Positions 1 through 64,000 of a stretch of DNA of 64,000 nt are shown piece by piece. Position 1 is the first letter of the stretch, and each line of letters opens with the position of its first letter. The translations under genes were made by a program, and so were the position numbers. This stretch comes from Kribbella sp. ALI-6-A. GTDB taxonomy: Bacteria > Actinomycetota > Actinomycetes > Propionibacteriales > Kribbellaceae. The DNA lies in assembly GCF_001984195.1 (NCBI RefSeq), contig NZ_MTQN01000012.1, positions 558,001 to 622,000 on the forward strand, written 5' to 3'. The notes under the pieces are model-generated. The model had not been told where the DNA came from. It saw only the letters and a program-made list of their open reading frames with translations, and did not search any database.

Positions 1-488
1 CACTGCCAGCTGAGCTGGTCGACCAGTACGCCGCCGGCCACCACCCCGAGGGTGCCGCCGAGCCCGGCCAGGCCGCCCCAGACGCCCATCGCGATGTTGC
101 GTTCGCGGCCGTGCGCGAAGGTCATCGTGAGGATCGCGAGCGCAGCCGGGGAGAGCAGAGCACCGCCGAGCCCCTGGACCGCGCGGGCCCCGATCAGGAA
201 GCCGGGCGACGTCGCCAGCCCGGCGATCAGCGAGGTGACGCCGAACAGCAGCAGTCCGGCGACGAAGACCCGGCGCGGACCGAGCAGGTCGGCCATCCGC
301 CCGCCGAGCAGCAGGAAACCGCCGAAGAGCAGGGTGTAGGCGCTGATCACCCACTGCAGGGAGTCGGGCGAGAAGCCCAGATCGGCCTGGATGTCGGGCA
401 GCGCGACGTTCACGATCGTGACGTCGAGCACCACGATGAACTGCGCCAGGGCGAGCACCGCCAGGGTGGCCCAAGGACTGCGTCGCAT
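1..488 (-). CDS. MFS drug-efflux transporter, DHA2/EmrB-QacA type (3' part missing)
   Basis: This is the N-terminal 162 codons of a multidrug efflux permease, cut by the left edge of the window. Reading on the minus strand from ATG at 488, the protein starts MRRSPWATLAVLALAQFIVV and then LDVTIVNVALP, the usual first helix of 14-helix proton-driven exporters of the EmrB/QacA group. Further on, GGRMADLLGPRR (motif A type loop) and GGLAGLGGTLGVVAGG (motif C of drug/proton antiporters) are visible. It is divergent from a TetR gene starting 85 bp away, so it is probably that repressor's target. The substrate cannot be told from sequence. The family is clear; the C-terminal half is not seen. Confidence 0.9.
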   Translation of the reverse strand, partial: MRRSPWATLAVLALAQFIVVLDVTIVNVALPDIQADLGFSPDSLQWVISAYTLLFGGFLLLGGRMADLLGPRRVFVAGLLLFGVTSLIAGLATSPGFLIGARAVQGLGGALLSPAALAILTMTFAHGRERNIAMGVWGGLAGLGGTLGVVAGGVLVDQLSWQ

Positions 489-504
489 GGCGACTACCTC
501 ACAA

Positions 505-566
505 GTCTACGTTGTATGTATACGTCGTAAGCGGACGCCGTAAACGTACGGTCTACGGTGTAAACT
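505..566. promoter_or_regulatory. Putative TetR operator region between divergent efflux and repressor genes
   Basis: The 85-bp divergent gap is AT-richer than its surroundings and holds a 12-bp direct repeat differing at one base: GTCTACGTTGTA at 505-516 and GTCTACGGTGTA at 551-562. Between and overlapping them lies an imperfect palindrome centred on CGTACG (540-556, GTA..CGTACG..TAC). A possible -10 box TAAACT at 561-566 would start transcription at about the repressor ATG at 574, so the repressor mRNA may be leaderless; no Shine-Dalgarno is visible. Operator function is inferred from position. Confidence 0.5.
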
Positions 567-573
567 TGTCAAT

Positions 574-1254
574 ATGCCCACGCTCAGCAAGGAGAGTTCG
601 CGGCGGCTCGACCCGGCCAAGGTCGTCGACAGCGCGTTGCAGGTCGCCGACACCGAAGGGCTCGACGCGGTCACCCTTCGGCGGATCGCGCAGCTGCACG
701 ACGTCACGCCGATGGCGCTCTACCGGCACTTCAGCGACAAGAGCGAGCTGCTGGCCGCGCTCGGCGACCGGCTGCTCGCCGACATCCGCCTGCCGGAGCC
801 GTCGGACCGGCCGTGGGACGACCGGCTGCGCGAGATGCTGACCGCCTTCGTCGATGCCCTGCGGCCGCATCCGAGGGTCGCCGGACTGACGTTGACCCGG
901 ATCCTGATCGCTGAGCCCGGCCTGGAGCTGGGCGAGCGGACGATGGAGCTGCTCGTCGAGGGCGGCTTCGAGCCGAACTTCGCGGCCGAGGTCGGGCGCC
1001 AGTCGATCTGCACGCTGATCACGCTGGTCACCGCCGAGCCCGGCGCCGGCGAGAGTCCCGAACCGGCCGCGCGCGAGCAGTCCCTGCGACTGAAGCGCGC
1101 CGCGCTCGGCGCTCTCGATCCGAAGCGCTATCCCCTGATCACCAGCACCGCGGATACCCTGATCTGCCCGACCTCCACCGACCAGTACTACGCCCTCGGC
1201 ATCGACCTGGTCGTCGCCGGCATCCGTGGCGTACTGACCACTCAGGACTCATGA
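574..1254 (+). CDS. TetR/AcrR family transcriptional regulator
   Basis: DNA-binding repressor of 226 residues, a normal TetR length. The N-terminal helix-turn-helix is clear at about residues 35-53 (TLRRIAQLHDVTPMALYRHF), preceded by the usual helix AKVVDSALQVADTEG. The C-terminal ligand-binding part is not distinctive. It is divergent from the efflux pump at 1-488 and overlaps the following acetyltransferase gene by ATGA, so regulator and acetyltransferase are probably one transcript. The likely role is autoregulation and ligand-induced release of the efflux gene; the ligand is unknown. ATG at 574 was chosen because the helix before the HTH begins just after it. Confidence 0.92.
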   Translation: MPTLSKESSRRLDPAKVVDSALQVADTEGLDAVTLRRIAQLHDVTPMALYRHFSDKSELLAALGDRLLADIRLPEPSDRPWDDRLREMLTAFVDALRPHPRVAGLTLTRILIAEPGLELGERTMELLVEGGFEPNFAAEVGRQSICTLITLVTAEPGAGESPEPAAREQSLRLKRAALGALDPKRYPLITSTADTLICPTSTDQYYALGIDLVVAGIRGVLTTQDS

Positions 1255-1829
1255 CCACCTCCACGCTGACCTACCTCGAACAGACCAGTCCCGCGGACCT
1301 GCGCCCGGCGAAGGAGCCGCAGGAGCCGGTCGACGTCAGACGAGTCGAGGAGGTCTCGCCGGAGTTCGCCCGGTTCCTCTACGCCTCGGTCGGCGGCGAC
1401 TGGCACTGGACCGAGAAGCTCACCTGGACCTGGGACCGCTGGATCGAGCACCTGACCCGCCCGGCCTTCGAGACCTGGGTCGCGTACGCCGGCGGCGTAC
1501 CGGCCGGCTACATCGCGCTGAAGGGCGAGGGCAGCGAGATCGAGGTCGAGAACTTCGGGCTGCTCCCCGGCTTCTTCGGCCGGGGCATCGGCGGGCATCT
1601 GCTCACCGTCGGGCTGCAGCAGGCCTGGTCGTTCCCGGCGCGGCACCCCGAGCTCAGCGAGGTCACTCGCGTCTGGCTGCACACCAACACCCTCGACGGT
1701 CCCAACGCACTGGCGAACTACAAGGCCCGCGGCATGCGGCCCTACAAGACAGAGCAGGAAGAGCGCCCGGACGCCGATGGACCGCCGCCGGGTCCGTGGC
1801 CAGGGGCCAACCGTTCAGCTGCTCGGTGA
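1251..1829 (+). CDS. GNAT family N-acetyltransferase
   Basis: Acetyl-CoA dependent acetyltransferase of 192 residues. The CoA pyrophosphate loop (motif A) is at residues 102-115, FGLLPGFFGRGIGG, of the Q/RxxGxG/A type, and WLHTNTLDGPNALANYKARG matches the late strand and helix where GNAT proteins bind CoA. The C-terminal tail is proline- and glycine-rich with no obvious fold. The ATG overlaps the TetR stop (ATGA), indicating translational coupling. With an efflux pump next door, drug modification is possible, but the substrate cannot be inferred. A GC hairpin at 1915-1947 follows. Confidence 0.88.
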   Translation: MTTSTLTYLEQTSPADLRPAKEPQEPVDVRRVEEVSPEFARFLYASVGGDWHWTEKLTWTWDRWIEHLTRPAFETWVAYAGGVPAGYIALKGEGSEIEVENFGLLPGFFGRGIGGHLLTVGLQQAWSFPARHPELSEVTRVWLHTNTLDGPNALANYKARGMRPYKTEQEERPDADGPPPGPWPGANRSAAR

Positions 1830-1914
1830 GCTCGGCGAGCTGATCGGCCAGGACCAGCGGCCGGTCGGCAGACAGTCCGGCGGGCGGACGGTCTGACCCG
1901 AGCAGACGACTTCC

Positions 1915-1947
1915 GACGGCAGGGCACCCGCGAGGGTCCCTGCCGTC
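1915..1947. terminator. Bidirectional hairpin terminator
   Basis: Perfect 10-bp stem GACGGCAGGG / CCCTGCCGTC. After a single bulged C the stem continues with ACCC/GGGT closed by a GCGA tetraloop. It lies between the 3' ends of the convergent acetyltransferase and YciI-like genes. There is no U-tract, as is common in actinobacteria. Confidence 0.75.
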
Positions 1948-1959
1948 CGTCGTCGCAGC

Positions 1960-2322
1960 TCAGTTGCCGAGCTCGAAGACCACCTCGCGGACCTCGACGC
2001 CGAGGCCCTCGATCCCGGCGTCCGGGATCATCGCCGCCAGTTCCTCGGCCCGCTCGCGGGACGCGCAGTCCAGCAGGTAGTAGCCGGCCAGGAACTCCTT
2101 CGCCTCCACGAAGGGCCCGTCCGTCACGGCCGGTACGCCGTCGCGGACCTTGACCACCGAGGACTTGGCCGGCTCGGCCAGCGCGACCGTGCTGTGGAAC
2201 TCACCGGACTCCTGCACGGTCGCCAGGAACTTCTCGTGCCCGCTGAAGATCGCCTGCTGCTCGGCCTCGGTCAGGGCGTTCAGCACGTCGGGATTGATGT
2301 TCAGCACCACCAGGTACTTCAC
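1960..2322 (-). CDS. YciI-like (YCII-related/DGPF) protein
   Basis: Small cytosolic protein of 120 residues with the alpha-beta barrel YCII-related fold. The start MKYLVVLNINPDV and the central motif DGPFVEAKE (about residues 68-76) are typical of the family, and the conserved histidine in FSGHEKFL is present. Family members are mostly uncharacterised; some actinobacterial ones are encoded beside ECF sigma factors, but none is here. A ribosome site (GGAGA) precedes the ATG. It stands alone, converging on the GNAT gene. Function unknown. Confidence 0.85.
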   Translation of the reverse strand: MKYLVVLNINPDVLNALTEAEQQAIFSGHEKFLATVQESGEFHSTVALAEPAKSSVVKVRDGVPAVTDGPFVEAKEFLAGYYLLDCASRERAEELAAMIPDAGIEGLGVEVREVVFELGN

Positions 2323-2501
2323 GGTGTCTCCTCTGGTCCCGGCTCCCCCGATGGGAACCGCTCGTCATCAGTACGGAGCCGTCCCGTCCGTCTTGACATC
2401 GCGATGCTACGAACTCTGGCGGCCACTGAGGCGTTGTGGGACGGTGAGGTCTCGGAAAGCCGGTTGCCGGGGGGAACCGCGCACGGCTTGGGGGAGTGCT
2501 C

Positions 2502-4322
2502 ATGCGTCGCGTCGTTTTGTCCTGTCTGGTGCTTGTTGCCGCGGTTCTGGTTCCGGCCGGCCGGGCGCAGGCCGCCACCATCACCGTCACAACCACCGCG
2601 GACGTCGTCAACGGCGCCGACGGGTTGACCTCGCTGCGGGAGGCGGTCAGCGCGGCCAACGCGGCCGGCACTCCCACGACGATCACGCTCGCGCCGGCCG
2701 CGTCGTACGGGCTGAGTCTGTGTGGTGACGACGACACCAACGTCGCCGGCGACCTGGACAGTACGTCGGCGCAGCCGCTCACCCTCGACGGCAACGGGGC
2801 GACGATCGACCAGAACTGCGTCGGCGAACGCGTGCTCGACACGGTCGACTCGGATGGCTCGATCGCCTTGCAGGCAGTCGTTCTGACAGGCGGGGACGAC
2901 GTCGACGGGGCCGCGCTGCGCCACAACGGCGACGCCTCGCTCACCGGTGTCACGGTGACCGGCAACAACGCCGGAGCCGGCCGAGTGCTTGCCAGCCCGC
3001 TCGGTGGCGCAGTGCTCGACCTGACCGACTCCACCATTCACGCCAACACCGGTACGGGCGTCGGGCTGTCGCTCGGCACCGTGCACGTCACCGGGACGAC
3101 CATCTCGAACAACACCGGTCGCGGAGTCGGTCTGACCGACGGAGCCCTGACGGTGACCGGGTCGACGATCAGCGGCAACGGCAGTGACGGCGTACGGACG
3201 ACTGGGCAGGGATCTGGGCTGTTCGCTCTCACCGGTACGACGGTGCACAACAACGGTGGCACCGGCGTCATCTGCTCGGCCTGCGGCGACCTCACCATCA
3301 CCGGCTCGACCATCACCCACAACCACCCGGCGGGAACGAGTCAGGGCGGCGGCGTACAGGTGCTGTTCGACCAGGACGAACCTGACGACCAGCCGGTCGT
3401 GACGGTGACCGAGTCGACGATCTCCGGCAACTCCCGGACCGGTGCGGGCGGCGGCCTCGCCACCGGCATCATCGAGAACAGCGGCGGCCCTCCCCCGGCG
3501 CAGATCGTGGTCGTCCGCTCCACCATCAGCGGCAACTCGGCCGCCGGTGTCGCGGACAGCCAGGGCGGCGGCATCGCCGCGCTGACCGGCGAGGTGCGGG
3601 TCGACAACTCGACTGTGACGGGCAACAGCGCCGACGCGGCGGGCGGCGGCATCTACACGCTCGAGCACGACGTACATCTGCGCCACGCAACGGTTTCCGG
3701 CAACACCGCGGGCGGCGTGGGACGCAACGTCGCCACCAATGCCGGGCTGCACACCTTCGGCTCGATCCTGGCCGGCGGTACCGGCTCCAGCGACTGCGGC
3801 ATCGAGCTGGCGACCACTTCGACCGGCTACAACCTGGACGGCGACGGCAGCTGCTCACTGGCCGGTCCGGGCGATCAAAGCAACGTCGGCAGTCCGCAGC
3901 TGGCCGCGCTGGCGAGCAACGGCGGTCCCACCCAGACCATGCTCCCGCTGGCCGGCTCACCGGCGAACGGACTGGTCCCGGCAGCCGCGTGCACTGTACT
4001 TACTACGGACCAGCGCGGAGTGGCTCGGCCACAGGGAACCAACTGCGAAGCGGGAGCTGCCGAAGTGGCCGAAGCGCCACCAGCTGTTGCCTGCACCCAG
4101 ACCGGTACGAACGGAAACGACCTGCTGATCGGTACGCCGGGCAACGACGTCCTGTGCGGCCTGAACGGCGACGACCTGTTGATCGGTGGCGGCGGCAAGG
4201 ACGTCCTGCGCGGCGGCAAGGGCAAGGACCTGCTGATCGGCGGGACCGGCCAGGACGTGCTCGACGGCGGGCCGGGAAAGGACCTCTGCCTCGGGATCGG
4301 AGACACCCGAATCTCCTGCTAG
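2502..4322 (+). CDS. Secreted CSLREA-type beta-helix protein with C-terminal RTX-like repeats
   Basis: Exported protein of about 606 residues. A signal peptide ends near AGRAQA. Next comes a CSLREA-type segment (DGLTSLREAVSAAN), then many short repeats with STISGN, TVTGN and TISNN patterns, typical of a right-handed parallel beta-helix. The final 65 residues carry glycine/aspartate nonapeptide-like repeats (GTPGNDVL, NGDDLLIGG, GKDVLRGG, GKDLLIGG), as in calcium-binding RTX domains. The ATG at 2502 has GGGGAG six bases upstream; a GTG at 2496 would add two residues. A wall or extracellular adhesin or polysaccharide-binding role is plausible but unproven. No dedicated type I exporter is adjacent, so export is probably by Sec. 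Confidence 0.85.
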   Translation: MRRVVLSCLVLVAAVLVPAGRAQAATITVTTTADVVNGADGLTSLREAVSAANAAGTPTTITLAPAASYGLSLCGDDDTNVAGDLDSTSAQPLTLDGNGATIDQNCVGERVLDTVDSDGSIALQAVVLTGGDDVDGAALRHNGDASLTGVTVTGNNAGAGRVLASPLGGAVLDLTDSTIHANTGTGVGLSLGTVHVTGTTISNNTGRGVGLTDGALTVTGSTISGNGSDGVRTTGQGSGLFALTGTTVHNNGGTGVICSACGDLTITGSTITHNHPAGTSQGGGVQVLFDQDEPDDQPVVTVTESTISGNSRTGAGGGLATGIIENSGGPPPAQIVVVRSTISGNSAAGVADSQGGGIAALTGEVRVDNSTVTGNSADAAGGGIYTLEHDVHLRHATVSGNTAGGVGRNVATNAGLHTFGSILAGGTGSSDCGIELATTSTGYNLDGDGSCSLAGPGDQSNVGSPQLAALASNGGPTQTMLPLAGSPANGLVPAAACTVLTTDQRGVARPQGTNCEAGAAEVAEAPPAVACTQTGTNGNDLLIGTPGNDVLCGLNGDDLLIGGGGKDVLRGGKGKDLLIGGTGQDVLDGGPGKDLCLGIGDTRISC

Positions 4323-4340
4323 AGCGATAGATTCGGGCCC

Positions 4341-5309
4341 ATGCTGACCCTTGACGACGTACTGGCCGCGGCGGACCGGATCGAAGGGGCGGCGCACCGG
4401 ACGCCGGTGCTGACATCGCGCACGCTGAACGAGCGGGTCGGCGCCGAGGTGTTCCTCAAGGCGGAGAACTTCCAGCGGATCGGGGCGTTCAAGTTCCGCG
4501 GCGCCTGCAACGCGGTCAGCCGGTTGACCGCGGCCGAACGCGCACGCGGCGTCGCGGCGTACTCGTCCGGGAACCACGCCCAGGCCGTCGCGCTCGCGGC
4601 CGCGCTGGCCGGGACGCGCGCGGTGATCCTGATGCCGGCCGACGCGCCGCCGACGAAGGTCGCGGCCACCGAGGGGTACGGCGCGGAGGTGGTCCGCTAC
4701 GACCGCTACACCGAGGACCGGGCGGCGCTGGCGGCGAAGCTGTCGCAGGATCGCGGGCTGACGCTGATTCCGCCGTACGACCACTACGACGTGATGGCCG
4801 GGCAGGGCACGGTGGCGCTCGAGTTGATCCGGGAGGTCGGCCCGCTCGGCGCGCTGCTCGTCCCGGTCGGGGGTGGCGGGCTGATGGCCGGCTGTGCGAC
4901 CGCCGCGACCGCGTTGTCGCCCGGCATCCGGATGATCGGCGTCGAGCCGGCCGCGGGCGACGACCACGCCCGCTCGCTGGCCGCCGGGCACCGGGTCGAG
5001 ATCGAGGTGCCGCGCACGATCGCCGACGGGCAAGCGATCTCGTCGCCGGGCGAGCTGACCTTCGCGGTGAACCAGCGGCTGGTCGAGGCGTTCTCGCTGG
5101 TGTCCGACGACGAGATCCGGGCGGCGATGGCGTTCGCCTTCGAGCGACTGAAGATCGTGCTCGAGCCGAGCGGTGCGAGCGCCCTGGCGGCACTGCTGGC
5201 GGGCCGCGTCGAGGACCTCCCGGACCGCGTCGGTGTCGTGCTGTCCGGCGGCAACGTGGGCCTGCAGAGGTTCCAGGAACTGCTCGGCGAAGGGCAGCCT
5301 GAGCACTGA
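4341..5309 (+). CDS. PLP-dependent threonine/serine dehydratase-like enzyme
   Basis: Fold-type II PLP enzyme of 322 residues, a single catalytic domain without the regulatory ACT domain of biosynthetic IlvA. The PLP lysine is K51 in the motif FKFRGACNA. SSGNHAQA (about 75-82) and the phosphate-binding glycine loop VGGGGLMAG (about 173-181) follow, and SGGNVG is near the end. The size and motifs fit catabolic threonine/serine ammonia-lyase, serine racemase or threo-3-hydroxyaspartate dehydratase, which cannot be separated by eye. It begins 18 bp after the beta-helix gene, without functional connection. The 3' end is followed by CRP-type boxes that belong to the next gene or to this gene's terminator region. 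Confidence 0.88.
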   Translation: MLTLDDVLAAADRIEGAAHRTPVLTSRTLNERVGAEVFLKAENFQRIGAFKFRGACNAVSRLTAAERARGVAAYSSGNHAQAVALAAALAGTRAVILMPADAPPTKVAATEGYGAEVVRYDRYTEDRAALAAKLSQDRGLTLIPPYDHYDVMAGQGTVALELIREVGPLGALLVPVGGGGLMAGCATAATALSPGIRMIGVEPAAGDDHARSLAAGHRVEIEVPRTIADGQAISSPGELTFAVNQRLVEAFSLVSDDEIRAAMAFAFERLKIVLEPSGASALAALLAGRVEDLPDRVGVVLSGGNVGLQRFQELLGEGQPEH

Positions 5310-5310
5310 C

Positions 5311-5326
5311 TGTGCGCGTTGTCACA
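5311..5326. promoter_or_regulatory. CRP/cAMP-receptor-type box 1
   Basis: TGTGC-GCGTTG-TCACA matches the CRP consensus TGTGA-N6-TCACA at nine of ten positions. It lies 2 bp after the dehydratase stop and 32 bp (centre to centre, about three helical turns) upstream of a second, perfect box. Confidence 0.6.
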
Positions 5327-5342
5327 CAGAGCAACTTCGTAC

Positions 5343-5358
5343 TGTGACGCAGGTCACA
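5343..5358. promoter_or_regulatory. CRP/cAMP-receptor-type box 2 (perfect consensus)
   Basis: TGTGA-CGCAGG-TCACA is an exact palindromic CRP consensus with the correct 6-bp spacer. It is upstream of the c-di-AMP riboswitch of the NlpC/P60 hydrolase gene. CRP control of resuscitation and cell-wall hydrolase genes is known in other actinobacteria (rpfA). The candidate -10 lies about 150 bp downstream, which is far for classical activation. Confidence 0.7.
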
Positions 5359-5437
5359 AAAACCGCTCTGCGGCCGCCTGAAAGCCGCTCAGACACGCTC
5401 AGGACACCTGATGTTCAGCCGAGGTTGCTGACCCGTC

Positions 5438-5471
5438 AGAGACCCACTGAGGGGCTTTCAGAAGGGTCTCT
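5438..5471 (+). terminator. Hairpin downstream of the dehydratase gene
   Basis: AGAGACCC (5438-5445) pairs with GGGTCTCT (5464-5471), and the loop contains a small CTGA/TCAG helix. The loop segment GGCTTTCAG (5453-5461) is also complementary to CTGAAAGCC at 5378-5386, so an alternative long-range pairing exists. Termination of readthrough before the riboswitch promoter is the simplest reading. Confidence 0.45.
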
Positions 5472-5485
5472 GTGGATTTGAGGGT

Positions 5486-5513
5486 TTGCGTCGTGACCGT
5501 CCTGTTATACAGT
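5486..5513 (+). promoter_or_regulatory. Candidate promoter for the riboswitch-NlpC/P60 transcript
   Basis: TTGCGT at 5486-5491 and TACAGT at 5508-5513, spaced 16 bp, resemble sigma-70-type boxes. The predicted start near 5520 leaves a leader that contains the whole riboswitch. Confidence 0.4.
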
Positions 5514-5555
5514 CGTCGGCGGTTCGACAAATACTTCGAACTGCATGTGTGTCAA

Positions 5556-5724
5556 CGCCGAGCCCTGCCAGGCACACATGTTCCCCTCGAACACCATGGC
5601 AGGGGTGGGGGACCCAGGATGTTGGGTCCCGGCTGTGAGTGGCCGGGTCCCTGGGGTGAAGTCCGCGGGAGCGGACCGGGCGATCGACTTCCAGCCCGAA
5701 CCCGACAGCTAACTCCGCAGGCGT
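5556..5724 (+). ncRNA. c-di-AMP riboswitch (ydaO-yuaA class)
   Basis: The leader carries the hallmark conserved blocks of the ydaO/yuaA class in order: CGCCGAGCCCTGCCAGG near 5557, GGGGGACCCAGGA with its partner TGGGTCC near 5608-5630, GGGGTGAAGTC near 5653, CAGCCCGAACCCGACAGCT near 5692, and AACTCCGCAGGCG at the 3' end. The class binds cyclic di-AMP and is known to precede resuscitation-factor and NlpC/P60 wall hydrolases in actinobacteria. The ribosome site GGGAG (5726-5730) follows immediately, so control of translation start or of transcript extension are both possible. In most members the ligand turns expression off. Confidence 0.92.
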
Positions 5725-5736
5725 CGGGAGACAACC

Positions 5737-6582
5737 ATGCCCGTCACTGTCCGACGGACAGCGCTTCTGCGCGCCGTCACCACGAGCGAATCCAGTACCC
5801 GGCCGACCGGACGGACGCTGGCCAAGCACCGCAAGACCAGCAAGTCCCCGGCCCCGCGGGCCGCGGCCGCCGTCCTCACGGTCGGCCTGGCCGTCTCCGG
5901 TGGAGCGGCGCTCACCGTCGTGGCCCCCGCCGACACCGCCCACGCGGGAACCTCGAAGACCACCTCGGCCGCCTGGGCCCGGGGCAACAAGCCGATCAGC
6001 ACCAAGCCGCTGCTGCGCTACGCCGACGCCGGCTCGGCCGTCCGCTACGTGCAGCGCTCGCTCGACGTCCCGGCCGGTGGCTGGTACGGCTCGGCGACCC
6101 GCACCGCGGTGGCGAACTTCCAGCGCCGGGTGGGCCTGCCCCGCACCGGCACCATGACCGTGAACACCTGGCGCTCGCTGTTCTACGCCGCCAACCACGG
6201 TCTGCTGCACCGTGGCTCCGGCAAGGCGACGACCTTCCAGGCCAAGGTGCTGCGTGAGGCCGCGAAGCTCAAGGGCACGCCGTACCGGTACGGCGGCACC
6301 ACCCCCAAGGGCTTCGACTGCTCCGGCTACACCGGCTACGTCTACAAGAAGGCCGGCAAGAAGCTGCCCCGCACTTCGCGCCAGCAGTACAGCGCCACCA
6401 AGCACCTGAGCCGCAAGGCCGCCAAGCCGGGCGACCTGGTGTTCTTCAAGAGCGGTGGCGGCGGCGTCTACCACGTCGGCATCTACGCCGGCAGCAACAT
6501 GCTGTGGCACGCCTCGAAGCCGGGCCGCCCGGTCGCGAAGGCGAAGATCTGGAGCTCGAACGTGGCCTTCGGCCGCGCCTGA
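5737..6582 (+). CDS. Secreted NlpC/P60 peptidoglycan endopeptidase with peptidoglycan-binding domain
   Basis: Exported cell-wall hydrolase of 281 residues. A long basic N-terminus leads into a hydrophobic stretch and a cleavage site near PADTAHA (about residue 70). A PG_binding_1 domain (about 88-150, RYADAGSAVRYVQRSLDV and FQRRVGLPRTG) precedes an NlpC/P60 domain (about 165-281). The catalytic cysteine is C195 in FDCSGYTGYVY, and the histidines are H246 (VYHVGIYAG) and H258. It should cut stem-peptide bonds in peptidoglycan. The start has GGGAG six bases upstream, directly after the c-di-AMP riboswitch. Expression is therefore likely tied to c-di-AMP level and possibly to CRP through the two upstream boxes. 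Confidence 0.95.
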   Translation: MPVTVRRTALLRAVTTSESSTRPTGRTLAKHRKTSKSPAPRAAAAVLTVGLAVSGGAALTVVAPADTAHAGTSKTTSAAWARGNKPISTKPLLRYADAGSAVRYVQRSLDVPAGGWYGSATRTAVANFQRRVGLPRTGTMTVNTWRSLFYAANHGLLHRGSGKATTFQAKVLREAAKLKGTPYRYGGTTPKGFDCSGYTGYVYKKAGKKLPRTSRQQYSATKHLSRKAAKPGDLVFFKSGGGGVYHVGIYAGSNMLWHASKPGRPVAKAKIWSSNVAFGRA

Positions 6583-6614
6583 GGCTCCAGGCCGGGTCAC
6601 TCCCGGTCCAGCCC

Positions 6615-6649
6615 GTCAGCGAGACCGGCCTCCCCCTCCGGTCGCTGAC
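6615..6649. terminator. Hairpin after the NlpC/P60 gene
   Basis: GTCAGCGA (6615-6622) pairs with TCGCTGAC (6642-6649), with an inner CCGG/CCGG helix after a GA bulge. It is the first of two hairpins before the convergent response-regulator gene. Confidence 0.65.
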
Positions 6650-6651
6650 CT

Positions 6652-6705
6652 GAAACCGGTCGTGCGTCGCCGCCCCCACCCCTCCGGCGGCGCACGGCCG
6701 GTTTC
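6652..6705. terminator. Long bidirectional hairpin terminator
   Basis: GAAACCGG (6652-6659) pairs with CCGGTTTC (6698-6705). The stem continues inward with CGTGCG/CGCACG and CGCCG/CGGCG, giving a very stable structure. It separates the NlpC/P60 gene from the oppositely oriented response regulator. Confidence 0.75.
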
Positions 6706-6721
6706 CTCTGTGTCCTGACTT

Positions 6722-7378
6722 CTACTGGTCCAGCAGTCCCGCGTCGTGGGCGAGGATCGCGACCTGGACGCGGTTGGTGGCGTTCAGCTTCACCAGCACC
6801 CGGGAAACGTGCGCCTTCACCGTCGCCTCGCTCATGAACAGCGTCTTGCCGATGTCGGCGTTCGACAGTCCGTGGGCGACCGCGGCCAGCACCTCGCGCT
6901 CGCGGTCGGTGAGCGCGGTCAGCCGCCTCCGCGCCTGCCGCTGCCGGTCGGTCCGCGGATCCGCCGCGAAGTGCCCGATCAGCCGCCGGGTCACCGCCGG
7001 CGACAGCATCGCCTCCCCGTCCGCGACCACGCGAACCGCCTGGACCAGCTCGCGCGGCGGGGTGTCCTTCAGCAGGAACCCGCTCGCTCCCGCCTGCAGG
7101 GCCCGGAACACGTAGTCGTCCAGGTCGAACGTGGTCAGCACGACCACCTTCGGCGGATCCGGCAGGGCCTGGATCTCGCGCGTCGCGGCCAGCCCGTCCA
7201 GCCGGGGCATCCGGATGTCCATCAAGACGACGTCCGGCTGGTGCTGCCGGACCATCGCGGCGGCGTCCGCGCCGTCCTCGGCCTCGGCGACCACCTCGAG
7301 GTCGTCGGCCGACTCCAGAATCATCTTCAGCCCGGCCCGGACCAGCGCCTCGTCGTCCACGATCAGCAGTCTTGTCAT
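6722..7378 (-). CDS. NarL/LuxR-family two-component response regulator
   Basis: Response regulator of 218 residues. The receiver domain has the acidic pair VDDE near the N-terminus and phospho-acceptor D54 in VLMDIRMPRLDG, followed by the conserved threonine and lysine (VVLTTFD, LLKDTPP). The C-terminal LuxR-type helix-turn-helix (about 152-212) reads LTDREREVLAAVAHGLSN and ISKTLF-like DIGKTLFMSEATVKAHVSR. It overlaps the upstream histidine kinase gene by four bases and is its partner. The divergent ABC transporter genes (8730-10472) are the likely target, as in many actinobacterial kinase-regulator-ABC modules. Confidence 0.95.
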   Translation of the reverse strand: MTRLLIVDDEALVRAGLKMILESADDLEVVAEAEDGADAAAMVRQHQPDVVLMDIRMPRLDGLAATREIQALPDPPKVVVLTTFDLDDYVFRALQAGASGFLLKDTPPRELVQAVRVVADGEAMLSPAVTRRLIGHFAADPRTDRQRQARRRLTALTDREREVLAAVAHGLSNADIGKTLFMSEATVKAHVSRVLVKLNATNRVQVAILAHDAGLLDQ

Positions 7379-8586
7379 CGTTCTCCTTCTCCGCCGTCCG
7401 ACCAGGGCAGCCAGGCCTCGACCTGCCAGCCGCCGTCCTGCGTGGGCCCGGTGGTCAGCTGTCCACCGGACAGCGTGACCCGCTCACTCAGTCCGACCAG
7501 TCCGGCACCGGAGCCCGGGAGAAGTGAACCAGCCGCGACCGGCCGCACGTTCCGCACCCGGACGGTGACGCCCTCGCCCTCGGCGCCGCGGACGAGGACC
7601 TCGGTGGTCGCACCCCGGGCGTGCTTGTGCACGTTGGTCAGCGACTCCTGGACGATCCGGTAGACGGTTCGGCCGACCAGCGGCGGTACGCCGTCCGGCA
7701 GGTCCAGCTCGCTGCGCACGTCCACGCCCGCGGCTCGCGAGTCGTCGACCAGCCGGGCCAGGTCGGACGCCTTCGGCACCGGAGCCAGGTCGGCGCCGTC
7801 CAGGCTCAGGTCGGTTCGCAGTACGCCGAGCACCTCGCGCAGGTCCTCCATCGCCTGGCGGGCGGTCTGCCGGATCAGCCCGGCCGAGCTCTCCACCTTC
7901 TCCGGACCGACCGCGGGGTTCACCTCCAGGCCGCCGGCGTGCAGCGCGATCAGCGACACCTTGTGGGCGAGCACGTCGTGCATCTCCTGGGCGATCCGCG
8001 CCCGCTCGCCCAGCTTGGCTTGCTCGGCTCGCAGCTCACGCTCGGCCTCGGCCCGCTCGGCCCGGTCCCGCAGGGAGACCATCAGGTCGCGCCGGGCGCC
8101 CACGTAGGCCCCGACGGCGACCCAGCTGCCGACCAGGAACGGCCCGGTGAACAGCAGCACGTACGGGTCGGTGTTCTGCTGCCAGGACGTCGCGACGTAC
8201 GCCGCGTAGCCGGCCAGACTGAGCACGGCCAGCCAGACGTCCCGGCGCCGGATCGCCAATGTCAGCAGCGCCAAACCCATCGGCACGAAGATCTGTGCAC
8301 TCGCCATCGCCAGGATGCCGATGATGGTCACGGCGATCGGGTAACGCCGTCGCCACCACAGCACGAGCGAGGCGACCACACCGATGCCCAGCACGACCCA
8401 GCTCTTCGTGATCCAGCCGGCCCGGCCGCCGGTACCGGCCGCCTGGGCGACGATGGTCAGCAGACTGAAGCCGATGTACATCAGGTCGCGCAGCCGCGGG
8501 GCGTGCCGGACGAGCCAGTCGTACCACCGGCGGAACCAGCGGTACGGCCGGCGGAGCCAGGCGAACCACCGGCGCGACCGTTGCAC
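7375..8586 (-). CDS. Membrane sensor histidine kinase (HisKA_3 type)
   Basis: Histidine kinase of 403 residues, partner of the adjacent NarL-type regulator. After a basic, tryptophan-rich N-terminus there are several membrane helices (about residues 36-165) with short loops and no large outer domain. The dimerisation/phospho-acceptor region has H203 in AQEMHDVLAHKVSL, and the HATPase part shows VYRIVQESLTNVHKHA and GAGLVGLSERV. The small extracytoplasmic part suggests sensing within the membrane, as in kinases that watch cell-envelope stress. The start codon is GTG at 8586 with a weak GGA upstream. The gene is divergent from an ABC-2 transporter. Confidence 0.92.
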   Translation of the reverse strand: MQRSRRWFAWLRRPYRWFRRWYDWLVRHAPRLRDLMYIGFSLLTIVAQAAGTGGRAGWITKSWVVLGIGVVASLVLWWRRRYPIAVTIIGILAMASAQIFVPMGLALLTLAIRRRDVWLAVLSLAGYAAYVATSWQQNTDPYVLLFTGPFLVGSWVAVGAYVGARRDLMVSLRDRAERAEAERELRAEQAKLGERARIAQEMHDVLAHKVSLIALHAGGLEVNPAVGPEKVESSAGLIRQTARQAMEDLREVLGVLRTDLSLDGADLAPVPKASDLARLVDDSRAAGVDVRSELDLPDGVPPLVGRTVYRIVQESLTNVHKHARGATTEVLVRGAEGEGVTVRVRNVRPVAAGSLLPGSGAGLVGLSERVTLSGGQLTTGPTQDGGWQVEAWLPWSDGGEGER

Positions 8587-8729
8587 TCCGTCAGCCTAGT
8601 CGCGCTGCGTGCTGTCTTTCGTCCCCCTTCCGGGGGTCCTCCCGGCGCGTTTGCGGCGACTTTCGTAGGGGGCCGGTCGAGACGGTCGGTCGATGTGGCG
8701 CGGGGGTGCGGCGCGGAACAGTGGTGGCC

Positions 8730-9617
8730 ATGATCACCGTCGAGAACCTGAGCAAGCGGTACGGCAGCACCACGGCTGTCTCCGACGTCTCCTTCACTGT
8801 CGAGGCCGGCAGCATCACCGGCTTCCTCGGCCCGAACGGCGCCGGCAAGTCCACCACGCTGCGCATGCTGACCGGGCTGACCCCGCCCAGCGCGGGGACC
8901 GCCACCATCGCCGGCAAGCGGTACGCCGACCTGCCGAACCCCGGCCGCGTCGTCGGCGTCATGCTCGACGCGGCGGCCCAGCACCCGGGTCGCACCGGCC
9001 GGGAGACGCTGCAGCTCAACGCGAGCCTGCTCGGCGTCCCGAAGAGCCGGGCGGACGAGATGCTGGACGCCGTCGGCCTGACCGGGGCCGCGAAGCGCCG
9101 CGTCGGGCAGTACTCGCTCGGTATGCGGCAGCGGCTCGGCATCGCCAGCGCGCTGCTCGGTGACCCGGCCGCCCTGATCCTGGACGAGCCGGCCAACGGC
9201 ATGGACCCGGAGGGCATCCGCTGGATGCGCGGCCTGCTGCAGGACTTCGCCGCCCGGGGCGGCACGGTGATCCTGTCCAGCCACCTGCTGGGCGAGGTCC
9301 AGGCGACCGTCGACCGGCTGGTCGTCATCGGTGGCGGCCGGATCGTCGCCGACGGCTCGCTGGCCGAGCTGCTGTCCGGCAGCGGCACGCTGGTGCGCGG
9401 CCTCGACCCGGTCGGCCTGAACCAGGCCCTGACCGCGGCCGGCCTGAGCCTGGAACCGCTGCACGACGGCGCCCTGCGCGTCGACGCCACCGCCGAGCAG
9501 GTCGGCCGTGCGGCCGCCGCGGCGGGCCAGATCCTGATCGAGCTGCGCGAGAGCGACAGCGCCGGCCTGGAGGAACTGTTCTTCCAGCTGACCACTCCGA
9601 CCGCCGTCGCGGCCTGA
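8730..9617 (+). CDS. ABC transporter ATP-binding protein
   Basis: ATPase subunit of 295 residues. The Walker A motif is GPNGAGKS (about 34-41), the signature is YSLGMRQRLGIA, the Walker B is ALILDEPANGMDPEG, and the switch histidine is in ILSSHLLGEV. It belongs to the drug or peptide exporter group that works with ABC-2 permeases. The permease follows at 9645. ATG 8730 was chosen because MITVENLSKRYG is the canonical N-terminus; GTG codons lie upstream. The divergent two-component system suggests inducible export or self-protection. Confidence 0.93.
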   Translation: MITVENLSKRYGSTTAVSDVSFTVEAGSITGFLGPNGAGKSTTLRMLTGLTPPSAGTATIAGKRYADLPNPGRVVGVMLDAAAQHPGRTGRETLQLNASLLGVPKSRADEMLDAVGLTGAAKRRVGQYSLGMRQRLGIASALLGDPAALILDEPANGMDPEGIRWMRGLLQDFAARGGTVILSSHLLGEVQATVDRLVVIGGGRIVADGSLAELLSGSGTLVRGLDPVGLNQALTAAGLSLEPLHDGALRVDATAEQVGRAAAAAGQILIELRESDSAGLEELFFQLTTPTAVAA

Positions 9618-9644
9618 TCACCACTTCCACCGGGAGCTTCTGAC

Positions 9645-10472
9645 ATGACTGTCACCGACGTCACCACCCCGACCGCCGCCGGGACGAACCCTGCGGCAGC
9701 CGGCAAGCACCGGGCCGCCGTAGGGTCCAGCCTGCCGCCGGCCACGGGCCAGCCCTTCCTCAAGCTCGTCGCGATCGAGCTGCGCAAGTCCGTCAACACC
9801 CGCAGCGGCCGGGTGCTGATTCTCGGCATCCTGGCCGTCGCACTGGCCGCGCTGGCCTGGCAGCTGACGCATCTGCCCAACGGCCCGGTCGCCTTCAACG
9901 ACAACCTGATGGCCGCCTCGACCGGTGTCCAGCTGCTGCTGCCGGTGATCGGCGTGATGGCGATGACGAGTGAGTGGACCCAGCGGACCGCGCTGACCAC
10001 CTTCACGCTGTCGCCGCGCCGGGTCCGCGTCCAGCTGGCCAAGTTCGTCGCGGCGATCGTGCTGAGCGTCGTCGTCCTGACCGTGACCAGCGCGCTGGCG
10101 CTGGGCGCGACCGCCGTCGGCGGTGCGGCCGGTGGCGACGGAGCGACGTACGCCGGACTGGGCGGCTCGCTGGCCGGTGCCTACCTGGCCAACGCGCTGA
10201 ACGTGGTGATGGGCGCCGCCTTCGGCGCCGTGATCGCACAGACCGCCGTGGCCATCCTGGTCTTCTTCATCGCGCCGACCGCCTGGTCGCTGGCCGGGCC
10301 GGCGCTGTTCAAGGACAACGCGGACTGGCTGGACGTCTTCGGCGCCTTCGGCCGGATCGCGGCGCGCGATCTCGGCGGGATGCTGCCCGAGACGCTCACC
10401 GCGATCGGGGTCTGGATCGTGCTGCCGACGATCGTCGGACTGTGGGCAAGCTCACGTCGCGAGGTGAAGTAA
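9645..10472 (+). CDS. ABC-2 type transporter permease
   Basis: Integral membrane partner of the ATPase encoded 27 bp upstream; 275 residues. A cytosolic N-terminal tail of about 45 residues is followed by six predicted helices, including VLILGILAVALAALAW, MAASTGVQLLLPVIGVMAMT, and AVAILVFFIAPTAWSLAG. The segment SEWTQRTALTTFTLSPRR after helix 2 is the conserved loop of ABC-2 permeases. GGGAG precedes the ATG. The substrate cannot be assigned. Confidence 0.92.
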   Translation: MTVTDVTTPTAAGTNPAAAGKHRAAVGSSLPPATGQPFLKLVAIELRKSVNTRSGRVLILGILAVALAALAWQLTHLPNGPVAFNDNLMAASTGVQLLLPVIGVMAMTSEWTQRTALTTFTLSPRRVRVQLAKFVAAIVLSVVVLTVTSALALGATAVGGAAGGDGATYAGLGGSLAGAYLANALNVVMGAAFGAVIAQTAVAILVFFIAPTAWSLAGPALFKDNADWLDVFGAFGRIAARDLGGMLPETLTAIGVWIVLPTIVGLWASSRREVK

Positions 10473-10503
10473 GCGGCGCTCACGAGCGCAAAGACGCGGT
10501 GGG

Positions 10504-10531
10504 CTCGGCTGGTTCGAGGGGACCAGCCGGG
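10504..10531 (+). terminator. Hairpin terminator after the ABC permease
   Basis: CTCGGCTGGT (10504-10513) pairs with ACCAGCCGGG (10522-10531), ten pairs including one G-U, with an 8-base loop. It ends the ABC operon before DUF3073. Confidence 0.6.
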
Positions 10532-10688
10532 CCCATCGGCCTGTCATCGGAGGTCTGGAAGTGTCCGAGCAGGGGGCGGTGCGTGTGTCGATCCCCGGGG
10601 CCGGGTAACCTAGAACCACGATTACTGACGACTGATCCGTGGGCGCCACGCTGCGTACCCGGTTGACTTGTGCGAGGGGGTCGACGCT

Positions 10689-10880
10689 ATGGGGCGCGGC
10701 CGTGCAAAGGCCAAGCAGACGAAGGTCGCTCGCGACCTGAAGTACCGCACCTGGGAGACCGACTTGGAGCAGCTCAAGCGTGAGCTGGCCGGTGGGGCCG
10801 AGGGCGGTACCAGTTCTGTGAACGGTGACTACGACGCAGACGCCGGCGATGACGCCGACGACTACCACCCCCGTCGGTAA
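10689..10880 (+). CDS. DUF3073 small conserved actinobacterial protein
   Basis: Small protein of 63 residues. The N-terminus MGRGRAKAKQTKVARDLKY is the strongly conserved, basic block of DUF3073, and the acidic tail (DADAGDDADDYHPRR) is usual. The ATG at 10689 has AGGGGG upstream; a longer reading frame from 10668 lacks homology. DUF3073 genes commonly sit next to purM and purF in actinobacteria, as here. Molecular function is not known. A large hairpin follows at 10898. Confidence 0.9.
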   Translation: MGRGRAKAKQTKVARDLKYRTWETDLEQLKRELAGGAEGGTSSVNGDYDADAGDDADDYHPRR

Positions 10881-10897
10881 AGCGACAGCAGCTCCAG

Positions 10898-10934
10898 TGA
10901 CTGGTCCATGCGCCTGAGGCGCCTGGACCAGTCA
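10898..10934. terminator. Strong hairpin after DUF3073
   Basis: TGACTGGTCCA (10898-10908) pairs perfectly with TGGACCAGTCA (10924-10934), and an inner GCGCC/GGCGC helix closes on a three-base loop. Confidence 0.8.
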
Positions 10935-10972
10935 GCTGTGCTCGACCCGACGGAGTTCGTCACACCAGTACC

Positions 10973-10999
10973 GCAGGTCCTGTTGGCCTGCCGTTTTTT
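10973..10999 (+). terminator. Rho-independent terminator with a U6 tract
   Basis: GCAGG-T-CC / GG-CCTGC closed by TGTT, followed after CG by six T residues (10994-10999). A true U-tract is uncommon in this GC-rich window. It is a second stop after DUF3073. Confidence 0.6.
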
Positions 11000-11031
11000 C
11001 TGCCGCGTTCAGGCGCTGGTGTGGCTCACGA

Positions 11032-11071
11032 GCCTGTCCGCGACAGGCGGCGCTCACCCGCGGTGAACGCC
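11032..11071 (-). terminator. Paired hairpins after purM
   Basis: GCCTGTC/GACAGGC (11032-11048, 3-base loop) and GGCGCTCACC/GGTGAACGCC (11049-11071, one mismatch) lie downstream of the minus-strand purM gene. Together with the two plus-strand hairpins, the 245-bp gap from 10881 to 11126 consists largely of terminator structures and holds no gene that I can see. Confidence 0.5.
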
Positions 11072-11126
11072 ACCTGAGCGGTCCCGGCTGCGGACCACGA
11101 GGCACTGCGTCGTACCCCGGCGCCGG

Positions 11127-12197
11127 TCAGCTCGCGTAGTCGCCCTGCAGCTCGACACCGGTGGTGCCGGTGCTGACCTCGCCGCAGACCCAGGCGGGGA
11201 TGTCGCGCTCGGCGAGGACGGCGATCGCGCGGTCCGCGGTGGACGGGTCCAGGACGGCGACCATGCCGACGCCCATGTTCAGCGTCTTCTCCAGCTCGAG
11301 CTGCGGGACGTCGCCGAGCTTGCCGACCAGGCCGAAGACCGGCGCCGGCGTCCAGGTGGACCGGTCGATCCGGACCGCCAGTTCGTCGGGGATCACGCGG
11401 GCCAGGTTCGCCGCGAAGCCGCCACCGGTGATGTGCGACATCGCGTGCAGCGGACGCTCGCCGTCGGCGTTCAGCGCCCGGATCAGCTCCAGGCAGTGCT
11501 TGGCGTAGACCCGCGTCGGCGTGATCAGGGTGTCGCCGAGCGTGCCACCGAACTCCGGAACCTCACGGTCGAGCTGCCAGCCGGCCCGGTCGAAGAAGAC
11601 GTGCCGGACCAGGGAGTACCCGTTCGAGTGCAGGCCGGACGAGGCCATCGCGAGCACGACGTCCCCGGCCTTGACCCGCTCCGCGCCGAGCAGCTCGTCG
11701 GCCTCGACGACCCCGGTCGCGGCGCCGGCGACGTCGTACTCGTCGGCCTCCAGCAAGCCTGGGTGCTCGGCCGTCTCACCGCCGACCAGCGCCGTACCGG
11801 CCTCGACACAGGCCTCGGCGATGCCCTTGACGATCTGCGCGATCGTCTCCGGGACCACCTTGCCGGTGCAGATGTAGTCGGTCATGAACAGCGGCTCGGC
11901 ACCGCAGACCACCAGGTCGTCGACGACCATGCCGACCAGGTCGAACCCGATCGTGTCGTGCCGGTCCAGCTTCTGCGCGATCGCGACCTTGGTCCCGACG
12001 CCGTCGGTGGAGGTGGCCAGCAGCGGCCGCCGGTACGCCGTCAGCGCGCTGGCGTCGAACAGCCCGGCGAAACCACCGAGCCCCCCGACCACCTCGGGAC
12101 GGGTCGCCTTGGACACCCACTCCTTCATCAGCTCGACGGCCCGGTCCCCGGCCTCGATGTCGACTCCGGCGGCGGCGTAGCTCGCGCCCTGGCTCAC
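11127..12197 (-). CDS. purM: Phosphoribosylformylglycinamidine cyclo-ligase (AIR synthetase)
   Basis: De novo purine synthesis, step 5: ATP-dependent closure of FGAM to AIR. The protein has 356 residues, the usual length. It shows GVDIEAGDRAVELMK at the N-terminus, the ATP-binding DGVGTKVAIAQ, NDLVV-like VDDLVVCGAEPLFMTDY, GGETAEHPG and the late SHITGGGFAANLARV. The GTG start at 12197 has AAGGAG six bases upstream; an in-frame ATG at 12281 lacks homology. It lies 171 bp downstream of purF on the same strand and is probably cotranscribed with it. That 171-bp gap contains only a tight GGGACG/CGTCCC palindrome at 12217-12229. Confidence 0.97.
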   Translation of the reverse strand: MSQGASYAAAGVDIEAGDRAVELMKEWVSKATRPEVVGGLGGFAGLFDASALTAYRRPLLATSTDGVGTKVAIAQKLDRHDTIGFDLVGMVVDDLVVCGAEPLFMTDYICTGKVVPETIAQIVKGIAEACVEAGTALVGGETAEHPGLLEADEYDVAGAATGVVEADELLGAERVKAGDVVLAMASSGLHSNGYSLVRHVFFDRAGWQLDREVPEFGGTLGDTLITPTRVYAKHCLELIRALNADGERPLHAMSHITGGGFAANLARVIPDELAVRIDRSTWTPAPVFGLVGKLGDVPQLELEKTLNMGVGMVAVLDPSTADRAIAVLAERDIPAWVCGEVSTGTTGVELQGDYAS

Positions 12198-12368
12198 GGT
12201 GTTCTCCTTCGTCGGCGGGACGGCGTCCCGGAAGTTCGCCGGCCGGCGACGGGCGCGGTCGCGTGCGCCGCGGACGTCCACCGGCCGATGTCGCCGGACG
12301 CCCAGCCCGGCCGGGGCCCGCGGGACGCGGACGCTGCGGTCGGGAGCTGGGTCATCGGACGAGGGTGG

Positions 12369-13931
12369 CTACGGGCGGGACAGGGCGTCCGCGGCGCCGG
12401 CGCCGCCGGAGACCGACGCCAGGCCGTCGGCGTCGGTGCTGACCGGCACCTCCAGCAGGTGCTTGCCCAGGCGCTCCGGGTCCGGCAGCTCGACCGGGTA
12501 GACCCCGTCGAAGCAGGCGCGGCAGAGCTTGTCCTTCGGCACCGTGGTGGCCTCGATCAGCCCGTCGAGGCTGATGTAACCGAGCGAGTCGGCGCCGATC
12601 GAGCGGCAGATCTCCTCGGTGTTCAGGCCGTTGGCGATCAGCTCCGCGCGGCTGGCGAAGTCGATGCCGTAGAAGCACGGCCACTTCACCGGCGGCGACG
12701 AGATCCGGACGTGGATCTCGGCCGCGCCCGCCTCGCGCAGCATCCGGATCACCGCACGCTGGGTGTTGCCGCGCACGATCGAGTCGTCGACCACGACCAG
12801 CCGTTTGCCCTCGATCACCTCGCGCAGCGGGTTGAGCTTGAGCCGGATGCCGAGCTGGCGGATGGTCTGGCTGGGCTGGATGAAGGTCCGGCCGACGTAG
12901 GCGTTCTTGACCAGGCCCGACCCGTACGGGATGCCCGAGGCCTCGGCGTAGCCGATCGCGCCCGGCGTACCGGACTCCGGCGTGGCGATCACCAGGTCGG
13001 CGTCGACCGGGTGCTCCTTGGCCAGCCGGCGGCCGACCTCGACCCGGGTCGAGTGGATCCGCTGGCCGGAGATCTGGGTGTCCGGCCGGGCCAGGTAGAC
13101 GAACTCGAACAGGCAGCCCTTGAGGTCCGGCTCGGCGAACTTGGTGGAGCGCAGGCCGTTCTCGTCGATCGCGACGATCTCGCCCGGCTCGACCTCACGG
13201 ATGAAGCTGGCGCCGACGATGTCGAGGGCCGCGGTCTCGCTGGCGACCACCCAGCCCCGCTCGAGCCGGCCCAGCACCAGCGGGCGGATGCCCTGCGGGT
13301 CGCGGGCGGCGTACAGGGTGGACTCGTCCATGAAGATCAGGCTGAACGCGCCCTTGACCTTCGGCAGCACCCGCGCGGCCGCCTGCTCGACGCTCAGGTC
13401 CGGGTACGCCGCGAGCATCGAGGTGAGGATGTCGGTGTCGGACGAGGCGCCGTGCTTGGCGTTCGCCTTGGCGTGCTCGACCTCCAGGTCCAGCCCGAGA
13501 TCCAGGTCGTCGCTGCCGTCGAGCGTGGCCGCGAGGTCACCGGTGTTGGTCAGGTTGCCGTTGTGGGCGAGCGCCACCGACCCGGTCGCGGTGGACCGGA
13601 AGGTCGGCTGCGCGTTCGCCCAGACGCTGGAGCCGGTCGTCGAGTACCGGCAGTGCCCGACGGCGATGTGCCCCCGCAGCGACGCCAGCGTCGCTTCGTC
13701 GAACACCTGGCTGACCAGCCCCATGTCCTTGTAGACCAGGATCTGGCTGCCGTTGCCGACCGCGATCCCGGCCGACTCCTGCCCTCGGTGCTGCAGGGCG
13801 TAGAGACCGAAATAGGTGAGTTTGGCGACCTCTTCCCCAGGAGCCCAGACTCCGAAGACGCCACAGGCGTCCTGCGGACCCAGATCCTGCGGGTCGAGAT
13901 CATGAGTGAGCCGACCATCGCCACGAGCCAC
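12369..13931 (-). CDS. purF: Amidophosphoribosyltransferase
   Basis: First committed enzyme of purine synthesis (PRPP + glutamine to phosphoribosylamine); 520 residues. The N-terminal nucleophile is C23 in PQDACGVFGVW, after a 22-residue propeptide, as in the Bacillus-type Fe-S enzymes. Four cysteines in LKGCLFEF, KWPCFYGID and LCRACFDG match the [4Fe-4S] ligand set. The PRPP loop is VVVDDSIVRGNT. GTG at 13931 gives the conserved start ARGDGRLTHDL. A TAGACT -10-like box at 13939-13944 would place the transcript start at the GTG itself, so the mRNA may be leaderless. A tiny secreted-peptide gene ends only 24 bp upstream on the same strand. Confidence 0.97.
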   Translation of the reverse strand: MARGDGRLTHDLDPQDLGPQDACGVFGVWAPGEEVAKLTYFGLYALQHRGQESAGIAVGNGSQILVYKDMGLVSQVFDEATLASLRGHIAVGHCRYSTTGSSVWANAQPTFRSTATGSVALAHNGNLTNTGDLAATLDGSDDLDLGLDLEVEHAKANAKHGASSDTDILTSMLAAYPDLSVEQAAARVLPKVKGAFSLIFMDESTLYAARDPQGIRPLVLGRLERGWVVASETAALDIVGASFIREVEPGEIVAIDENGLRSTKFAEPDLKGCLFEFVYLARPDTQISGQRIHSTRVEVGRRLAKEHPVDADLVIATPESGTPGAIGYAEASGIPYGSGLVKNAYVGRTFIQPSQTIRQLGIRLKLNPLREVIEGKRLVVVDDSIVRGNTQRAVIRMLREAGAAEIHVRISSPPVKWPCFYGIDFASRAELIANGLNTEEICRSIGADSLGYISLDGLIEATTVPKDKLCRACFDGVYPVELPDPERLGKHLLEVPVSTDADGLASVSGGAGAADALSRP

Positions 13932-13938
13932 GGGCAAC

Positions 13939-13944
13939 AGTCTA
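13939..13944 (-). promoter_or_regulatory. Possible -10 box of purF (leaderless start)
   Basis: TAGACT on the minus strand fits TAnnnT. Its usual distance to the start site points to about 13931, the purF GTG, and there is no Shine-Dalgarno in front of that GTG. A matching -35 is weak. Confidence 0.35.
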
Positions 13945-13955
13945 CGGGACTGCTG

Positions 13956-14096
13956 TCACCAGCAAACGCCGCACGCTGCGTGCGGGTCGTCGGACACCGG
14001 CGGGTCCTCCCCCGCGACCGCCGAACCGGTCGTCAGCCACGCCGAGCCGGCCAGCAGCCCCGCCGAAACCGCCACCATCAGAAACCTCTTGATCAC
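13956..14096 (-). CDS. Small secreted peptide precursor, C-terminal CxxCW
   Basis: Gene of 46 codons. The start GTG at 14096 has GGAGGGG seven bases upstream, one of the best ribosome sites in the window. The product has a short basic start (MIKRF), a hydrophobic core (LMVAVSAGLLAGSAWLTTGS) and a signal-peptidase site AVA|GE. The predicted mature part is GEDPPVSDDPHAACGVCW, 18 residues with two cysteines. It is divergent from a TrmB/LuxR-type regulator (14200) and ends 24 bp before purF. This layout fits a secreted signal or effector peptide with its regulator. No family was recognised; the function is inference. Confidence 0.65.
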   Translation of the reverse strand: MIKRFLMVAVSAGLLAGSAWLTTGSAVAGEDPPVSDDPHAACGVCW

Positions 14097-14158
14097 AGCC
14101 AGTCCCCTCCGAAATAATCCGAAACCGTCTACTGAACGCGCTAAATCGACGCACCCTG

Positions 14159-14190
14159 TATATGGTCGGTTCCCAACAAGCGTTGGAAGG
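14159..14190 (+). promoter_or_regulatory. Candidate -10 and ribosome site of the LuxR-type regulator
   Basis: TATATG at 14159-14164, in an AT-richer stretch, resembles a -10 box. CCAAC-AAGC-GTTGG at 14173-14186 is a small inverted repeat that partly overlaps the ribosome site GGAAGG (14185-14190) and may be an operator or affect translation. Function is inferred. Confidence 0.35.
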
Positions 14191-14199
14191 GTGTGGAAA

Positions 14200-15183
14200 G
14201 TGCTGGAACCGCTGGGCCTGGACGAGGCGACCGCTGCGGTCTATGACGCCCTCCTCCGCGCACCGGACAGTACGCCACAGGAGATTGCCGCGCGAGTGAA
14301 TCGGCCATTGGCCGAGGTTCACCAGCTAATGGACGAGTTGCGCAAACTCGACCTTCTGGTCCCCACCTGGACCGATCCCGGCGTCGAGCACGCCGTGCAC
14401 CCCCGGGTCGGCCTGGCCGGCCTGGTCGAGCGCAGGCGCAGCGAGCTCAACCGGAAGCTCGGCGAGCTGGCCGAGGCGTCGGCGGCGGCCGAGGTGATGG
14501 CCGAGCAGTACAACGAGCTGCTCACCTCCCGCACCAGTGGTGACGTCGAGGTGCTCAAGGGCCGGGCGAACGCCTCCCGCCGGATCGAGGAGCTGGGCGC
14601 CAAGGCCCGCGAGAGCTTCTGGGGCCTGATCCCCGCCCATGTCGACGACATCGTCGCCCCGCCCGAAGAGTCCCCCGACCTGCCGCTGCTGGAGCGCGGG
14701 ATCAAGATGCGCAGCGTCTACCTGCAGAGCATGACGGTGTCCAAGCCCGGTCTCGAGTACGCCGCGTACATGCACAAGCGGGGTAACGAGGTCCGCGCGA
14801 CGCCCACGCTGCCGCTGCGGCTGCTGATCATCGACCAGGAGATCGCGATCATGCCGCTGGACCCGGCCGTGGAGAGCGCCGGCGCCGTGATCCACCGCAG
14901 CCCCGCGGTCGTCGCCCTCGCACTGGCCCTGTTCGACGCGTACTGGTCCCGCGCCACCGACCTGTTCGCCCCCGAGGACCGCGACAACGACTCGCCGCTC
15001 ACCCCGCACGAGGCCGAGGTGCTCCGCCTCCTGGCCGGCGGCGCCAAGGACGAGCAGGTCGCCCGGCTGCTGGGCATTTCTCTGCGCACCGCCCGCCGGA
15101 TCACCGCCAATCTCTCGGACCGCCTGGACGCCACTTCTCGTTTCGAATTGGGAGTGGCCGCCGCAAAACGCGGCTGGGTCTGA
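14200..15183 (+). CDS. TrmB-like/LuxR-type transcriptional regulator
   Basis: Regulator of 327 residues. The N-terminus (about 5-70: LGLDEATAAVYDALLRAPD, TPQEIAARVNRPLAEVHQLM) is a TrmB/winged-helix domain. A central domain of about 150 residues has a phospholipase-D-like or sugar-binding TrmB character (IKMRSVYLQS, LPLRLLIIDQEIAIMPL). The C-terminal LuxR helix-turn-helix (about 265-320) reads LTPHEAEVLRLLAGGAKDEQ and GISLRTARRITANL. There is no receiver or autoinducer domain. GTG at 14200 has GGAAGG nine bases upstream; GTG at 14191 is the alternative. It is divergent from the secreted-peptide gene, which is the most likely functional partner. Confidence 0.85.
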   Translation: MLEPLGLDEATAAVYDALLRAPDSTPQEIAARVNRPLAEVHQLMDELRKLDLLVPTWTDPGVEHAVHPRVGLAGLVERRRSELNRKLGELAEASAAAEVMAEQYNELLTSRTSGDVEVLKGRANASRRIEELGAKARESFWGLIPAHVDDIVAPPEESPDLPLLERGIKMRSVYLQSMTVSKPGLEYAAYMHKRGNEVRATPTLPLRLLIIDQEIAIMPLDPAVESAGAVIHRSPAVVALALALFDAYWSRATDLFAPEDRDNDSPLTPHEAEVLRLLAGGAKDEQVARLLGISLRTARRITANLSDRLDATSRFELGVAAAKRGWV

Positions 15184-15611
15184 CGCTGCATTTCCGGCAA
15201 TTCGTACGCCGGGCACAGCGGAATTCTGATCGAGACGGCAAGTCGACCCGCACGGCCTGCATTTCCCGCGGCCGTACAAATCACTCTTGCCGCGCGCTCC
15301 GTCATCACGGATTCTCTGCGCCCAGGACGTCGTCGCCGACCGGTCCCGCAGGTCAGCCCGCAGAGCGGCCGACCAGATCCAGCCCGGCGCTCGGCGGAAA
15401 ACCGCACGTGCCGGCGGCCGCGGCAAATCCAGTGCGGAATCATCTGGACTGGACCGGTTCACCATCTACGGTGGCAAGATTGTGCCATTGGGGTTGTGCT
15501 CGCGGTAAAAAAGTGCAAGAGCTACCGGCAATGGCTCCAGGCGGCGCTTCGTGTGGTATTGCCGAGCTAATCGAAGCGGCGGAGTGGGCGCTCCGGACGT
15601 CCGCCGGCGCG
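15184..15611. other. 428-bp non-coding stretch
   Basis: I see no convincing gene here. Several short open frames exist on both strands but lack ribosome sites, and their reading frames look like GC-rich chance frames. The segment around 15470-15530 is AT-richer and may hold a promoter, but no clear -35/-10 pair was found. Confidence 0.4.
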
Positions 15612-15767
15612 CTATTCCGCCGACTCCAGCCGGAGGATTCGGCCGGATCTCGCGGGCAGGTCGAGGGCTTCGGCCACCGGCGTGCCGTCACGGCGGATGG
15701 TCAGCGTCTGGTCGACCGGGCTGACGTTCAGGGCGCAACCTGGTGGAAACTGAGGGCAGGAGGCAAC
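15612..15767 (-). pseudogene. 3' remnant of a hydrolase-like gene
   Basis: On the minus strand one frame reads ALNVSPVDQTLTIRRDGTPV and then AEALDLPARSGRILRLESAE, ending at TAG (15612-15614). It looks like the all-beta C-terminal domain that closes many secreted glycoside hydrolases. Upstream the frame runs into the start region of the oppositely oriented SRPBCC gene and no enzyme domain is found, so only the last 40-50 codons remain. The family assignment is by resemblance only. Confidence 0.4.
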
Positions 15768-15768
15768 C

Positions 15769-16209
15769 GTGGGTGTCGACGTCTTGAGCGAGATCGTGAT
15801 CGACCGGCCGCTGCCGGTGGTCGTCGACTACGCCGCGAACCCGGCGAACGCGCCGGAATGGTACGTGAACATCGAGTCGGTGCAGTGGCGGACGACGCCG
15901 CCGGTCGCGGTGGGCTCCCGGCTCGACTTCGTGGCGCGGTTTCTCGGGCGGCGGCTCGCCTACACCTACGAGGTCGTCGAGTTGGTCCCCGACGAGCGGC
16001 TGGTGATGCGGACCGCTCAAGGGCCGTTTCCGATGGAGACCAGTTACCAGTGGTCGGCCGAGTCCGCGCGGAGTACGCGGATGACGCTGCGGAACCGTGG
16101 CGAACCGTCGGGGTTCGCCACGGTCGCGGCGCCGTTGCTGGCCGGCGCGATGCGCCGGGCCAACCAGAAGGACCTTGCGCGACTGAAGGCTCTGCTGGAG
16201 AGCCGTTAG
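15769..16209 (+). CDS. SRPBCC (START/polyketide-cyclase fold) family protein
   Basis: Protein of 146 residues with the helix-grip fold: an N-terminal strand (VLSEIVIDRPLPVVVDYAAN), the WYVN and LGRRLAYTYEVVELVPDERL segments, and a long C-terminal helix (AGAMRRANQKDLARLKALLE). These proteins bind hydrophobic ligands. The ligand and pathway are unknown. GTG at 15769 has AGGAGG upstream. The stop overlaps that of pntB on the other strand by four bases. Confidence 0.85.
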   Translation: MGVDVLSEIVIDRPLPVVVDYAANPANAPEWYVNIESVQWRTTPPVAVGSRLDFVARFLGRRLAYTYEVVELVPDERLVMRTAQGPFPMETSYQWSAESARSTRMTLRNRGEPSGFATVAAPLLAGAMRRANQKDLARLKALLESR

Positions 16210-17576
16210 ACCGTCTTGACCGACGCCAGGAGTTTGGCGAGCGACTCGCGGGCGTCGCCGAACAGCAGGGTGGTGCGGGGGTCGTAGAGCAGCTCGTTCT
16301 CGATGCCGGCGAAACCCGGGCGCATGGAGCGTTTGAGGAAGATGACGCGCTGGGCCTCGTCGGCGTTGAGGATCGGCATGCCGTAGATGGGGGCGCTGGG
16401 CGTGGTCCGGGCCGCCGGGTTGACGACGTCGTTGGCGCCGACGACCAGGACGACGTCGGCCTGCTTGAAGTCGCCGTTGATCTCGTCCATCTCGCGCAGC
16501 TGCTCGTACGGGACCTGGGCCTCGGCGAGCAGTACGTTCATGTGGCCGGGCATCCGGCCGGCCACCGGGTGGATGGCGTAGTCGACCTTGACGCCGCGGC
16601 CCTGCAGCTCCTCGACCAGGTCGCGCAGGGTGTGCTGCGCCTGCGCCACGGCCAGGCCGTAGCCGGGCACGATGATCACGCGCTGGGCGTAGCCGAGCAG
16701 GATCGCGACGTCCTCGGCGCTCCCGGAGATCACCGGCCGGTCGGACGCCGTACCGCCACCGAGCGTCGAACCACCGCGGACCGCGCCGAAGAGGATGTTG
16801 AAGACCGACCGGCCCATCGCGTCGGCCATCAGCTTGGTCAGCAACGTACCGGCCGCGCCGACCAGGGTGCCGGCGACCAGCAGCAGCGTGTTGCCGAGCA
16901 CGTAGCCGCCCGCCGCGACGGTCAGGCCGGTGAACGCGTTCAGCAGCGAGATGACGATCGGTACGTCGGCACCGCCGACCGGCAGCACCAGCATCACGCC
17001 GACCGCGAGCCCCAGCAGGCAGAGCAGAACGCCGACCAGGACGCGCGGCTCCGAGACCAGCCAGACCGACACCGCGACCCCGCCGAGCAGCCCGGCCACG
17101 AACAGCACCGGCAGCCCGGGGAAGGTGATCGGGCGGGTGGTCATCAGTTCCTGCAGCTTCGCGAACGTGACGATCGAGCCGGAGAACGAGATCGCCCCGA
17201 CCAGGACCGTGAACGCCGTGGCGATCGCGGCGACGGTCTGGCCGTCCTGGACGTGGTCGAGTTCCATCAGCGCGACCAGGGCGGCCGCGCCACCACCGAC
17301 ACCGTTGAACAGCGCGACCAGCTGCGGCATGTGCGTCATCTGCACCCGCCGCGATCCGACCACTCCGCCGACCGTGCCGATCAGCAGCGCGATCAGGATC
17401 GGGACCAGGTTGTCGGGCTTGTAGGCGATGAACGTGATGATCACGGCCAGTACGGCGCCGGCCGCGCCGAGGGCGTTACCGGTCCGCGCGGTCTTCGGCG
17501 AGGAAAGCGCCTTCAGCGCGAGGATGAAGCAGACCGCGGCGACCAGGTAGCCGATCTGCGCCCAGGTGCCGATCAC
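16206..17576 (-). CDS. pntB: NAD(P) transhydrogenase subunit beta
   Basis: Beta subunit of proton-translocating transhydrogenase; 456 residues. The N-terminal half is a bundle of membrane helices (IGYLVAAVCFILALKALS, LVPILIALLIGTVGGVVGS). The C-terminal half is the NADP(H)-binding domain III (VIIVPGYGLAVAQAQHTLRD, VDYAIHPVAGRMPGHMNVLL, VVGANDVVNPAA). It uses the proton gradient to reduce NADP+ with NADH. GTG at 17576 overlaps the stop of the preceding gene (GTGA). It is the third gene of a three-gene pnt operon. Confidence 0.97.
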   Translation of the reverse strand: MIGTWAQIGYLVAAVCFILALKALSSPKTARTGNALGAAGAVLAVIITFIAYKPDNLVPILIALLIGTVGGVVGSRRVQMTHMPQLVALFNGVGGGAAALVALMELDHVQDGQTVAAIATAFTVLVGAISFSGSIVTFAKLQELMTTRPITFPGLPVLFVAGLLGGVAVSVWLVSEPRVLVGVLLCLLGLAVGVMLVLPVGGADVPIVISLLNAFTGLTVAAGGYVLGNTLLLVAGTLVGAAGTLLTKLMADAMGRSVFNILFGAVRGGSTLGGGTASDRPVISGSAEDVAILLGYAQRVIIVPGYGLAVAQAQHTLRDLVEELQGRGVKVDYAIHPVAGRMPGHMNVLLAEAQVPYEQLREMDEINGDFKQADVVLVVGANDVVNPAARTTPSAPIYGMPILNADEAQRVIFLKRSMRPGFAGIENELLYDPRTTLLFGDARESLAKLLASVKTV

Positions 17577-17878
17577 TTGTGCAGCTCCTTCTTGCGACCG
17601 CCCGGACCACGGAACATCTCCAGCATCCGGTCGGTGACGACGAAGCCGCCGACCATGTTCACCGTCGCCAGTACGACGGCCAGCAGCCCGACGATCACCA
17701 CCGGCACCGACTCGGCCTGCCCGGTGACGATGATCGCGCCGACCAGGATGACGCCGTGGATCGCGTTGGCGCCGGACATCAACGGGGTGTGCAGGGTCGC
17801 CGACACCTTGCTGATCACCTCGACACCGACGAATGCCGCGAGCACGAAGATCGTCAGCAGGGCAATGGATTCGGTCAT
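17573..17878 (-). CDS. NAD(P) transhydrogenase, membrane part of the alpha subunit (PntAB)
   Basis: Small membrane subunit of 101 residues corresponding to the C-terminal membrane domain of E. coli PntA. It reads TIFVLAAFVGVEVISKVS, the conserved LHTPLMSGANAIHGVILVGA, and ends in a basic tail (GPGGRKKELHK). The alpha chain is split into two genes here, as in Rhodospirillum and many actinobacteria. ATG at 17878 shares one base with the stop of the upstream gene (TGATG), and its own stop overlaps the pntB GTG. Confidence 0.95.
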   Translation of the reverse strand: MTESIALLTIFVLAAFVGVEVISKVSATLHTPLMSGANAIHGVILVGAIIVTGQAESVPVVIVGLLAVVLATVNMVGGFVVTDRMLEMFRGPGGRKKELHK

Positions 17879-18999
17879 CAGCTCTGACCTTCCAGAAGTT
17901 CGCGGGTCGGCTCGTGCAGGACCTTGCCGTCGTGCGTCACACAGCACCCGGCCACGATCTCGTCGCTGAAGTCGGGATCGAAGGCGGCGTTGCGGGTCAT
18001 CAACGTGATCAGGTTCGCCACGTTCTGGCCGTACAGCCGGCTGGCCGGACCGGCCATCTGGCTGGGCACGTTGGAACCGCCCCAGACCAGCGCGTTGCCG
18101 ATCATCAGTTCGGTGCCGGCCACCGAGCCCTCGACGTTGCCGCCCTGCTCGGAGGCCAGGTCGACGACGACCGAGCCGGGCTTCATCTGCTCGACCATCT
18201 CCCGGGTGACCAGGATCGGCGCGGTCCGTCCCGGCACCGCGGCCGTGGTGATCACCGCGTCCGCGCCGGCGACGTACGGCGCGAGCAGCTCGCGCTGCAG
18301 CTGCGCGCGTTCGGGCGTCATCTCGCGGGCGTAACCGCCCGGGCCGTCCAGCGTGCCGAGCTCGAGCTCGATCGGCTGCGCGCCCATCGACGCGATCTCC
18401 TCGGCCGCGGCCGTCCGGACGTCGTACGCCTTGACGACGGCGCCGAGGCGCTTCGCGGTCGCGATCGCCTGCAGTCCGGCGACGCCGGCGCCCAGGACCA
18501 GCACCTGGGCCGGCGGCACCGTGCCGGCGGCGGTCATGTTCAGCGGGAAGAACCGGGGCAGCCGCTCGGCCGCGACGATCGCCGCGCGGTAGCCGGCCAC
18601 CAACGCCTGCGAGGACAGCGCGTCCATCGCCTGCGCCCGGGAGATCCGCGGGATCAGCTCCATCGCGAACGCCGTCAGCTTGGCGCGGGTCGCGGCCCGG
18701 ACCACGTCCGGCGGGTTCGTCGGCAGGAACGACATCAGCGCGGTGCCGGCGTGCAGCCGCTGCAGGCGTTCGCGCTCCAGCGGCTGGACCGAGACCACCA
18801 CCGTCGCCGCGTGGTCGGCGCCCCAGGCGACTTCCGCACCGGCCTCCCGGTAGGCGTCGTCGGAGAACAGCGCCCGCTCACCGGCCGCGGGCTCGACGGC
18901 GACCTCGTACCCGAGCTGGACGAGTTTGACGACTTGTTCCGGCACCAGCGCCACCCGGCGCTCGGCCGGACGGGTCTCTCGCACGACTGCGATCTTCAC
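17878..18999 (-). CDS. pntA: NAD(P) transhydrogenase, soluble part of the alpha subunit (PntAA)
   Basis: NAD(H)-binding domain I protein, 373 residues. The start KIAVVRETRPAERRVALVPE is typical of alanine dehydrogenase/transhydrogenase N-domains. The Rossmann glycine motif is VLVLGAGVAGLQAIATAKRLG, with YDVRTAAAEEI following, and the mobile loop YAREM is present. It delivers hydride from NADH to NADP+ on PntB. It is the first gene of pntAA-AB-B, and 48 bp separate it from the M20 peptidase gene upstream on the same strand. Confidence 0.96.
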   Translation of the reverse strand: MKIAVVRETRPAERRVALVPEQVVKLVQLGYEVAVEPAAGERALFSDDAYREAGAEVAWGADHAATVVVSVQPLERERLQRLHAGTALMSFLPTNPPDVVRAATRAKLTAFAMELIPRISRAQAMDALSSQALVAGYRAAIVAAERLPRFFPLNMTAAGTVPPAQVLVLGAGVAGLQAIATAKRLGAVVKAYDVRTAAAEEIASMGAQPIELELGTLDGPGGYAREMTPERAQLQRELLAPYVAGADAVITTAAVPGRTAPILVTREMVEQMKPGSVVVDLASEQGGNVEGSVAGTELMIGNALVWGGSNVPSQMAGPASRLYGQNVANLITLMTRNAAFDPDFSDEIVAGCCVTHDGKVLHEPTRELLEGQS

Positions 19000-19047
19000 T
19001 CGCCGAAACCTATGCCAAACTCTGGGTCGCCGGAAAGCCCGCTCGCC

Positions 19048-20376
19048 CTAACCGGCCAAGTTCTTCAACAGGTGCGCTTCGGCCAGGCAGACCTTGGCGA
19101 ACTCCGCCAGGTGCAGGCCCTCGTCGATGCCGTGGGCCCGGGTGTCGGGATCCTCCACGCCGGTGACCAGAACGGCGGCCTGTGGGAAGGCCTGCTGGAA
19201 CTCGGCGATGAACGGGATCGAGCCGCCCATGCCGGTGTCGACCGGCTCGACGCCCCAGGCCTCGGCGAACGCCGTACGGGCCGCGTCGTAGGCCGCGCCG
19301 CGCGCGTTGATCGAGCAGGGCTGGCCGAGGTCGCCGTCGGTCACGGTGACCTGCGCACCCCACGGCGCGTTCTGCTCGAGATGGTTGCGCAGGGCCTGCA
19401 TCGCCTTGGCCGCGTCGTCACCCGGCGCGACCCGCAGGCTGACCTTCGCCCGGGCGACCGGCACGAGGGTGTTGCTGGCGTCGGCGACCCGCGGCGCGTC
19501 GATCGCCAGGACGGCGATCGCCGGGCGCGTCCACAGCCGGTCGACCAGCGAGCCGGAGCCGATCAGCCGGACCTGGTCGAGCACGCTCGACTCGGCCCGG
19601 AACCGGTCCTCCGGGTAGTCCAGCTCGGCCGCGCGGCTCGCGTACAGGCCGTCGACCGCGACGTCGCCGTTGTCGTCGTGCAGCGTCGCCAGCAACCGGC
19701 ACAGCGCGGTCAGCGCGTCCGGCACGGCGCCGCCGAACAAACCCGAGTGCACGGCATGGTCGAGCGTCCGTACCTCCACGTAGCAGTCGACCAGGCCGCG
19801 CAGCGACACGGTCAACGCCGGCTGGCCGATCGCCCAGTTGCCCGAGTCGGCGATCACGATCGCGTCCGAGGTCAGCTCGTCGGAGTACTCGTCCAGCAAC
19901 TGCAGCAGCGTCGGCGAACCGATCTCCTCCTCGCCCTCGACGAACACCGTCACCCCGACCGGAAGATCGTTGCCAAAGGCCCGTACGGCGGCCAGGTGCG
20001 CGGCGATCCCGGCCTTGTCGTCGGCCGCGCCCCGGGCGTACAGCCGGTCACCGCGCTCGGTCGGCTCGAACGGCTCCGAGGTCCACTCTTCGACGTTGCC
20101 GGTCGGCTGGACGTCGTGGTGCGCGTAGAGCAGCACGGTCGGCTTGCCCGCCGGCGCCGGCTTCTTCGCGATCACCGCGGGCGCGCCCTCGCCCGCGCGC
20201 ACGATCTTCACCGTGAACCCCTCCGCCTCGAACAGCGCGGCGGTCGCCTCGGCCGACCGCTGGACGTCGGCCGCACGGGCCGGGTCCGCACTGACCGAGG
20301 GAATCCGGATCAGGTCCTCGAGGTCGGCACGGACGGAGGGCAGAACGCGGTCGATCGCCGCACGCAGGTCGGTCAT
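19048..20376 (-). CDS. M20 family dipeptidase/metallopeptidase
   Basis: Zinc peptidase of 442 residues. The metal-binding landmarks are YAHHDVQPT (first histidine and aspartate), GAADDKAG (bridging aspartate) and EGEEEIGS (catalytic glutamate pair). The middle insertion is the lid/dimerisation domain. It resembles M20 dipeptidases (ArgE/DapE/CPG2/carnosinase group); related genes are often annotated as Cys-Gly or acyl-amino-acid hydrolases. The substrate is not determinable. It lies upstream of pntAA on the same strand without an evident functional link. Confidence 0.93.
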   Translation of the reverse strand: MTDLRAAIDRVLPSVRADLEDLIRIPSVSADPARAADVQRSAEATAALFEAEGFTVKIVRAGEGAPAVIAKKPAPAGKPTVLLYAHHDVQPTGNVEEWTSEPFEPTERGDRLYARGAADDKAGIAAHLAAVRAFGNDLPVGVTVFVEGEEEIGSPTLLQLLDEYSDELTSDAIVIADSGNWAIGQPALTVSLRGLVDCYVEVRTLDHAVHSGLFGGAVPDALTALCRLLATLHDDNGDVAVDGLYASRAAELDYPEDRFRAESSVLDQVRLIGSGSLVDRLWTRPAIAVLAIDAPRVADASNTLVPVARAKVSLRVAPGDDAAKAMQALRNHLEQNAPWGAQVTVTDGDLGQPCSINARGAAYDAARTAFAEAWGVEPVDTGMGGSIPFIAEFQQAFPQAAVLVTGVEDPDTRAHGIDEGLHLAEFAKVCLAEAHLLKNLAG

Positions 20377-20407
20377 GCCGCCTACCGTACTGCCAGCCGC
20401 CGCCGGT

Positions 20408-21874
20408 CTACCCGGCTCTCCCGTTGTAGATCACGGAGTTCAGCACGTCGGTCAGCTCCTGCGCATCGCCACGGACCTGGACGCGCAGCAGCTGGTTGCC
20501 GGAGACCTTCCGGTACCGCTCCATCACGTCGGCGTTGTCGTTGCACTCGTACTTGAAGGTGATCTGCGGTTGGTCGCCGGCCGGTGTGGTGTCCGTACCG
20601 TTGGGGGAACACCCGGTGGGCGCCGTACCGGTGGTCGGCAGGTTGGTCTGGCTGAGCAGGCCCACGAAGACGCCAGAGGTGTTCGCATCGCTCGGCCAGG
20701 CCGAGGTGTCCTCGCTGACCAGCAACGCGAACGGCTCGTCCCGGGTGGACTTCTGGTCCCAGCTCCGCGGCACCTCGACCTTGACGTTGCGCTCGACCAC
20801 CTCGACCGGCCGGCTCATCACCAGCTCGTAGCCGGCGTACCCACCGCCACCGGCCAGCAGCACCGCCAGTACGGCGGCGATCCAGCCGGCTCTTTTGTTC
20901 CGGCGAGGCGCAGGCTCGACCCCGACAGTCGCCTCGGCGTCCGCGCCGCCCACGGTCTTGGCGTCGGCCGGAGTCGCCAGCTGGGTCTCCTGGTCGATTC
21001 CACCCGGCCCGGTGGGCACCGGCAGTTCCTCGGCCGGGACCAGCCCGGCCGGGATCTTGCCGGTCGTGTGGGCCTCGCGCAACGCGTTGAGAAAGCTGTC
21101 CAGGTCGGGCCAGCGCTTCTCGCGGTCCGGCTCGAGCGCGCGGCGGACGACGGCGTCGATCGCGTCCGGCACGTCCTCGCGCAGGGTGCTCATCGACGGC
21201 GGCGGCGCATCGATCCGCATCACCGCGCCGAGACTGGCCACGCCGTGCGGCGCCTGGCCGGTGAACGCGGCGTACGCGACGGCGCCGAGCGAGTACAGAT
21301 CGGCGCGGTGGTCGAGCCGGTCGCCCATCACCTGCTCCGGCGCGACGTAGGCCGGCGTACCGCCCGGCATCGTCAACTGGGACACGGTTTCCAGCGACTT
21401 GCCCAGGCCGAGGTCGCCGAGCATCGCCCGGTCGCCGGACGGATCGGTCCGGAACAGGACGTTCGCGGGCTTCACGTCACGGTGCAGGACGCCGCGGGCG
21501 TGCAACTGCTTGAGTCCGCTGCCGACCTGGGTGATCACCTCGACCACCTCGGCGACCTCCAGCGGGCCGGCCTTGATCTTGTCGGCCAGCGACCCGCCGT
21601 CGGCGTAGGTCAGCACCAGGTACGGCCGGCCGTCCTCGGTCTCGCCGACGTCGTGCACCCCGACCACGTGCGGCGAGTCGACCCGGCGCAGGAAGCGTCC
21701 CTCGGCCAGGAACCGGCGCCGGACGTCGTCCTCGTCGATCCAGTTGTCGGACAGGATCTTGACCGCGACCTCGGCGTCCAGCTGCTCGTCCCGGGCCAGC
21801 CAGACGGTCGCGAAACCGCCGGCACCCACCCGGCGGACCAGGGAGTACCGGCCGATCCGGGGTGGCTGGTCCAT
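20408..21874 (-). CDS. Membrane-anchored Ser/Thr protein kinase
   Basis: Eukaryotic-type kinase of 488 residues. The glycine loop is RRVGAGGFATVW, the catalytic lysine is K39 (AVKIL), the catalytic loop is HRDVKPANVLF (D133), DLGLGKS replaces DFG, and GGTPAYVAPEQ ends the activation segment. After a proline/alanine-rich linker, a single membrane helix (AGWIAAVLAVLLAGGGGYAG) leads to an outer domain of about 150 residues that is not PASTA. The outer part carries two cysteines and is probably the sensor. The start at 21874 follows MDQPPRIGRYSLVRR; upstream codons do not belong. It is divergent from two related exported proteins. Confidence 0.92.
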   Translation of the reverse strand: MDQPPRIGRYSLVRRVGAGGFATVWLARDEQLDAEVAVKILSDNWIDEDDVRRRFLAEGRFLRRVDSPHVVGVHDVGETEDGRPYLVLTYADGGSLADKIKAGPLEVAEVVEVITQVGSGLKQLHARGVLHRDVKPANVLFRTDPSGDRAMLGDLGLGKSLETVSQLTMPGGTPAYVAPEQVMGDRLDHRADLYSLGAVAYAAFTGQAPHGVASLGAVMRIDAPPPSMSTLREDVPDAIDAVVRRALEPDREKRWPDLDSFLNALREAHTTGKIPAGLVPAEELPVPTGPGGIDQETQLATPADAKTVGGADAEATVGVEPAPRRNKRAGWIAAVLAVLLAGGGGYAGYELVMSRPVEVVERNVKVEVPRSWDQKSTRDEPFALLVSEDTSAWPSDANTSGVFVGLLSQTNLPTTGTAPTGCSPNGTDTTPAGDQPQITFKYECNDNADVMERYRKVSGNQLLRVQVRGDAQELTDVLNSVIYNGRAG

Positions 21875-21934
21875 GCCCGCATTATGCTCGATCCCTCCTG
21901 CGACCGCGTCGCCGGAGCGAACAAAACACTCAGT

Positions 21935-21967
21935 TGTGACGTCACACCGAGGATCGACCACCTCGGT
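21935..21967. promoter_or_regulatory. Perfect palindrome and adjacent hairpin in the divergent kinase promoter region
   Basis: TGTGACGTCACA (21935-21946) is an exact 12-bp palindrome. It is directly followed by ACCGAGG (21946-21952) pairing with CCTCGGT (21961-21967). Both lie in the 168-bp gap between the kinase and the exported-protein genes and may be operator sites. The half-sites resemble CRP but the spacer is 2, not 6. Confidence 0.45.
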
Positions 21968-22042
21968 CCCACCCTGTCGTGCGCGGGCGCGCGGGGTGCA
22001 GCACACTGCTGAGGACCACGACTGTTTGTTAGGAGCCTGCTC

Positions 22043-23236
22043 ATGAGGCAGCTGAACGCGCGACTGACCGTCGTGGTCGCCGCGGTCGCGGTGGCGGCGG
22101 TCGTGGGCGGCGGCGTGTTCGCCTACCGGCAGGGACCGCAGGACAGCGACACCAGCGCGAGTCCACTGGGTGGACCGCCCAGCGCGAGTTCGACGCCGAC
22201 CCCGAAGCCCACGCCGACCCCCACACCGAAACCGTCCGCCACCCCGTCCGGAACACCTTCCGTGACCCCCTCGACACCGGCAGCGAACGGATTCACCGGA
22301 CCGAAGAAGGTCAAGGTGTCGCTGAGCAAGCTCGACGCGGGCCGAGCGCCGCAAGTGGTGCACGTGCTCGACCGGGTGGTCAGCGGCGGCCCGGACCAGG
22401 CGTTCAAGGCGCCCGGCACGAACCCGATCATCGCGGTTGCCCAAGCCGAGGAGACGACGTTCGTGCTGGAGAGCAGGGAGCCCGACCTCGTCCTGGTCCG
22501 AACCAGCAACGACGGCCAGAGCAGTGAGGTCCGCAACGTCACCACACTGGTCGGCGCGGTCGACGGAAGTCTCGCGGCCTTCGCCAGCCAGAAGCAGAAG
22601 TCGACCGGCGAGCAGCTCGCCGGCAGCACGGTGTACGCCGAGGGCAGCGCCGCCAACAGGTACAAGCTGAGCCTGCCCAATGCCTGGAACGTCCGGGTGA
22701 TCGCAGTCGCCGCCGGCAAGGTTTTCTACGCGGCCACCCCCAGCGAGTCCGGTGTGCCCAGGCTCTACACGTGGGTGCCTGGCCGGTCCTCGGCCACGGC
22801 GGTGAAGGGCATCACCTCGCCGACCGCGGTGTCGGCCGACGGTGAGCTGGTCGCGGCGGCGGAGACGATCGGCGGCGCCGGCAGTTGCTCGAACGTGAGC
22901 GAGCTGGCCACCGGCAAGAAGCTGTGGCGGACCTGCGAGTACATGATCGCCGGCTTCACGCCCGACAAGTCGATCGTGATCGGCACCCCGGCATACGGCG
23001 ACGGCTACGCCCCGTTGAGCTCTTGGCTCCTCGACGGCAAGACCGGTGCCTTGCTGCGGGAATGGACCGGCGTGGCCTTCCGGGAGGTCCGGGCCGAGGA
23101 CGACCAGCACCTGCTGATGGAGGTCGACGACGGCCCGGAGACCAAGGGCGCGATCATCCGGTGCACGATCAGTACCGGCGACTGCGAACGCGCCACTCCG
23201 ATCACCCCCGGCGACGAGTTCGGGCTCGGCGGCTGA
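22043..23236 (+). CDS. Exported, membrane-anchored beta-propeller-like protein (copy 1)
   Basis: Protein of 397 residues. A signal-anchor helix (RLTVVVAAVAVAAVVGGGVF) is followed by a Pro/Thr/Ser stalk with TPKPTPTPTPKP repeats and then about 300 extracytoplasmic residues rich in short beta segments. VFYAATPSESGVPRLYTW, SPTAVSADGELVAAAE and ALLREWTGV suggest propeller-like blades. Two cysteine pairs are present (CSNVSELATGKKLWRTC and CTISTGDC). AGGAG precedes the ATG. The next gene encodes a paralogue with a 1-bp overlap, and the kinase is divergent. The ligand is unknown. Confidence 0.8.
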   Translation: MRQLNARLTVVVAAVAVAAVVGGGVFAYRQGPQDSDTSASPLGGPPSASSTPTPKPTPTPTPKPSATPSGTPSVTPSTPAANGFTGPKKVKVSLSKLDAGRAPQVVHVLDRVVSGGPDQAFKAPGTNPIIAVAQAEETTFVLESREPDLVLVRTSNDGQSSEVRNVTTLVGAVDGSLAAFASQKQKSTGEQLAGSTVYAEGSAANRYKLSLPNAWNVRVIAVAAGKVFYAATPSESGVPRLYTWVPGRSSATAVKGITSPTAVSADGELVAAAETIGGAGSCSNVSELATGKKLWRTCEYMIAGFTPDKSIVIGTPAYGDGYAPLSSWLLDGKTGALLREWTGVAFREVRAEDDQHLLMEVDDGPETKGAIIRCTISTGDCERATPITPGDEFGLGG

Positions 23237-24357
23237 TGGCTGCCGGCAACACCAGACTGGTCGTCCTGGTCTCGGCTGTTGCCGTGGCGGCGGTCGCGAT
23301 CGGCGGGGTGGTCGCCACCAGTCAGGGGCCCGAGGCGGACGACGACCGCCCTGGTGCCGCCTCGCCGTTGGCGGTCCGGAGCAGCCCGTCGGCCTCCGCT
23401 CAACCTGAGTTCACCGGACCCGTGAAAGTCCCGCTGCAGTTGAAGAAACTCAAGCCCGGACGCGAGCCCCAGGTGGCCTACAGCGTCGACCGGGAGATTC
23501 GCGGCGGCGCCGGCGGGACGGTCGCCGTACCGGGGTCGTCGTCGCTGCTGGAGTTCACCCGGATGGGTGAAGCGGTGTTCGCCGTGCTGTCCCGCGACGA
23601 GTACACCAGCGAACTGCTCGAACTGAAGCTCACCGGCGAGGTGGAGAAGGTGCCGGGCGTGTCCTCGCTGATCGGGACCGATGACCAGTCGGCGGTCGCG
23701 TACTCGACGCAGCCGCGGGGCAAGGACGGGATCAACCTGCCCGGCGGCACGGTCTTGTCGCAGGACACCGACGGCAACCTCCACAAGCTCACGGTTCGCG
23801 GTGTGTGGGGGATCCGGCTGCTCGCCTACCTCAACGGGACCGTCTACTACACAGCCGCCGCGAGCGACGGCGCCCCGGCGTGGAAGCTGTATGCCTGGAA
23901 GCCCGGCGAGACCGCGTCGAAGCTCGTGCCAACTCCCGGCTCGCCGACCGCGATCAGCCCCGACGGCAAGCTGGTCGCGCTGCGCACGGCACCCGGTGAG
24001 CATCGGGCCTGCTCCACGGTGAACGACCTCGCCTCCGGCCGGAGTCTGTTGCGCACCTGCGACCACGAGGTCCGCAGCTTCACCCCCGACGGCCGGACCG
24101 CGATCGCCACCCCGCCGTACGACGACGGCTGGGCGAGCGCGTCGACGGCCGCCCTCGATGTGTGGACCGGCAACGTCCTGCGCGAATGGACCGGAGCGTT
24201 TTTCGTCTCCGCCCGGGCCGAGGACGACCAGCACGTGCTGATGCTGATCGACGACCAGGAGACGATGCCGCGCGGCGTCCTGCGCTGCACGATCACGACC
24301 GGCGCCTGCGAATCCGCCGTCCCACTCGGCGGGAAGCGCATCGGCCTCGCCCGCTGA
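23236..24357 (+). CDS. Exported, membrane-anchored beta-propeller-like protein (copy 2)
   Basis: Paralogue of the preceding protein, 373 residues. It has a signal-anchor helix (VVLVSAVAVAAVAIGGVVA), a shorter stalk, then FTGPVKVPLQLKKLKPGREP, equivalent to FTGPKKVKVSLSKLDAGRAP in copy 1. The second half keeps SPTAISPDGKLVALR, the two cysteine pairs and VLREWTGAF. The ATG overlaps the stop of copy 1 (TGATG). The pair is a clear tandem duplication with moderate divergence, encoded opposite to a sensor-type Ser/Thr kinase. Confidence 0.8.
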   Translation: MAAGNTRLVVLVSAVAVAAVAIGGVVATSQGPEADDDRPGAASPLAVRSSPSASAQPEFTGPVKVPLQLKKLKPGREPQVAYSVDREIRGGAGGTVAVPGSSSLLEFTRMGEAVFAVLSRDEYTSELLELKLTGEVEKVPGVSSLIGTDDQSAVAYSTQPRGKDGINLPGGTVLSQDTDGNLHKLTVRGVWGIRLLAYLNGTVYYTAAASDGAPAWKLYAWKPGETASKLVPTPGSPTAISPDGKLVALRTAPGEHRACSTVNDLASGRSLLRTCDHEVRSFTPDGRTAIATPPYDDGWASASTAALDVWTGNVLREWTGAFFVSARAEDDQHVLMLIDDQETMPRGVLRCTITTGACESAVPLGGKRIGLAR

Positions 24358-24418
24358 ATCGTCTGCCGACAGCAGAGTCACCACCGGTACGGCGGACCGA
24401 CGGGTCACACTGGTCGGC

Positions 24419-25153
24419 ATGGAACGCATCGCGGTGCTGGCCGACATTCACGGCGTCCTGCCCGCGCTCGAGGCCGTGCTGGCGGAGCCGGACGTGCAGA
24501 GCGCCGACGTCGTCGTACTGGCAGGTGATCTCGCGGCCGGCCCTCAGCCGGTGGAGACGCTGGATCTCCTGCAGGGATTGGGCGATCGGGCCGTCTGGGT
24601 GCGTGGCAACGCCGATCGCGAGTTGGTGTCGATGGCCCGTGGCGAGCAGCTGGATCCGCCCGATCAGGTGAGCCCGTGGGCCGCGGCGGAGCTCCGGCCG
24701 GACCAGGTCGAGCTGTTGTCCTCCCTGCCGCTCACCGTGACGATCGGCGACGTCCTGTTCTGCCACGCGACGCCCCGCACCGACGAGGAGGTCGTGCTGG
24801 TCGACAGCCCGATCACCCGGTGGGAACAGGTTCTCGGCGGCGTACCGGACGAGATCCGCACGATCGTCTGCGGGCACACGCACATGCCGTTCGCCCGGCA
24901 GGTCGACCGACGGCTGGTGGTGAACGCCGGCAGCGTCGGCATGCCGTACGGCGCACCTGGTCCCAGCTGGGCCCTGCTGACCGGCTCAGACGTCCAGCTG
25001 CGACGGGCAGCGGTCGACTTGGACGCCGCCGCCGACCGCGTCGTCGCCGAGTCCGGCTACCCGGACCGGGCCGCCTGGGCCGACGAGTACATCCGCACCA
25101 ACTACTCCGACACCGAGGCGCTGGCCGCGTTCACACCCCGCGCGAAGGGCTGA
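24419..25153 (+). CDS. Calcineurin-like metallophosphoesterase (YfcE/MJ0936 type)
   Basis: Phosphoesterase of 244 residues with the dinuclear metal motif set in order: AVLADIHG (DxH, about 9-11), VVLAGDLAAGP (GD), WVRGNADRE (GNxD), FCHATP and the closing CGHTHMPF. The length and a single compact domain fit the YfcE-like cytosolic group acting on nucleotides or phosphodiesters; the substrate is unknown. Its C-terminal extension (about 185-244) is alpha-helical. It ends 17 bp before the LytS-type kinase gene. Confidence 0.92.
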   Translation: MERIAVLADIHGVLPALEAVLAEPDVQSADVVVLAGDLAAGPQPVETLDLLQGLGDRAVWVRGNADRELVSMARGEQLDPPDQVSPWAAAELRPDQVELLSSLPLTVTIGDVLFCHATPRTDEEVVLVDSPITRWEQVLGGVPDEIRTIVCGHTHMPFARQVDRRLVVNAGSVGMPYGAPGPSWALLTGSDVQLRRAAVDLDAAADRVVAESGYPDRAAWADEYIRTNYSDTEALAAFTPRAKG

Positions 25154-25170
25154 GCGGCTACCGTCAAGGC

Positions 25171-26301
25171 ATGTTCGCGCGGCGGCGGAAGCATTTCGGG
25201 ACTCTGGCTGACAAGGCGACGTATGCCACGTTGCACACCGCCTCGCTGGCCTCGCCGCACCTGCGCGAAGGGCTGACGCCGGTCGCCGCCGGGCGGGCGA
25301 GCAAGCACCTGCGGGACCTGCTCGGTACGGCGGCGATCGCGATCTGCGACGCGTCGGGAGTGCTGGCATGGGACGGGGTCGGCGGGGCGTACGAGAGCAA
25401 CCATCGCGTCGACGCGAAGGCGATCGCGGCGATGACGCTGCGCAGCGGGCGGACCGCCGTACTGGGGGCGCACGACGTCGCCTGTGGGGATCCGCAGTGC
25501 CCGGTCCGGACCGCCGTGGTCGCGCCGATCGTGACCGAGGACCGGGTGGTCGCCGTCCTGGTCGCGTACAGCCCGCGCTCGTCGGCCGCGCTGGTACGGG
25601 CCACCGAGGAGGTCGCCCGCTGGGTGTCGGGCCAAGTCGAGCTGGCCGAGCTCAACAAGGAGCGGACCCGCGCGATGGAGGCCGAACTGCGGGCGCTCCG
25701 GGCGCAGATCAGCCCGCACTTCATCTACAACGCGCTGGCGGCGATCGCGTCGTTCGTGCGGACCGATCCCGAGCGGGCGCGCGAGCTACTGCTGGAGTTC
25801 GCCGACTTCTCCCGGTACGCGCTGCGCCGCGGCGGGGAGTTCACCACGCTGTCCGACGAGCTGCGCAACGTCGAGCGGTACCTCGTCCTGGAGCAGGCGC
25901 GGTTCGGCGAGCGGCTGACGGTGTCCTTGCTGATCGCGCCGGAGGTGCTGTCGGTGGCGATCCCGTTCCTGGTCGTCCAGCCGCTGGTCGAGAACGCCGT
26001 ACGGCACGGGCTGGAGGGCACCACCGGCGTCGGGCAGATCACGATCCGGGCGATGGACCGCGGCTCGGAGGCCGAGATCAGCGTCGAGGACGACGGCGCC
26101 GGCAGCGACCCCGAGGTGATCCGGGCCGCCCTGTCCGGCCAGTCCGGCAGCGACTCGATCGGCCTCGGCAACGTCGACGCCCGCCTGCGCCAGGTGTACG
26201 GCGACGCGTACGGCCTGGTCGTCGAGACCGCGGTGGAAGCAGGGACAAAGGTCAGCTTCCGGGTGCCCAAATACTCCTCAGGGGTGCATGCCTCCATCTA
26301 G
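25171..26301 (+). CDS. LytS/YehU-type sensor histidine kinase with GAF-like domain
   Basis: Soluble kinase of 376 residues with no membrane helix. The N-terminal GAF-like domain (about 40-150) contains two cysteines, C105 and C110, in VACGDPQCPVRTA. The His_kinase domain has the phospho-acceptor H183 in QISPHFIYNALAAIASF. The HATPase part shows PFLVVQPLVENAVRHGL and GIGL-like DSIGLGNVDARL. ATG 25171 fits the spacing after the phosphoesterase gene. It precedes a LytTR regulator, a small membrane protein and a symporter in one orientation with gaps under 15 bp. By analogy with BtsS/YpdA systems it may sense a small carboxylic acid; that is inference. Confidence 0.92.
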   Translation: MFARRRKHFGTLADKATYATLHTASLASPHLREGLTPVAAGRASKHLRDLLGTAAIAICDASGVLAWDGVGGAYESNHRVDAKAIAAMTLRSGRTAVLGAHDVACGDPQCPVRTAVVAPIVTEDRVVAVLVAYSPRSSAALVRATEEVARWVSGQVELAELNKERTRAMEAELRALRAQISPHFIYNALAAIASFVRTDPERARELLLEFADFSRYALRRGGEFTTLSDELRNVERYLVLEQARFGERLTVSLLIAPEVLSVAIPFLVVQPLVENAVRHGLEGTTGVGQITIRAMDRGSEAEISVEDDGAGSDPEVIRAALSGQSGSDSIGLGNVDARLRQVYGDAYGLVVETAVEAGTKVSFRVPKYSSGVHASI

Positions 26302-26311
26302 TGTGTGGCGC

Positions 26312-27058
26312 ATGGCCGACACTCCCCTGCGCGCGCTGGTCGCCGACGACGAGGAGCCGGCGCTGGCCGAGCTGGTCTACCTGCTGTCCCGCGACGACCG
26401 GATCGGCCCGATCCAGACCGCGTCGAACGGGCCGGACGCGTTGAAGATCCTGCAGGCCGCCGACATCGACGTGGTGTTCTGCGACATCAAGATGCCGGGG
26501 CTGGACGGGATCGACCTCGCCAAGGTGCTGTCGAAGTTCGCCAACCCGCCGCAGATCGTGTTCGTCACGGCGTACGACGAGCACGCGGTAGCGGCCTTCG
26601 AGCTGGAGGCGACCGACTACGTGATGAAGCCGGTCCGCGCCGAGCGGCTGGCCGAGGCGGTCCGCCGGGTGGTCAACGCCGGTGGCCCGCAGGTGGTGCA
26701 CTCGCCGGAGGAGACCGACGACGAGACGATCCCGGTCGAGCTCGCGGGTGTGACGCGGTTCGTGCAGCGGTCGGCGGTTCGCTACGTCGAGGCGCAGGGC
26801 GACTACGCGCGGCTGCACACCGGGCAGAACTCGCACCTGGTCCGGGTCCCACTCAGCACGCTCGAGGAACGCTGGCGCGACGCCGGCTTCACCCGGATCC
26901 ACCGCAGCACTCTGGTCGCGCTGGCCCACGTCGACGAGATGCGCGTCGACGGTGGGCGGTGCGCCGTACGGGTCGGTGACGACTGGCTCCCGGTCAGTCG
27001 CCGGCACACCCGCGAGCTCCGCGACCTCCTGGTCCGCTCGACGTCGCTGCGAGGCTGA
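26312..27058 (+). CDS. LytTR-family response regulator
   Basis: Response regulator of 248 residues. In the receiver domain the acidic pair is in ADDEEP and the phospho-acceptor is D58 (VVFCDIKMPGLDG), with FVTAYDEHAV and VMKPVRAERL following. The C-terminal LytTR DNA-binding domain (about 145-245) shows VRYVEAQGDYARLHTG, RWRDAGFTRIHRSTLV and LPVSRRHTRELRDLL. It is the partner of the kinase ending 10 bp upstream and probably controls the symporter genes downstream. ATG 26312 was chosen because MADTPLRALVADDE is the normal receiver N-terminus. Confidence 0.95.
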   Translation: MADTPLRALVADDEEPALAELVYLLSRDDRIGPIQTASNGPDALKILQAADIDVVFCDIKMPGLDGIDLAKVLSKFANPPQIVFVTAYDEHAVAAFELEATDYVMKPVRAERLAEAVRRVVNAGGPQVVHSPEETDDETIPVELAGVTRFVQRSAVRYVEAQGDYARLHTGQNSHLVRVPLSTLEERWRDAGFTRIHRSTLVALAHVDEMRVDGGRCAVRVGDDWLPVSRRHTRELRDLLVRSTSLRG

Positions 27059-27059
27059 G

Positions 27060-27440
27060 ATGAGTACGCCGGAAGGTCCGCGGCGGGTTCGGGTGACGAG
27101 TCCACGGACGAGCGCGGCCCGGCGGATCGGCGGGCACACCGGGACCCGGGAGATCGACGAGCAGACCCGCGTCGGCGAGGTCTACATGAGCTCGCTGATC
27201 CAGTCCCAGCTGCGCCTGGCCCTGGTCGTCATCGCCGGCACCGTGATCGGCCTGGGCAGTCTTCCGCTGTTGTTCTTCCTCGTCCCCGTCACGCGCACGG
27301 TCGCCGTCTTCGGCATCCCGCTGCCCTGGGTGCTGCTCGGCGTCGTGGTCTACCCGGTCGTCTACGTCGCCGCCCGGATCTACGTCCGCAACGCCGAACG
27401 GATCGAGACCGAGTTCACCGAGTTCGTCGGGCGGCAGTAG
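27060..27440 (+). CDS. Small two-helix membrane protein, DUF485-like symporter partner
   Basis: Protein of 126 residues. A basic cytosolic N-terminus of about 45 residues is followed by two membrane helices (LRLALVVIAGTVIGLGSLPL and VLLGVVVYPVVYVAARIYV) and a charged tail (RNAERIETEFTEFV). The arrangement, and its place directly before a sodium/solute symporter gene, match the DUF485/YjcH subunit that accompanies acetate permeases, although the sequence is divergent. The ATG lies one base after the LytTR stop, and the stop codon touches the symporter ATG. Confidence 0.8.
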   Translation: MSTPEGPRRVRVTSPRTSAARRIGGHTGTREIDEQTRVGEVYMSSLIQSQLRLALVVIAGTVIGLGSLPLLFFLVPVTRTVAVFGIPLPWVLLGVVVYPVVYVAARIYVRNAERIETEFTEFVGRQ

Positions 27441-28988
27441 ATGTCACCGGCGATGAGCCTGACCGCGATCGGTCTGGTGATCGCGGCAACGATCGGCATC
27501 GGGTTGTTCGGGCTGCGGATCTCCCGCACCACCAGCGATTTCTACGTCGCCAGCCGCGCCGTCACCCCACGCTGGAACGCCTCCGCGATCAGCGGCGAGT
27601 ACTTGTCGGCGGCATCTTTCCTCGGCGTCGCCGGACTGGTCCTGGTGAACGGCGCCGACATGCTGTGGTTCTCGGTCGGCTACACCGTCGGCTACCTGAT
27701 GCTGCTGGTCCTGATCGCCGCCCCGCTGCGCCGCTCCGGCGCCTACACGTTGCCCGACTTCGCCGAGACCCGCTTCGAGTCGGCCGTCGTCCGGCGGATC
27801 TGCTCGTTCCTGGTGGCCGGGATCGGCACGCTCTACCTGCTCCCCCAGTTGCGCGGCGCCGGGCTGACCGTGCAGACCGTGACCGGCGCACCGCCCGCGG
27901 TCGGGGCCGCGCTGGTCGCGATCATCGTGGTGATCAACGTCGCCGCCGGCGGGATGCGCTCGATCACCTTCGTCCAGGCCTTCCAGTACTGGCTGAAACT
28001 GTTCGCCCTGGCCGCGCCGGTTTTTGTCATCCTGATCGCCTGGCGCTCGATGGACCACCCGGTCGGCGTACTGGATTCGCTGCAGGGCGCAGGCTCGGAG
28101 TGGGCCGAGCCGCTGTCCACCGCCGACGGCCGCGACCATCCCTTGTACGCGACGTACTCGTTACTGCTGGCCCTTTGTTTCGGGACGATGGGCCTGCCGC
28201 ACGTGCTGGTCCGCTTCTACACCAATCCCGACGGCCGCGCCGCCCGCCGGACGACGGTCGTGGTGCTCGCGCTGCTCGGCGTCTTCTACCTCTTCCCGCC
28301 CGTGTACGCCGTACTGGGGCGGGCGTTCGCCCCGGATCTGGTCGCCACGGCCGCCGACACCGTCGTACTGGAACTGCCCGGACGGATCTTCCCCGGCACC
28401 GTCGGGGATCTGCTCGGCGCGCTCGTCGCGGCGGGAGCGTTCGCCGCGTTCTTGTCCACGTCGTCGGGGTTGACCGTCGCGATCGCCGGCGTGATCGATC
28501 AGGACCTGCTGCGCAATCGCCTGCACCGGTTGACCGGAGGCGACTACCTGGCCGTCAACAGCTTCCGGATCGCGGCCGTGCTGGCCATGGCCGTTCCCTA
28601 CGTCGCCTGGAACTTCACCGGCGCGCTGAGTTTGGCCGACACAGTCGGGCTCGCCTTCGCGGTCGCGGCTTCGACGTTCTGTCCGCTGCTCGTGCTGGGT
28701 ATCTGGTGGCGCCGCATGTCGACGGTCGGCGCCGCCGCCGGCCTGCTCGTCGGCGGAGTCGCCGCGATCTTCGCCGTCCTGGTCAACGTCGTCGGCCCAC
28801 CCCTGGACGGCTGGCTCGGCGCCCTCGTCGCCCAGCCCGCCGCGTGGACGATGCCGCTGGCTTTCCTCACCGTCATCGTGGTTTCCCGGCTCACGCCGAC
28901 CCGGATCCCGGCCGGCACCGCCCGCAGCATGGTCCGCCTGCACACCCCTGAAGCGGTCGACGTCGACCGGGGCTTCACGCGCGGGTGA
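27441..28988 (+). CDS. Sodium/solute symporter, acetate-permease type (copy 1)
   Basis: Solute:sodium symporter of 515 residues with about 13 helices. SGEYLSAASFLGVAGLVLVN and LRRSGAYTLPDFAETRFES are typical of ActP/MctC-type monocarboxylate carriers, as is GTMGLPHVLVRFYTNPDGRA. It lies in a four-gene unit with a LytS kinase, a LytTR regulator and a small partner protein, so it is probably induced by its own substrate through that system. Substrate candidates are acetate, pyruvate or propionate; none is proven. It is paralogous to the symporter at 29679. Confidence 0.92.
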   Translation: MSPAMSLTAIGLVIAATIGIGLFGLRISRTTSDFYVASRAVTPRWNASAISGEYLSAASFLGVAGLVLVNGADMLWFSVGYTVGYLMLLVLIAAPLRRSGAYTLPDFAETRFESAVVRRICSFLVAGIGTLYLLPQLRGAGLTVQTVTGAPPAVGAALVAIIVVINVAAGGMRSITFVQAFQYWLKLFALAAPVFVILIAWRSMDHPVGVLDSLQGAGSEWAEPLSTADGRDHPLYATYSLLLALCFGTMGLPHVLVRFYTNPDGRAARRTTVVVLALLGVFYLFPPVYAVLGRAFAPDLVATAADTVVLELPGRIFPGTVGDLLGALVAAGAFAAFLSTSSGLTVAIAGVIDQDLLRNRLHRLTGGDYLAVNSFRIAAVLAMAVPYVAWNFTGALSLADTVGLAFAVAASTFCPLLVLGIWWRRMSTVGAAAGLLVGGVAAIFAVLVNVVGPPLDGWLGALVAQPAAWTMPLAFLTVIVVSRLTPTRIPAGTARSMVRLHTPEAVDVDRGFTRG

Positions 28989-28997
28989 ACCTGCAGC

Positions 28998-29075
28998 ACC
29001 GATCAACCTCCTGATACGCGGTCGCCGCCGGGCCGCTCCCGCGTGGGCGTGGGCCGGAGCGCTCGGTTGATCGGT
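28998..29075. repeat. Interspersed palindromic repeat, copy A
   Basis: ACCGATCAACC (28998-29008) is the exact reverse complement of GGTTGATCGGT (29065-29075), with a 56-bp GC-rich centre. The right arm continues as GGTTGATCGGTGGTGGGCG up to 29090. The same 20-bp core recurs in another intergenic gap at 54321-54342, so this is a dispersed element rather than a local terminator. Confidence 0.6.
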
Positions 29076-29080
29076 GGTGG

Positions 29081-29170
29081 GCGTCGGCCGTTCGTCAGTG
29101 CCTGCCGTCGGTCCGGCCGCCCAGTCCGCTGCAGCGGCTGGTTCGCCGACGGTAGCGTCGGCCGTTCGTC
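29081..29170. repeat. 16-bp direct repeat in the symporter upstream region
   Basis: GCGTCGGCCGTTCGTC occurs at 29081-29096 and again at 29155-29170, exactly 74 bp apart. It adjoins the palindromic repeat and lies upstream of the second DUF485-symporter operon. The rest of the 352-bp gap (28989-29340) shows no gene. Confidence 0.6.
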
Positions 29171-29340
29171 GTGCGGATGCGACCGCTCGTCGCACCTCGG
29201 CTTTCCGCCGGTCGAGGGGTGTGGGCCGCTGAGCGCTCGACGCCGGTCGGTGCTGTTTGGGCGGGGTGAGCTGGACCACAGTACGGAGCAGCAACCCGCG
29301 CCGGACTCCGCCCGGCCTGATCACGTCTGGAGGTCCCGCG

Positions 29341-29682
29341 ATGAGCGAAACGCGTCGCGCGGGCGACCCGGAGCTCACGACGTACCGAGACGTCCAGCTG
29401 TCACCGGACTTCTCCGAACTGCGTCGCCGCTTCCGGCGCTTCGTGTTCCCGATGACCGGCCTGTTCCTGGCCTGGTACTTCCTCTATGTGCTGCTCGCCG
29501 ACTACGCGCACGGCTTCATGTCCACCCGCGTGTTCGGCAACATCAACGTCGCGCTGCTGCTCGGCTTCGGGCAGTTCTTGTCCACCTTCGCGATCACGAT
29601 GATCTACGTGCGCTGGGCCGACAAGCAGATCGACCCGGCCGCCGAGCGGATGCGCACGCTGATCGAAGGTGAGGACAAGTGA
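29341..29682 (+). CDS. DUF485 family inner membrane protein
   Basis: Protein of 113 residues with the DUF485 pattern: a soluble start, then SELRRRFRRFVFPMTGLFLA, WYFLYVLLADYAHGFM, and a second helix (LLGFGQFLSTFAITMIYVRW). E. coli YjcH, encoded with ActP, is of this type. ATG 29341 has GGAGG eight bases upstream. Its stop overlaps the GTG of the symporter gene, indicating translational coupling and a joint role in acetate-type uptake. Confidence 0.92.
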   Translation: MSETRRAGDPELTTYRDVQLSPDFSELRRRFRRFVFPMTGLFLAWYFLYVLLADYAHGFMSTRVFGNINVALLLGFGQFLSTFAITMIYVRWADKQIDPAAERMRTLIEGEDK

Positions 29683-31322
29683 CCGCTCCCCTGCTGCTGC
29701 CGCTGGCCACCGACATCGGCAACCCGACGGTCAACATCGCGATCTTCGCGCTGTTCGTGGTCGCGACGCTGGCGATCGTCATCAGGGCCTCGCGCAACAA
29801 CAAGACCGCGGCCGACTACTACGCCGGCGGCCGGTCCTTCACCGGGCCGCAGAACGGCATCGCGATCGCCGGTGACTACCTGTCGGCCGCGTCGTTCCTC
29901 GGGATCGCGGGTGCGATCGCGCTGAACGGCTACGACGGCTTCCTGTACTCGATCGGCTTCCTGGTCGCCTGGCTGGTCGCGCTGCTGCTGGTCGCCGAAC
30001 TGCTGCGCAACACCGGCCGCTTCACGATGGCCGACGTGCTGTCGTTCCGGCTCAAGCAGCGCCCGGTCCGGATGGCGGCGGCGATCTCCACGCTGGTGGT
30101 CAGCTTCTTCTACCTGCTGGCGCAGATGGCCGGCGCCGGTGGTCTGGTCGCGCTGCTGCTCGGCATCGACGGCCGCGCCGGGCAGAACCTGGTGATCGCG
30201 GTGGTCGGCCTGATCATGATCACCTACGTGCTCGTCGGTGGCATGAAGGGCACCACCTGGGTGCAGATCGTCAAGGCGGTCCTGCTGGTGATCGGCGCCG
30301 GGATCATGACGATCTGGGTCTTGGCCAAGTACAGCTTCAACCTGTCCGGCCTGCTCGGCGGAGCGGTCGAGAAGAGCCCGGTCGGCGAGCGCCTGCTCGA
30401 CCCGGGCCTGCAGTACGGCGTATCGGGGATCAGCAAGCTGGACTTCATCTCGCTGGGCCTCGCGCTCGTGCTCGGTACGGCGGGCCTCCCGCACGTGCTG
30501 ATGCGCTTCTACACGGTGCCCAACTCCAAGGAAGCCCGCCGCAGCGTCAGCTGGGCGATCTGGATCATCGGCATCTTCTACCTGTTCACGCTGGTGCTCG
30601 GGTACGGCGCGGCCGCGCTGGTCGGCCCCGACGTGATCCGCGCCGCGCCCGGCCGGGCGAACTCGGCGGCGCCGCTGCTGGCCTTCGAGCTCGGCGGGGA
30701 GATCCTGCTCGGCGTGATCTCGGCCGTCGCCTTCGCCACCATCCTCGCGGTGGTCGCCGGCCTGACCATCACCGCCAGCGCGTCGTTCGCCCACGACATC
30801 TACGGTCAGGTGATCAAGAAGGGCCAGATCAGCGGCGACGGTGAGGTCCGGGTGGCCCGGATCACCGTGCTGGTGATCGGCGTGGTCGCGATCATCGGCG
30901 GCATCTTCGCCAACGGCCAGAACGTCGCCTTCCTGGTGGCGCTCGCCTTCGCGATCGCGGCCAGCGCGAACCTGCCGACCATCCTGTACTCGCTGTTCTG
31001 GCGGCGCTTCAACACCCGCGGCGCCCTGTGGAGCATGTACGGCGGCCTCGGGTCGGCGATCATCCTGATCGCGTTCTCGCCGGTGGTGTCCGGCAAGGTC
31101 GACGCCAAGACCGGCGCCAGCCTGTCGATGATCACCGACACCTCGATCGACTTCAGCTGGTTCCCGCTGGACAACCCCGGCATCGTGTCGATCCCGCTGG
31201 CGTTCGTGCTCGGCATCGTCGGCACGCTGACCAGCAAGGAAGGCACCGACGTCGACCGGTTCGCCGAGATGGAGGTCCGCTCGCTGACCGGCGCCGGCGC
31301 CGAGAAGGCGGTGAAGCACTGA
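29679..31322 (+). CDS. Cation/acetate symporter (ActP type, copy 2)
   Basis: Symporter of 547 residues with 13-14 helices. IAIAGDYLSAASFLGIAGAI, GRFTMADVLSFRLKQRPVRM, GTAGLPHVLMRFYTVPNSKE and FATILAVVAGLTITASASFA are characteristic of acetate/glycolate permeases. GTG at 29679 overlaps the DUF485 stop (GTGA). The C-terminal tail includes TSKEGTDVDRFAEMEVRSLT, as in other actinobacterial ActP. It is more canonical than the copy at 27441. Three strong hairpins follow. Confidence 0.95.
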   Translation: MTAPLLLPLATDIGNPTVNIAIFALFVVATLAIVIRASRNNKTAADYYAGGRSFTGPQNGIAIAGDYLSAASFLGIAGAIALNGYDGFLYSIGFLVAWLVALLLVAELLRNTGRFTMADVLSFRLKQRPVRMAAAISTLVVSFFYLLAQMAGAGGLVALLLGIDGRAGQNLVIAVVGLIMITYVLVGGMKGTTWVQIVKAVLLVIGAGIMTIWVLAKYSFNLSGLLGGAVEKSPVGERLLDPGLQYGVSGISKLDFISLGLALVLGTAGLPHVLMRFYTVPNSKEARRSVSWAIWIIGIFYLFTLVLGYGAAALVGPDVIRAAPGRANSAAPLLAFELGGEILLGVISAVAFATILAVVAGLTITASASFAHDIYGQVIKKGQISGDGEVRVARITVLVIGVVAIIGGIFANGQNVAFLVALAFAIAASANLPTILYSLFWRRFNTRGALWSMYGGLGSAIILIAFSPVVSGKVDAKTGASLSMITDTSIDFSWFPLDNPGIVSIPLAFVLGIVGTLTSKEGTDVDRFAEMEVRSLTGAGAEKAVKH

Positions 31323-31327
31323 GCTGC

Positions 31328-31369
31328 GGGGACGCCGGTCCCGATCACGGGTGACAGCCCGGCGTCCCC
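31328..31369. terminator. Hairpin 1 after the acetate symporter
   Basis: GGGGACGCCGG (31328-31338) pairs perfectly with CCGGCGTCCCC (31359-31369). Confidence 0.8.
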
Positions 31370-31380
31370 GCCCCCCGGCC

Positions 31381-31424
31381 CTGTCAGGCAGGTCCTGCCG
31401 AACCTCCGCGAACCTGCCTGACAG
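31381..31424. terminator. Hairpin 2, perfect 13-bp inverted repeat
   Basis: CTGTCAGGCAGGT (31381-31393) pairs perfectly with ACCTGCCTGACAG (31412-31424) around an 18-base loop. It is too regular to be chance and may be a terminator or a protein-binding operator. Confidence 0.7.
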
Positions 31425-31437
31425 CACCAACCGCCCT

Positions 31438-31468
31438 CGAAGGGCCCAGCAGCCGGCTGGGCCCTTCG
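31438..31468. terminator. Hairpin 3, perfect 13-bp inverted repeat
   Basis: CGAAGGGCCCAGC (31438-31450) pairs with GCTGGGCCCTTCG (31456-31468) around a 5-base loop. It ends 18 bp before the start of the decayed flavoprotein gene. Confidence 0.8.
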
Positions 31469-31486
31469 TCGTGCCAGGGTTGAGCG

Positions 31487-31957
31487 ATGAACGACGTCAC
31501 CGGCGACCGCCCGGCCGCCGCGCAGGGTTCCCGGCCGACGGCCGCGCGAACCATCGCCCTGGTCGGGAGCGCGGCCGGCGGACTCGAGCACCTCCGGCCG
31601 CAGCTCGTCGAGCCGCTGGTCGCCGCCGGTCACACGGTCGCGGTCAGCCTCACTCCGACTGCCGCGATCTGGCTCCACCACCTCGGCGAAATTCCGTTGC
31701 TAGAGGCAATCACCGGCTTGCCGGTCCGCTGGGCGCCGCGGTTGCCGGGCGAGACACACGGCCGCATCCTCAGGCGGACCTGCAGGCCGTCGTACCGGCT
31801 CCGGCGGGCCGGCGTCGAACTCCTGTACGGCGACCACATCTGGCCGCTGGCCGAGCCGAGGTCCACCGTCGATTCCCGGCCGTTGCCTTGGGCAGCGATC
31901 TCGGCCGCGTTGACGCGGCTCAGTGGAACCAGCCCGGAAGGTCGATCAGCGGGGTAG
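31487..31957 (+). pseudogene. Flavoprotein (HFCD/PPC-decarboxylase-like) with internal deletion
   Basis: The frame of 156 codons is intact, but the protein lacks the core of its family. The N-terminal part (VGSAAGGLEHLRPQLVEPLV, TLTPTAAIWL-like, GEIPLLEAITGLPVRWAPRL PGE) and the C-terminal part (LRRAGVELLYGDHIWPLAEP, PLPWAAI) are those of actinobacterial flavoproteins of about 180-200 residues. The middle, which should carry the FMN-binding VVAPATANT segment and the following helices, is missing and replaced by an arginine-rich stretch. The gene is probably inactive. Its 3' end overlaps the MarR gene on the other strand by 38 bp. Confidence 0.7.
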
Positions 31958-32384
31958 GAGTTTCGCTCGGCGTGAGTTTGGCGAGGTCGTCTTCGAGGGC
32001 GCGAAGGCGGGTGGCTCCGAGGGTCTTCTTCCACTCGGCGCGCAACTCTTCGAAGATGCGGGCCGACTCGGTGAGGGCAGCTCGGCCGTGCGGGGTCACG
32101 GTGAGCAGCACGGCGCGGGCGTCGGCGGGGTCGGGAGTGCGGTCGACGTAGCCGAGGGCGGCGAGTTTGGCAGTGGTTTTGGTGGCGGCCTGCTTGGAGA
32201 CGCCCAGGCGGCGGCCGAGGTCGGAGACGGTGCAGCCGTCGGCGCCGATCGCCTGCAGGGCGAACCCGTACGCCGGGCGCAGGTCGGGATGACCCTGCTC
32301 GGCCAGGCGCCGGTGCAGCTCGTCGATGATCCGGCGGAACGCTCCGGCCAGGAGGAGGGGCAGCTCGTAGCCGTAGCGGTCCAT
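31920..32384 (-). CDS. MarR-family transcriptional regulator
   Basis: Winged-helix repressor of 154 residues. The recognition region is CTVSDLGRRLGVSKQAATKT (about 55-75), and the wing is LGYVDRTPDPADARAVLLTV, with the family DxR motif. ATG at 32384 or 32393 (MTAMDRYG) are both possible. It is divergent from a cupin gene, and a 15-bp inverted repeat lies in the shared gap, so it probably represses both. The inducer is unknown. Confidence 0.9.
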   Translation of the reverse strand: MDRYGYELPLLLAGAFRRIIDELHRRLAEQGHPDLRPAYGFALQAIGADGCTVSDLGRRLGVSKQAATKTTAKLAALGYVDRTPDPADARAVLLTVTPHGRAALTESARIFEELRAEWKKTLGATRLRALEDDLAKLTPSETPTPLIDLPGWFH

Positions 32385-32406
32385 GGCGGTCATTGTCGCG
32401 GACCGC

Positions 32407-32434
32407 TGGACAGATCGACAACCCGGTGTACTAT
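32407..32434 (+). promoter_or_regulatory. Candidate promoter of the cupin gene
   Basis: TGGACA (32407-32412) and TACTAT (32429-32434) are spaced 16 bp. The -10 sits between the two arms of the inverted repeat at 32413-32456, so a bound repressor would block RNA polymerase. Confidence 0.5.
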
Positions 32435-32456
32435 TTCGGCAACCGGGTTGACGATC
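32413..32456. promoter_or_regulatory. MarR operator, 15-bp inverted repeat
   Basis: GATCGACAACCCGGT (32413-32427) and ACCGGGTTGACGATC (32442-32456) are reverse complements with a single mismatch, separated by 14 bp. It lies centrally between the divergent MarR and cupin genes. Confidence 0.75.
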
Positions 32457-32471
32457 GACGAGGGGGTAACG

Positions 32472-32825
32472 ATGTATCGCAGGACCGAAACGCCGAACGC
32501 CGTGATGACGACGTACGCGTCGCCGACGCAGGGCAGCCGGGAGCTGAGTGTGTGGCGGGTGGAGATGAAGGCCGACGCGCAGGGGCCGGTGCACGTGATG
32601 GACAGCGAGCAGGTGTGGACCGGCTTGAGCGGGCAGGCCACGATCACCGTGGGCGCCGAGCAGGTGGAGCTGACGGCGGGTGAGGCGGTGGTGCTGCCGG
32701 GCGGGGTCGAGCGTCAGGTGACCGCGACCGGCGAATTCACCGCGATGGTCGCCGGCTACGGGCACGCCAAGGTCAGCGTCCCCGGTGAGGATGCCGACCG
32801 CGGGACGCCGCCCTGGATCAGCTGA
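32472..32825 (+). CDS. Cupin-domain protein
   Basis: Small beta-barrel protein of 117 residues. LSVWRVEMKADAQGPVHVMD, SEQVWTGLSGQATITVGAEQ and LTAGEAVVLPGGVERQVTAT follow the two cupin motifs, although the first motif has only one clear histidine (PVHVMDSE), so metal binding may be altered. ATG 32472 is preceded by GAGGGGG six bases upstream. It is controlled with the divergent MarR gene through the operator at 32413. Such pairs often respond to quinones or phenolics; the role here is unknown. Confidence 0.85.
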   Translation: MYRRTETPNAVMTTYASPTQGSRELSVWRVEMKADAQGPVHVMDSEQVWTGLSGQATITVGAEQVELTAGEAVVLPGGVERQVTATGEFTAMVAGYGHAKVSVPGEDADRGTPPWIS

Positions 32826-32841
32826 CGCTGCCGCCGCCGAT

Positions 32842-32880
32842 CAGCTGACGCAGGACAGCGAAGCCGGCTCGCGTCAGCTG
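32842..32880. terminator. Hairpin between the convergent cupin and CYTH-CHAD genes
   Basis: CAGCTGACGC (32842-32851) pairs perfectly with GCGTCAGCTG (32871-32880). The right arm includes the stop codon of the CYTH-CHAD gene. GATCAGCTGACGC also occurs as a direct repeat at 32816 across the cupin stop. Confidence 0.65.
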
Positions 32881-34361
32881 AAGTCGATTGTCGGCCAGAG
32901 CTTCAGGAACTCCTCGCGCGACCTGTCGCCGCGGTACTGCTCGGCGGCGTGCAGCCGGCCGAGGGTGAACGGGTTGCCGCCGTCGAGATGCTGCTGGACG
33001 GCGAGCCGGCGCAGGAGGTCCCGGGCGACCACGCTGTCCTGGTGGTCCCCGAGGATCTCCTGGACGTGCTTCGCCCGCTCGACCAGCTCCGCCGCCCGCT
33101 CACCCAGCAGCGGCACGGCCGACTCCGCGGCGTACCGGAGGCGCTTGGCCGCCTTGCGGGTCTCGTGCAGCTCGTGGTCCTGCTCGGCGAGCGTCGCCGC
33201 GTTCTCGGCCCGCTTCACGCATCGACGCATCCGCTTCAGGTCGTGCTTCAGCAGCTCGGGCACCTGCTTCTTCGCCTTGGTCTCCGCGTCCAGCAACGGC
33301 GGCGCGGCGACCAGCCCGTCGAGCGTGTCGAGCAGCCGGAAGTACCGCTCGCTCTCCAGCGCCTCCAGCGCCTGCGTCCGCGCTTCCTTGTAGACGGCGC
33401 GCAGATGGTCGTCGATGTACCCGGCGACGCGTCCCATCACCAGCTCCGACGGCTGCTCCGAGACCGCGACCAGGAAATGCTCGCGCAGCACCTCCGCGTC
33501 CCGCGCGCCGCCGAGCTCACCGGCGAACCACTTGAGCTCGTCGCGGATTTGGTCACCGACCTCGCGGTCCACCACCGGCCGGTACGTCGCCAGCGCCGAC
33601 CGCAGCCGCCGGGTCGCCACCCGCATCTTGTGCAACGCGTCGGGCAGGTCCCGCCGGACCTCGGGGTCGCGGAGGTGGATCGCCTGGACCTGCTCGGTCG
33701 CGTACGCGCGGAAGAGATCGGCCGTGGTCGGCTTCGACGGCAGCTCCCAGGTCTCCCGCCGCGGCACCCGGTCGCCGAGCGCCCGTGCCAGCTTGCTCGG
33801 CCCGGACGCGGGCGTCGCGCCGGCCTCCCGCAGTACGGGCTCGGCGGCCTCGAGCAGCTCGGAACCGCCGTTGACCAGCTCGATCTCCCACTCCCGCCAG
33901 GTCGCGGGCTGCTCGCCGTCGACCGTCGCGGTGACGTGGTCGTCGCTGACCTCGGCCAGCACCTCGCCCTCGGCGTCGAGCAGCCGGTGCACGATCCGCC
34001 GGGTCGCCAGTGTCACCACCGGCACGAGGTCGTGGTCGCGGACGTGCACCCGGACCGCGCGCAGGACCTGGATCGGCACGTTGCGGACCGCGCGCCCGAG
34101 CGGGTGCTGGATCTCCAGCCGGCCGCGCGCGGCCGGCAGCTTGATGTGCCAGCCGTCGTCCTCACCGCCGGTCCGGCGGCGCAGCGTCACCTTGTTCGCC
34201 GCCAGGCGCAGGTCGGCGGTGTCGAAGTACACCGCCTCCAGGGCGAGCTCGACCGGCTGCTCGACACGGTCGACTCCTGGCAACTCGTGCAGCGCAGGCA
34301 CGATCGCGTGCTCATCGACGTCGTACTTGGTCTCGATCTCGAGCTGCTCGGTCGGCGTCAT
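32874..34361 (-). CDS. CYTH and CHAD domain protein
   Basis: Protein of 495 residues with an N-terminal CYTH triphosphate-tunnel domain (about 5-205). It has the diagnostic EIETKYDV (ExExK), VTLRRRTGG, WHIKLP and WEIELV segments. A C-terminal CHAD domain (about 220-490) is helical and rich in histidine and arginine (LHKMRVATRRLRSALATYRP, HELHETRKAAKRLRYAAES). CYTH enzymes hydrolyse tripolyphosphate or nucleoside triphosphates, and CHAD domains bind polyphosphate, so a polyphosphate-granule role is likely. It lies 21 bp downstream of a small membrane-protein gene in a three-gene minus-strand unit. Confidence 0.93.
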   Translation of the reverse strand: MTPTEQLEIETKYDVDEHAIVPALHELPGVDRVEQPVELALEAVYFDTADLRLAANKVTLRRRTGGEDDGWHIKLPAARGRLEIQHPLGRAVRNVPIQVLRAVRVHVRDHDLVPVVTLATRRIVHRLLDAEGEVLAEVSDDHVTATVDGEQPATWREWEIELVNGGSELLEAAEPVLREAGATPASGPSKLARALGDRVPRRETWELPSKPTTADLFRAYATEQVQAIHLRDPEVRRDLPDALHKMRVATRRLRSALATYRPVVDREVGDQIRDELKWFAGELGGARDAEVLREHFLVAVSEQPSELVMGRVAGYIDDHLRAVYKEARTQALEALESERYFRLLDTLDGLVAAPPLLDAETKAKKQVPELLKHDLKRMRRCVKRAENAATLAEQDHELHETRKAAKRLRYAAESAVPLLGERAAELVERAKHVQEILGDHQDSVVARDLLRRLAVQQHLDGGNPFTLGRLHAAEQYRGDRSREEFLKLWPTIDFS

Positions 34362-34382
34362 CTCTCTTGTCTACCAGTTGGC

Positions 34383-34547
34383 TCAAGTCCGGTCAGCGAC
34401 CGCGCGAAGATCGTCCAGCAGGCGGTCACGATCGCGATCCGGCAGATCCGGCCGTACGCCGGGGTGGCCGGGCGGGCCGGATGGCCGGCGGCGGTTCCAC
34501 TCCAGCACGACGACGACCGCGGCGACCAGGACGAGCAGCGCGATCAT
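34383..34547 (-). CDS. Small membrane protein, translationally coupled
   Basis: Gene of 54 codons reading MIALLVLVAAVVVVLEWN, one membrane helix, followed by a charged, proline-rich tail ending in DRLLDDLRAVADRT. The ATG at 34547 overlaps the stop of the methyltransferase gene as ATGA, which argues that it is translated. It sits between that gene and the CYTH-CHAD gene on the same strand. No family was recognised and no function is proposed beyond a membrane anchor. Confidence 0.7.
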   Translation of the reverse strand: MIALLVLVAAVVVVLEWNRRRPSGPPGHPGVRPDLPDRDRDRLLDDLRAVADRT

Positions 34548-35350
34548 CGCACCCCGACGCCCTTGAAGAACGTGTAGTGGAAGGTGCCGCCGGGCTCGGC
34601 GGTGCGCTCCAGGTCGCGGATTCCCTGCGCCCAGGCGGCCGGCGTACTGAGGCCGGTGGCGATCGAGCGGTCGCGGACCGAGCCGACCATCGCGATGAAC
34701 GTCTTGCGGGTGAAACCGTCGACGAGGTGCGGGACCGTCTGGTCGGCGTACACGGTGCGCGGGTGGGTGACGACGTCGGTGAACCCGGCGGCGGTGAGCA
34801 ACGGCTGGACCCGCCGGCCGATCAGCGCGTCACCACCGGCCTCGGCCTGGGAGACGTTGAGGCACTCGATGACCGCCTGGGCGGCGGCGCTGCGCGGGTG
34901 GTAGATCGCCGAGCCGTGGTCGCCCTCGATCAGCGTGATGGTGCCGCCGGGACGCAGGTACCGCCGAAGCGTGCGCAGTACGTCGGTGGGCTCGGGCAGG
35001 TGTTCCAGGACGAAGCAGAGGAAGAGGTGGTCGAAGGAGGCTTCGGCGTACGGGAGGTCGTGCAGGTCGCCGTGATGCCACTCGACCTGCGCGTCCGGCA
35101 CCTTGACCGCCACGCGGCGTTTGGCCTCGGCGAGCGACTCCTCGGAGATGTCGACGGCGGTCAGTGCGATGCCGGGGCTGCGGGTCAGGAGCTGCACGGT
35201 CTGCGCGCCGACGCCGCAGCCGACCTCCAAGACGCGGCTGCCGGGTGCGTAGTGCGTGTCGCCGTGCAGCAGATCGGCGAGGGTTTCTGCCTGCTCGCTG
35301 AGGCGGCGGGTCTCGGAGGCGGTGTAGCCGTGCACGTAGTCGGTTCCCAT
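34544..35350 (-). CDS. SAM-dependent class I methyltransferase
   Basis: Methyltransferase of 268 residues. Motif I is VLEVGCGVGAQT (about 40-51), followed by the acidic ALTAVDISEES, HHGDLHDLPYAEASFDHLF and the post-motif RTLRRYLRPGGTITLIEGDH. The C-terminal third is all-helical with FTRKTFIAMVGSV, seen in small-molecule methyltransferases of the UbiE/menaquinone-like group. The acceptor is unknown. ATG 35350 is divergent from the MocR regulator and shares its promoter region. Confidence 0.9.
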   Translation of the reverse strand: MGTDYVHGYTASETRRLSEQAETLADLLHGDTHYAPGSRVLEVGCGVGAQTVQLLTRSPGIALTAVDISEESLAEAKRRVAVKVPDAQVEWHHGDLHDLPYAEASFDHLFLCFVLEHLPEPTDVLRTLRRYLRPGGTITLIEGDHGSAIYHPRSAAAQAVIECLNVSQAEAGGDALIGRRVQPLLTAAGFTDVVTHPRTVYADQTVPHLVDGFTRKTFIAMVGSVRDRSIATGLSTPAAWAQGIRDLERTAEPGGTFHYTFFKGVGVR

Positions 35351-35371
35351 AGCTCCACGGTCGCGCCACAA

Positions 35372-35407
35372 TGGTCCGGTGAGTAGATCCAATCCGGACC
35401 AGATTGG
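35372..35407. promoter_or_regulatory. Candidate MocR binding sites
   Basis: TGGTCCGG (35372-35379) and CCGGACCA (35394-35401) are exact inverted repeats. CCAATC-N7-GATTGG (35389-35407) overlaps the second. A further TGTCCGG covers the MocR ATG. ATGGTCC-like sites are typical for GntR/MocR regulators. The gap separates the methyltransferase and MocR genes. Confidence 0.55.
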
Positions 35408-35417
35408 CAGGTCCATA

Positions 35418-36899
35418 ATGTCCGGATCCGACTTCCTGCAGCTCAGCGCCGCCGACGCGCCATCCGGCGGCCTGTCCACGTGGCTGGCCGATCAACTCCG
35501 CGCCGCGATCGCCGACGGCCGCCTGCCCGTCGGAAGTCGCCTGCCGGCGACTCGGGTCCTGGCCGCTGAGCTGCAGGTCTCCCGAGGAGTGGTCACCGAG
35601 GCCTACCAACGCCTCACCGAGGACGGCCACACCACCGCCAACGGCCGAGCGGGCACGACCGTCGTCGCCGCGCCCTTCAGCACGACAACGACCGTTCCGG
35701 CGTCGAACGGGGAGTCCCGGTCCGCTGTGGTCGTGCAGACGCCGGGAGACGACATCTTCGACGCACTGCGATCAGCTCCGGCGAGGATCGACCTGACTCC
35801 TGGGGTTCCGGACCTGACAGCCTTTCCCCGCGCGGCCTGGCTGAAGGCGGAACGCACCGTGCTCGACCGGCTGTCCGCCTCCTCCCTCAGCTACGGCGAC
35901 CCCGCCGGTACGCCGGAACTGCGGCTGGCGGTCGCGCGCTGGCTGGCCCGGTACCGCGGCGTCCAGGTCGATCCGGCCGAGGTGATCATCGTCGCCGGGG
36001 TCGCCCAGGCACTGAGCCTGACCGCGCAGGTCCTCACCGCCGAGGGCATCCACGACCTGGCCGTCGAGGATCCCGGGTCGCTCGGATCCCGCCAGCACGT
36101 GGGAAACCTGGGTCTGCGGACGCCACCGATCCCGGTCGACTCCGACGGCGTACGGGTGGACGCGCTGCGCCGGAGCGGCGTTCGCGCCGTACTGCTCACG
36201 CCTGCTCATCAGTTCCCGACCGGGGTCGTGCTCGACGGCGAACGCCGCCGGGAGCTGATCCAGTGGGCCGTCGAGTCCGACGGCCTGATCGTCGAGGACG
36301 ACTACGACGCCGAACACCGCTACGACCGCCCGCCGGTCCCCGCGCTGCGGGCGATGCTCGCCGATCACGTGATCTACACCGGCAGCGTCTCCAAGCTGCT
36401 CGCCCCCGCGCTCCGGATCGGCTGGATGGTGCCGCCCCCGGCGTACCGCGACCGGTTCGCCGCCGCCAAACGCCTGGCCGACCTGGGCAACGCCGCGCTT
36501 CCCCAGCTGGTGCTCGCGCAGCTGATGGAGTCCGGCGACCTGGAACGCCGGCTCCGCTACGCCCGCCGCCGCCATCGCCGGCGTCGCGACGCGATGATCG
36601 ATGCCATCAGCAATCATCTTCCGGCCGCCACCGTGCACGGCGCAGCGGCCGGGCTGCATCTGACGATCACGTTTCCCGATCATTGTCTCGACGACGTCGC
36701 GCTCGCGCGCCAGGCACTTGCCGAAGGCATCAAAACCCATCCGCTCAGCTGGCACACCCAGACGCCGCACCCACCGGGCCTGGTCCTCGGCTACGCCGCC
36801 CGCACCCCGACCGAACTCACCGAGGCTGTCGCGACACTCGGAGCCCTGCTGCGCCGAACGACGGCAGCCACCAGTTCGCCCGTCCGGCCAGTTTCATGA
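35418..36899 (+). CDS. MocR/PdxR-type GntR regulator fused to an aminotransferase domain
   Basis: Regulator of 493 residues. The N-terminal winged helix (about 12-75) reads LADQLRAAIADGRLPVGSRL and ELQVSRGVVTEAYQRLTEDG. The fold-type I aminotransferase-like domain (about 115-490) has the PLP site with EDDYDAEHRYDRPPVPALR and K326 in YTGSVSKLLAPALRIGW. MocR proteins use PLP or an amino compound as effector, but without genes for vitamin B6 or GABA next to it the target is open. ATG 35418 gives the family start MSGSDFLQL. The last 83 bp overlap the MMPL gene on the other strand. Confidence 0.93.
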   Translation: MSGSDFLQLSAADAPSGGLSTWLADQLRAAIADGRLPVGSRLPATRVLAAELQVSRGVVTEAYQRLTEDGHTTANGRAGTTVVAAPFSTTTTVPASNGESRSAVVVQTPGDDIFDALRSAPARIDLTPGVPDLTAFPRAAWLKAERTVLDRLSASSLSYGDPAGTPELRLAVARWLARYRGVQVDPAEVIIVAGVAQALSLTAQVLTAEGIHDLAVEDPGSLGSRQHVGNLGLRTPPIPVDSDGVRVDALRRSGVRAVLLTPAHQFPTGVVLDGERRRELIQWAVESDGLIVEDDYDAEHRYDRPPVPALRAMLADHVIYTGSVSKLLAPALRIGWMVPPPAYRDRFAAAKRLADLGNAALPQLVLAQLMESGDLERRLRYARRRHRRRRDAMIDAISNHLPAATVHGAAAGLHLTITFPDHCLDDVALARQALAEGIKTHPLSWHTQTPHPPGLVLGYAARTPTELTEAVATLGALLRRTTAATSSPVRPVS

Positions 36900-38994
36900 A
36901 GGCCGGCAGCAGCACGCCCCGGATCAGCGTCGCGTCGACCAGAACGGCCACCGCCATCCCGATCCCGATCATCTTGAGGTAGACCACCCCACCGGTCGCG
37001 TACACCGCGAAGGACGACGCCAGCACGACCGCCGCCGCACTGACCAGCGGGGCGGACCGTTGCAACCCGGTCGCCACCGCCAGCGCACTGTCGCCGGTGC
37101 GCAGGTACTCCTCCCGGATCCGCGACACGACGAACACCTCGTAGTCCATCGACAGCCCGTAGACGATGCAGAACATCAGCATCGGCATGCTCGCCTCGAG
37201 TCCGCCGGTCGGCGTGAAGCCGAGCAGGCCGGACAGGTTGCCCTGCTGGAACACCCAGACCGTCACGCCGAACATCACGCCCAGGCTCAGCAAGTTCAGC
37301 ACCGTCGCCTTCAGCGGCAGCAGCACGCTTCCGGTCGCCAGGTGCAGGACCGCGAAACTGAGCAGCAGAATCACACCGAGCACGAGCGGGATGCGGTCGG
37401 CGAGCGCATCCCGCCAGTCGAGCATCTCGGCCGGACTGCCACCGATCACCACGTCGTACGGCGCCGGCACCGCGCGAATCCGGTCGACGAGCGTGGCGAC
37501 ATCGCCTTCGAGCACCGCCTGCGTCGGCGTCACGGTCAGATAGGTCCCGCCGTCGCGGCTGAACCTGTCGGAGGCCGGTGGCACGATCCGCTGACCGTCG
37601 ACGAAGCCACCAGCCGCCGAGTCGACCTGCGCGACGCCGTCCAGGCGGGACAGCTGCCCGGCGTACTGCGCGAGCGGGCCGGCCGCGTCGGCACGAGTGG
37701 CGACCACGTACAGGGCGTCGGACTCCTCCTGCCCGAAACCCGCGCGAATCTGGTCGGCAGTGATCCGGCTGGACGCCTCCGCAGGCAGGATGCGCGCGTC
37801 GGGCAGGCCGAAGCGCAGTCCGAGCGCCGGCGACGCCAGGAGCAGAACCAGCGCGAGCACCGCTCCCCCGATCAGCAGTGGCCGCCGCATCACCACTTGT
37901 GCCAATCGGAACCAACGACCGTGCTCGACCGGCTGCTCGCGGACCGGTCCGGCGGCGCGGTGACCGAGCAGCGCCAGCCCGGCGGGCAGCACCACCAGCG
38001 AACCGAACAGCGCCGAGGCGACCACCAGGACACCGGCGTACCCGAAGGACCGCAGGAACGACAGCGGGAACAGCAGCAGCGCGAGCAGTGAGGTCGCGAC
38101 CGCGAGACCGCTGAACAAGACGGTTCGTCCCGCGGTCCGGACCGCGATCACCACCGACCGGCCCACATCGTTGCCGTCAGCAAGCTCTTCGCGGTAGCGG
38201 GCGATCACGAACAGGCAGTAGTCGACGCCGAGCGCGAGGCCCATCACCAGCGCGAGGTTGGCGGCGAAGGTGGAGACCTCGGTGACCGAGGCGATCAGCC
38301 GCAGACCGGCCAGCGCTCCCGCGGTCGCGAGGACGCCGATGCCCAGGGTGATCAGGGCGAGCGCGATCCGGCGGTAGATCAGCATCAGCAGCCCGAGCAC
38401 CAGGGGCAGGACGATGATCTCCGCCTGGACGAAGTCGGCACGAGCCTGGGCGCCGATCTCGCGGAACACCTCGTCCTGTCCACCCACTTGGACGTGCAGT
38501 GGGCCGCGTTGCCCGGCGTACCGGTCGGCCAGTTCGCCGACTCGGGCACGGGACTCGTTCACCTCACCGGGGACTCGGACCAGGACGAGTGCCTGCCGGC
38601 CGTCGCGGCTGCGCAACGCGGGGCTGTCGCCGCGGGACCAGTACGAACCGACCTCGGCCACACCGGTCTGGGTTGTGAGCTCCTGCTCCAGCCCGGCGGC
38701 AGCACGTCGTACGGCGGTGTCGTCGACGCTCCGGTCTCCCGCATCGACCAGCAGCACCAGGTTGGGCGGACCGGTGTGGAACTGGTCGGCCAGGATCTGG
38801 CGCGCTCGATCCGACTCGGACCCGGGCGCGGCGATCCGGGACAGGGACAGCGCCCCCAGCGCACCGGCGGCGACGACCAGCAGCAGGACGGCGAGCACTC
38901 CGGCCAGCGAGACCACCAGGATGCGCCGCCGGACGAGCCAAGCCGCGAAGCCGTTGTCTGGATGACTGGTCGGGTCGAGATCCTGCTGCGGCAT
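36817..38994 (-). CDS. MMPL/RND-family membrane exporter
   Basis: Transporter of 725 residues with the 12-helix MMPL layout: helix 1, an outer domain (about 50-185), six helices, a second outer domain (about 385-520), and five more helices. Both halves have the proton-relay motif (MGLALGVDYCLFVIARYREE and IVYGLSMDYEVFVVSRIREE). Members export lipids, siderophores or drugs. It is divergent from a TetR gene whose operators lie in the gap, so it is an inducible efflux system. Its C-terminal 27 codons overlap the MocR gene. Confidence 0.93.
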   Translation of the reverse strand: MPQQDLDPTSHPDNGFAAWLVRRRILVVSLAGVLAVLLLVVAAGALGALSLSRIAAPGSESDRARQILADQFHTGPPNLVLLVDAGDRSVDDTAVRRAAAGLEQELTTQTGVAEVGSYWSRGDSPALRSRDGRQALVLVRVPGEVNESRARVGELADRYAGQRGPLHVQVGGQDEVFREIGAQARADFVQAEIIVLPLVLGLLMLIYRRIALALITLGIGVLATAGALAGLRLIASVTEVSTFAANLALVMGLALGVDYCLFVIARYREELADGNDVGRSVVIAVRTAGRTVLFSGLAVATSLLALLLFPLSFLRSFGYAGVLVVASALFGSLVVLPAGLALLGHRAAGPVREQPVEHGRWFRLAQVVMRRPLLIGGAVLALVLLLASPALGLRFGLPDARILPAEASSRITADQIRAGFGQEESDALYVVATRADAAGPLAQYAGQLSRLDGVAQVDSAAGGFVDGQRIVPPASDRFSRDGGTYLTVTPTQAVLEGDVATLVDRIRAVPAPYDVVIGGSPAEMLDWRDALADRIPLVLGVILLLSFAVLHLATGSVLLPLKATVLNLLSLGVMFGVTVWVFQQGNLSGLLGFTPTGGLEASMPMLMFCIVYGLSMDYEVFVVSRIREEYLRTGDSALAVATGLQRSAPLVSAAAVVLASSFAVYATGGVVYLKMIGIGMAVAVLVDATLIRGVLLPAFMKLAGRANWWLPSFGAAGLRVSRQPR

Positions 38995-39022
38995 GGCGGC
39001 GCCCCCAGGCTAGACTGAAACA

Positions 39023-39036
39023 CGAGCGATCACTCG
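39023..39036. promoter_or_regulatory. TetR operator, secondary site
   Basis: CGAG-CGATCA-CTCG has the same CGAG-N6-CTCG core as the main operator 27 bp away (centre to centre), which supports two repressor dimers in this 72-bp gap. Confidence 0.55.
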
Positions 39037-39046
39037 CAGAACGAAA

Positions 39047-39066
39047 ATACGAGTATTTGCTCGTAT
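39047..39066. promoter_or_regulatory. TetR operator, primary site
   Basis: ATACGAG-TATTTG-CTCGTAT is a perfect 20-bp palindrome that ends at the base before the TetR ATG (39067). The regulator transcript may be leaderless, because no ribosome site is present. Confidence 0.75.
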
Positions 39067-39705
39067 ATGTCAACGACCCCGGAGATCTCAGTGACCGAGC
39101 AGCCGCGCCGGCAGGCCCGTGGGCAGCGGCGGATGGAGCAGCTGACCGACGCCGCGGCCGTCGTGTTCGCCGAGGTCGGCTACGCGAAAGCGACCACGAA
39201 CGCGATCGCCCGGCAGGCCGGCGTCTCCCCCGGCACGCTGTACCAGTTCTTCGCGAACAAGGAGGCGCTCGCCGGTGCGCTGGCCGATCGCTACCGGACC
39301 GCCCTGCAGGAAGCGCACGCCCGGGCGTTCGACCCGGCTGCCGCCCAGCTTCCGCTGCCCGAGCTGGTCGACCGGATGATCCGGCCGATGGTCGAGGTCA
39401 ACCTCGCCAACCCCGGTTTCAAGGCGCTGTTCGCCGGGACCGGTCTGCCCGAGCACCTGACCGCTCCGGCCCGCGCGCTGCAGGCCGCGGTCACCGGCAA
39501 GGTCGCCGAGGTGATCGCCGCCCGGGCTCCGGGTCTTCCGGCCGATCGCCGGCAGCAGACCGCCGTCGTCGCGACGCAGATCTTCGCCGCGCTGCTCGGC
39601 ACCGTGCTCGCCGCCCCGGCCGAGGACCGCGAATCCTGGATTGCCGAGGTCAACCGCGCTCTGGTTGGTTACCTGACCCCGGTGCTGAGCGAAGCTCCGG
39701 CCTGA
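39067..39705 (+). CDS. TetR family repressor of the MMPL exporter
   Basis: Regulator of 212 residues. The helix-turn-helix (about 40-60) reads ATTNAIARQAGVSPGTLYQF, preceded by RMEQLTDAAAVVFAEVGY. The C-terminal region resembles TetR proteins that sense hydrophobic compounds. It is divergent from the MMPL gene, with two matching palindromes in the gap, so autorepression and control of the exporter are the likely functions. Confidence 0.93.
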   Translation: MSTTPEISVTEQPRRQARGQRRMEQLTDAAAVVFAEVGYAKATTNAIARQAGVSPGTLYQFFANKEALAGALADRYRTALQEAHARAFDPAAAQLPLPELVDRMIRPMVEVNLANPGFKALFAGTGLPEHLTAPARALQAAVTGKVAEVIAARAPGLPADRRQQTAVVATQIFAALLGTVLAAPAEDRESWIAEVNRALVGYLTPVLSEAPA

Positions 39706-39811
39706 TCCAGCCGAGGTGGGGCGGCTCGGGCCGAGGGACCACCCGCCGCCGCGTCCCGCGGACGAAGCCGAGCCCCGCCGCCGACCTCGCCGCGACGAAG
39801 TCCTCGGGGAG

Positions 39812-40606
39812 TCACCGGTCCTGTACGAGGTGACTTCGCGGGCGAGGCAGCACCAGCGGCGTGCCGGTCAGCGGGTCCGGGATGACTTCGCAGGCAAGGC
39901 CGAAGACGTCTTCGACGACCTCGGGAGTGATCACGTCGGCGGGAGCACCGGTGGCGACGACCGTGCCGGACTTGAGGGCGATCAGGTGGTCGGCGTAGCG
40001 GCTGGCGAGGTTGAGGTCGTGCAGGACGAGGACGACGGTTTTGCCGTGCTCGCGGTTGAGGTCCTGGACCAGGTCGAGGATCTCGAGCTGGTGGGCGAGG
40101 TCGAGAAAGGTGGTCGGCTCGTCGAGCAGCATCGTGCCGGCGTCCTGGGCCAGGGCGAGGGCGATCCAGACGCGCTGGCGCTGACCGCCGGAGAGCTGGT
40201 CCAGGGAGCGGTCGACCAGGTCGGCGGTGCCGGTGGCGGCGAGGGCTTCGGTGACGACGCGTTCGTCCTCGGGAGTCCACTGGCGGAACCACCGCTGGTG
40301 CGGGTGCCGCCCGCGGCCGACCAGGTCGCCGACCGTGATGCCTTCGGGGGCTACGGGCTGCTGCGGGAGCAGGCCGAGCTGCGTGGCGAGTTCGCCGCCG
40401 GGGACGCGGCGTACGTCGACGTCGTCCAGGTAGACGGTGCCGCCGCGCGGGACGAGCAGGCGGGCCAGGCCGCGCAGCAAGGTCGACTTGCCACAGGCGT
40501 TGGCGCCCACGATGACGGTGATCCGGCCGCGCGGAATGCCGACCGACAGGTCGTGCACGACCGGCGTTCCGTCGTACGCGAGGGTGAGGTTCTCGGCGCG
40601 CAGCAT
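39812..40606 (-). CDS. ABC transporter ATPase, FepC/BtuD type
   Basis: ATPase of 264 residues for an iron-chelate or corrinoid importer. Walker A is GANACGKS, with a cysteine in place of the usual glycine or alanine; the family often has GPNGCGKS. The Q-loop is LLPQQP, the signature is LSGGQRQRVWIALALAQD, Walker B is MLLDEPTTFLDLA, and the histidine is in VLVLHDLNLASRYAD. ATG 40606 has GAGGAGG six bases upstream; ATG 40612 overlapping the permease stop is the alternative. It is the last gene of a four-gene operon under the cobalamin riboswitch. Confidence 0.95.
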   Translation of the reverse strand: MLRAENLTLAYDGTPVVHDLSVGIPRGRITVIVGANACGKSTLLRGLARLLVPRGGTVYLDDVDVRRVPGGELATQLGLLPQQPVAPEGITVGDLVGRGRHPHQRWFRQWTPEDERVVTEALAATGTADLVDRSLDQLSGGQRQRVWIALALAQDAGTMLLDEPTTFLDLAHQLEILDLVQDLNREHGKTVVLVLHDLNLASRYADHLIALKSGTVVATGAPADVITPEVVEDVFGLACEVIPDPLTGTPLVLPRPRSHLVQDR

Positions 40607-40608
40607 GG

Positions 40609-41649
40609 TCATCCTCCTCGGCCGACCCGGTTGGCCCGGGCCATCAGCAACAGCAGGTACGGAGCGCCCAGGAACGCCGTGACGACGCCCACGGGCAACG
40701 GGATCGGCGCGAACAACTGGCGCGCGAGCAGATCGGCGGAGACCACCAGCAGCGCACCGATCGCACCGGCCGCGAGCAGTCCGGCGACACGTTCGGCGAG
40801 CAGGCGGCGGGCGATCTGTGGCGCGACCAGCGCGACGAAGGCAATCGGTCCGGCAGCCGCCGTCGCCAGCGCGGCGAGGCCGACCCCGATCGCGATCAGG
40901 ATGCCGCGGGACAGCTCGACGCGACCGGCCAGGGTGCGTGCGAGGTCGTCGCCCAGCTCCAGCAGCCGAAGCTGCCGGGACGACGCCAGCGCGGCCGGGA
41001 CGAGCACCAGCACGGTGGCGCCGATCAAGGTTGCTTCCGGCCACGACCTTCCGGCCAGGCTGCCGGACAGCCACATCAGGGCGCTCTTGGCCGTGTAGAT
41101 GTCGGCCAGCGTCAGCAGGTACGCCGTGAGCGAGCCGAGGATTGCGGTGACGCCGATGCCGACCAGCACGAGGCGATACCCCGCGACGCCGCGCTTGAAG
41201 GCGAGCAGGTAGACAGTGATTGCTGTTAGCAACGATCCGAGCAGTGCGCCGACCGGTAGCCAGAAGGGACTGGCACCGAGAATCGTGATCACGACGACGG
41301 CGGCCAGCGCGGCGCCGGCGTTGATGCCGATCAGGTCGGGGCTGACCAGCGGATTCCGGGCGAGGCGCTGGAAGATCGCACCGGAGACGGCGAACGCGGT
41401 GCCGACGCCGAGCCCGACCAGCACGCGGGGCAGACGGTTGTTCACCACTACGTCGGTCATGATCAGCGACCCGTGGCCCGCGAGCGTGTTCAGCACCTGT
41501 CCGAGCGGGATCTCGTAGTCGCCGATCGTCAGGGAGTAGGCGCCGACGGCAACAGCCAGGAGCAGCGCGACGAGAGTGACCACGGCGCCGCCGAGATCGA
41601 TCCGGGCCGAGAAGGGCCCGATGCGCACCGCCCGAGCGGATCCTTTCAC
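40609..41649 (-). CDS. FecCD-type ABC permease (second permease)
   Basis: Permease of 346 residues with about nine to ten helices. NRLPRVLVGLGVGTAFAVSG, FQRLARNPLVSPDLIGINAG, and the coupling loop VAPQIARRLLAERV are hallmarks of the BtuC/FecCD fold. GTG at 41649 overlaps the first permease's stop (GTGA). Two different permeases imply a heterodimer. Confidence 0.94.
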   Translation of the reverse strand: MKGSARAVRIGPFSARIDLGGAVVTLVALLLAVAVGAYSLTIGDYEIPLGQVLNTLAGHGSLIMTDVVVNNRLPRVLVGLGVGTAFAVSGAIFQRLARNPLVSPDLIGINAGAALAAVVVITILGASPFWLPVGALLGSLLTAITVYLLAFKRGVAGYRLVLVGIGVTAILGSLTAYLLTLADIYTAKSALMWLSGSLAGRSWPEATLIGATVLVLVPAALASSRQLRLLELGDDLARTLAGRVELSRGILIAIGVGLAALATAAAGPIAFVALVAPQIARRLLAERVAGLLAAGAIGALLVVSADLLARQLFAPIPLPVGVVTAFLGAPYLLLLMARANRVGRGG

Positions 41650-42683
41650 AGCTCCGCCAGCCTGCGGCGGCGTACCAGCGCGATGAACAGCGGCGCACCG
41701 ACCAGAGCGGTGATGATGCCGACCTGCAGCTCGTCCGGACGGACCACCAACCGGCCGAGCACGTCCGCGAGCAGCAACAACGCCGGTGCGAGGACGAGCG
41801 AGTACGGCAGGATCCACCGGTAGTCGGCGCCGACGATCGCCCGCGCGACGTGCGGTACGGCCAGTCCCACGAAGGCGATCGGCCCGGCCATCGCGGTCGC
41901 CGTACCGGCCAGCAGCATGATCGCCAGCCCTGCGAGCACGCGCACCAGCCCGATCCGGGTGCCCAGCGTGGTCGCGAGTTCCTCGCCCAGCGCCAGCTGG
42001 TTGAGCGACCGGCCGAGCGCCAGCGACAAGACGATGCCTAGAGCAACGAATGGCAGCGCCTGGCCGACGATCGAACCGGTCGCGAGCGTCAGCGAACCGA
42101 CCACCCAGAAGCGGAACTCGTTCAGCGTGGACAGATCCAGCAACGTCGCCGCCGACGTGACAGAGCCGAGCATCGCCGACAGCGCCGCACCCGCCAAAGC
42201 CAGCTTCACCGGTGTGGCTCCACCCCTCCCCAGCGCGCCGACGACATAGACCACTACCGTCGCGATCAACGCCCCGCCCATCGCGAACCAGACGTACCCG
42301 GTCAGGCTGGTCACGCCGAAGACGCCGATCGCCGCCACCACGGCCACGGCGGCGCCCGCGTTGACGCCGAGGATGCCCGGATCCGCCAGCGCGTTGCGCG
42401 TCACGCCCTGCATCAACGCACCCGCCATGCCGAGCGCCGCACCGGCCATCAACCCGGTCGCGGTTCGCGGCAGCCGCAGGTAGCGGATCACCCGGTCCGT
42501 GTCGGATCCGGTGAAGTCGGCCGCCGCCAGGTAGACGTCGCGTGGCCCGAACCACTGCGTCCCGGCCAGCAAGGACAACAGCACCGCCGCCAGCAGGACG
42601 ACGACCGCGAGCACCAGCCCGCCGGTTCTGGTCACCCCGTGCCGCAGCAGCCCGCGCCGGCCGTCAACGACCGGCCCGATCAC
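41646..42683 (-). CDS. FecCD-type ABC permease (first permease)
   Basis: Permease of 345 residues. RYLRLPRTATGLMAGAALGM, MQGVTRNALADPGILGVNAG, and AVPHVARAIVGADYRWILPY fit the family. GTG at 42683 overlaps the stop of the binding-protein gene (GTGA). It forms the membrane channel with the second permease. Confidence 0.94.
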   Translation of the reverse strand: MIGPVVDGRRGLLRHGVTRTGGLVLAVVVLLAAVLLSLLAGTQWFGPRDVYLAAADFTGSDTDRVIRYLRLPRTATGLMAGAALGMAGALMQGVTRNALADPGILGVNAGAAVAVVAAIGVFGVTSLTGYVWFAMGGALIATVVVYVVGALGRGGATPVKLALAGAALSAMLGSVTSAATLLDLSTLNEFRFWVVGSLTLATGSIVGQALPFVALGIVLSLALGRSLNQLALGEELATTLGTRIGLVRVLAGLAIMLLAGTATAMAGPIAFVGLAVPHVARAIVGADYRWILPYSLVLAPALLLLADVLGRLVVRPDELQVGIITALVGAPLFIALVRRRRLAEL

Positions 42684-43705
42684 TTGACCAGGTCGGGATG
42701 GATGATCTTCGCGATCAGTTCGGTCGAGCTCGCCCCGCGGACGCCGGCCGAGTGGTGCGCGAACAACCACGGGACGACGTGCTTGTTCTTCACCGCCGTC
42801 AGGTTCGCGAACGCCGGGTTCCGCAGCAGCTTGGCGACATCCGGCTGGGCCTGCGCCTCGGTCAGCGTCGCGTCGCAGCAGGCGCTGATCAAGATGTAGT
42901 CGGGGTCGGCCTTGAGGAACTCCTCGACGCTGATCTTCACGTTCCGCTTCGACGTCAGCCCGGCGAACGCGTTCACGCCGCCGGCCTGCCGGATCAGCAC
43001 CGTGCCGAAGTCAGGTCCGCCCGACACCGTCATCCCGCCGCCCTCGAGCCCGGGCCGCACGATCGCGACCGTCGGCCGCTCCGCGTCCTTCACCGCCGCC
43101 TCGACCGCGGCGATCCGCTTCTGCTGGTCGGCGATCACCTGCTCGGCCCTGTCCCGCACGCCGAACAACGTGCCGAGGTCGCGCAGATCGGCGTACACGT
43201 TGTCCATCGAAACCGTCGACGGGTCGATCGCTTCGTCGCCCTTGCCGTCCGCGCTCGGGCACAGCGGGCTGAAGATCCAGGTCTGCACGCCGAGGTCGGA
43301 CAGCGACTTGCGGCTGCCGAAGCTGCCGTCGCTGCCGGCCGCGCTGAAGATGTCGTTGAAGCCGGACAGCACGAAGTCCGGGTTCAGGCTGAGCAGCTCC
43401 TCGCGGCTCGGCATGTTCTTGTAGTACTTGCGATCGCGCTGCGCCGCGGCGTACTCGGGCAGCACCTCGGAGTCCAGGAACGCCGTGCCGACCAAGCGAT
43501 CGGACAGGCCGAGCGCGTGCGCCAGCTCAATGGCCGGTTGGTACGCCGCGAACACCCGCTCGGGCGGGCCGTCGACGGTGACGTCGAGCCCGCAGTTCTT
43601 CACCGTGGTCGCGGTCGGGCTCGGACCGGCTTCGGCGGTACCGCCGCAGGCGGCGACCAGGGACAGCAGGACGGCAGCGAGCACTGCCTTGGGTACGACG
43701 GCCAT
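42680..43705 (-). CDS. Periplasmic-type substrate-binding lipoprotein of corrinoid/iron-chelate ABC importer
   Basis: Binding protein of 341 residues. A signal peptide ends in the lipobox LVAACGG, then a type III binding fold (VFAAYQPAIELAHALGLSDR, LLSLNPDFVLSGFNDIFS, DNVYADLRDLGTLFGVRDRA). A CC pair lies in ILISACCDATL. It is the first gene of the importer operon and has GGAGGAAC upstream. The cobalamin riboswitch in its leader points to cobalamin, another corrinoid or cobalt as the substrate, rather than a siderophore. Confidence 0.93.
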   Translation of the reverse strand: MAVVPKAVLAAVLLSLVAACGGTAEAGPSPTATTVKNCGLDVTVDGPPERVFAAYQPAIELAHALGLSDRLVGTAFLDSEVLPEYAAAQRDRKYYKNMPSREELLSLNPDFVLSGFNDIFSAAGSDGSFGSRKSLSDLGVQTWIFSPLCPSADGKGDEAIDPSTVSMDNVYADLRDLGTLFGVRDRAEQVIADQQKRIAAVEAAVKDAERPTVAIVRPGLEGGGMTVSGGPDFGTVLIRQAGGVNAFAGLTSKRNVKISVEEFLKADPDYILISACCDATLTEAQAQPDVAKLLRNPAFANLTAVKNKHVVPWLFAHHSAGVRGASSTELIAKIIHPDLVK

Positions 43706-43743
43706 GGCGACCGTTCCTCCAACACCTCGTGGACGGGACGCGT

Positions 43744-43905
43744 CGTGGCCGGTCTCCTGGCTGACGGGACGACCGCATCCGTCGAGCTGACCTTCCCAGT
43801 CCGGCAGGGACCAGTGGTCTCACAGCACGTGAACGCTCGTCGGACAATCCCGATCACAGTGGCGAGGGCCGCGCCGGTTCCACACCGGCTTCCCGAACAC
43901 CACGA
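43744..43905 (-). ncRNA. Cobalamin riboswitch
   Basis: On the minus strand the conserved blocks occur in order: GGGAAGCCGGTGTGGAACCG, GCGCGGCCCTCGCCACTGTG (the B12 box region with GCCACTG), GACCACTGG, CTGGGAAGG, and finally GTCAGCCAGGAGACCGGCC. It ends 38 bp before the binding-protein ATG. The class usually turns expression off at high adenosyl- or hydroxocobalamin. Confidence 0.93.
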
Positions 43906-43968
43906 CGCCCACACGGTAGCTCACCTTGCGACGCGGTCGCAGCACCTGGTCCGGCCGCCAGGACGCCG

Positions 43969-44943
43969 TCAGCGCGTGTAGAGCGGGGAGATCGCGAGCG
44001 CGAAGGCGACCATGTCGTCGGTTTTCACCTTCGTGCCGGGCAGCGGGACCAGATCGGCGATCTTGTCCGTGCCGACCCGGATCGTGCCTCGGCCGGTGGC
44101 GGTGTCGACGTAGCCTTCGTCGCCGAGCGGAACCGACTGGGACGTGGGCGCCTTACGGACCGTCGCCATCGCCGCTTCCGCGTCCGGGACCCGGCGGGCG
44201 GTCGTGGAGAGCACGCTGGTCGCCGTGATCCAGCCGCAGACGACGTCGCCCGCGGGCGTCTGGCTGTCGCGGCGCGCCATCGCTTCGGCGCCCATCACCT
44301 TGGCGGCGGCCGACGTACCGCGCTCGCACTCCGGCCGGGTGATCAGTGGCGCGGCCTCCGGCAGCCCGGCTGCCTGACGGGCCGCCTCCTGCGCCAGTAC
44401 GACGTACTTCGTCTGGGTCGCGGCCGGCCCTTCGACCTTGAACAGCCGGTTTCCCAGCAGGAAGACGGCGAACTTGCTGGTCACGTAGCCGCCCTGGCCG
44501 GCCGCGAGCGTGCGTGGCGGCTCACCCTTCGTCGCGACGTACGCCTGCCGGGCCGCGGACAGGTCGGCCTTCGTCGAGGGCAGCACCGAGACGCCGAGCC
44601 GCAGCACCGGGCCGCTCGGGTTCGTGCTCAGGGCGAGCTGGCAGATGTCGAAGCTGGGCAAGCCGATCTCGGCCGGCACCGCCTTCGGCTGGATCGTCAC
44701 CACCGGTACGGCGAGCGTGGTCCGCACCAGCGACTGGTTCATCCGGACGCAGAGCGTGTCCGCGACCTTGGCGGTCGGCGGCGGGCTGGGCGTCTCCGAG
44801 GGCGTCTCGCTCGCGGTCTCGGTCGGCGTCGTACTGACCGAGACCAGCGGCGGCACGTTCGGCGCCGACTCGCCCGACCCGCCGCCACAACCGGCCAGAA
44901 TCAGTACGGCGGTGGCAGCGGTGACGGTGACCGAGACCCGCAT
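43969..44943 (-). CDS. Hypothetical secreted lipoprotein
   Basis: Protein of 324 residues. The signal peptide ends in the lipobox ILAGCGGG, and a Thr/Pro/Ser-rich linker (TPTETASETPSETPSPPP) precedes two domains of about 130 residues. The first has two cysteines and the segment AGQGGYVTSKFAVFLLGNRL. The second has two cysteines and ends in DDMVAFALAISPLYTR. ATG 44943 was selected because it gives the canonical signal sequence. I did not recognise the family, and no neighbour suggests a role. Confidence 0.8.
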   Translation of the reverse strand: MRVSVTVTAATAVLILAGCGGGSGESAPNVPPLVSVSTTPTETASETPSETPSPPPTAKVADTLCVRMNQSLVRTTLAVPVVTIQPKAVPAEIGLPSFDICQLALSTNPSGPVLRLGVSVLPSTKADLSAARQAYVATKGEPPRTLAAGQGGYVTSKFAVFLLGNRLFKVEGPAATQTKYVVLAQEAARQAAGLPEAAPLITRPECERGTSAAAKVMGAEAMARRDSQTPAGDVVCGWITATSVLSTTARRVPDAEAAMATVRKAPTSQSVPLGDEGYVDTATGRGTIRVGTDKIADLVPLPGTKVKTDDMVAFALAISPLYTR

Positions 44944-45017
44944 CCGAACTCCTCGTGACTGCTCGGTGACAAGGTCTCCGACTGTAGACGCTGCCACCGA
45001 CGGCCCCAACCGCGGAC

Positions 45018-46382
45018 CTAGCCGGCGGGCGCGGGCTCCCAGTGCACCACCTTCAGCTGACTCATCTCGTCCAGCAGCTCGGGGCCGTAACCGAATCCGG
45101 CACCGCTGGCCCGCCGGGGCTGCGCGGCACCACCCGGCGCACCACCGAAGACCGCGTTGATCTTGACCGTCCCGACCGGCAGTTCGCGCCAGGCGCGCTG
45201 AGCGTTGGCCTGAGATCCGGTCAGCACGGTCGCGGCCAGGCCGTACTCGTCATCGGCGGCCAGTCGTAGGGCCTCGTCGAAGCTGTCGACCACTGTCACC
45301 GGGGCCACTGGTCCGAAGGTCTCGGTGCGCATGACGTCCAGTTCAGGGCTGCAGGAGGTGAGCACTGTGGCGGGGTAGTGCGCGCCGGGCCCGTCCGGCA
45401 GCTCGCCGCCGGTGAGCAGCTCGGCTCCGTTGTCGACGGCCTGGCGGACCTGTTGGTGCACGGAGTCCCGGTGGCGCCGGTCGACCAGCGGGGCGACGAC
45501 GCGCGACTGCGCTTCGGCGACCAGTGCGGACAGGAAGGAATCGGCTACCGCGCGATGTACGTAGATCCGCTCGACGGCGACGCAGATCTGGCCGGAGTTG
45601 GCGAACGATCCGAGCGCCGCCTGCCCGGCCGCCCAGACCGGGTCGACGTCCTCGTCCACGATCAGCGGGTCGTTGCCGCCGTTCTCGAGCAGAGCCTTGG
45701 CGCCGGTCGCGGCGGCGGCCGCGGCGATCGACCGCCCGGCGGCGGTACTGCCGACGTGGGCGATCACGTCCACATCGTTGCGCGCGGCAAGCACCGCGCC
45801 GACCGATCCGTCGCCCTGCACCGTCTGCAGAACTCCCTCCGGCAGCGCCTCGGCGAGCAACTGGCCGAGCCGCGCGCCGGTGTGCGGGCAGCGCTCGCTG
45901 GGCTTGTGCACGACGGTGTTGCCGGTGACCAGGGCCGCGCCGATCAGCCCACAGGCGACGGCGACGGGATCGTTCCAGGGCGTCAGCGCGACCACGACGC
46001 CCCGGGGTTCGGGGACCATCAGGTCCGTGGCGTTGGGATCTCCCAGCAGAGTGCGTCCGCCGCGCAGCGGTCCCAGTTCGGCGTACTGCTCCAGCGTGCC
46101 CGCACCGGCGAGGATGCCGCCCAGACTCTCGTCGACCGGCTTCCCCGTCTCGGAACAGTTGAGCCGCGCGAGCTCGTCCGCCGAATCCCGCAGCGTCTTC
46201 GCTGCTGCCCGCACCGCGGCTCCGCGCTCAGCTGCCGGCGTCCGCGCCCAGTCCGTGCTCTGCCGCCGCGCCTCGACGACCGCCGCGTCCACCTCGGCGT
46301 CACTCGCCATCGCGACCGTTCCGACCCGCGATCCGTCGGCAGGGTCGAGAATCTCCAACACACGCTCAGTACCGGTGATCAC
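45018..46382 (-). CDS. Aldehyde dehydrogenase family enzyme
   Basis: NAD(P)-dependent dehydrogenase of 454 residues. PWNDPVAVACGLIGAALVTG and NTVVHKPSE match the cofactor-binding region. The general base is the glutamate in LLENGGNDPLIV, and the catalytic cysteine is in FANSGQICVAVERIYV. ETFGPVAPV and NAVFGGAPGG complete the set; the last differs from the usual GG.K.SG end. The substrate may be a semialdehyde or betaine-type aldehyde. GTG at 46382 has AGGAG eight bases upstream; GTG at 46391 is the alternative. Confidence 0.9.
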   Translation of the reverse strand: MITGTERVLEILDPADGSRVGTVAMASDAEVDAAVVEARRQSTDWARTPAAERGAAVRAAAKTLRDSADELARLNCSETGKPVDESLGGILAGAGTLEQYAELGPLRGGRTLLGDPNATDLMVPEPRGVVVALTPWNDPVAVACGLIGAALVTGNTVVHKPSERCPHTGARLGQLLAEALPEGVLQTVQGDGSVGAVLAARNDVDVIAHVGSTAAGRSIAAAAAATGAKALLENGGNDPLIVDEDVDPVWAAGQAALGSFANSGQICVAVERIYVHRAVADSFLSALVAEAQSRVVAPLVDRRHRDSVHQQVRQAVDNGAELLTGGELPDGPGAHYPATVLTSCSPELDVMRTETFGPVAPVTVVDSFDEALRLAADDEYGLAATVLTGSQANAQRAWRELPVGTVKINAVFGGAPGGAAQPRRASGAGFGYGPELLDEMSQLKVVHWEPAPAG

Positions 46383-46456
46383 CCTCTGCACTCCTGTCCG
46401 GAAGGGGCCGCAACCAGCGCCCGGTTCCCCGGCGGGTGCGTCTCACACCTCCGGCT

Positions 46457-47449
46457 TCAGGGAGTGTTCAGTGCTTGATCGAGCGACCGCCGAAGATAGT
46501 CCATGGTCCTGTCGAGATCGGCCGCGAAGGCCGGATTGACCTGAGCCATTCCGGCGAACCACAGGCCGAACGCCACGTCCCGCGTAGCGACGAAATCGTC
46601 CAGGTACGTGAGATCGGGCAGCGCGCGCAGCTGACCATAGCCAGCGAGCAGCGCCTCACGGATCGCGGCGTGCTCGGGGTGCGTCCGGTACTCCCAGAGG
46701 GGCACCGCGAGGTCGTAGAGCCAGTAGCCGAGTCCACAGTCGTCGAAGTCGATCAGCCGCACCGCGTCACCGTCGAACAGCGCGTTCTCCAGATGCAGGT
46801 CGGCGTGGATCAGGCCGAAAACCTCCGGCGCCGATCCCAGCTCCGCCATCACCCCCCGCATCCGGCGTGCGACCTCGTCGAACTGCGGACGGACCGGCGC
46901 CGGCAGCAGGTCCCAGCACCCGGCCGCCGGCACCCCGCCGTACTCCATCGTGTTGCCGAAGAAGGTGTCCCAGTCCCACCGCATCCGGACGAACCCCGGC
47001 GGCGGATCCCATCCCGAAGCGTGCTCGTGCAGCCGGGCGAGGATGCCACCCAGACGCCGGAAGTGCACGGGACGCGGATGTGCCGCCTGCATCCGCCCGT
47101 ACTGCCAGCCGAGCAGCGAGCAGACCCGTCCGTCAGCGACCGCGGTCCACTCCCCGCTGCGCGCCCGGACCGGTGCCGGCACGCTCAACTCCGTGTCTGC
47201 CTGCAAGGCGGCCAGCCAATCCAGCTCCGACCCGACCGCGACCCGCGAGTCGACTCCCGGACCGTGCCGGTTCGGCCGATGGACCCGCAGCAGGAACCGG
47301 CCGTCGCGGGAGTCGACGCGGAACGTGGTGTTCTCGCCGTGCGCGATGAAGGTGAGCCGCGGTTCGTCCACCGGGTAGTCAGCCAGCGCCCGCACGGCCG
47401 TACGACGCAGCCGGGCCACCTGCGCGCGCTTCGACACGAGTTCGGGCAT
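46457..47449 (-). CDS. Aminoglycoside-phosphotransferase-fold kinase
   Basis: Small-molecule kinase of 330 residues. The ATP lysine region is FRVDSRDGRFLLRVHRP, the catalytic loop is GLIHADLHLENALFDGDAV, and the metal aspartate is in LIDFDDCGLGYWLYDLAVP. This order matches APH/choline kinase/homoserine kinase II. Antibiotic resistance is possible but not indicated by context; many such actinobacterial enzymes are housekeeping or unknown. It stands between aldehyde dehydrogenase and peptidase E genes on the same strand. Confidence 0.9.
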   Translation of the reverse strand: MPELVSKRAQVARLRRTAVRALADYPVDEPRLTFIAHGENTTFRVDSRDGRFLLRVHRPNRHGPGVDSRVAVGSELDWLAALQADTELSVPAPVRARSGEWTAVADGRVCSLLGWQYGRMQAAHPRPVHFRRLGGILARLHEHASGWDPPPGFVRMRWDWDTFFGNTMEYGGVPAAGCWDLLPAPVRPQFDEVARRMRGVMAELGSAPEVFGLIHADLHLENALFDGDAVRLIDFDDCGLGYWLYDLAVPLWEYRTHPEHAAIREALLAGYGQLRALPDLTYLDDFVATRDVAFGLWFAGMAQVNPAFAADLDRTMDYLRRSLDQALNTP

Positions 47450-47470
47450 CCCGCAGCGTATCCACCGACG

Positions 47471-48205
47471 TCAGGGCTGGAACAGTTTCCAGTTCCCCTC
47501 GGAGACGACCTCGACGACGCCGTCGGCCACGCTCACGGCGGTCTCGTCGTCGATCGCGTACGTCGGTGCCGGAATCCGTGCCGCCCATTTCTCCGCGTTG
47601 GCCGGCGAGGCGTCGAGGTGGTGGGGATGCTCGAAGTGCGGAATCACCCCGAAGTCGACCAGACCCGCGCCCTGGCCCGTGACCAGGATCCGGTCGAGGT
47701 CGCCTTCGGGCGTGGAGAAGACGACGTCCTCGGTCTTCTGCGGTTCGTCGGTGCCGCGGGGCGGTTCGGTATAGGTCTCGACGAAGGTGGAGGTCGCCGC
47801 GATGCTGCCGGCGCTGACGCCGACGTAGACCGCTTCGGAGCGCAGCGTCGGCAGGAGATCGGCCAGTCCGGAGCGACGCATCCAGTTGGCGAGGAACAAG
47901 GGGTCGCCGCCCCCGACCAGCAGGACATCGGCGTCGCGGACCGTGGAGACCCACGTCGCCTGCTCGACGCTCGGCAGCACCGACAGCTCCAGAATCCCCA
48001 ACGACTTCCAGCCCAAGCCACACAACGTCGACGAACGAGGGCCGGCGATCGTCTGCCACACCATGCCGGGTCCACCAGGAAAGGGATACAGGGCGGTGGG
48101 AACGAACAGGGCGTTGGACTCGGCGATCGGTTTGCCCAGCAGGGCGACCAAAGCGTCCTGGATGCTGCTGTTCGTGATCCCGGACGACGTGAGAAGAGCT
48201 CGCAT
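47471..48205 (-). CDS. Peptidase E (S51 family)
   Basis: Serine peptidase of 244 residues. The nucleophile is S131 in VYVGVSAGSI (GxSxGS elbow), VLLVGGGDPLFLANWM corresponds to the substrate loop, and PHFEHPHHLDASP to the catalytic histidine region. Family members cleave Asp-Xaa dipeptides or cyanophycin dipeptides. ATG 48205 is 32 bp from the end of the upstream MFS gene, with AGGGTGGGG as a weak ribosome site. Confidence 0.9.
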   Translation of the reverse strand: MRALLTSSGITNSSIQDALVALLGKPIAESNALFVPTALYPFPGGPGMVWQTIAGPRSSTLCGLGWKSLGILELSVLPSVEQATWVSTVRDADVLLVGGGDPLFLANWMRRSGLADLLPTLRSEAVYVGVSAGSIAATSTFVETYTEPPRGTDEPQKTEDVVFSTPEGDLDRILVTGQGAGLVDFGVIPHFEHPHHLDASPANAEKWAARIPAPTYAIDDETAVSVADGVVEVVSEGNWKLFQP

Positions 48206-48237
48206 CACCCCACCCTCTGATCTTTCGCTGTTCTTCG

Positions 48238-49530
48238 CTAGCCCGCGGACCTCAGTTGGCGTTCGCGGACGGCGTGTTCGTCGGTGCGGGCGTCGTAGCG
48301 CCAGAAGTCCTTCAGCCACGCGGCCGTGACAACAACGCCGGCGACACACAGAACGCCGCCGCTGACGATCGACGTACGGACGCTGGTGAGGTCGGCGACC
48401 AGGCCCGAGCGCGATTGGCCGCCCAGCGGGCCGAGTGAGTACGACAGCATCTCGATGCCCGCCAGGCGGCCGCGCATCTCGTCGGGGATGGTCTGGTTCC
48501 AGATCACCGCGCGGAACAGACCGGAGATCATGTCGGCGCCGCCCGCGACGGCGAAGAACGCGATCGCGAACCAGATGTTCGGCGCCAGGCCCGCGATGCC
48601 GACCGACGCGCCCCAGGTGATGGTGGCGAGAACCACCGCGCGGCCGTGGTGGTGGACGTGGCGGGCCCAGCCGCTGGTGAGCGTGGCCAGCATCGCGCCG
48701 ACCGCCTCGGCGCTGTAGAGCAACCCGAGCAGCTTCGGCTCCTTCAGCACCTCGGTCGCGAACGCCGGGAACAGCACGATCGGCATCGCCAGGAACATGC
48801 CGACCATGTCCACGGCGTACGTGCCGAGCAGGTCGCGGCGGCGGAAGGCGTACTTGATCCCGTCCCCGATCGCCCGCAGGCTCGGCGGCGTACTGTGCTC
48901 GCTCGGCTTGTACGACCCCAGCAGCAGGAACAACAGCGTCGCGGCCACCAGCCCGACGAGCTCGACGGCATAGGCCCAGGTCACCCCGGCGGTGCCGACC
49001 AGTACGCCGCCGAGTGCGGGCCCGGCGAGCTGGCCGACCTGGAGGGTCAGCGAGTTGAGCGTGACCGCGGCCGGCATGTCCTCGTGCCGGACGACGCGCG
49101 GGAACAGCGCCTCGCGCGACGGCCGCTGCAGCGACGATGCGATCGCGTTGAGCGCGCCGCAGACGTAGATGACCCAGACCTGCGGACTGGCGAGCAGCGT
49201 GTTGGCCAGCAGCACCGCGCAGACCGCGACCTGCGCGATCCCGGTCAGGATCAGCATCTTGCGCCGGTCGACGTGGTCGGCCAGCGCGCCGCCGTACAGG
49301 CCGAAGACCACCAGCGGGACGATCGTCACCAGGCCCATCGCGCCGACGGCGAAGTTGGATCCGGTCAACTGGTAGAGCTGGAACGGCAGCGCGACGTACC
49401 CGACCATGCCACCGAGGAAGAACACCGAGCCGGAGATCACCAGGATCCGGAAGTCGCGAGACGCCCGCCACGGGGTCAGATCGACCCGGAGCCGGGTCAG
49501 GCGCTCGCGGAAACTTGTTGCCACTGGCAC
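48238..49530 (-). CDS. MFS transporter, EntS/MFS_3 type
   Basis: Exporter-type permease of about 430 residues with 12 helices. SGSVFFLGGMVGYVALPFQL and YGGALADHVDRRKMLILTGI (motif A) are typical, and GSYKPSEHSTPPSLRAIGDG marks the central loop. Members include the enterobactin exporter EntS and macrolide pumps; the substrate is unknown. GTG at 49530 or 49524 are both plausible starts. It is divergent from the bulb-lectin protein gene. Confidence 0.92.
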   Translation of the reverse strand: MPVATSFRERLTRLRVDLTPWRASRDFRILVISGSVFFLGGMVGYVALPFQLYQLTGSNFAVGAMGLVTIVPLVVFGLYGGALADHVDRRKMLILTGIAQVAVCAVLLANTLLASPQVWVIYVCGALNAIASSLQRPSREALFPRVVRHEDMPAAVTLNSLTLQVGQLAGPALGGVLVGTAGVTWAYAVELVGLVAATLLFLLLGSYKPSEHSTPPSLRAIGDGIKYAFRRRDLLGTYAVDMVGMFLAMPIVLFPAFATEVLKEPKLLGLLYSAEAVGAMLATLTSGWARHVHHHGRAVVLATITWGASVGIAGLAPNIWFAIAFFAVAGGADMISGLFRAVIWNQTIPDEMRGRLAGIEMLSYSLGPLGGQSRSGLVADLTSVRTSIVSGGVLCVAGVVVTAAWLKDFWRYDARTDEHAVRERQLRSAG

Positions 49531-49683
49531 ATGGTTGCACCCGGTCGCGGGCCGCGACGACCCTATTTCGGTCCTACCGTCGGCCGCGTGCCCGGTCTGG
49601 ACCGCAACCAAATCGCCGGGCACGGCGTCAACCACGACGGCGTCGGCGACCGACCGGCGCGTGAATCACCGACGGAGAACCAG

Positions 49684-50493
49684 ATGATCTCAACCACGAC
49701 GGTCCGAACCCGGGCCCTGGCCCTCGTCGCCGCGGGCGCCACCGTGATCGGTACGGCGCTGCTGGCGCCGGTCGCCGCCGGCGCGGCCCCTGCGAGCACG
49801 GCGGTCGCCGCCGCGCCGGCGCAGGTGCGGAGCGGTGTGCCGTTCACGCTCAAGCCCGGCGAGATCCTGCGGCCGGGGCAGTACCGCCGCTCGTGGAACA
49901 ACAAGTACACGTTCATCATGCAGAAGGACGGCAACGCCGTGCTCTACCAGGGCAGGACCGCTCTGTGGTCCACCGCCACGAAGGTCAAGGGCAGCTCGAT
50001 CGCGCTGCAGCGCGACGGCAACCTGGTGGTCTTCCTGAGCACCCGGGCGATCTGGCACAGCAACACCGCCGGCAAGAAGCCGTCCGGCCTGGTCGTCCAG
50101 GACGACGGCAACCTGGTGATGTACGACACCGCCAAGCGCGCTTACTGGTCGCGCTGGACCGTGATCGAGACGCTCGCCCCGGGCCGCACGTTGAAGACCG
50201 GCCAGCTGCTCTACTCGCGCAACGGCATGTACCGGCTGCAGATGCAGGCCGACGGCAACCTCGTGCTGGTCAAGGCCGGCAAGACCCCGCTGTGGTCGAC
50301 CCGGACCACCAAGAAGGGCGCCTTCGCGATCATGCAGACCGACGGCAACCTGGTCGTGTACGTCGGCCGCACCGCGCTGTGGTCCAGCCGGACCACCAGG
50401 AAGGGCTCGATCCTGCAGATGCAGGGCGACGGCAACCTGGTGATCTACTCGGGCCGCACCCCGGTCTGGTCCACCGGTACCGCCGGTCGTTGA
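49684..50493 (+). CDS. Secreted bulb-type (mannose-binding) lectin protein
   Basis: Exported protein of 269 residues made almost entirely of two B-lectin domains. After a signal peptide ending near AAGAAPAS, the QxDGNxVxY sugar-binding motif or a close variant appears six times: MQKDGNAVLY, LQRDGNLVVF, VQDDGNLVMY, MQADGNLVLV, MQTDGNLVVY and MQGDGNLVIY. ALWST/ALWSS repeats alternate with them. The third, fourth and second copies lack the final tyrosine or have changes. CGGAGA precedes the ATG. A role in mannose or glycan recognition, or antimicrobial activity as in plant and bacteriocin lectins, is possible. Confidence 0.92.
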   Translation: MISTTTVRTRALALVAAGATVIGTALLAPVAAGAAPASTAVAAAPAQVRSGVPFTLKPGEILRPGQYRRSWNNKYTFIMQKDGNAVLYQGRTALWSTATKVKGSSIALQRDGNLVVFLSTRAIWHSNTAGKKPSGLVVQDDGNLVMYDTAKRAYWSRWTVIETLAPGRTLKTGQLLYSRNGMYRLQMQADGNLVLVKAGKTPLWSTRTTKKGAFAIMQTDGNLVVYVGRTALWSSRTTRKGSILQMQGDGNLVIYSGRTPVWSTGTAGR

Positions 50494-50502
50494 GCCGGTT
50501 CG

Positions 50503-50838
50503 TCAATCGCTGACCAGCGGCAGGAGCGCACTCAGATCGGTGCGCTCCCCGCTGGCCCGCAACTTGCCGCTGTCCCGAGCCTCCGGCCAGCCGATCCGCC
50601 CGGTCGCCAGGTCGATCCACAGCTCCGGCGGCATCTCCACCACCGCACCCGGCGTCCCCCTGGTGTGCCGCGGACCCTCGATGCACTGCACCGCGCCGTA
50701 CGGCGGGACGCGCACCTCGACCGCGTGACCGGGCGCCTCCGCGACCAGCAGCTTCAGCAGTTGTTTCACCAGGAGTTTCAGATCGGCCCGCTCGGCTTCA
50801 CCTGCTCGGTACCGGCGCAGCGCCGCATCGAAGTCCAC
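50503..50838 (-). CDS. Sterol-carrier-family small protein
   Basis: Cytosolic protein of 111 residues of the bacterial SCP-like group seen in actinobacteria. VEVRVPPYGAVQCIEGPRHT, RGTPGAVVEMPPELWIDLAT and GRIGWPEARDSGKLRASGER match the conserved beta-sheet and helix. Members often lie near purF; here the distance is 36 kb. It may bind a lipid or other hydrophobic ligand, but this is not shown. Confidence 0.82.
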   Translation of the reverse strand: MDFDAALRRYRAGEAERADLKLLVKQLLKLLVAEAPGHAVEVRVPPYGAVQCIEGPRHTRGTPGAVVEMPPELWIDLATGRIGWPEARDSGKLRASGERTDLSALLPLVSD

Positions 50839-50922
50839 GACAGGCCAGCGTAGCGGCGGTTTCGCCGACGGCCCCCTCGTGGTCGATAATCAACGGCGAC
50901 GACAAGGATTGCGGAGGTCCGG

Positions 50923-51543
50923 ATGCTCACGCCCAGGCACCAGGCGCTGCTGGCGACACTGGCCGGGATGACCGTCGGCGTGGCCGTCTTCGGCACCGTG
51001 CTCGCGATCAACAGCGCGACCGGGCAGGACTCCGCCCAGACCGTCGTCACCAGTCCGACGTCGACGCCCACGCCGATCGCGAGCGACGGGCTGCAGCCCG
51101 ATGCCTTGCAGTTCGTGGCCGAGACCTTCGGCACCGAGCGCGAGCCGATCACCGCGGAGGTTCCGGCGGGCTGGAAGTCCAGCCAGACCGGCACCCGGCC
51201 ACGGTACGTCGACCCGACCGGCGTCTGGCAGATCAGGTTCGACGCACGGGGCAGCAAGCAGACGCCCGACGCGCTGCTCGAGGCTCGCCAGGGCAGCATC
51301 GACGAGCCGGACTACAAGGTGATCAGCACCGACAACACCACGCTGGTCTACACCTACACCGACCAGGAGCGCGGCCCGCGGATGGGCTTGTCGCGCTGGA
51401 TCGCGGCCGGCGACAGCGACCGGTCGGCGCTCGAGATCACCGTCGGCGGCCGCCCGCAGGACCAGGCCGGGCTGCGCGCCGTACTGGAGCGGGCGACGGA
51501 AACGCTGCAGCTGTCAGGCGAGTCCGACGACCGGCCGAGCTGA
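50923..51543 (+). CDS. Membrane-anchored exported protein of unknown function
   Basis: Protein of 206 residues. One N-terminal helix (ALLATLAGMTVGVAVFGTVL) is followed by a Ser/Thr/Pro linker and an outer domain of about 140 residues with VPAGWKSSQTGTRPRYVDPT and LSRWIAAGDSDRSALEITV. The fold resembles actinobacterial proteins encoded near kinases and envelope systems, but I did not recognise a family. GGAGG precedes ATG 50923. A hairpin at its 3' end separates it from the convergent hydrolase gene. Confidence 0.82.
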   Translation: MLTPRHQALLATLAGMTVGVAVFGTVLAINSATGQDSAQTVVTSPTSTPTPIASDGLQPDALQFVAETFGTEREPITAEVPAGWKSSQTGTRPRYVDPTGVWQIRFDARGSKQTPDALLEARQGSIDEPDYKVISTDNTTLVYTYTDQERGPRMGLSRWIAAGDSDRSALEITVGGRPQDQAGLRAVLERATETLQLSGESDDRPS

Positions 51544-51545
51544 CG

Positions 51546-51562
51546 CCAGTACGTCGTACTGG
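51546..51562. terminator. Short bidirectional hairpin terminator
   Basis: CCAGTAC-GTC-GTACTGG is a perfect 7-bp stem with a 3-base loop, between the convergent genes ending at 51543 and 51565. Confidence 0.7.
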
Positions 51563-51564
51563 GG

Positions 51565-53097
51565 TCAGCACTCGATGTCGGTCGCCGGCGCCGAGCCCTG
51601 CAGCAGGTAGCTCTCCACCGCGCTGTCGACGCACGGGTTGCCGGCCTTGTAGCCGGTGTGGCCGTCGCCGTCGCGAGTGATCAGTACGCCGCTGTCCAGC
51701 TGCCCGGCCAGACCGACGGCCCACGCGTACGGCGTCGCCGGGTCGCGGGTGGTGCCGATCACGACGATCGGCTTCGCACCGGTCGCCTTGATCGGGTGCG
51801 GTTTGCCGGTCGGCTTGACCGGCCAGTTCGCGCAGGCCAGCGAACCCCAGAGCAGGTACGGGCCGAAGCGCGGGGACTCGGCCGTGTACTTGGCCAGCTT
51901 CGACTTGGCGTCCGCGACCGACGTGATGTCCTGGCGGTCGAGGCAGTTCACCGCGTAGATCGCCTCGTTCTGGTTGCCGGCGTAGCCGCGCGGCGTCCGG
52001 TCGGTGAACGCGTCGGCGAGCGCCAGCAGCTTGGCGCCCTTGCCCTCGAGGCCGTTGGCCACCGCTTCCTCGAGCTGCGGCCAGGCTTCCTTCTGGTACA
52101 GCGGGAAGATCACCGCGAGCACCGTCAGCGCCTGCGTCAGCTCACGGTCGCCGCCGGTCGGCAGCGGCTTGGCATCGGTCTCGGTGAGCAGCTTGTCGAC
52201 CGCGGCCAGCACCTCGGTCTTGCTGCCGCCGAGCTGGCAGGACCGCGCGGCGCAGTCCTCGGCGAACGCGTCCAGCGCGACGTCGAAGCCCTTCGCCTGG
52301 GCGATGTTGTTCTGCTCGGCCGTCTTCGAGGGGTCGACCGCGCCGTCCAGCACCAGCCGGCCGACGTTCTTCGGGAACAGCTCGGCGTACGTCGCGCCGA
52401 GGAACGTGCCGTAGGAGTAGCCGAGGTAGTTCAGCTCGGCGTCGCCGACGATGCCGCGCAGGACGTCGATGTCGCGGGCCGCGTCCTCGGTCGACACGTG
52501 CGGCAGCAGATTGCCCGAGCGCCGCTCGCAGGCCTGCGCGAACGCCTTGTTCTCGGCGTTCAGCGTGCTGATCTCGGTCTCGTCGTCCGGGCTGCCGTCG
52601 GTCGCGAGCAGCTTGTCCTGCTCCTCGGTGTCCAGGCAGCGCACCGGCGTCGAGTCACCCACGCCGCGCGGGTCCCAGCCGATCACGTCGAACTTGCGCA
52701 GCAGAGCCGCGCCCAGGCTGAACGGCGCCGACGAGGCGAACTGGACACCGGAGGCGCCGGGACCACCGGGATTGATGAACAGCGTGCCGATCCGGCTTGA
52801 CCGGTCGCGGGCCGGGATCCGGCGGGCGCGCAGCTCGATCGTGTCGCCGGCGGGTTTGGTGTAGTCGAGCGGGACGGTGATCGTCGCGCACTGGCTACCG
52901 GAGCCGCAGCGTTCCCACGCGGGCCGCTGCTGGTAGAACTTCTCCAGCCCGACGGGGATCGGCCCGGCCGGAGCGTTTGTCGGGTTGCCGCCGGTCGGAC
53001 CGCTCGGGCCTTCGGCGTCCTGGGCCCGGGTGGCGACTCCACATCCACCGACGAGCGCGACGACCAGCAGCCCTGCCACAACCCTGCGCGTCTTCAC
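51565..53097 (-). CDS. Secreted alpha/beta hydrolase, tripeptidyl-aminopeptidase type
   Basis: Lipoprotein hydrolase of 510 residues. The lipobox is ALVGGCGV. The oxyanion region is LFINPGGPGASGVQF, the nucleophile is S228 in YLGYSYGTFLGATYA, and the closing segments VIGTTRDPATPYAWAVGLAG and DGDGHTGYK provide the acid and histidine. The C-terminal TAP-like domain has conserved cysteines. Relatives are the SlpD/SlpE and tripeptidyl aminopeptidases of Streptomyces. ATG 53097 lies just after the stop of the PSP1 gene; the gene pair is common in actinobacteria. Confidence 0.94.
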   Translation of the reverse strand: MKTRRVVAGLLVVALVGGCGVATRAQDAEGPSGPTGGNPTNAPAGPIPVGLEKFYQQRPAWERCGSGSQCATITVPLDYTKPAGDTIELRARRIPARDRSSRIGTLFINPGGPGASGVQFASSAPFSLGAALLRKFDVIGWDPRGVGDSTPVRCLDTEEQDKLLATDGSPDDETEISTLNAENKAFAQACERRSGNLLPHVSTEDAARDIDVLRGIVGDAELNYLGYSYGTFLGATYAELFPKNVGRLVLDGAVDPSKTAEQNNIAQAKGFDVALDAFAEDCAARSCQLGGSKTEVLAAVDKLLTETDAKPLPTGGDRELTQALTVLAVIFPLYQKEAWPQLEEAVANGLEGKGAKLLALADAFTDRTPRGYAGNQNEAIYAVNCLDRQDITSVADAKSKLAKYTAESPRFGPYLLWGSLACANWPVKPTGKPHPIKATGAKPIVVIGTTRDPATPYAWAVGLAGQLDSGVLITRDGDGHTGYKAGNPCVDSAVESYLLQGSAPATDIEC

Positions 53098-54200
53098 TAC
53101 GAGCCGTCTCCCGTGTTGTCGTCCGGTCCAGCGGTGGTGGGCCCGGTGTCCGTCGACGAGTCGCTCAAACGCCGCCGACGGCGTGGCTTGCGGCGGCGGG
53201 GGGCGGACTCCCCGGCAGCCGGCTCCTGGGTGGTCTGCTCGGCCGCAGGGTCCGGGGTGGTTTGCTGCTCGGGCTCCTGAGTGCGCTCCTGCTCAGCGAT
53301 CCGCTCCCGGGCGGGCTCCTGCTCAGCCGACCGGGCGGTCGGGGTCGGGAGGCTCACCGGGGCGTCCGGCGTGGTGGTGCTGCTCGCCTCGTACTGCTGG
53401 CGCGGCGAGCACACGTCGGCGCGGCTGCAAGCACACCGGCGACCGGACGCCGCCAGCCGTACGACGACGGTGTCGCTCGGCACGTTGTGCCCGACGACCA
53501 CGCCGTCCCCGGCGGGCGTCTCGACCGGCGTACCGACCGAGGGTGCCTTGGCGTTGAACTCCTGGTACAGCGGGTGCTCGTACTTCAGGCAGCACATCAG
53601 CCGGCCGCAGGCGCCGGAGATCTTCAGCGGGTTGAGCGGCAGGTCCTGGTCCTTCGCCATCCGCACGCTGACCGGCTCGAAGTCCTTCAGGAACGTCGCA
53701 CAGCACAGGTCCCGCCCGCACGGTCCGATCCCGCCCTGCAGCCGGGCCTCGTCGCGGGCACCGACCTGCCGCAGCTCGATCCGGGCGCGCAGCCCGCGGG
53801 CCAGGTCGCGCACGAGCTCGCGGAAATCGACCCGGTGCGGCGCGGAGAAGTACACGATCACCAGCTGGTCCACGTCCGGCCGCCGGTCGACGAAGTCGAT
53901 GCCGACTACCTTCATCGGCAGCCCGTGCTCACGGATCAGCCGCTTCGCGATCAGCCGAGCCTCGGCCCGGCGGTCGCGGTTGTGCTCGTCGCGTTCCAGG
54001 TCGGCCGGGGTCGCGACTCCGGCGCACAGCGGAAGGCCGCCGATGTCCTCGGTGACGTACTGCGGCGCCCACACGCACTCGGCGACTTCCGGCCCGTCGT
54101 CGGTCGGAACCAGCACCTTGTCCCCGACCCGCGGCCGGTGCGGGCCGGGGTCCAGGTAGTACAGCCGTCCGTAGCGCTCGAACGACACCGCCATCACCAT
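53097..54200 (-). CDS. RicT/YaaT-like PSP1-domain protein
   Basis: Protein of about 367 residues. MAVSFERYGRLYYLDPGPHR and the PSP1 core (about 10-270) are typical. Two cysteine blocks, GPCGRDLCCATFLKDFEPVS and GACGRLMCCLKYEHPLYQEF, match the iron-sulfur cysteines of RicT/YaaT. A low-complexity Glu/Pro/Ala tail ends in a basic stretch (RRRKPRRRRR). In Bacillus, RicT is part of a Y-complex that affects RNA maturation. The usual neighbours holB and tmk are 5 kb away here. ATG 54200, GTG 54206 and ATG 54194 are possible starts. Confidence 0.9.
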   Translation of the reverse strand: MVMAVSFERYGRLYYLDPGPHRPRVGDKVLVPTDDGPEVAECVWAPQYVTEDIGGLPLCAGVATPADLERDEHNRDRRAEARLIAKRLIREHGLPMKVVGIDFVDRRPDVDQLVIVYFSAPHRVDFRELVRDLARGLRARIELRQVGARDEARLQGGIGPCGRDLCCATFLKDFEPVSVRMAKDQDLPLNPLKISGACGRLMCCLKYEHPLYQEFNAKAPSVGTPVETPAGDGVVVGHNVPSDTVVVRLAASGRRCACSRADVCSPRQQYEASSTTTPDAPVSLPTPTARSAEQEPARERIAEQERTQEPEQQTTPDPAAEQTTQEPAAGESAPRRRKPRRRRRLSDSSTDTGPTTAGPDDNTGDGS

Positions 54201-54250
54201 GCCCACGCGGCCAGGGTATGGCATGACCGGTGATCGGTTTGGGCGGCGGC

Positions 54251-54344
54251 GCCGACGTCCACCACCGACCAACCTCTGCCTGCGGTCGACGCCCGAGCGT
54301 GGAGCTGCCGCCGGCGGGGAGGTTGATCGGTGGTGGGCGTCGCC
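54251..54344. repeat. Interspersed palindromic repeat, copy B
   Basis: The arm at 54251-54276 and the arm at 54319-54344 are reverse complements at 23 of 26 positions, around a 42-bp centre. The right arm shares GGTTGATCGGTGGTGGGCGT with copy A (29065-29084). It is in the gap between the PSP1 gene start and the decarboxylase 3' end. Confidence 0.65.
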
Positions 54345-54355
54345 CGCGACCGGGG

Positions 54356-56011
54356 TCAGGCGGCGCGGCCTCCGGCGGCTGCGGCGATGCGGGTGAGCAG
54401 CGGCGGGATGTCGTCGATGCCGGTGTGAACCTCGAGGAAGACCAGTTGGCCCTTCGCGGCGTCGGCTTCGGCGAGTGCCGTCTCCAGTTCGGCCGGAGTG
54501 CGCGCCGAGAGCAGCAGGGCGCGGTCGCCGGTCATCGCCGCGGCGACCGCGGACCAGTTCCACGGCGCGATGTCGTTGTACGGCGCGCGCGGGCCGTTGA
54601 TCGCCCGCTCGATCGTGTAGCCCTGGTTGTTCACCAGCACCACGATCGGACTGACGCCGTACCGGACCATGCTGCCGAGTTCCTGGACCGTCATCTGCGC
54701 CGCGCCGTCGCCGATCAGCAGCACACCCCGTCGCCGGTCGTCAGCCAGTTGCGCTCCCAGTACGGCGGGCAACGCGTACCCGATCGACCCCCACAACGGC
54801 TGACCGATGAAGCCCGCGCCGGCAGGCAACGGCTGCCCGGACATCCCGAAGAACGCCGTTCCCTGGTCGGCCACGACGAAGTGGTCGCCGCGGAGAAACG
54901 CCGTCACGCGGCTCCACAGTTCCTCCTGGCTCAACGGCAGATCAGCGTCACCAGCAACCACCTGGTCGGCGTCCTCGGTCTCGACCGCCTCGAACCGCGG
55001 CAGATCCACGAAGAGCTTGGCCAGACCGGCAAGAGCCGCCTTGAGCGGTACGCCGACGTACGCCGTACTGCCGATCCGCGCGCTGCCGGGCTGCAGATCG
55101 ATCACCTTCGCCTCGTCGATCTGCTGGCTGAAGAACCCGCTGGTGGTGTCGGTGAAGCGCACGCCGGCCTGGATCAGCACGTCCGCGCCCTCCACGGCCC
55201 GCTGCGTCGCCGGCCGGCTGAACCCTCCGACGTACGTGCCGACGAACCGGGGATCCGACTCGTCGACCAGGCCCTTGCCCATCGCCAGGTCGGCGTACGG
55301 CAAGTTGCTCTCGGCAAGCAACAGGTCGAGCTCCGGCTGGGCGCCGAACCGGTCGACCAGATGATCCACCAGGACCACGGCGGTCCGGGCGTCGCCGAGC
55401 AGCTTCAGCGCGTGCTCCAAGAACGCCTGCAGGGCCGTTTCGTCCACCGCGGGCGATGCCAGCCGCAGAGGACCCTCGGCCGCGTCGATCGGCGCCGTGG
55501 CCACGTCGGCGGGGATCCGCAGGTAGACCGGCCGGCGGTGCTCGACAGCGGCGAGCAGCACCCGGTCGATCTCGCGCGCGGCGTTTTCCGGCGTGAGCGT
55601 GGCGAGCGCGCAGCTGACGCTCTCCTGCGCGCGGGCGAAGCGCTCGTAGTCGCCGTCCGCGGCGGTGTGGTGGACCGCAGCGCCGGTGCGCTCGAACGCC
55701 GAGGAGGGGCTGCCGGTGATGTGGACGACGGGCAGCAGCTCGGCGTAGCTGCCGGCCACGCCGTTGATCGCGCTGAGCTCGCCGACGCCGGAGGTGGTCA
55801 GCAGCGCGCCGATCCCGCGCATCCGCGCGTAGCCGTCGGCGGCGTACGCCGCGCCCAGCTCGTTCGCGGTGCCGACCCACGCGATGGCCGGATGATCGAC
55901 GACCTGGTCGAGCAGACGCAGGTTGTAGTCGCCGGGTACGCCGAACAGGTGGCGGACCCCGAGTTCCGCCAGCCGGTCGAGCAGGTAGCCGGTGACCGTC
56001 GTCTTCGCCAT
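54356..56011 (-). CDS. Thiamine-diphosphate 2-oxo-acid decarboxylase (PDC/KdcA/IPDC type)
   Basis: Decarboxylase of 551 residues with three domains. The N-terminal domain has YLLDRLAELGVRHLFGVPGD and the catalytic glutamate in VGTANELGAAYAADGYAR, and HHTAADGD carries the two active-site histidines of pyruvate/indolepyruvate decarboxylases. The C-terminal domain has the ThDP motif GDGAAQMTVQELGSMVRYGV with NNQGYTIE after it. The HH pair separates it from acetolactate synthase. It turns pyruvate, indolepyruvate or a branched 2-oxo acid into the aldehyde. It is divergent from a PucR regulator and probably under its control. Confidence 0.94.
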   Translation of the reverse strand: MAKTTVTGYLLDRLAELGVRHLFGVPGDYNLRLLDQVVDHPAIAWVGTANELGAAYAADGYARMRGIGALLTTSGVGELSAINGVAGSYAELLPVVHITGSPSSAFERTGAAVHHTAADGDYERFARAQESVSCALATLTPENAAREIDRVLLAAVEHRRPVYLRIPADVATAPIDAAEGPLRLASPAVDETALQAFLEHALKLLGDARTAVVLVDHLVDRFGAQPELDLLLAESNLPYADLAMGKGLVDESDPRFVGTYVGGFSRPATQRAVEGADVLIQAGVRFTDTTSGFFSQQIDEAKVIDLQPGSARIGSTAYVGVPLKAALAGLAKLFVDLPRFEAVETEDADQVVAGDADLPLSQEELWSRVTAFLRGDHFVVADQGTAFFGMSGQPLPAGAGFIGQPLWGSIGYALPAVLGAQLADDRRRGVLLIGDGAAQMTVQELGSMVRYGVSPIVVLVNNQGYTIERAINGPRAPYNDIAPWNWSAVAAAMTGDRALLLSARTPAELETALAEADAAKGQLVFLEVHTGIDDIPPLLTRIAAAAGGRAA

Positions 56012-56052
56012 CAGGTGAACTTCCCTCCGTACGGGCCGAACCATCGCCGGTC

Positions 56053-56067
56053 CTGTGTTATACACAG
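56053..56067. promoter_or_regulatory. Operator-like palindrome over the decarboxylase promoter
   Basis: CTGTGT-TAT-ACACAG has perfect 6-bp arms. It overlaps TATAAC on the minus strand (56057-56062, preceded by TGTG), a good extended -10 for the decarboxylase gene. It is a likely binding site of the divergent PucR regulator. Confidence 0.6.
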
Positions 56068-56184
56068 AACCGAAGAGCAGTCTTTTTGATCAGATCCATT
56101 TTGTGCCGGAGCCTCAGCGCGCAACCAGAGCGGAACCACGAGTTCCGAGACGGGTGCTTCGGTGATTCCCCAAGGAGTGGTGTG

Positions 56185-57333
56185 GTGGCCGGTGAGCAGC
56201 AGGACTGGAGCGAGGTGGCCGCGCTGTCCCGGTCGATCGAGGCCGAGCTCCCCCAGGTCGCGGCGAAGATCGCCGAGCACATCCGCGCCGAGGTGCCCCG
56301 GTACGCCCAGATCCCGCCGGAGAACCATGTGCTCGGCGTACTGGAACAGCTGCGCGACATGGCTCAGGGGCTGGCGACCCGCCAGGCGCCCAGCGGCGAG
56401 CAGATCGAGCGGGCCCGGGCACTGGGCCGCACGCGCGCCGAGGAGGGCCTTGCGGTCGAGGCGATGATCAGCGCGTACCACATCGGCTACCGCGACTTCT
56501 GGGAACTGCTGCTCGCGCGCGCCCAGAACAACCCCAAGTTGAGCACGCAGCTGGTCGAGGTGGTCTCGCTGTTCTGGACCTGGATCCGGCTCAGCAGCGC
56601 GGCCGCCGACGCGCACGCCGAGGCGATCCGTTCACTGCAGGCGACCCAGATCAACCTCACGCATCGGTTCCTCGGAGCGCTGCACAGTGGCGACGCCGGT
56701 TCCGACGAGGCGATCCGGCTCGCCCGCGCGCTGGGCTTCGACCCCGACCACCTGTTCCAGGCGGTCTGCGCGCCGGGCGGCGCGTGGGCGGAGGATCAGC
56801 TGGACGACCTGCAGCGTTCTCTCCAGTTCGCGCGCGGAACCATTCGCGCCGCCACTCGCGGACCGGTGACGGTGATCCTGTGTCAGGACGTCACGCCGGA
56901 CGTCGTGGTCTCGACAGTGCATCGCATCCGGCCCGGCCTCCCGCTCGGAATCGGTCTGGCCCGCCAGGGACTGGGCGGCGCCGAAGCGGGGCTGCTCGAC
57001 GCCGAGCAGGCCCTGCGCGTGGCCGAGCTCCGTGGTGGTGTCGTCAGGTTCGAGGAGGACTGGCTGCTGGCGGTCGTCGGGACCCATCGGCAGCGGCTGT
57101 CGCCCTTGCTGCGCGGCGACGAGACGATCGGGCGGGACCATCCGCACCTGGCCGACGCCGTCCAGGCCTTCGCGAAGAACGGCTTCTCGGCGGCGGCCGC
57201 CGCCCGTGCGCTCACCATCCACCCGAACACGATGGCGTACCGGCTGGACCGCTGGCACCAGCTGACCGGCTGGGATCCGCACACGACCAAAGGCCTGGTC
57301 AGCTCGCTGCTGCACCTCGCGCTGACCGAGTGA
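56185..57333 (+). CDS. PucR/CdaR-type helix-turn-helix regulator
   Basis: Regulator of 382 residues. The N-terminal region (about 1-160) is a helical RsbRD-like sensor (HIRAEVPRYAQIPPENHVLG, AEEGLAVEAMISAYHIGYRD). A central GGDEF-like domain follows. The C-terminal PucR helix-turn-helix (about 320-375) reads FAKNGFSAAAAARALTIHPN and TMAYRLDRWHQLTGWDP. GTG 56185 has AAGGAG seven bases upstream. It is divergent from the decarboxylase gene, so activation of aldehyde formation in response to a metabolite is likely. Confidence 0.92.
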   Translation: MAGEQQDWSEVAALSRSIEAELPQVAAKIAEHIRAEVPRYAQIPPENHVLGVLEQLRDMAQGLATRQAPSGEQIERARALGRTRAEEGLAVEAMISAYHIGYRDFWELLLARAQNNPKLSTQLVEVVSLFWTWIRLSSAAADAHAEAIRSLQATQINLTHRFLGALHSGDAGSDEAIRLARALGFDPDHLFQAVCAPGGAWAEDQLDDLQRSLQFARGTIRAATRGPVTVILCQDVTPDVVVSTVHRIRPGLPLGIGLARQGLGGAEAGLLDAEQALRVAELRGGVVRFEEDWLLAVVGTHRQRLSPLLRGDETIGRDHPHLADAVQAFAKNGFSAAAAARALTIHPNTMAYRLDRWHQLTGWDPHTTKGLVSSLLHLALTE

Positions 57334-57348
57334 CCCCGACCGGCACGC

Positions 57349-58239
57349 TCAGCGCTTGCTGCCCTTGACGGTGCTGTCCAGCTCGTCGCCGTACGGGCCG
57401 TAGACCGTGCAGTAGATGTTGCGGTCACCGCTGTTCCAGCCGGCCCGCTCGGGGAACCAGGCGACCGGCTCCAGTTCCGAGTCGTCGACGTCGATCCCGA
57501 CGTACACCGCGAACTTCTCGTCGCAGGCCGCCTCGCCGAGCTCACTGACCTTCTTGTCACCCGGCCAGGGCTGGGCCGGCAGTGTCACCACGGCGTACAG
57601 CTCTCCGTCGTGACCGGTGGTGCAGGACCGGCGCTCGACCTCGTCCTCGTCGGAGGCGTCGTCGAAGCACTCGCCGACCACCAGGGCTTCGATGTAGACG
57701 CCGGTGGAAGCGTCCGAGCCGGTCGACGAACCGTCGGAGTAGTCCTCGTCCGGCAAGGTGGACCCGAGCGCGATCAGGCCGATCACCACGGCCGTGATCA
57801 GCGTGATCACGGAGCCGGCGATCAGTCCGACCACCGCCTGCGGGGTGCCGTTCTGGTTGCGCCGCTTGATCTGGACCAGCGCGGCGATGCCGAGCCCGAT
57901 CGCGACCGGCGCGGCGACGAAGAACACGATGCTCGCCAGTCCGGTGACCAGCGCGGCGGTCGCCAGCCCGTTCGTGGGTCGCGTGGTGCCCGAGTAGCCG
58001 TAGCCGTACGGCGCGGGCGGCTGGCCGTAGGCCGGCGGGTACTGCTGGGCCGGGTAGGGCGGGAACTGCTGCTGGGGAGGCTCTTGCGGCGCCGAGTACG
58101 GCGGCACGAACGGCTGGTGCTGCGGCGGCACGAACGGCGGTGGCGTGTCCTGCGGCCGCTGCTGCTCGGTGTAGGAGGGGAAGCTCCGCGGCCCGTCCTG
58201 CGGCCGGTTCGGGTCGTACTGGTACGGCGGTTGCGTCAT
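57349..58239 (-). CDS. DUF4190/septum-formation-like membrane protein
   Basis: Protein of 296 residues. The N-terminus is a Pro/Gln/Tyr-rich cytosolic segment of about 85 residues. A DUF4190-type pair of helices (AALVTGLASIVFFVAAPVAI and AVVGLIAGSVITLITAVVIG) follows, with the loop GIAALVQIKRRNQNG between them. The outer domain (about 175-296) carries cysteines in VGECFDD, VERRSCTTGH, GEAACDE and IYCTVYGPY, as in septum-formation (PF13845-like) proteins. It is the second of two related genes. Confidence 0.88.
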   Translation of the reverse strand: MTQPPYQYDPNRPQDGPRSFPSYTEQQRPQDTPPPFVPPQHQPFVPPYSAPQEPPQQQFPPYPAQQYPPAYGQPPAPYGYGYSGTTRPTNGLATAALVTGLASIVFFVAAPVAIGLGIAALVQIKRRNQNGTPQAVVGLIAGSVITLITAVVIGLIALGSTLPDEDYSDGSSTGSDASTGVYIEALVVGECFDDASDEDEVERRSCTTGHDGELYAVVTLPAQPWPGDKKVSELGEAACDEKFAVYVGIDVDDSELEPVAWFPERAGWNSGDRNIYCTVYGPYGDELDSTVKGSKR

Positions 58240-58257
58240 CTCGGTGTCCCCCAGGCC

Positions 58258-58917
58258 CTAGCGCTGCGCCCCGCGCATGGAGCCCACCAGGCGTTCGCCG
58301 CCCACCATGCACAGTACGTTGCCATCAGCAACAGCTTGATCTTCCAGTACGACGTAGTACATGTCCAGACCCGACTGCTCGTACGGCTTGCCGACGAACT
58401 CCTGGAACGCGGTCGCACAGTGCTGGGTCGCCGAGGTGTTCTTCTGCTCGGTGGTCAGCCCGGTCATCGCCGCCTTCACCTTCGCGTACGCCTCGCCCGA
58501 GTGCGACGCGCCGCAGTCGGCGATGGTGACCGTGCGCAGGGTCTCGGCCGCCAGGTCGGCGTGGAAGCACTGCAGCACCCCGACCTCCGCGATCGGCACC
58601 GACCGGCCGATGCCCGCCTGCCGTTCGCCGTACAGGCCGAGTCCGGCGGCGACGGCGATCGCGATCACCCAGCAGCCGGACAGCGCCAGCGCGGCCTGCG
58701 CCATCCGCCGGCCGCGGTGACCGGAGCGACGGATCCGCCGCAGTGCCACCAGGGCCAGCGGGATCCCGGCCGGGATCAGGCCGGGCAGGCTGAACGCCAG
58801 CGCCGCGACGGCGAACCGGTCCAGCCGTCGCTGGGTCGGCGCCGGTACTCCCTCCAGCCACGACTCGGCCGGCGGCAGCGATCGCGCGGGCTCGATCGGC
58901 CGAGTCGGGTGGGTCAT
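58258..58917 (-). CDS. DUF4190/septum-formation-like membrane protein, shorter relative
   Basis: Protein of 219 residues with the same layout as the next gene: a short cytosolic N-terminus, two helices (FAVAALAFSLPGLIPAGIPL and AALALSGCWVIAIAVAAGLG) flanking RRIRRSGHRGRRM, then an outer domain with cysteines (GVLQCFHADL, IADCGASHSGE, TQHCATAF, NVLCMVGG). It ends 18 bp before the start of its relative, so they form one transcript. A link to cell division is suggested only by the domain name. Confidence 0.85.
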   Translation of the reverse strand: MTHPTRPIEPARSLPPAESWLEGVPAPTQRRLDRFAVAALAFSLPGLIPAGIPLALVALRRIRRSGHRGRRMAQAALALSGCWVIAIAVAAGLGLYGERQAGIGRSVPIAEVGVLQCFHADLAAETLRTVTIADCGASHSGEAYAKVKAAMTGLTTEQKNTSATQHCATAFQEFVGKPYEQSGLDMYYVVLEDQAVADGNVLCMVGGERLVGSMRGAQR

Positions 58918-58941
58918 CCAGTTCCTTCGCGACGGGCCGGT

Positions 58942-58958
58942 GGCTGGATTCCCCAGCC
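58942..58958 (-). terminator. Hairpin between holB and the DUF4190-like genes
   Basis: GGCTGG-ATTCC-CCAGCC (58942-58958) is a 6-bp stem with a 5-base loop, in the 151-bp gap (58918-59068) downstream of holB. Nothing else was found in the gap. Confidence 0.5.
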
Positions 58959-59068
58959 AGCCAGCACATCGGCCCGGTCCGTACCTTCGTTACATCGAGT
59001 CCGCACCTCAGACTCGTGTCTCACGCCTCGAACAGGCGGCGAGACCCGAGCCTGCTCCGGCGGGCCGA

Positions 59069-60238
59069 TCAGCCCTCGAAGAGCGCGATGGTCATCGCTT
59101 CCAGGGCGAGCAGCGGGGCGACGTTCATCTCGATCGCCTCCCGGCAGGCGGCCAGCGCGTCGATCCGGCGGATGGTCTGCTCGGGCGTGGTGCGCTCGGC
59201 GAACTGGACGATCGACGTGTGCAGCTCGGCGTTGATCAGCTCACTGCCCGCGCGCGTCTGGACCACCAGGACGTCGCGGTACAGCGCCATCAGGTCGACC
59301 AGTGACCGGTCGAGCACATCGCGTTCCCAGCGTTTGGCGCGGGCCTTCTGCTGCTCCTCGAGATCCTTCACCGCGGCCGCGGCCTCGCGGGGCTTGGCGC
59401 CCTTCGTGCCGACGCCGAGCGCCTGCTCCAGCGCGGCCCGTTCCTTCTCGTCGACCGCCGCGGCGCTGCCCTTCGCCTCTTCCTTGGCCGCCTCCGCCAG
59501 TTGCTGGGCCGCCTTGAGACAGGCCCCGAGATCGCGCAGCGCGAACGGCACCTCCAAGACCTTGGTCCGCCGCTCCCGCACGGTCTCGTCCCGGGCCAGC
59601 GCCCGCGCCCGCCCGATGTGCCCCTGCGCCGCGCGCGCCGCGAACCCGGCCAGCTCGGCGTCGACCCCGAGCGTGCGGCTCAGCATCTCGGCGACAGCGG
59701 GGACCGGTGGGGTGCGCAGCACGAGCAGCCGGCAGCGCGACCGGATCGTCGGTACGACGTCCTCGACCGTCGGCGCGCAGAGCACCCAGATGGTTTTCGG
59801 CCCCGGCTCCTCGATGCTCTTCAGCAACGCGTCGGCCGCCTGCTCGGTGAGCCGGTCGGCGTCCTCGACGACCATCACCTGCCAGCGGCCCTGCGTCGGG
59901 CTCATCGCCGCCCGCCGGATCAGCTCGCGGATCTCGCTGACCCGGATCGACAGCAGCTCGGTCCGGATCAGCGACACGTCCGGGTGGGCGCCGCTGAGCG
60001 CCGTACGGCACTCGTTGCACTCGCCGCAGCCCTCGTTCGCACACTGCAACGCGGCGGCGAAGGCTCGGCCCGCGTTCGACCGGCCGGATCCCGGCGGGCC
60101 GGTGATCAGCCACGCGTGCGTCATCCCGGCGGTCGCCGCGCCGCTCTCACCGCGCAACCGCGCCGCGGCCCCCGAGACCGCCCGCTGCAGGATCCCGACC
60201 GCGGGCTCCTGCCCGACCAAGTCGTCCCAAACACTCAT
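59069..60238 (-). CDS. holB: DNA polymerase III delta' subunit
   Basis: Clamp-loader subunit of 389 residues. The P-loop-like segment reads ITGPPGSGRSNAG, with arginine instead of lysine, consistent with the non-hydrolysing delta' chain. A zinc module has four cysteines in CANEGCGECNEC. Sensor regions VVEDADRLTEQAADALLKSI and RSRCRLLVLRTPP follow the AAA+ pattern. The start MSVWDDLVGQEPAVGILQRA is standard. The stop of the tmk fusion gene overlaps its ATG (60235-60238), so both are cotranslated. The C-terminal helical part carries an Ala/Glu/Lys-rich insertion at about 230-290. Confidence 0.95.
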   Translation of the reverse strand: MSVWDDLVGQEPAVGILQRAVSGAAARLRGESGAATAGMTHAWLITGPPGSGRSNAGRAFAAALQCANEGCGECNECRTALSGAHPDVSLIRTELLSIRVSEIRELIRRAAMSPTQGRWQVMVVEDADRLTEQAADALLKSIEEPGPKTIWVLCAPTVEDVVPTIRSRCRLLVLRTPPVPAVAEMLSRTLGVDAELAGFAARAAQGHIGRARALARDETVRERRTKVLEVPFALRDLGACLKAAQQLAEAAKEEAKGSAAAVDEKERAALEQALGVGTKGAKPREAAAAVKDLEEQQKARAKRWERDVLDRSLVDLMALYRDVLVVQTRAGSELINAELHTSIVQFAERTTPEQTIRRIDALAACREAIEMNVAPLLALEAMTIALFEG

Positions 60239-62223
60239 AGGTCCACCTTCGGGAGCATCGGGAGCAACCTCGCCTGGATCTGTTCAGCGATCTGTTCGCG
60301 GTCCTGGGTGGCGTCGACGACCAGGTAGTGCTGCGGTTCGGCCGCGGCGAGCTCCAGGAAGGCCGCGCGGACGCGCTCGTGGAAGTCCGCCGACTGTGCC
60401 TCGATCCGGTCGCGCTCCTCGAAGCGGCCGAGACCGCTCTTCGGTGGCAGGTCGAGCAGCACGGTCAGGTTCGGCCGCAGATCGTCGGTGGCCCAGCGGT
60501 TCACCCGCTCGACGTCCGACACGTCCAGGTCGCGGCCCGACCCCTGGTAGGCCAGCGCGGAGTCGACGTACCGGTCGGTGATCACCACCGAGCCCGCCTT
60601 GAGGGCCGGCTTGATCACCGAGTCGACGTGCTCGGCCTTGTCGGCGGCGTAGATCAGCGCCTCGGCCCGGTGCGAGATGTCGCCGGTGGCCGGGTCGAGC
60701 ACGATCTGCCGCAGCGTCTTGCCGAGATCGGTCGCGCCCGGCTCGCGGGTCAGCAGCACGTGCTGGCCGCGCTCCTGCAACCACTTCACCAGCAGCGCGG
60801 CCTGCGTCGACTTGCCCGCGCCCTCGCCACCTTCCAGCGCGATGAACAGGCCCGTGGTCGGATACACCCCCGGAGTCTTGCCGAAACTGCGCCGTACGTC
60901 GCGCCAGAACGGCACGCCCGGCCGGTCGTCCATCTGCTTCCAGGCGACCAGGCCGATCACGCCGGCCAGCACGGCCGCGATCAGCATCGTCAGGGCGGCG
61001 CCGTTGTAGCTGATCGAACGGTCGCCGATGCTCCAGGTCTGCCGGCCGATCGCGCCGGCGGCGAACGGCGCCACCGCCAGCGTCACCGCGAGCACGGTCC
61101 GGACCGCCGACTGCACGAACGCGAAGGTCCGGCCGCGCACGTTGTCGGGCACCTCCAGGCCGAGCAGCGTGTAACCCGACACCCAGGACGCGCCGGCGCA
61201 GAAGCCGAGCACGATCGCGATCATCGTGGCGATCTCGATCTGCTGGATCAGCGCCAGCCCGGCCAGCCCGATGCCGGAGCCGACCAGCCCGGCCGCGAAC
61301 AGGCGGCGCCGGCTCAGCCCGGAGAACAGCCGGGGCGCGAACCCCATGCCGAGCGCGAGACCACCGAAAACCGCGCCGAACAGCACGCCGTAGCCGGGGT
61401 CGCCGGCGTCCAGGTCCTCCACGTACGTGCGGCCGAGGCCGATCACGACCGCACCGGCCGCGAAGGCGCCGGAGATGCCGACCACCAGGCCGCGCACCAC
61501 CGGCGTGCCGGTGACGTAGGACCAGCCCTCGACCATCGTGCGCCACAACGTCGGGTGGCTCTCGTGCTCGTGGGCGCCGGCCCGGCCGATCTCGGCGACC
61601 GAGATGATCGCGAAGCCGGAAACCGCGAAGGTGGCCGCGTTCACGTAAACCGCGAGGTCGATCGCGAAGTCGCCCAGGCCGCGGGCGACCAGCGTGATCG
61701 CGGTGAAGATGACGGCGGCCGGCAGCGCACTGCCGTACGTCGTGATCAGGCTCAACTGGTTGGCGGCCTCGAGCCGGTGCCGGGGCACCAGGTTCGGCAC
61801 GCTGGCGTCCTTCGACGGGCCCCAGATCAGGCTGACGATCTCGATCAGCACGGTGGCGACCAGCACCCAGGTGAGCGTGCCGACGATCGGAATGCTGACG
61901 AAGAACGCCGCCCGGATCAGGTCGCCGACGATCATCGTCCAGCGCCGGTCCAGTCGGTCGGCGATCCAGCCCGCCACCGGTCCCATCACCAGCGCGGGCA
62001 GCACCCGCAGGAACAGCACGCCGCCGATCGCGAAGTTGGCCGCCTGGTAGTCGTCACCGGCGAAGTTCTTGGCCATCGCGGTGAGCGCGAGCAGCCCGAT
62101 CCAGTCGCCGAGGCTGGACAGCCCGAAGGCCACCCACAGGCGCCGGAACGCCCGGATCCGCAACACCGCCCGCAGGTCATGCGCCGGTGCAGGATCGGTC
62201 AACGGGTCATACACCTCCGGCAC
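60235..62223 (-). CDS. tmk: Thymidylate kinase fused to an MFS-like membrane domain
   Basis: Bifunctional protein of about 660 residues. The first 430 form a 12-helix MFS-like domain (LSSLGDWIGLLALTAMAKNF, AGWIADRLDRRWTMIVGDLI, GPSKDASVPNLVPRHRLEAA). The last 210 are dTMP kinase: P-loop IALEGGEGAGKSTQAA, LLTREPGATDLGKTLR, the DRY motif in VVITDRYVDSALAYQGSGRD and LTVLLDLPP. The kinase phosphorylates dTMP for DNA synthesis. Such fusions are known in several actinobacteria; the function of the membrane part is not established. Starts: GTG 62223, 62214 or 62247. Confidence 0.93.
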   Translation of the reverse strand: MPEVYDPLTDPAPAHDLRAVLRIRAFRRLWVAFGLSSLGDWIGLLALTAMAKNFAGDDYQAANFAIGGVLFLRVLPALVMGPVAGWIADRLDRRWTMIVGDLIRAAFFVSIPIVGTLTWVLVATVLIEIVSLIWGPSKDASVPNLVPRHRLEAANQLSLITTYGSALPAAVIFTAITLVARGLGDFAIDLAVYVNAATFAVSGFAIISVAEIGRAGAHEHESHPTLWRTMVEGWSYVTGTPVVRGLVVGISGAFAAGAVVIGLGRTYVEDLDAGDPGYGVLFGAVFGGLALGMGFAPRLFSGLSRRRLFAAGLVGSGIGLAGLALIQQIEIATMIAIVLGFCAGASWVSGYTLLGLEVPDNVRGRTFAFVQSAVRTVLAVTLAVAPFAAGAIGRQTWSIGDRSISYNGAALTMLIAAVLAGVIGLVAWKQMDDRPGVPFWRDVRRSFGKTPGVYPTTGLFIALEGGEGAGKSTQAALLVKWLQERGQHVLLTREPGATDLGKTLRQIVLDPATGDISHRAEALIYAADKAEHVDSVIKPALKAGSVVITDRYVDSALAYQGSGRDLDVSDVERVNRWATDDLRPNLTVLLDLPPKSGLGRFEERDRIEAQSADFHERVRAAFLELAAAEPQHYLVVDATQDREQIAEQIQARLLPMLPKVDL

Positions 62224-62310
62224 ACCCCAGAGCCTAGTCGGCCGCACCGACGAACCCGGCCGGCCGCCCCTCGCGTAGGCGGTCGAACGCGCTGGGTGAT
62301 GTTCAGCCGA

Positions 62311-63189
62311 TCACTCCGGGAGGCCCAGGCCCGCATTGACACAGGCTTGGACCAATCGGCGGACCGCGGTCGACTCGGTGTCGGCCCGCCAGACCAGGAC
62401 CAGTTCGCTCGGCGGCAGGTCGACGACCGGGACGATCCGGACGCAGGCCCGGGCCAGCACCGGAGCGTTGCCCTCAGCAAGCAGTACGACGCCCTGGCCG
62501 TCCGCCACCGCCTCGTACGTCGTCTCGACGTCCGCCACCACCCCACTGATGACCGGTGGCACCCCGCCTCGCTGCTCGACGGCCAGGAAGTGGTCGCGCA
62601 GCGGCCCGGCCGACGCGGGCAGTGCGAGCATCGGCTCGCCGGCGATCTCCGCGAACGTCACCGACTCCTGCCCCGCCAGCGGGTGCTTCTCCGCCAGCGC
62701 GACCATCCGTCGCTCCCGCGCCAGCGTCACCCACCGGTACGCCGACGGCTCCGGCAGCGGCAACCAGCAGAACGCAGCCTCCGTACTCCGGTCCGCCAGC
62801 CCGCAACTGGCGTCGGCCCACGACACCTGCCGCAGCTCCAGCTCGATCTGCTCGGGCAGTTGCGCGCGGATCCTCGGCAGCAAGTTCCGGCCAGGGCTGG
62901 TCTGCAGTCCGACCACCACACTGTTCGCCTGCCGAGCGAGTGCGTTCTGGGCCTCGTCCCACCGAGCCACGACCTCGCGTGCGTGGGGCAGGAAGACCGC
63001 ACCGGCAGGAGTCAGGCAGATGCCCCGGTTGTCCCGGCAGAGCAGCGTCTGCCCGAGACTCTTCTCGAGTGCGCGGACCTGCTTGGACAGTGCGGGCTGG
63101 CTGACGTACAGCCGCTCGGCGGCCGCGGTGAAGCTCGCGGCCTCGACCACCGCCAGGAAGTAGCGCAGGTCTCGCACGTGGGCGTCCAT
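62311..63189 (-). CDS. LysR-family transcriptional regulator
   Basis: Regulator of 292 residues. The winged helix (about 1-60) reads VRDLRYFLAVVEAASFTAAA, ERLYVSQPALSKQVRALEKS and LGQTLLCRDNRGICLTPAG. The effector domain (about 88-290) has two periplasmic-binding-like halves with RMVALAEKHPLAG and ADGQGVVLLAEG. It is divergent from the oxidoreductase gene starting 62 bp away, its presumed target. ATG 63189 or 63195 are both possible. The effector is unknown. Confidence 0.92.
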   Translation of the reverse strand: MDAHVRDLRYFLAVVEAASFTAAAERLYVSQPALSKQVRALEKSLGQTLLCRDNRGICLTPAGAVFLPHAREVVARWDEAQNALARQANSVVVGLQTSPGRNLLPRIRAQLPEQIELELRQVSWADASCGLADRSTEAAFCWLPLPEPSAYRWVTLARERRMVALAEKHPLAGQESVTFAEIAGEPMLALPASAGPLRDHFLAVEQRGGVPPVISGVVADVETTYEAVADGQGVVLLAEGNAPVLARACVRIVPVVDLPPSELVLVWRADTESTAVRRLVQACVNAGLGLPE

Positions 63190-63250
63190 AACCATCGGAT
63201 GTACCAGCAGGTCTTGGACCCGGCCGCCGGTCCGCCCGGAGGCTGGACGC

Positions 63251-64000
63251 ATGACCGTTCCCAGCGCGATGCGCGCGCTCGTCTTCGATCCTCCCGGCCT
63301 CCGGATGACGAAGGTCGCCGTGCCCGAACCCGACCCTTCCGAGGCGCTGGTCGCCATCCGGTACTCGAGTCTCAACTGGGTCGAGGTGGCCCGCACCGAG
63401 CTCGTGCACCAACCAGGTGACGTGATCGGGCGGGACTCGGCCGGCACGGTGGTTCGCGCGGCGGCGGACGGATCGGGTCCGGCGGTGGGAGACCGGGTGG
63501 TGGGGTTCCGGGCGCCTGGTGCGTGGGCGGAGTACCAGGCCATCGGCACCGAGGATCTGGCCGTCGTACCGGATTCCGTGGAGCTTGCTGCCGCCGCGGC
63601 ACTACCCGGTGCCGCAGTGAGCGCCCTGCAAGCCGTACGCCGGCTCAGCGCGCACCTGGCAGAGTCGCTGACAGGGCTGCGGGTGCTGGTTACCGGGGCG
63701 TCGGGTGGCGTCGGGCGCGCAGCGACTCAACTAGCCGCCCTGGCGGGAGCGGAGGTGATCGCAGCGGTCGGTACGCCGGAGCGGGGGGCCGGTCTGTCCA
63801 CCCTGGGAGCCGCAGAGGTCGTCACCGACCTGGCCCGCGTCGGCCCGGTGGACGGCGTGCTGGACATCGTCGGCGGCCAGACGCTGACCACGGCGTACGG
63901 GCTGCTGAAGCGTGGCGGGCTCGCACTATCCATCGGCAGCGCGGGTGGCGCGACCACGAGCTTCGACTTCGAGGCCGCTCGGCTGCGCGGTGGGCGCCGC
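63251..64000 (+). CDS. Zinc-independent quinone oxidoreductase/MDR enzyme (3' end missing)
   Basis: First 250 residues of a medium-chain dehydrogenase/reductase of the quinone oxidoreductase group, cut by the right edge. The N-terminal GroES-like domain has SSLNWVEVARTELVHQPGDV, IGRDSAGTVV and VGDRVVGF. The Rossmann part is RVLVTGASGGVGRAATQLAA, with GGLALSIGSAGG later. The zinc ligands of alcohol dehydrogenases are absent, so it is a NADPH-dependent enone or quinone reductase. It is divergent from the LysR gene. Confidence 0.92.
   Translation, partial: MTVPSAMRALVFDPPGLRMTKVAVPEPDPSEALVAIRYSSLNWVEVARTELVHQPGDVIGRDSAGTVVRAAADGSGPAVGDRVVGFRAPGAWAEYQAIGTEDLAVVPDSVELAAAAALPGAAVSALQAVRRLSAHLAESLTGLRVLVTGASGGVGRAATQLAALAGAEVIAAVGTPERGAGLSTLGAAEVVTDLARVGPVDGVLDIVGGQTLTTAYGLLKRGGLALSIGSAGGATTSFDFEAARLRGGRR

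What the first reader, a model, noticed from the sequence alone, without database searches (positions are those of the whole stretch)
5311..5737. Two CRP-type boxes three helical turns apart upstream of a c-di-AMP riboswitch and an NlpC/P60 hydrolase
Seen: TGTGC-N6-TCACA and TGTGA-N6-TCACA with centres 32 bp apart, then a complete ydaO-yuaA riboswitch, then a wall hydrolase. Known: c-di-AMP riboswitches precede rpfA and NlpC/P60 genes in actinobacteria, and CRP controls rpfA in some of them. Inference: cAMP and c-di-AMP are integrated on one wall-hydrolase gene. The boxes are more than 150 bp from the predicted -10, so looping or an additional promoter is implied.
Basis: partly seen in the sequence, partly recalled or inferred. 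Interest (0 to 1): 0.65.

Follow-up and report, generated by a model that had tools for sequence, protein, structure and literature searches.

The report
Paired CRP sites before c-di-AMP-controlled hydrolase
In the soil bacterium Kribbella, a cell-wall-cutting enzyme gene carries two matched binding sites for the cAMP-sensing regulator CRP, held at a nearly fixed distance from the promoter in all 38 species checked, followed by an RNA switch for a second messenger (c-di-AMP); similar double control is already known in related bacteria, but this distant, rigid two-site layout has not been described in the papers I could read.

Summary
Window 5311-5326 and 5343-5358 are two palindromic CRP-type boxes, 32 bp apart; RF00379 (c-di-AMP riboswitch) matches 5546-5737 at 65.7 bits (cut-off 38); 5737-6582 encodes a PG_binding_1 + NlpC/P60 protein. 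The window is Kribbella. All 38 Kribbella genomes held have both boxes in front of this gene. Box 2 lies exactly 161 bp from the -10 anchor in 37 and 160 bp in the window's genome. The two boxes are 32 bp apart in 36, 33 in one and 42 (one helical turn more) in one. No insertion or deletion was seen in 5359-5526, although its spacers differ by 31-44% between species; a 3' flank control of 130 nt shows 53 gap events. The genome has one clear CRP orthologue, near nth, with the M. tuberculosis CRP recognition helix. Only one TANNNT -10 is conserved (5508-5513), so the boxes centre near -169 and -201. No second promoter is conserved. Two further conserved blocks lie between boxes and promoter. Best reading: CRP acts from a distance in a phase-locked complex with an unidentified partner; the riboswitch then acts, probably on translation. 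Dual cAMP/c-di-AMP control of wall hydrolases is already known (S. coelicolor rpfA, C. glutamicum nlpC).

The parts
5311..5326 (.). CRP box 1 (TGTGCGCGTTGTCACA), centre about -201 from the predicted start
   Evidence: present in 38/38 Kribbella; 10 of 18 columns invariant
5343..5358 (.). CRP box 2 (TGTGACGCAGGTCACA), centre about -169
   Evidence: 161 bp to the -10 anchor in 37/38, 160 in this genome
5387..5416 (.). conserved block with two direct repeats GCTCAG 10 bp apart, then GGACACC and TGTTC; candidate site of an unidentified second regulator
   Evidence: mean pairwise difference 0.11 against 0.40-0.44 in the spacers beside it; in the 13 genomes searched, the exact or 1-mismatch copies lie at this locus, the other hits have 2 mismatches
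5428..5439 (.). conserved CTGA-NCCG-TCAG block; second candidate protein site
5486..5513 (+). core promoter: -35-like TTGCGT (5486-5491), 16-bp spacer, -10 TACAGT (5508-5513), predicted start about 5520
   Evidence: only TANNNT conserved at a fixed place on either strand, 38/38; within 5477-5526, 36 of 50 columns are invariant
5519..5544 (+). stem-loop at the predicted 5' end of the transcript (GCGGTTCG...CGAACTGC), loop of variable length
   Evidence: (z -4.3 against column shuffles for 5515-5560)
5546..5737 (+). c-di-AMP (ydaO/yuaA) riboswitch aptamer, RF00379; P1 arms 5556-5559 and 5720-5723
5726..5730 (+). Shine-Dalgarno-like GGGAG, 2 nt after the aptamer's P1; no room for a terminator before the start codon
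   Evidence: sequence; alignment to RF00379; no terminator-like site found
5737..6582 (+). 281-aa PG_binding_1 + NlpC/P60 putative peptidoglycan hydrolase
4341..5309 (+). upstream co-directional PLP-dependent enzyme gene (threonine-dehydratase-like by eye); its stop codon ends just before box 1

Best explanation
The leader is a two-messenger control region for a wall peptidase. Two CRP dimers bind the boxes on the same face of the DNA, three turns apart, about 169 and 201 bp upstream of one promoter (5486-5513). Because they are too far to touch RNA polymerase directly in the usual class I or II way, they probably act through a bent or looped, phase-locked complex with another regulator bound to the conserved blocks at 5387-5416 and 5428-5439. 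The sign of the effect (activation is my guess) is inferred. The mRNA then starts with a short stem-loop and a c-di-AMP aptamer whose P1 ends 2 nt before the ribosome-binding site, so c-di-AMP probably turns the gene off mainly at translation. Shown here: sites, spacing, conservation, single conserved promoter, presence of CRP and DAC genes. Inferred: CRP binding, looping, partner, sign, translational mode.
For: Both boxes in 38/38 genomes; box 2 to -10 anchor 161 bp in 37/38 and 160 in one; box spacing 32 in 36, 33 in one, 42 (+10) in one. Zero gap events in 5359-5526 across 38 genomes, although spacers 5359-5384, 5419-5429 and 5442-5476 differ by 0.40, 0.44 and 0.31 on average; the adjacent 70 bp upstream (5240-5309) has 11 gap events, the riboswitch 16 and the 3' flank 53 in 130 nt. 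Twin pattern found in 30/38 genomes with zero mismatches, once per genome except one extra pair in one genome; the other 8 differ by one base of box 2 or by box spacing. CRP orthologue (L050, 234 aa) matches M. tuberculosis CRP at 257.9 bits with the identical stretch AQLVGASRETVNKALADFA; nth lies beside it (by eye). DAC-domain gene present. Only one conserved TANNNT. RF00379 65.7 bits. C. glutamicum nlpC: GlxR, MtrA and EsrR sites plus a riboswitch that probably acts on translation (PMC9960051).
Against: No binding or expression data. All conservation is within one genus; in the loci sampled from other families the twin boxes are absent. Fixed spacing could reflect continuous protein coverage rather than a loop. 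The partner is unidentified; the blocks do not match the published MtrA direct-repeat motifs. The 42-bp spacing is a single natural case. Gap events were counted as distinct runs, not placed on a tree. In this genome the one-base gap falls right after box 2 (counted with box 2 by the aligner).
Confidence: 0.55

Rival explanations
1. CRP at the boxes drives a second, closer promoter (start near 5392-5425), giving a longer leader that runs through the riboswitch.
For: Canonical CRP activation needs sites near -41, -61 or -71; box 2 would suit a start near 5392, 5412 or 5422. Block 5387-5416 is conserved.
Against: No conserved -10 (TANNNT) within 200 bp upstream of the core promoter anchor on either strand except TACAGT at 5508; sequence just downstream of box 2 (5359-5384) is unconserved; no promoter-like site by consensus scan (which also misses the conserved promoter, so weak). 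Non-sigma-70 promoters are not covered by the test.
Confidence: 0.15
2. CRP at the distal boxes is part of a repressing complex: the same rigid array holds the promoter off when cAMP is high.
For: Rigid spacing fits repression loops as well as activation; in M. tuberculosis no sign pattern is seen for sites distant from the start (PMC4117774).
Against: A review reports that S. coelicolor rpfA is under Crp and that another wall hydrolase, SCO5466, is lowered in the crp mutant (PMC5693915), and M. tuberculosis rpfA is among the genes most activated by CRP (PMC9645806); but these are other genes. No promoter-proximal CRP partner site was seen.
Confidence: 0.2
3. The boxes serve something else: an antisense transcript into the upstream gene, a roadblock to read-through, or chromosome organisation.
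For: Boxes start 2 bp after the stop codon of the upstream co-directional gene; many CRP sites in M. tuberculosis are intragenic.
Against: The distance to the downstream promoter is fixed while the upstream side is full of gaps (11 events in 70 bp), and no -10 on the minus strand is conserved in the region scanned, which starts near the boxes.
Confidence: 0.05
4. The boxes are bound by another regulator (a second CRP/FNR protein or MtrA) rather than the CRP orthologue.
For: The genome has other Crp-type HTH genes, e.g. L051; Nocardioidaceae riboswitch genes carry TGTGAC direct repeats like the mycobacterial MtrA motif.
Against: The boxes are inverted repeats, not the 9-bp direct repeats of MtrA, and the main CRP has the same recognition helix as M. 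tuberculosis CRP, which reads TGTGA-N6-TCACA-like sites.
Confidence: 0.05

Closest known systems
Corynebacterium glutamicum cg2402/nlpC leader (PMC9960051)
   Same: NlpC/P60 wall peptidase gene; c-di-AMP riboswitch without terminator, probably acting on translation; sites for a cAMP-dependent CRP-family regulator (GlxR) plus response regulators MtrA and EsrR in the promoter region.
   Different: Here two CRP boxes stand in fixed register about 169 and 201 bp upstream; the other conserved blocks do not match MtrA motifs; the protein has a PG_binding_1 domain. Positions of the C. glutamicum sites were not compared here.
Streptomyces coelicolor rpfA (St-Onge et al. 2015, read through reviews PMC10117811 and PMC5693915)
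   Same: Wall hydrolase gene under both Crp and a c-di-AMP riboswitch.
   Different: RpfA is a lysozyme-like enzyme, not NlpC/P60; reported to act by early transcription termination. In the Streptomyces-like riboswitch loci sampled here, no CRP palindrome with at most one mismatch was seen upstream.
M. tuberculosis whiB1 promoter with CRP and PhoP (PMC9645806)
   Same: CRP sites combined with a direct-repeat response-regulator site; the authors suggest looping.
   Different: Other gene and no riboswitch known to me; the PhoP repeats lie at -97 to -80, closer to the start than the boxes here.

Membership tests
c-di-AMP (ydaO/yuaA) riboswitch, RF00379 | full-length covariance-model match above the gathering score | tested here: met
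   65.7 bits against 38, model positions 1-134
c-di-AMP (ydaO/yuaA) riboswitch, RF00379 | c-di-AMP binding and gene control | not testable with these tools
   needs in-line probing and reporter work
CRP binding site | TGTGA-N6-TCACA-type palindrome | tested here: met
   box 2 matches all 10 consensus bases, box 1 nine of ten
CRP binding site | conserved in orthologous leaders | tested here: met
   38/38 Kribbella genomes
CRP binding site | CRP protein with matching recognition helix in the genome | tested here: met
   L050 protein, identical to M. tuberculosis CRP over AQLVGASRETVNKALADFA
CRP binding site | bound by CRP in a cAMP-dependent way | not testable with these tools
   no binding data
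class I or II CRP-activated promoter | CRP centre near -41 or about -61 to -92 of a start | tested here: not met
   centres near -169 and -201 of the only conserved promoter; start predicted, not mapped
NlpC/P60 peptidase | Pfam NLPC_P60 above cut-off | tested here: met
   96.7 bits against 23
MtrA site | direct repeat GTCACAgcg or GTnAC-type repeat | tested here: not met
   the boxes are inverted repeats and blocks 5387-5416 and 5428-5439 lack such repeats on reading (motifs)

The most novel reading that the evidence does not exclude
Paired CRP dimers act as a phase-locked, enhancer-like element from about 170-200 bp upstream of a sigma-70-type promoter, working only together with an unidentified actinobacterial regulator on the blocks at 5387-5439, a layout not described for CRP in actinobacteria in the papers read.
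Probability: 0.35. Interest if true: 0.6.

Novelty: new variant of a known kind. Interest (0 to 1): 0.4.

Why it matters
It extends joint cAMP and c-di-AMP control of wall hydrolases to another actinobacterial genus and gives an unusually clean natural test of how CRP can act from far upstream: spacing to the promoter is preserved to one base pair while the DNA between drifts, and one species has gained almost exactly one helical turn between the sites. The conserved blocks point to an unknown partner that can be looked for directly.

Tried and rejected
Chance: rejected. Conserved RNA in 5359-5485: RNAalifold z -1.8 forward, +1.8 reverse, not convincing against -5.3 for the riboswitch; the inverted repeat CAGAGACCC...GGGTCTCTG (5438-5473) in the window is not kept in the other leaders. 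A z of -3.8 for 5310-5420 forward is explained by the two palindromic boxes pairing with each other. Small ORF in the region: no frame open in more than 10 of 38 genomes. Second copy of the 5387-5408 block elsewhere: only 2-mismatch hits of the kind expected by chance. Shared leader in the sister family f4: its riboswitch genes (RpfA-like and others) have unrelated upstream DNA. Paper searches for tandem distal CRP sites found nothing relevant.

Full report
What is there. The window lies in a Kribbella genome (G000:C7:558001-622000; orthologues all Kribbella or Kribbella-like). Between a PLP-dependent enzyme gene (4341-5309) and a 281-aa PG_binding_1 + NlpC/P60 gene (5737-6582) are, in order: CRP box 1 (5311-5326), CRP box 2 (5343-5358), two conserved blocks (5387-5416 and 5428-5439), a core promoter (TTGCGT 5486-5491, 16 bp, TACAGT 5508-5513), a 5' stem-loop (5519-5544) and a full c-di-AMP aptamer (5546-5737; RF00379, 65.7 bits, cut-off 38).

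More than chance. The two boxes are the only TGTG-N8-CACA sites in 64 kb, with 0.69 expected. A pair with a 4-34 bp gap occurs once in the 8.1-Mb genome, here; the reversed control pattern gives none. The exact twin is found in 30 of 38 Kribbella genomes, once each except one extra unrelated pair in G013. Reading all 38 leaders shows both boxes in every one; the eight 'misses' of the exact pattern have one changed base in box 2 or a changed spacing.

Rigid geometry. Box 2 to the TGTTATACAG anchor is 161 bp in 37 genomes and 160 in the window's own. The boxes are 32 bp apart in 36, 33 in G023 and 42 in G031, i.e. one helical turn more. In the alignment of 38 leaders, 5359-5526 has no gap event although three spacers inside differ by 0.31-0.44 between species; the 70 bp upstream has 11 events, the riboswitch 16 and 130 nt of 3' flank 53. 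Because the distances between anchors are constant, this does not depend on how the aligner places gaps. Events were counted as distinct runs, not mapped on a tree.

Where transcription starts. Across offsets -200 to +39 from the anchor, TANNNT is found at one place in all 38 genomes (TACAGT, 5508-5513) and at no other place in 15 or more, on either strand. The predicted start is about 5520, which puts the stem-loop at the very 5' end and the boxes at about -169 and -201. That is outside the usual class I and II ranges (general knowledge of CRP), so direct contact with polymerase is unlikely without looping or a partner. The conserved blocks between are candidates for that partner's sites. Their exact form is not repeated elsewhere in the genomes searched and does not match published MtrA motifs.

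Who binds. The genome has a CRP orthologue (L050) matching M. tuberculosis CRP structures at 257.9 bits with an identical recognition-helix stretch, next to an nth-like gene, and a DAC-domain gene for c-di-AMP synthesis. Binding itself is not shown.

The riboswitch. P1's 3' arm is 5720-5723, GGGAG is 5726-5730, the start codon 5737; no terminator-like site was found. There is thus no room for a terminator after the aptamer. C. glutamicum nlpC has a terminator-less c-di-AMP riboswitch that probably acts on translation (PMC9960051), and the same is most likely here (inference).

Compared with what is known. Joint cAMP and c-di-AMP control of a wall hydrolase is known: S. coelicolor rpfA (reviews PMC10117811 and PMC5693915) and C. 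glutamicum nlpC with GlxR, MtrA and EsrR. No paper holding both 'Kribbella' and 'c-di-AMP' was found in the library. I therefore call it a new variant of a known kind. The strange and testable part is the far-upstream, phase-locked CRP pair.

Limits. No experiment; one genus; promoter and start are predicted; the library lacks most subscription papers, including the original rpfA work.

Noticed in passing
L112, L114, L123, L128, L150, L152, L154, L157, L165, L166, about 115-185 nt upstream of the riboswitch: Nocardioidaceae-like (family f3) riboswitch-controlled genes carry TGTGAC direct repeats with a 9-bp period (10 of 37 leaders with at most one mismatch; 0.11 expected from shuffles). They are the complement of the mycobacterial MtrA motif GTCACAgcg, suggesting MtrA plus c-di-AMP control there.
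   Followed up: partly
G000:C6:1077261-1077422 (-), L002: A second c-di-AMP riboswitch in the same genome (63.2 bits), before a 505-aa reading frame; similar loci in some other Kribbella (L147).
   Followed up: no
window 43730-43919 (-): Cobalamin riboswitch, RF00174, 83 bits.
   Followed up: no
L014 (NZ_JAAGLV010000016.1): Record titled Streptomyces sp. SID13031 has the Kribbella leader and gene; the matching genome G027 is placed in the same genus as the window, so the name is probably wrong.
   Followed up: partly
L133 and L136, about 371 nt upstream of the riboswitch: Two sister-family loci with M23-type hydrolase-like proteins have one strong CRP palindrome at the same far distance.
   Followed up: no
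L051: A second CRP/FNR-type protein beside a reading frame with a possible nucleotide-cyclase-like domain (by eye).
   Followed up: no
L027 (G013:C1:1460303-1460350): The one extra twin TGTG-N8-CACA pair with the same spacing in the genus, without the conserved promoter.
   Followed up: no

Follow-up and report, generated by a model that had tools for sequence, protein, structure and literature searches.

A dispersed family of paired-arm elements in Kribbella and an AbiEi-DUF559 nuclease as its likely partner

The window, a stretch of 64,000 nucleotides from the genome of Kribbella sp. ALI-6-A (8.1 Mb on 12 contigs), contains the 20-bp string GGTTGATCGGTGGTGGGCGT at positions 29065-29084 and 54321-54340. 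In both cases the string belongs to the right arm of an inverted repeat, as the earlier note on this DNA had claimed; the element boundaries, listed below, differ slightly from the coordinates given there. Copy A lies in the gap behind an open reading frame (27441-28988) that presumably encodes an ActP/MctC-like symporter, and the stop codon of this frame falls within the left arm of the element.

28984..29089, no strand assigned: copy A, whole element (106 bp)
28984..29008, minus strand: copy A, left arm (25 bp; arm weight matrix)
29038..29045, plus strand: copy A, internal box at its canonical place, 29 bp from the left and 19 bp from the right arm (by eye)
29065..29089, plus strand: copy A, right arm (25 bp; includes the 20-bp string)
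54250..54345, no strand assigned: copy B, whole element (96 bp; in the short class, down one step of the ladder)
54250..54274, minus strand: copy B, left arm (arm weight matrix)
54294..54301, plus strand: copy B, internal box CGAGCGTG, 19 bp from either arm
54321..54345, plus strand: copy B, right arm (arm weight matrix)

The box of copy A is degenerate and, by eye, retains only a GCGTG core. Immediately past this element, a direct repeat (GTCGGCCGTTCGTC) is present in two copies about 74 bp apart (window 29084-29171).

Both copies are members of a family of at least 76 paired-arm elements of about 106 bp. The reading of the repeat as a dispersed, REP/MITE-like intergenic family, put forward in the earlier note, is borne out by genome-wide searches with the core and with a covariance model. 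The 20-bp string occurs at 22 places with up to two mismatches (reversed-pattern control, 0), a degenerate core at 138 places with up to three mismatches (control, 7), and the covariance model has at least 148 matches (both strands counted; 150 candidates scored). In an arm survey of 1.26 Mb, which comprised the window and 60 stretches of 20 kb, most of them picked for model matches, a single-arm weight matrix detected 158 arms with a score of at least 12 but only one in the reversed sequence; these arms form 76 inverted pairs and leave six unpaired. Our own gene calls place 75 of the 76 elements outside genes and one inside. Rather than two isolated copies with unconserved arms, a possibility that had also been raised, the genome thus holds at least 76 copies with conserved arms.

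The arms are about 25 bp long (22-25 bp) with conserved CGGAC/GTCCG tips, usually lie 56 bp apart, and enclose an interior that is random save for an 8-bp box. The start-to-start spacing of the arms in the 76 pairs is 81 bp (51 pairs), 80 (14), 82 (2), or 79 (1), and more rarely 70 (3), 71 (2), 91 (2), or 114 (1), which forms a ladder with a step of about one DNA turn. Among the 197 distinct elements in all DNA read, each of the 18 non-main spacings in the range of 60-100 falls at 69-71 or 91 (p=6e-15, which is indicative only because the windows were set after the data had been seen and orthologous copies are counted in); three further spacings are 112, 114, and 188. The box (YRAGCGTG) occupies a fixed place, with a log-likelihood of 910 for 98 interiors of 56 nt versus a shuffled maximum of 241, and in 101 of the 109 81-spaced elements whose box is clear (at least 7 of 8 letters) its distances to the arms are 19 and 29 bp. 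A scan of 84,980 genomes for one exact arm variant, with the gap left free between 40 and 70, returned 73 stretches, of which 70 belong to Kribbella, two to Streptomyces sp. SID13031 (counted as the same genus here), and one, of length 91, to a Chloroflexi MAG, which is set aside as a probable chance match. The lengths of the remaining 72 cluster at 69-70 (6), 79-81 (65), and 90 (1), with 64-94 permitted.

Coupling between the left and right arms is strongest, with a mutual information of 0.63, 0.35, and 0.35, at positions 7, 8, and 21, which largely account for an earlier count over 23 elements that was readable as covariation; at positions 8 and 21, the coupling across positions is as strong as along them (0.36 and 0.30). 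Weaker excess matching (z 3-4) is present at positions 15, 17, and 18 in the set from strain ALI-6-A and at positions 0, 5, and 20 in another set that had been pre-selected for exact inner arms. Complementarity outside the arms is at shuffle level on both sides (126 elements), and at many of the variable arm positions, 30% or more of the elements carry a mismatch. Because only three positions show strong coupling, with weak coupling at a few more, and because complementarity ends with the arms, the arms are read as recognition classes of double-stranded DNA sites and not as a base-paired hairpin. An RNA hairpin that serves as terminator or 3'-end stabiliser could explain the weak couplings, and would agree with the low folding energies (computed with no shuffle control) and with the placement of the elements at gene ends. 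Such a role is nevertheless very improbable, given not only the mismatches and the abrupt end of complementarity but also a box orientation that is independent of gene orientation (15 of 25 tandem cases in sense) and a 10-bp ladder, which is a signature of double-stranded DNA. A known RNA family was also considered and rejected; at gathering scores, the window holds only a cobalamin riboswitch (43730-43919, minus strand; Rfam RF00174, 83 bits) and a c-di-AMP riboswitch (5546-5737, plus strand; RF00379, 65.7 bits), both located elsewhere.

A RAYT enzyme, suggested previously as the partner of the elements, found no support: the PF01797 profile (Y1_Tnp, RAYT) has no match in the genome of strain ALI-6-A, whereas it detects proteins in 5 of 14 control genomes. 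In another Kribbella genome (G034), a single gene is flanked by two elements, and a nuclease gene occupies the corresponding position in strain ALI-6-A.

C7:1611202-1612074: nuclease gene, between the elements at C7:1611138 and C7:1612125

This gene, which by eye has hutI-like and sialidase-like neighbours, is the only DUF559 match of the genome at E<=0.001; a protein search added two weaker homologues, one at 32% identity. The DUF559 score of its product is 26.3 bits (cut-off 20.6), and four such proteins, with 26.3-30.9 bits, are all above the cut-off, whereas the Vsr-type MTES_1575 model remains below its own (30.2 versus 38.2 bits). The N-terminal 165 residues are matched by AbiEi models, the best of which reach E values of 1.3e-9, 4.2e-10, and 3.7e-12 in three proteins; Pfam AbiEi_4 is below the cut-off in all four proteins tested. 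A PDB sequence search with the nuclease had no match at E<=1, and a single-sequence structure prediction was uninformative (mean pLDDT 44) and was not used. Across the class, 261 of 394 sampled genomes encode relatives of the nuclease. A plasmid search yielded one weak match and a phage search one match, a relative with 47.7% identity at 3944-4720 of MT837367.1, a short record from human faeces that is titled "Bacteriophage sp." and lacks annotation. The MTES_1575 domain is named in PMC3710099, and a DUF559 protein of Caulobacter is treated as a Vsr-like repair enzyme in the part of PMC12907096 drawn on here.

A protein search of 38 Kribbella genomes separated a top tier of homologues (clade E; 67-100% identity) from a next tier (clade F; 53-61% identity). 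The E gene is present in 18 of the 38 genomes (split into two pieces in G002). In 17 of the 18 E loci, at least one arm lies on each side at near-fixed offsets, and 11 loci have the full set of four; the left arm of the downstream element extends over the 3' end of the gene. At L338, an E arm is found on one side only, with a flank likeness of 48 versus a shuffled maximum of 30. The 12 F loci inspected showed no E arms beyond one weak score; in 10 of them, both flanks carry an element with the arm ATTGTGATGGCCTGGSGRTCCG, and of the two remaining loci, L349 has a third arm and the flanks of L354 share yet another (44 versus a shuffled maximum of 33). Tip to tip, F elements measure 90-91 bp in 40 of 43 cases (one 112, two shorter), so that they fall short of the main E class by a single step of the ladder, and a comparable box lies close to their centre.

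Both arm types are more abundant in genomes that have the matching gene. Genomes with an F gene have a median of 68.5 F arms (40-93, n=14) versus 6 (0-51, n=24) in those without (p=6e-7), and genomes with an E gene have a median of 66.5 matches to the E model, which was built from strain ALI-6-A (4 to at least 100, n=18), versus 25 (0 to at least 100, n=20) in those without (p=5e-4; 9e-4 when strain ALI-6-A is left out), in tests that treat genomes as independent of kinship. The 14 F carriers were set by protein tier. Ten of them were seen to have F arms at the gene, as does G014 judging by arm positions; G005 and G011 are included by tier alone, and the inspected gene of G022 (L354) has another arm. 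The F comparison gives p=9.5e-5 with only the 10 genomes that have F arms seen at the gene, and p=1.4e-4 if the doubtful G003, G023, G026, and G028 (10, 4, 6, and 2 F arms) are counted as carriers. Individual genomes depart from the trend: G014 and G058 have at least 100 and 51 E matches without an E gene, G009 has 51 F arms without an F gene, and G007 has an E gene yet only four E matches. The proteins of the two clades diverge most at residues 51-170, between the start of the winged helix and the nuclease domain (identity ratio 0.65-0.67 versus 0.84-0.90 elsewhere), which makes this stretch a candidate specificity region.

E and F genes mostly share a common chromosomal place. Among the upstream flanks, 15 of 17 E and 11 of 11 F loci join one group, as do 14 of 17 E and 11 of 11 F loci among the downstream flanks, with 107 and 154 direct E-F links, respectively. 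The E genes of G026 and G023, located at loci unlike the common one, would suit a homing-type selfish nuclease that cuts the element sites and spreads its gene by recombinational repair, the short elements representing targets or relics. The invariance of Glu183, Asp214, Glu225, and His232 in 32 nuclease proteins, which we take to be putative catalytic residues, is in line with such an activity. Homing is nevertheless quite unlikely, considering that most genes occupy the one common locus, and by itself it leaves unexplained some 76 copies that are nearly all without the gene.

Relative to 432 gaps of at least 106 bp defined by the same gene calls, elements with both neighbours called are enriched in convergent gaps (26 of 73 versus 52 of 432) and depleted in divergent gaps (10 of 73 versus 158 of 432). 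Several elements hold a stop codon within the outer end of an arm. In 20 orthologous pairs from Kribbella (some sharing loci), identity is 88-90% in the arms, 84% in the flanks, and 73% in the interiors, and the spacing agrees within 1 bp in 18 pairs and differs by 11 bp in two, both involving L128. At the place of copy A, arms are present by score in 6 of 29 other-species loci, and by eye also in L215; at the place of copy B, none of the 29 other-species loci inspected has arms (its flank was matched in 37 other genomes). Because arms occur in other species at the first place and in none at the second, some copies are old and have been kept, whereas others are confined to few species. An interior with a partner above the shuffled maximum was found in 30 of the 76 elements; the other 46 have none, and many copies are therefore old. 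Some of the related interiors are local duplicates, whereas others lie on different contigs (e.g., C12:129382 and C4:35547). In L207 (G026), an unrelated long palindrome (CACCTGATCATTCGCCCCCTTTTCACCC and its complement) replaces copy A at the same gene end.

The orientation bias of the gaps, the stronger conservation of the arms than of the interiors, and the counterparts of copy A at the same place in other species could also reflect a regulon, with the AbiEi-DUF559 protein binding DNA as a regulator or roadblock; its paired sites at gene ends would then insulate or terminate transcription, and copies would arise by local duplication and be kept by selection. We consider this unlikely. Copy numbers range from 0 to at least 100 between Kribbella species, the place of copy B is devoid of arms in the 29 other-species loci inspected, and related interiors are found on different contigs; moreover, the arm type varies with the nuclease allele, and a regulator would not need an element downstream of its own gene.

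The elements resemble MITEs in that they are short, non-coding, dispersed, and bounded by terminal inverted arms. An origin as ordinary MITEs of a DDE insertion sequence is nevertheless extremely improbable, because the two clearest pairs of filled and empty sites (L224 versus L225 and L257 versus L071; flank identity 88-97%) show no target-site duplication, no DDE transposase partner was found in the 1.26 Mb, and the nuclease is the only arm-flanked gene unit met. In L224 versus L225, about 20 bp of the target, including the stop codon, has been replaced. Within the 1.26 Mb of the genome of strain ALI-6-A, arms are paired only at distances of up to 188 bp. An autonomous transposon between two arms on contig C3 (17784 and 19099) was considered and rejected; by eye, the enclosed gene is hydroxyisobutyrate-dehydrogenase-like.

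The reading preferred here, with a probability of roughly 0.6, is that the cognate protein of the elements is the AbiEi-DUF559 fusion (Vsr-like PD-(D/E)XK) and that the nuclease drives their copying or moving in a manner similar to REPINs and RAYTs but with an unrelated enzyme. Its basis is the architecture with its ladder, the extragenic bias towards gene ends, the flanking of the gene by arms, and the match between arm type and clade. Against it stand the many old copies, the genomes in which elements persist without the gene (G014, G058, G009), the scarcity of E matches in G007 despite its E gene, the one-sided arm of L338, the lack of shared arms at L315, the two weaker homologues of the nuclease in strain ALI-6-A, and the confinement of arms to the gene in the stretch of G361 described below. 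Arms of 22-25 bp, the helical ladder, and the AbiEi-like region form a consistent picture, in which the arms most likely serve as binding sites of the protein. The AbiEi-like region would bind each arm as double-stranded DNA, and both arms, perhaps together with a factor at the box, would lie on the same face of the DNA to be brought together. The nuclease would then cut at or near the conserved CGGAC/GTCCG tips and, acting in trans, could let elements multiply or change place, which is the role ascribed to RAYT enzymes in the case of REPINs. In addition, the upstream element may serve as the operator of the nuclease gene.

This arrangement shares with the REPIN-RAYT system the short, extragenic inverted doublets in many copies (PMC3116915, Bertels and Rainey 2011), a vertically inherited cognate enzyme gene tied to its own repeat type (PMC8049555), and the flanking of the enzyme gene by its repeat (here 17 of 18 E loci, with a different enzyme); as described in the parts of PMC8049555 and PMC3116915 used here, RAYTs are single-copy, vertically inherited, and still copying REPINs. 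It differs in that no Y1/HUH enzyme was found, the cognate enzyme being an AbiEi-DUF559 fusion, and in that the arms, with their helical ladder and internal box, look like double-stranded DNA sites rather than single-stranded hairpins. Moreover, the arm consensus does not contain the GTAG that tags REPIN-RAYT repeats in the descriptions used here. In the AbiE type IV toxin-antitoxin system, according to the parts of PMC7319586 considered, AbiEi bends the DNA and occupies its two 23-bp inverted repeats in a positively cooperative manner; a relative binds repeats 10 bp further apart and shows no positive cooperativity. AbiE systems have an adjacent AbiEii (DUF1814) toxin gene; the neighbours of the Kribbella nuclease gene were read by eye only, as hutI-like and sialidase-like. 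The Kribbella system has in common with these operators the AbiEi-type region, the inverted repeats upstream of the gene, and the 10-bp difference in spacing within a pair between two systems; it is unlike AbiE in the fusion to a nuclease domain, in repeats that flank the gene and are scattered across the genome, and in a usual distance of 56 bp between arms instead of the 3 or 13 bp given for AbiE in that source. With Vsr, DUF559, and MTES_1575 nucleases it shares the C-terminal domain family.

Flanking and dispersed repeats set the Kribbella nuclease apart from these relatives: the portions of the open-access literature covered here contained no description of repeats for DUF559 or MTES_1575 proteins, and searches of that literature gave nothing on Vsr with flanking inverted repeats and no description under Kribbella palindromes or Actinobacteria intergenic palindromes. 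For AbiEi with repeats, excerpts of the matches listed likewise held no description. The different arms that accompany the diverged version of the gene point to an undescribed kind of partnership between repeat and enzyme. If correct, this reading would provide a role and a partner DNA for AbiEi-DUF559 fusions, for which no described role was found, and would add a second, independent example of an enzyme that is maintained vertically alongside a population of short repeats. Since a single locus in the genus harbours two alleles that differ in their arms, experiments can address recognition, cutting, and spread directly.

Paired arms are not restricted to clades E and F. Among the further DUF559 loci of Kribbella, 7 of 8 scored share paired arms across their flanks (that of L324 is F-like), and the flanks of L315 share none; L320 is the same locus as L350, and L310, L313, and L322 are outside the flank scoring. 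In other genera (38-47% identity), 13 of 26 loci outscore all 50 mismatched flank pairs, where about 0.5 would be expected, in a set that consists of best matches and is no random sample (26 scored of 29, with three short ones left out); L376 exceeds the mismatched pairs by one point only. Genome-wide dispersal was observed for Kribbella alone, because a 400-kb portion of G361 (4.0 Mb) showed no conspicuous arms beyond the four at the gene. That AbiEi-DUF559 genes with their own flanking paired elements occur throughout Actinomycetes, with protein and arms diverging together, and gave rise in Kribbella to genome-wide populations whose arm type follows the allele, as a double-stranded-DNA system of PD-(D/E)XK type unrelated to RAYT, has in our estimate slightly better than even odds.

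Elements also occur in clusters. In strain ALI-6-A, a long gap without called genes (C7:919927-921593) contains three elements and a half-decayed one, and another (C6:948019-948849) contains four. In other Kribbella genomes, F-type elements directly adjoin E elements at L147, L159, L179, and other loci. An array in G026 (L286, 7592-9381) comprises seven right arms, of which six have a left arm that scores; the intervals are about 255 bp in most cases, and the units also bear an F-like inverted pair (CCAGCCCATCAAT / GATTGATGGCC).
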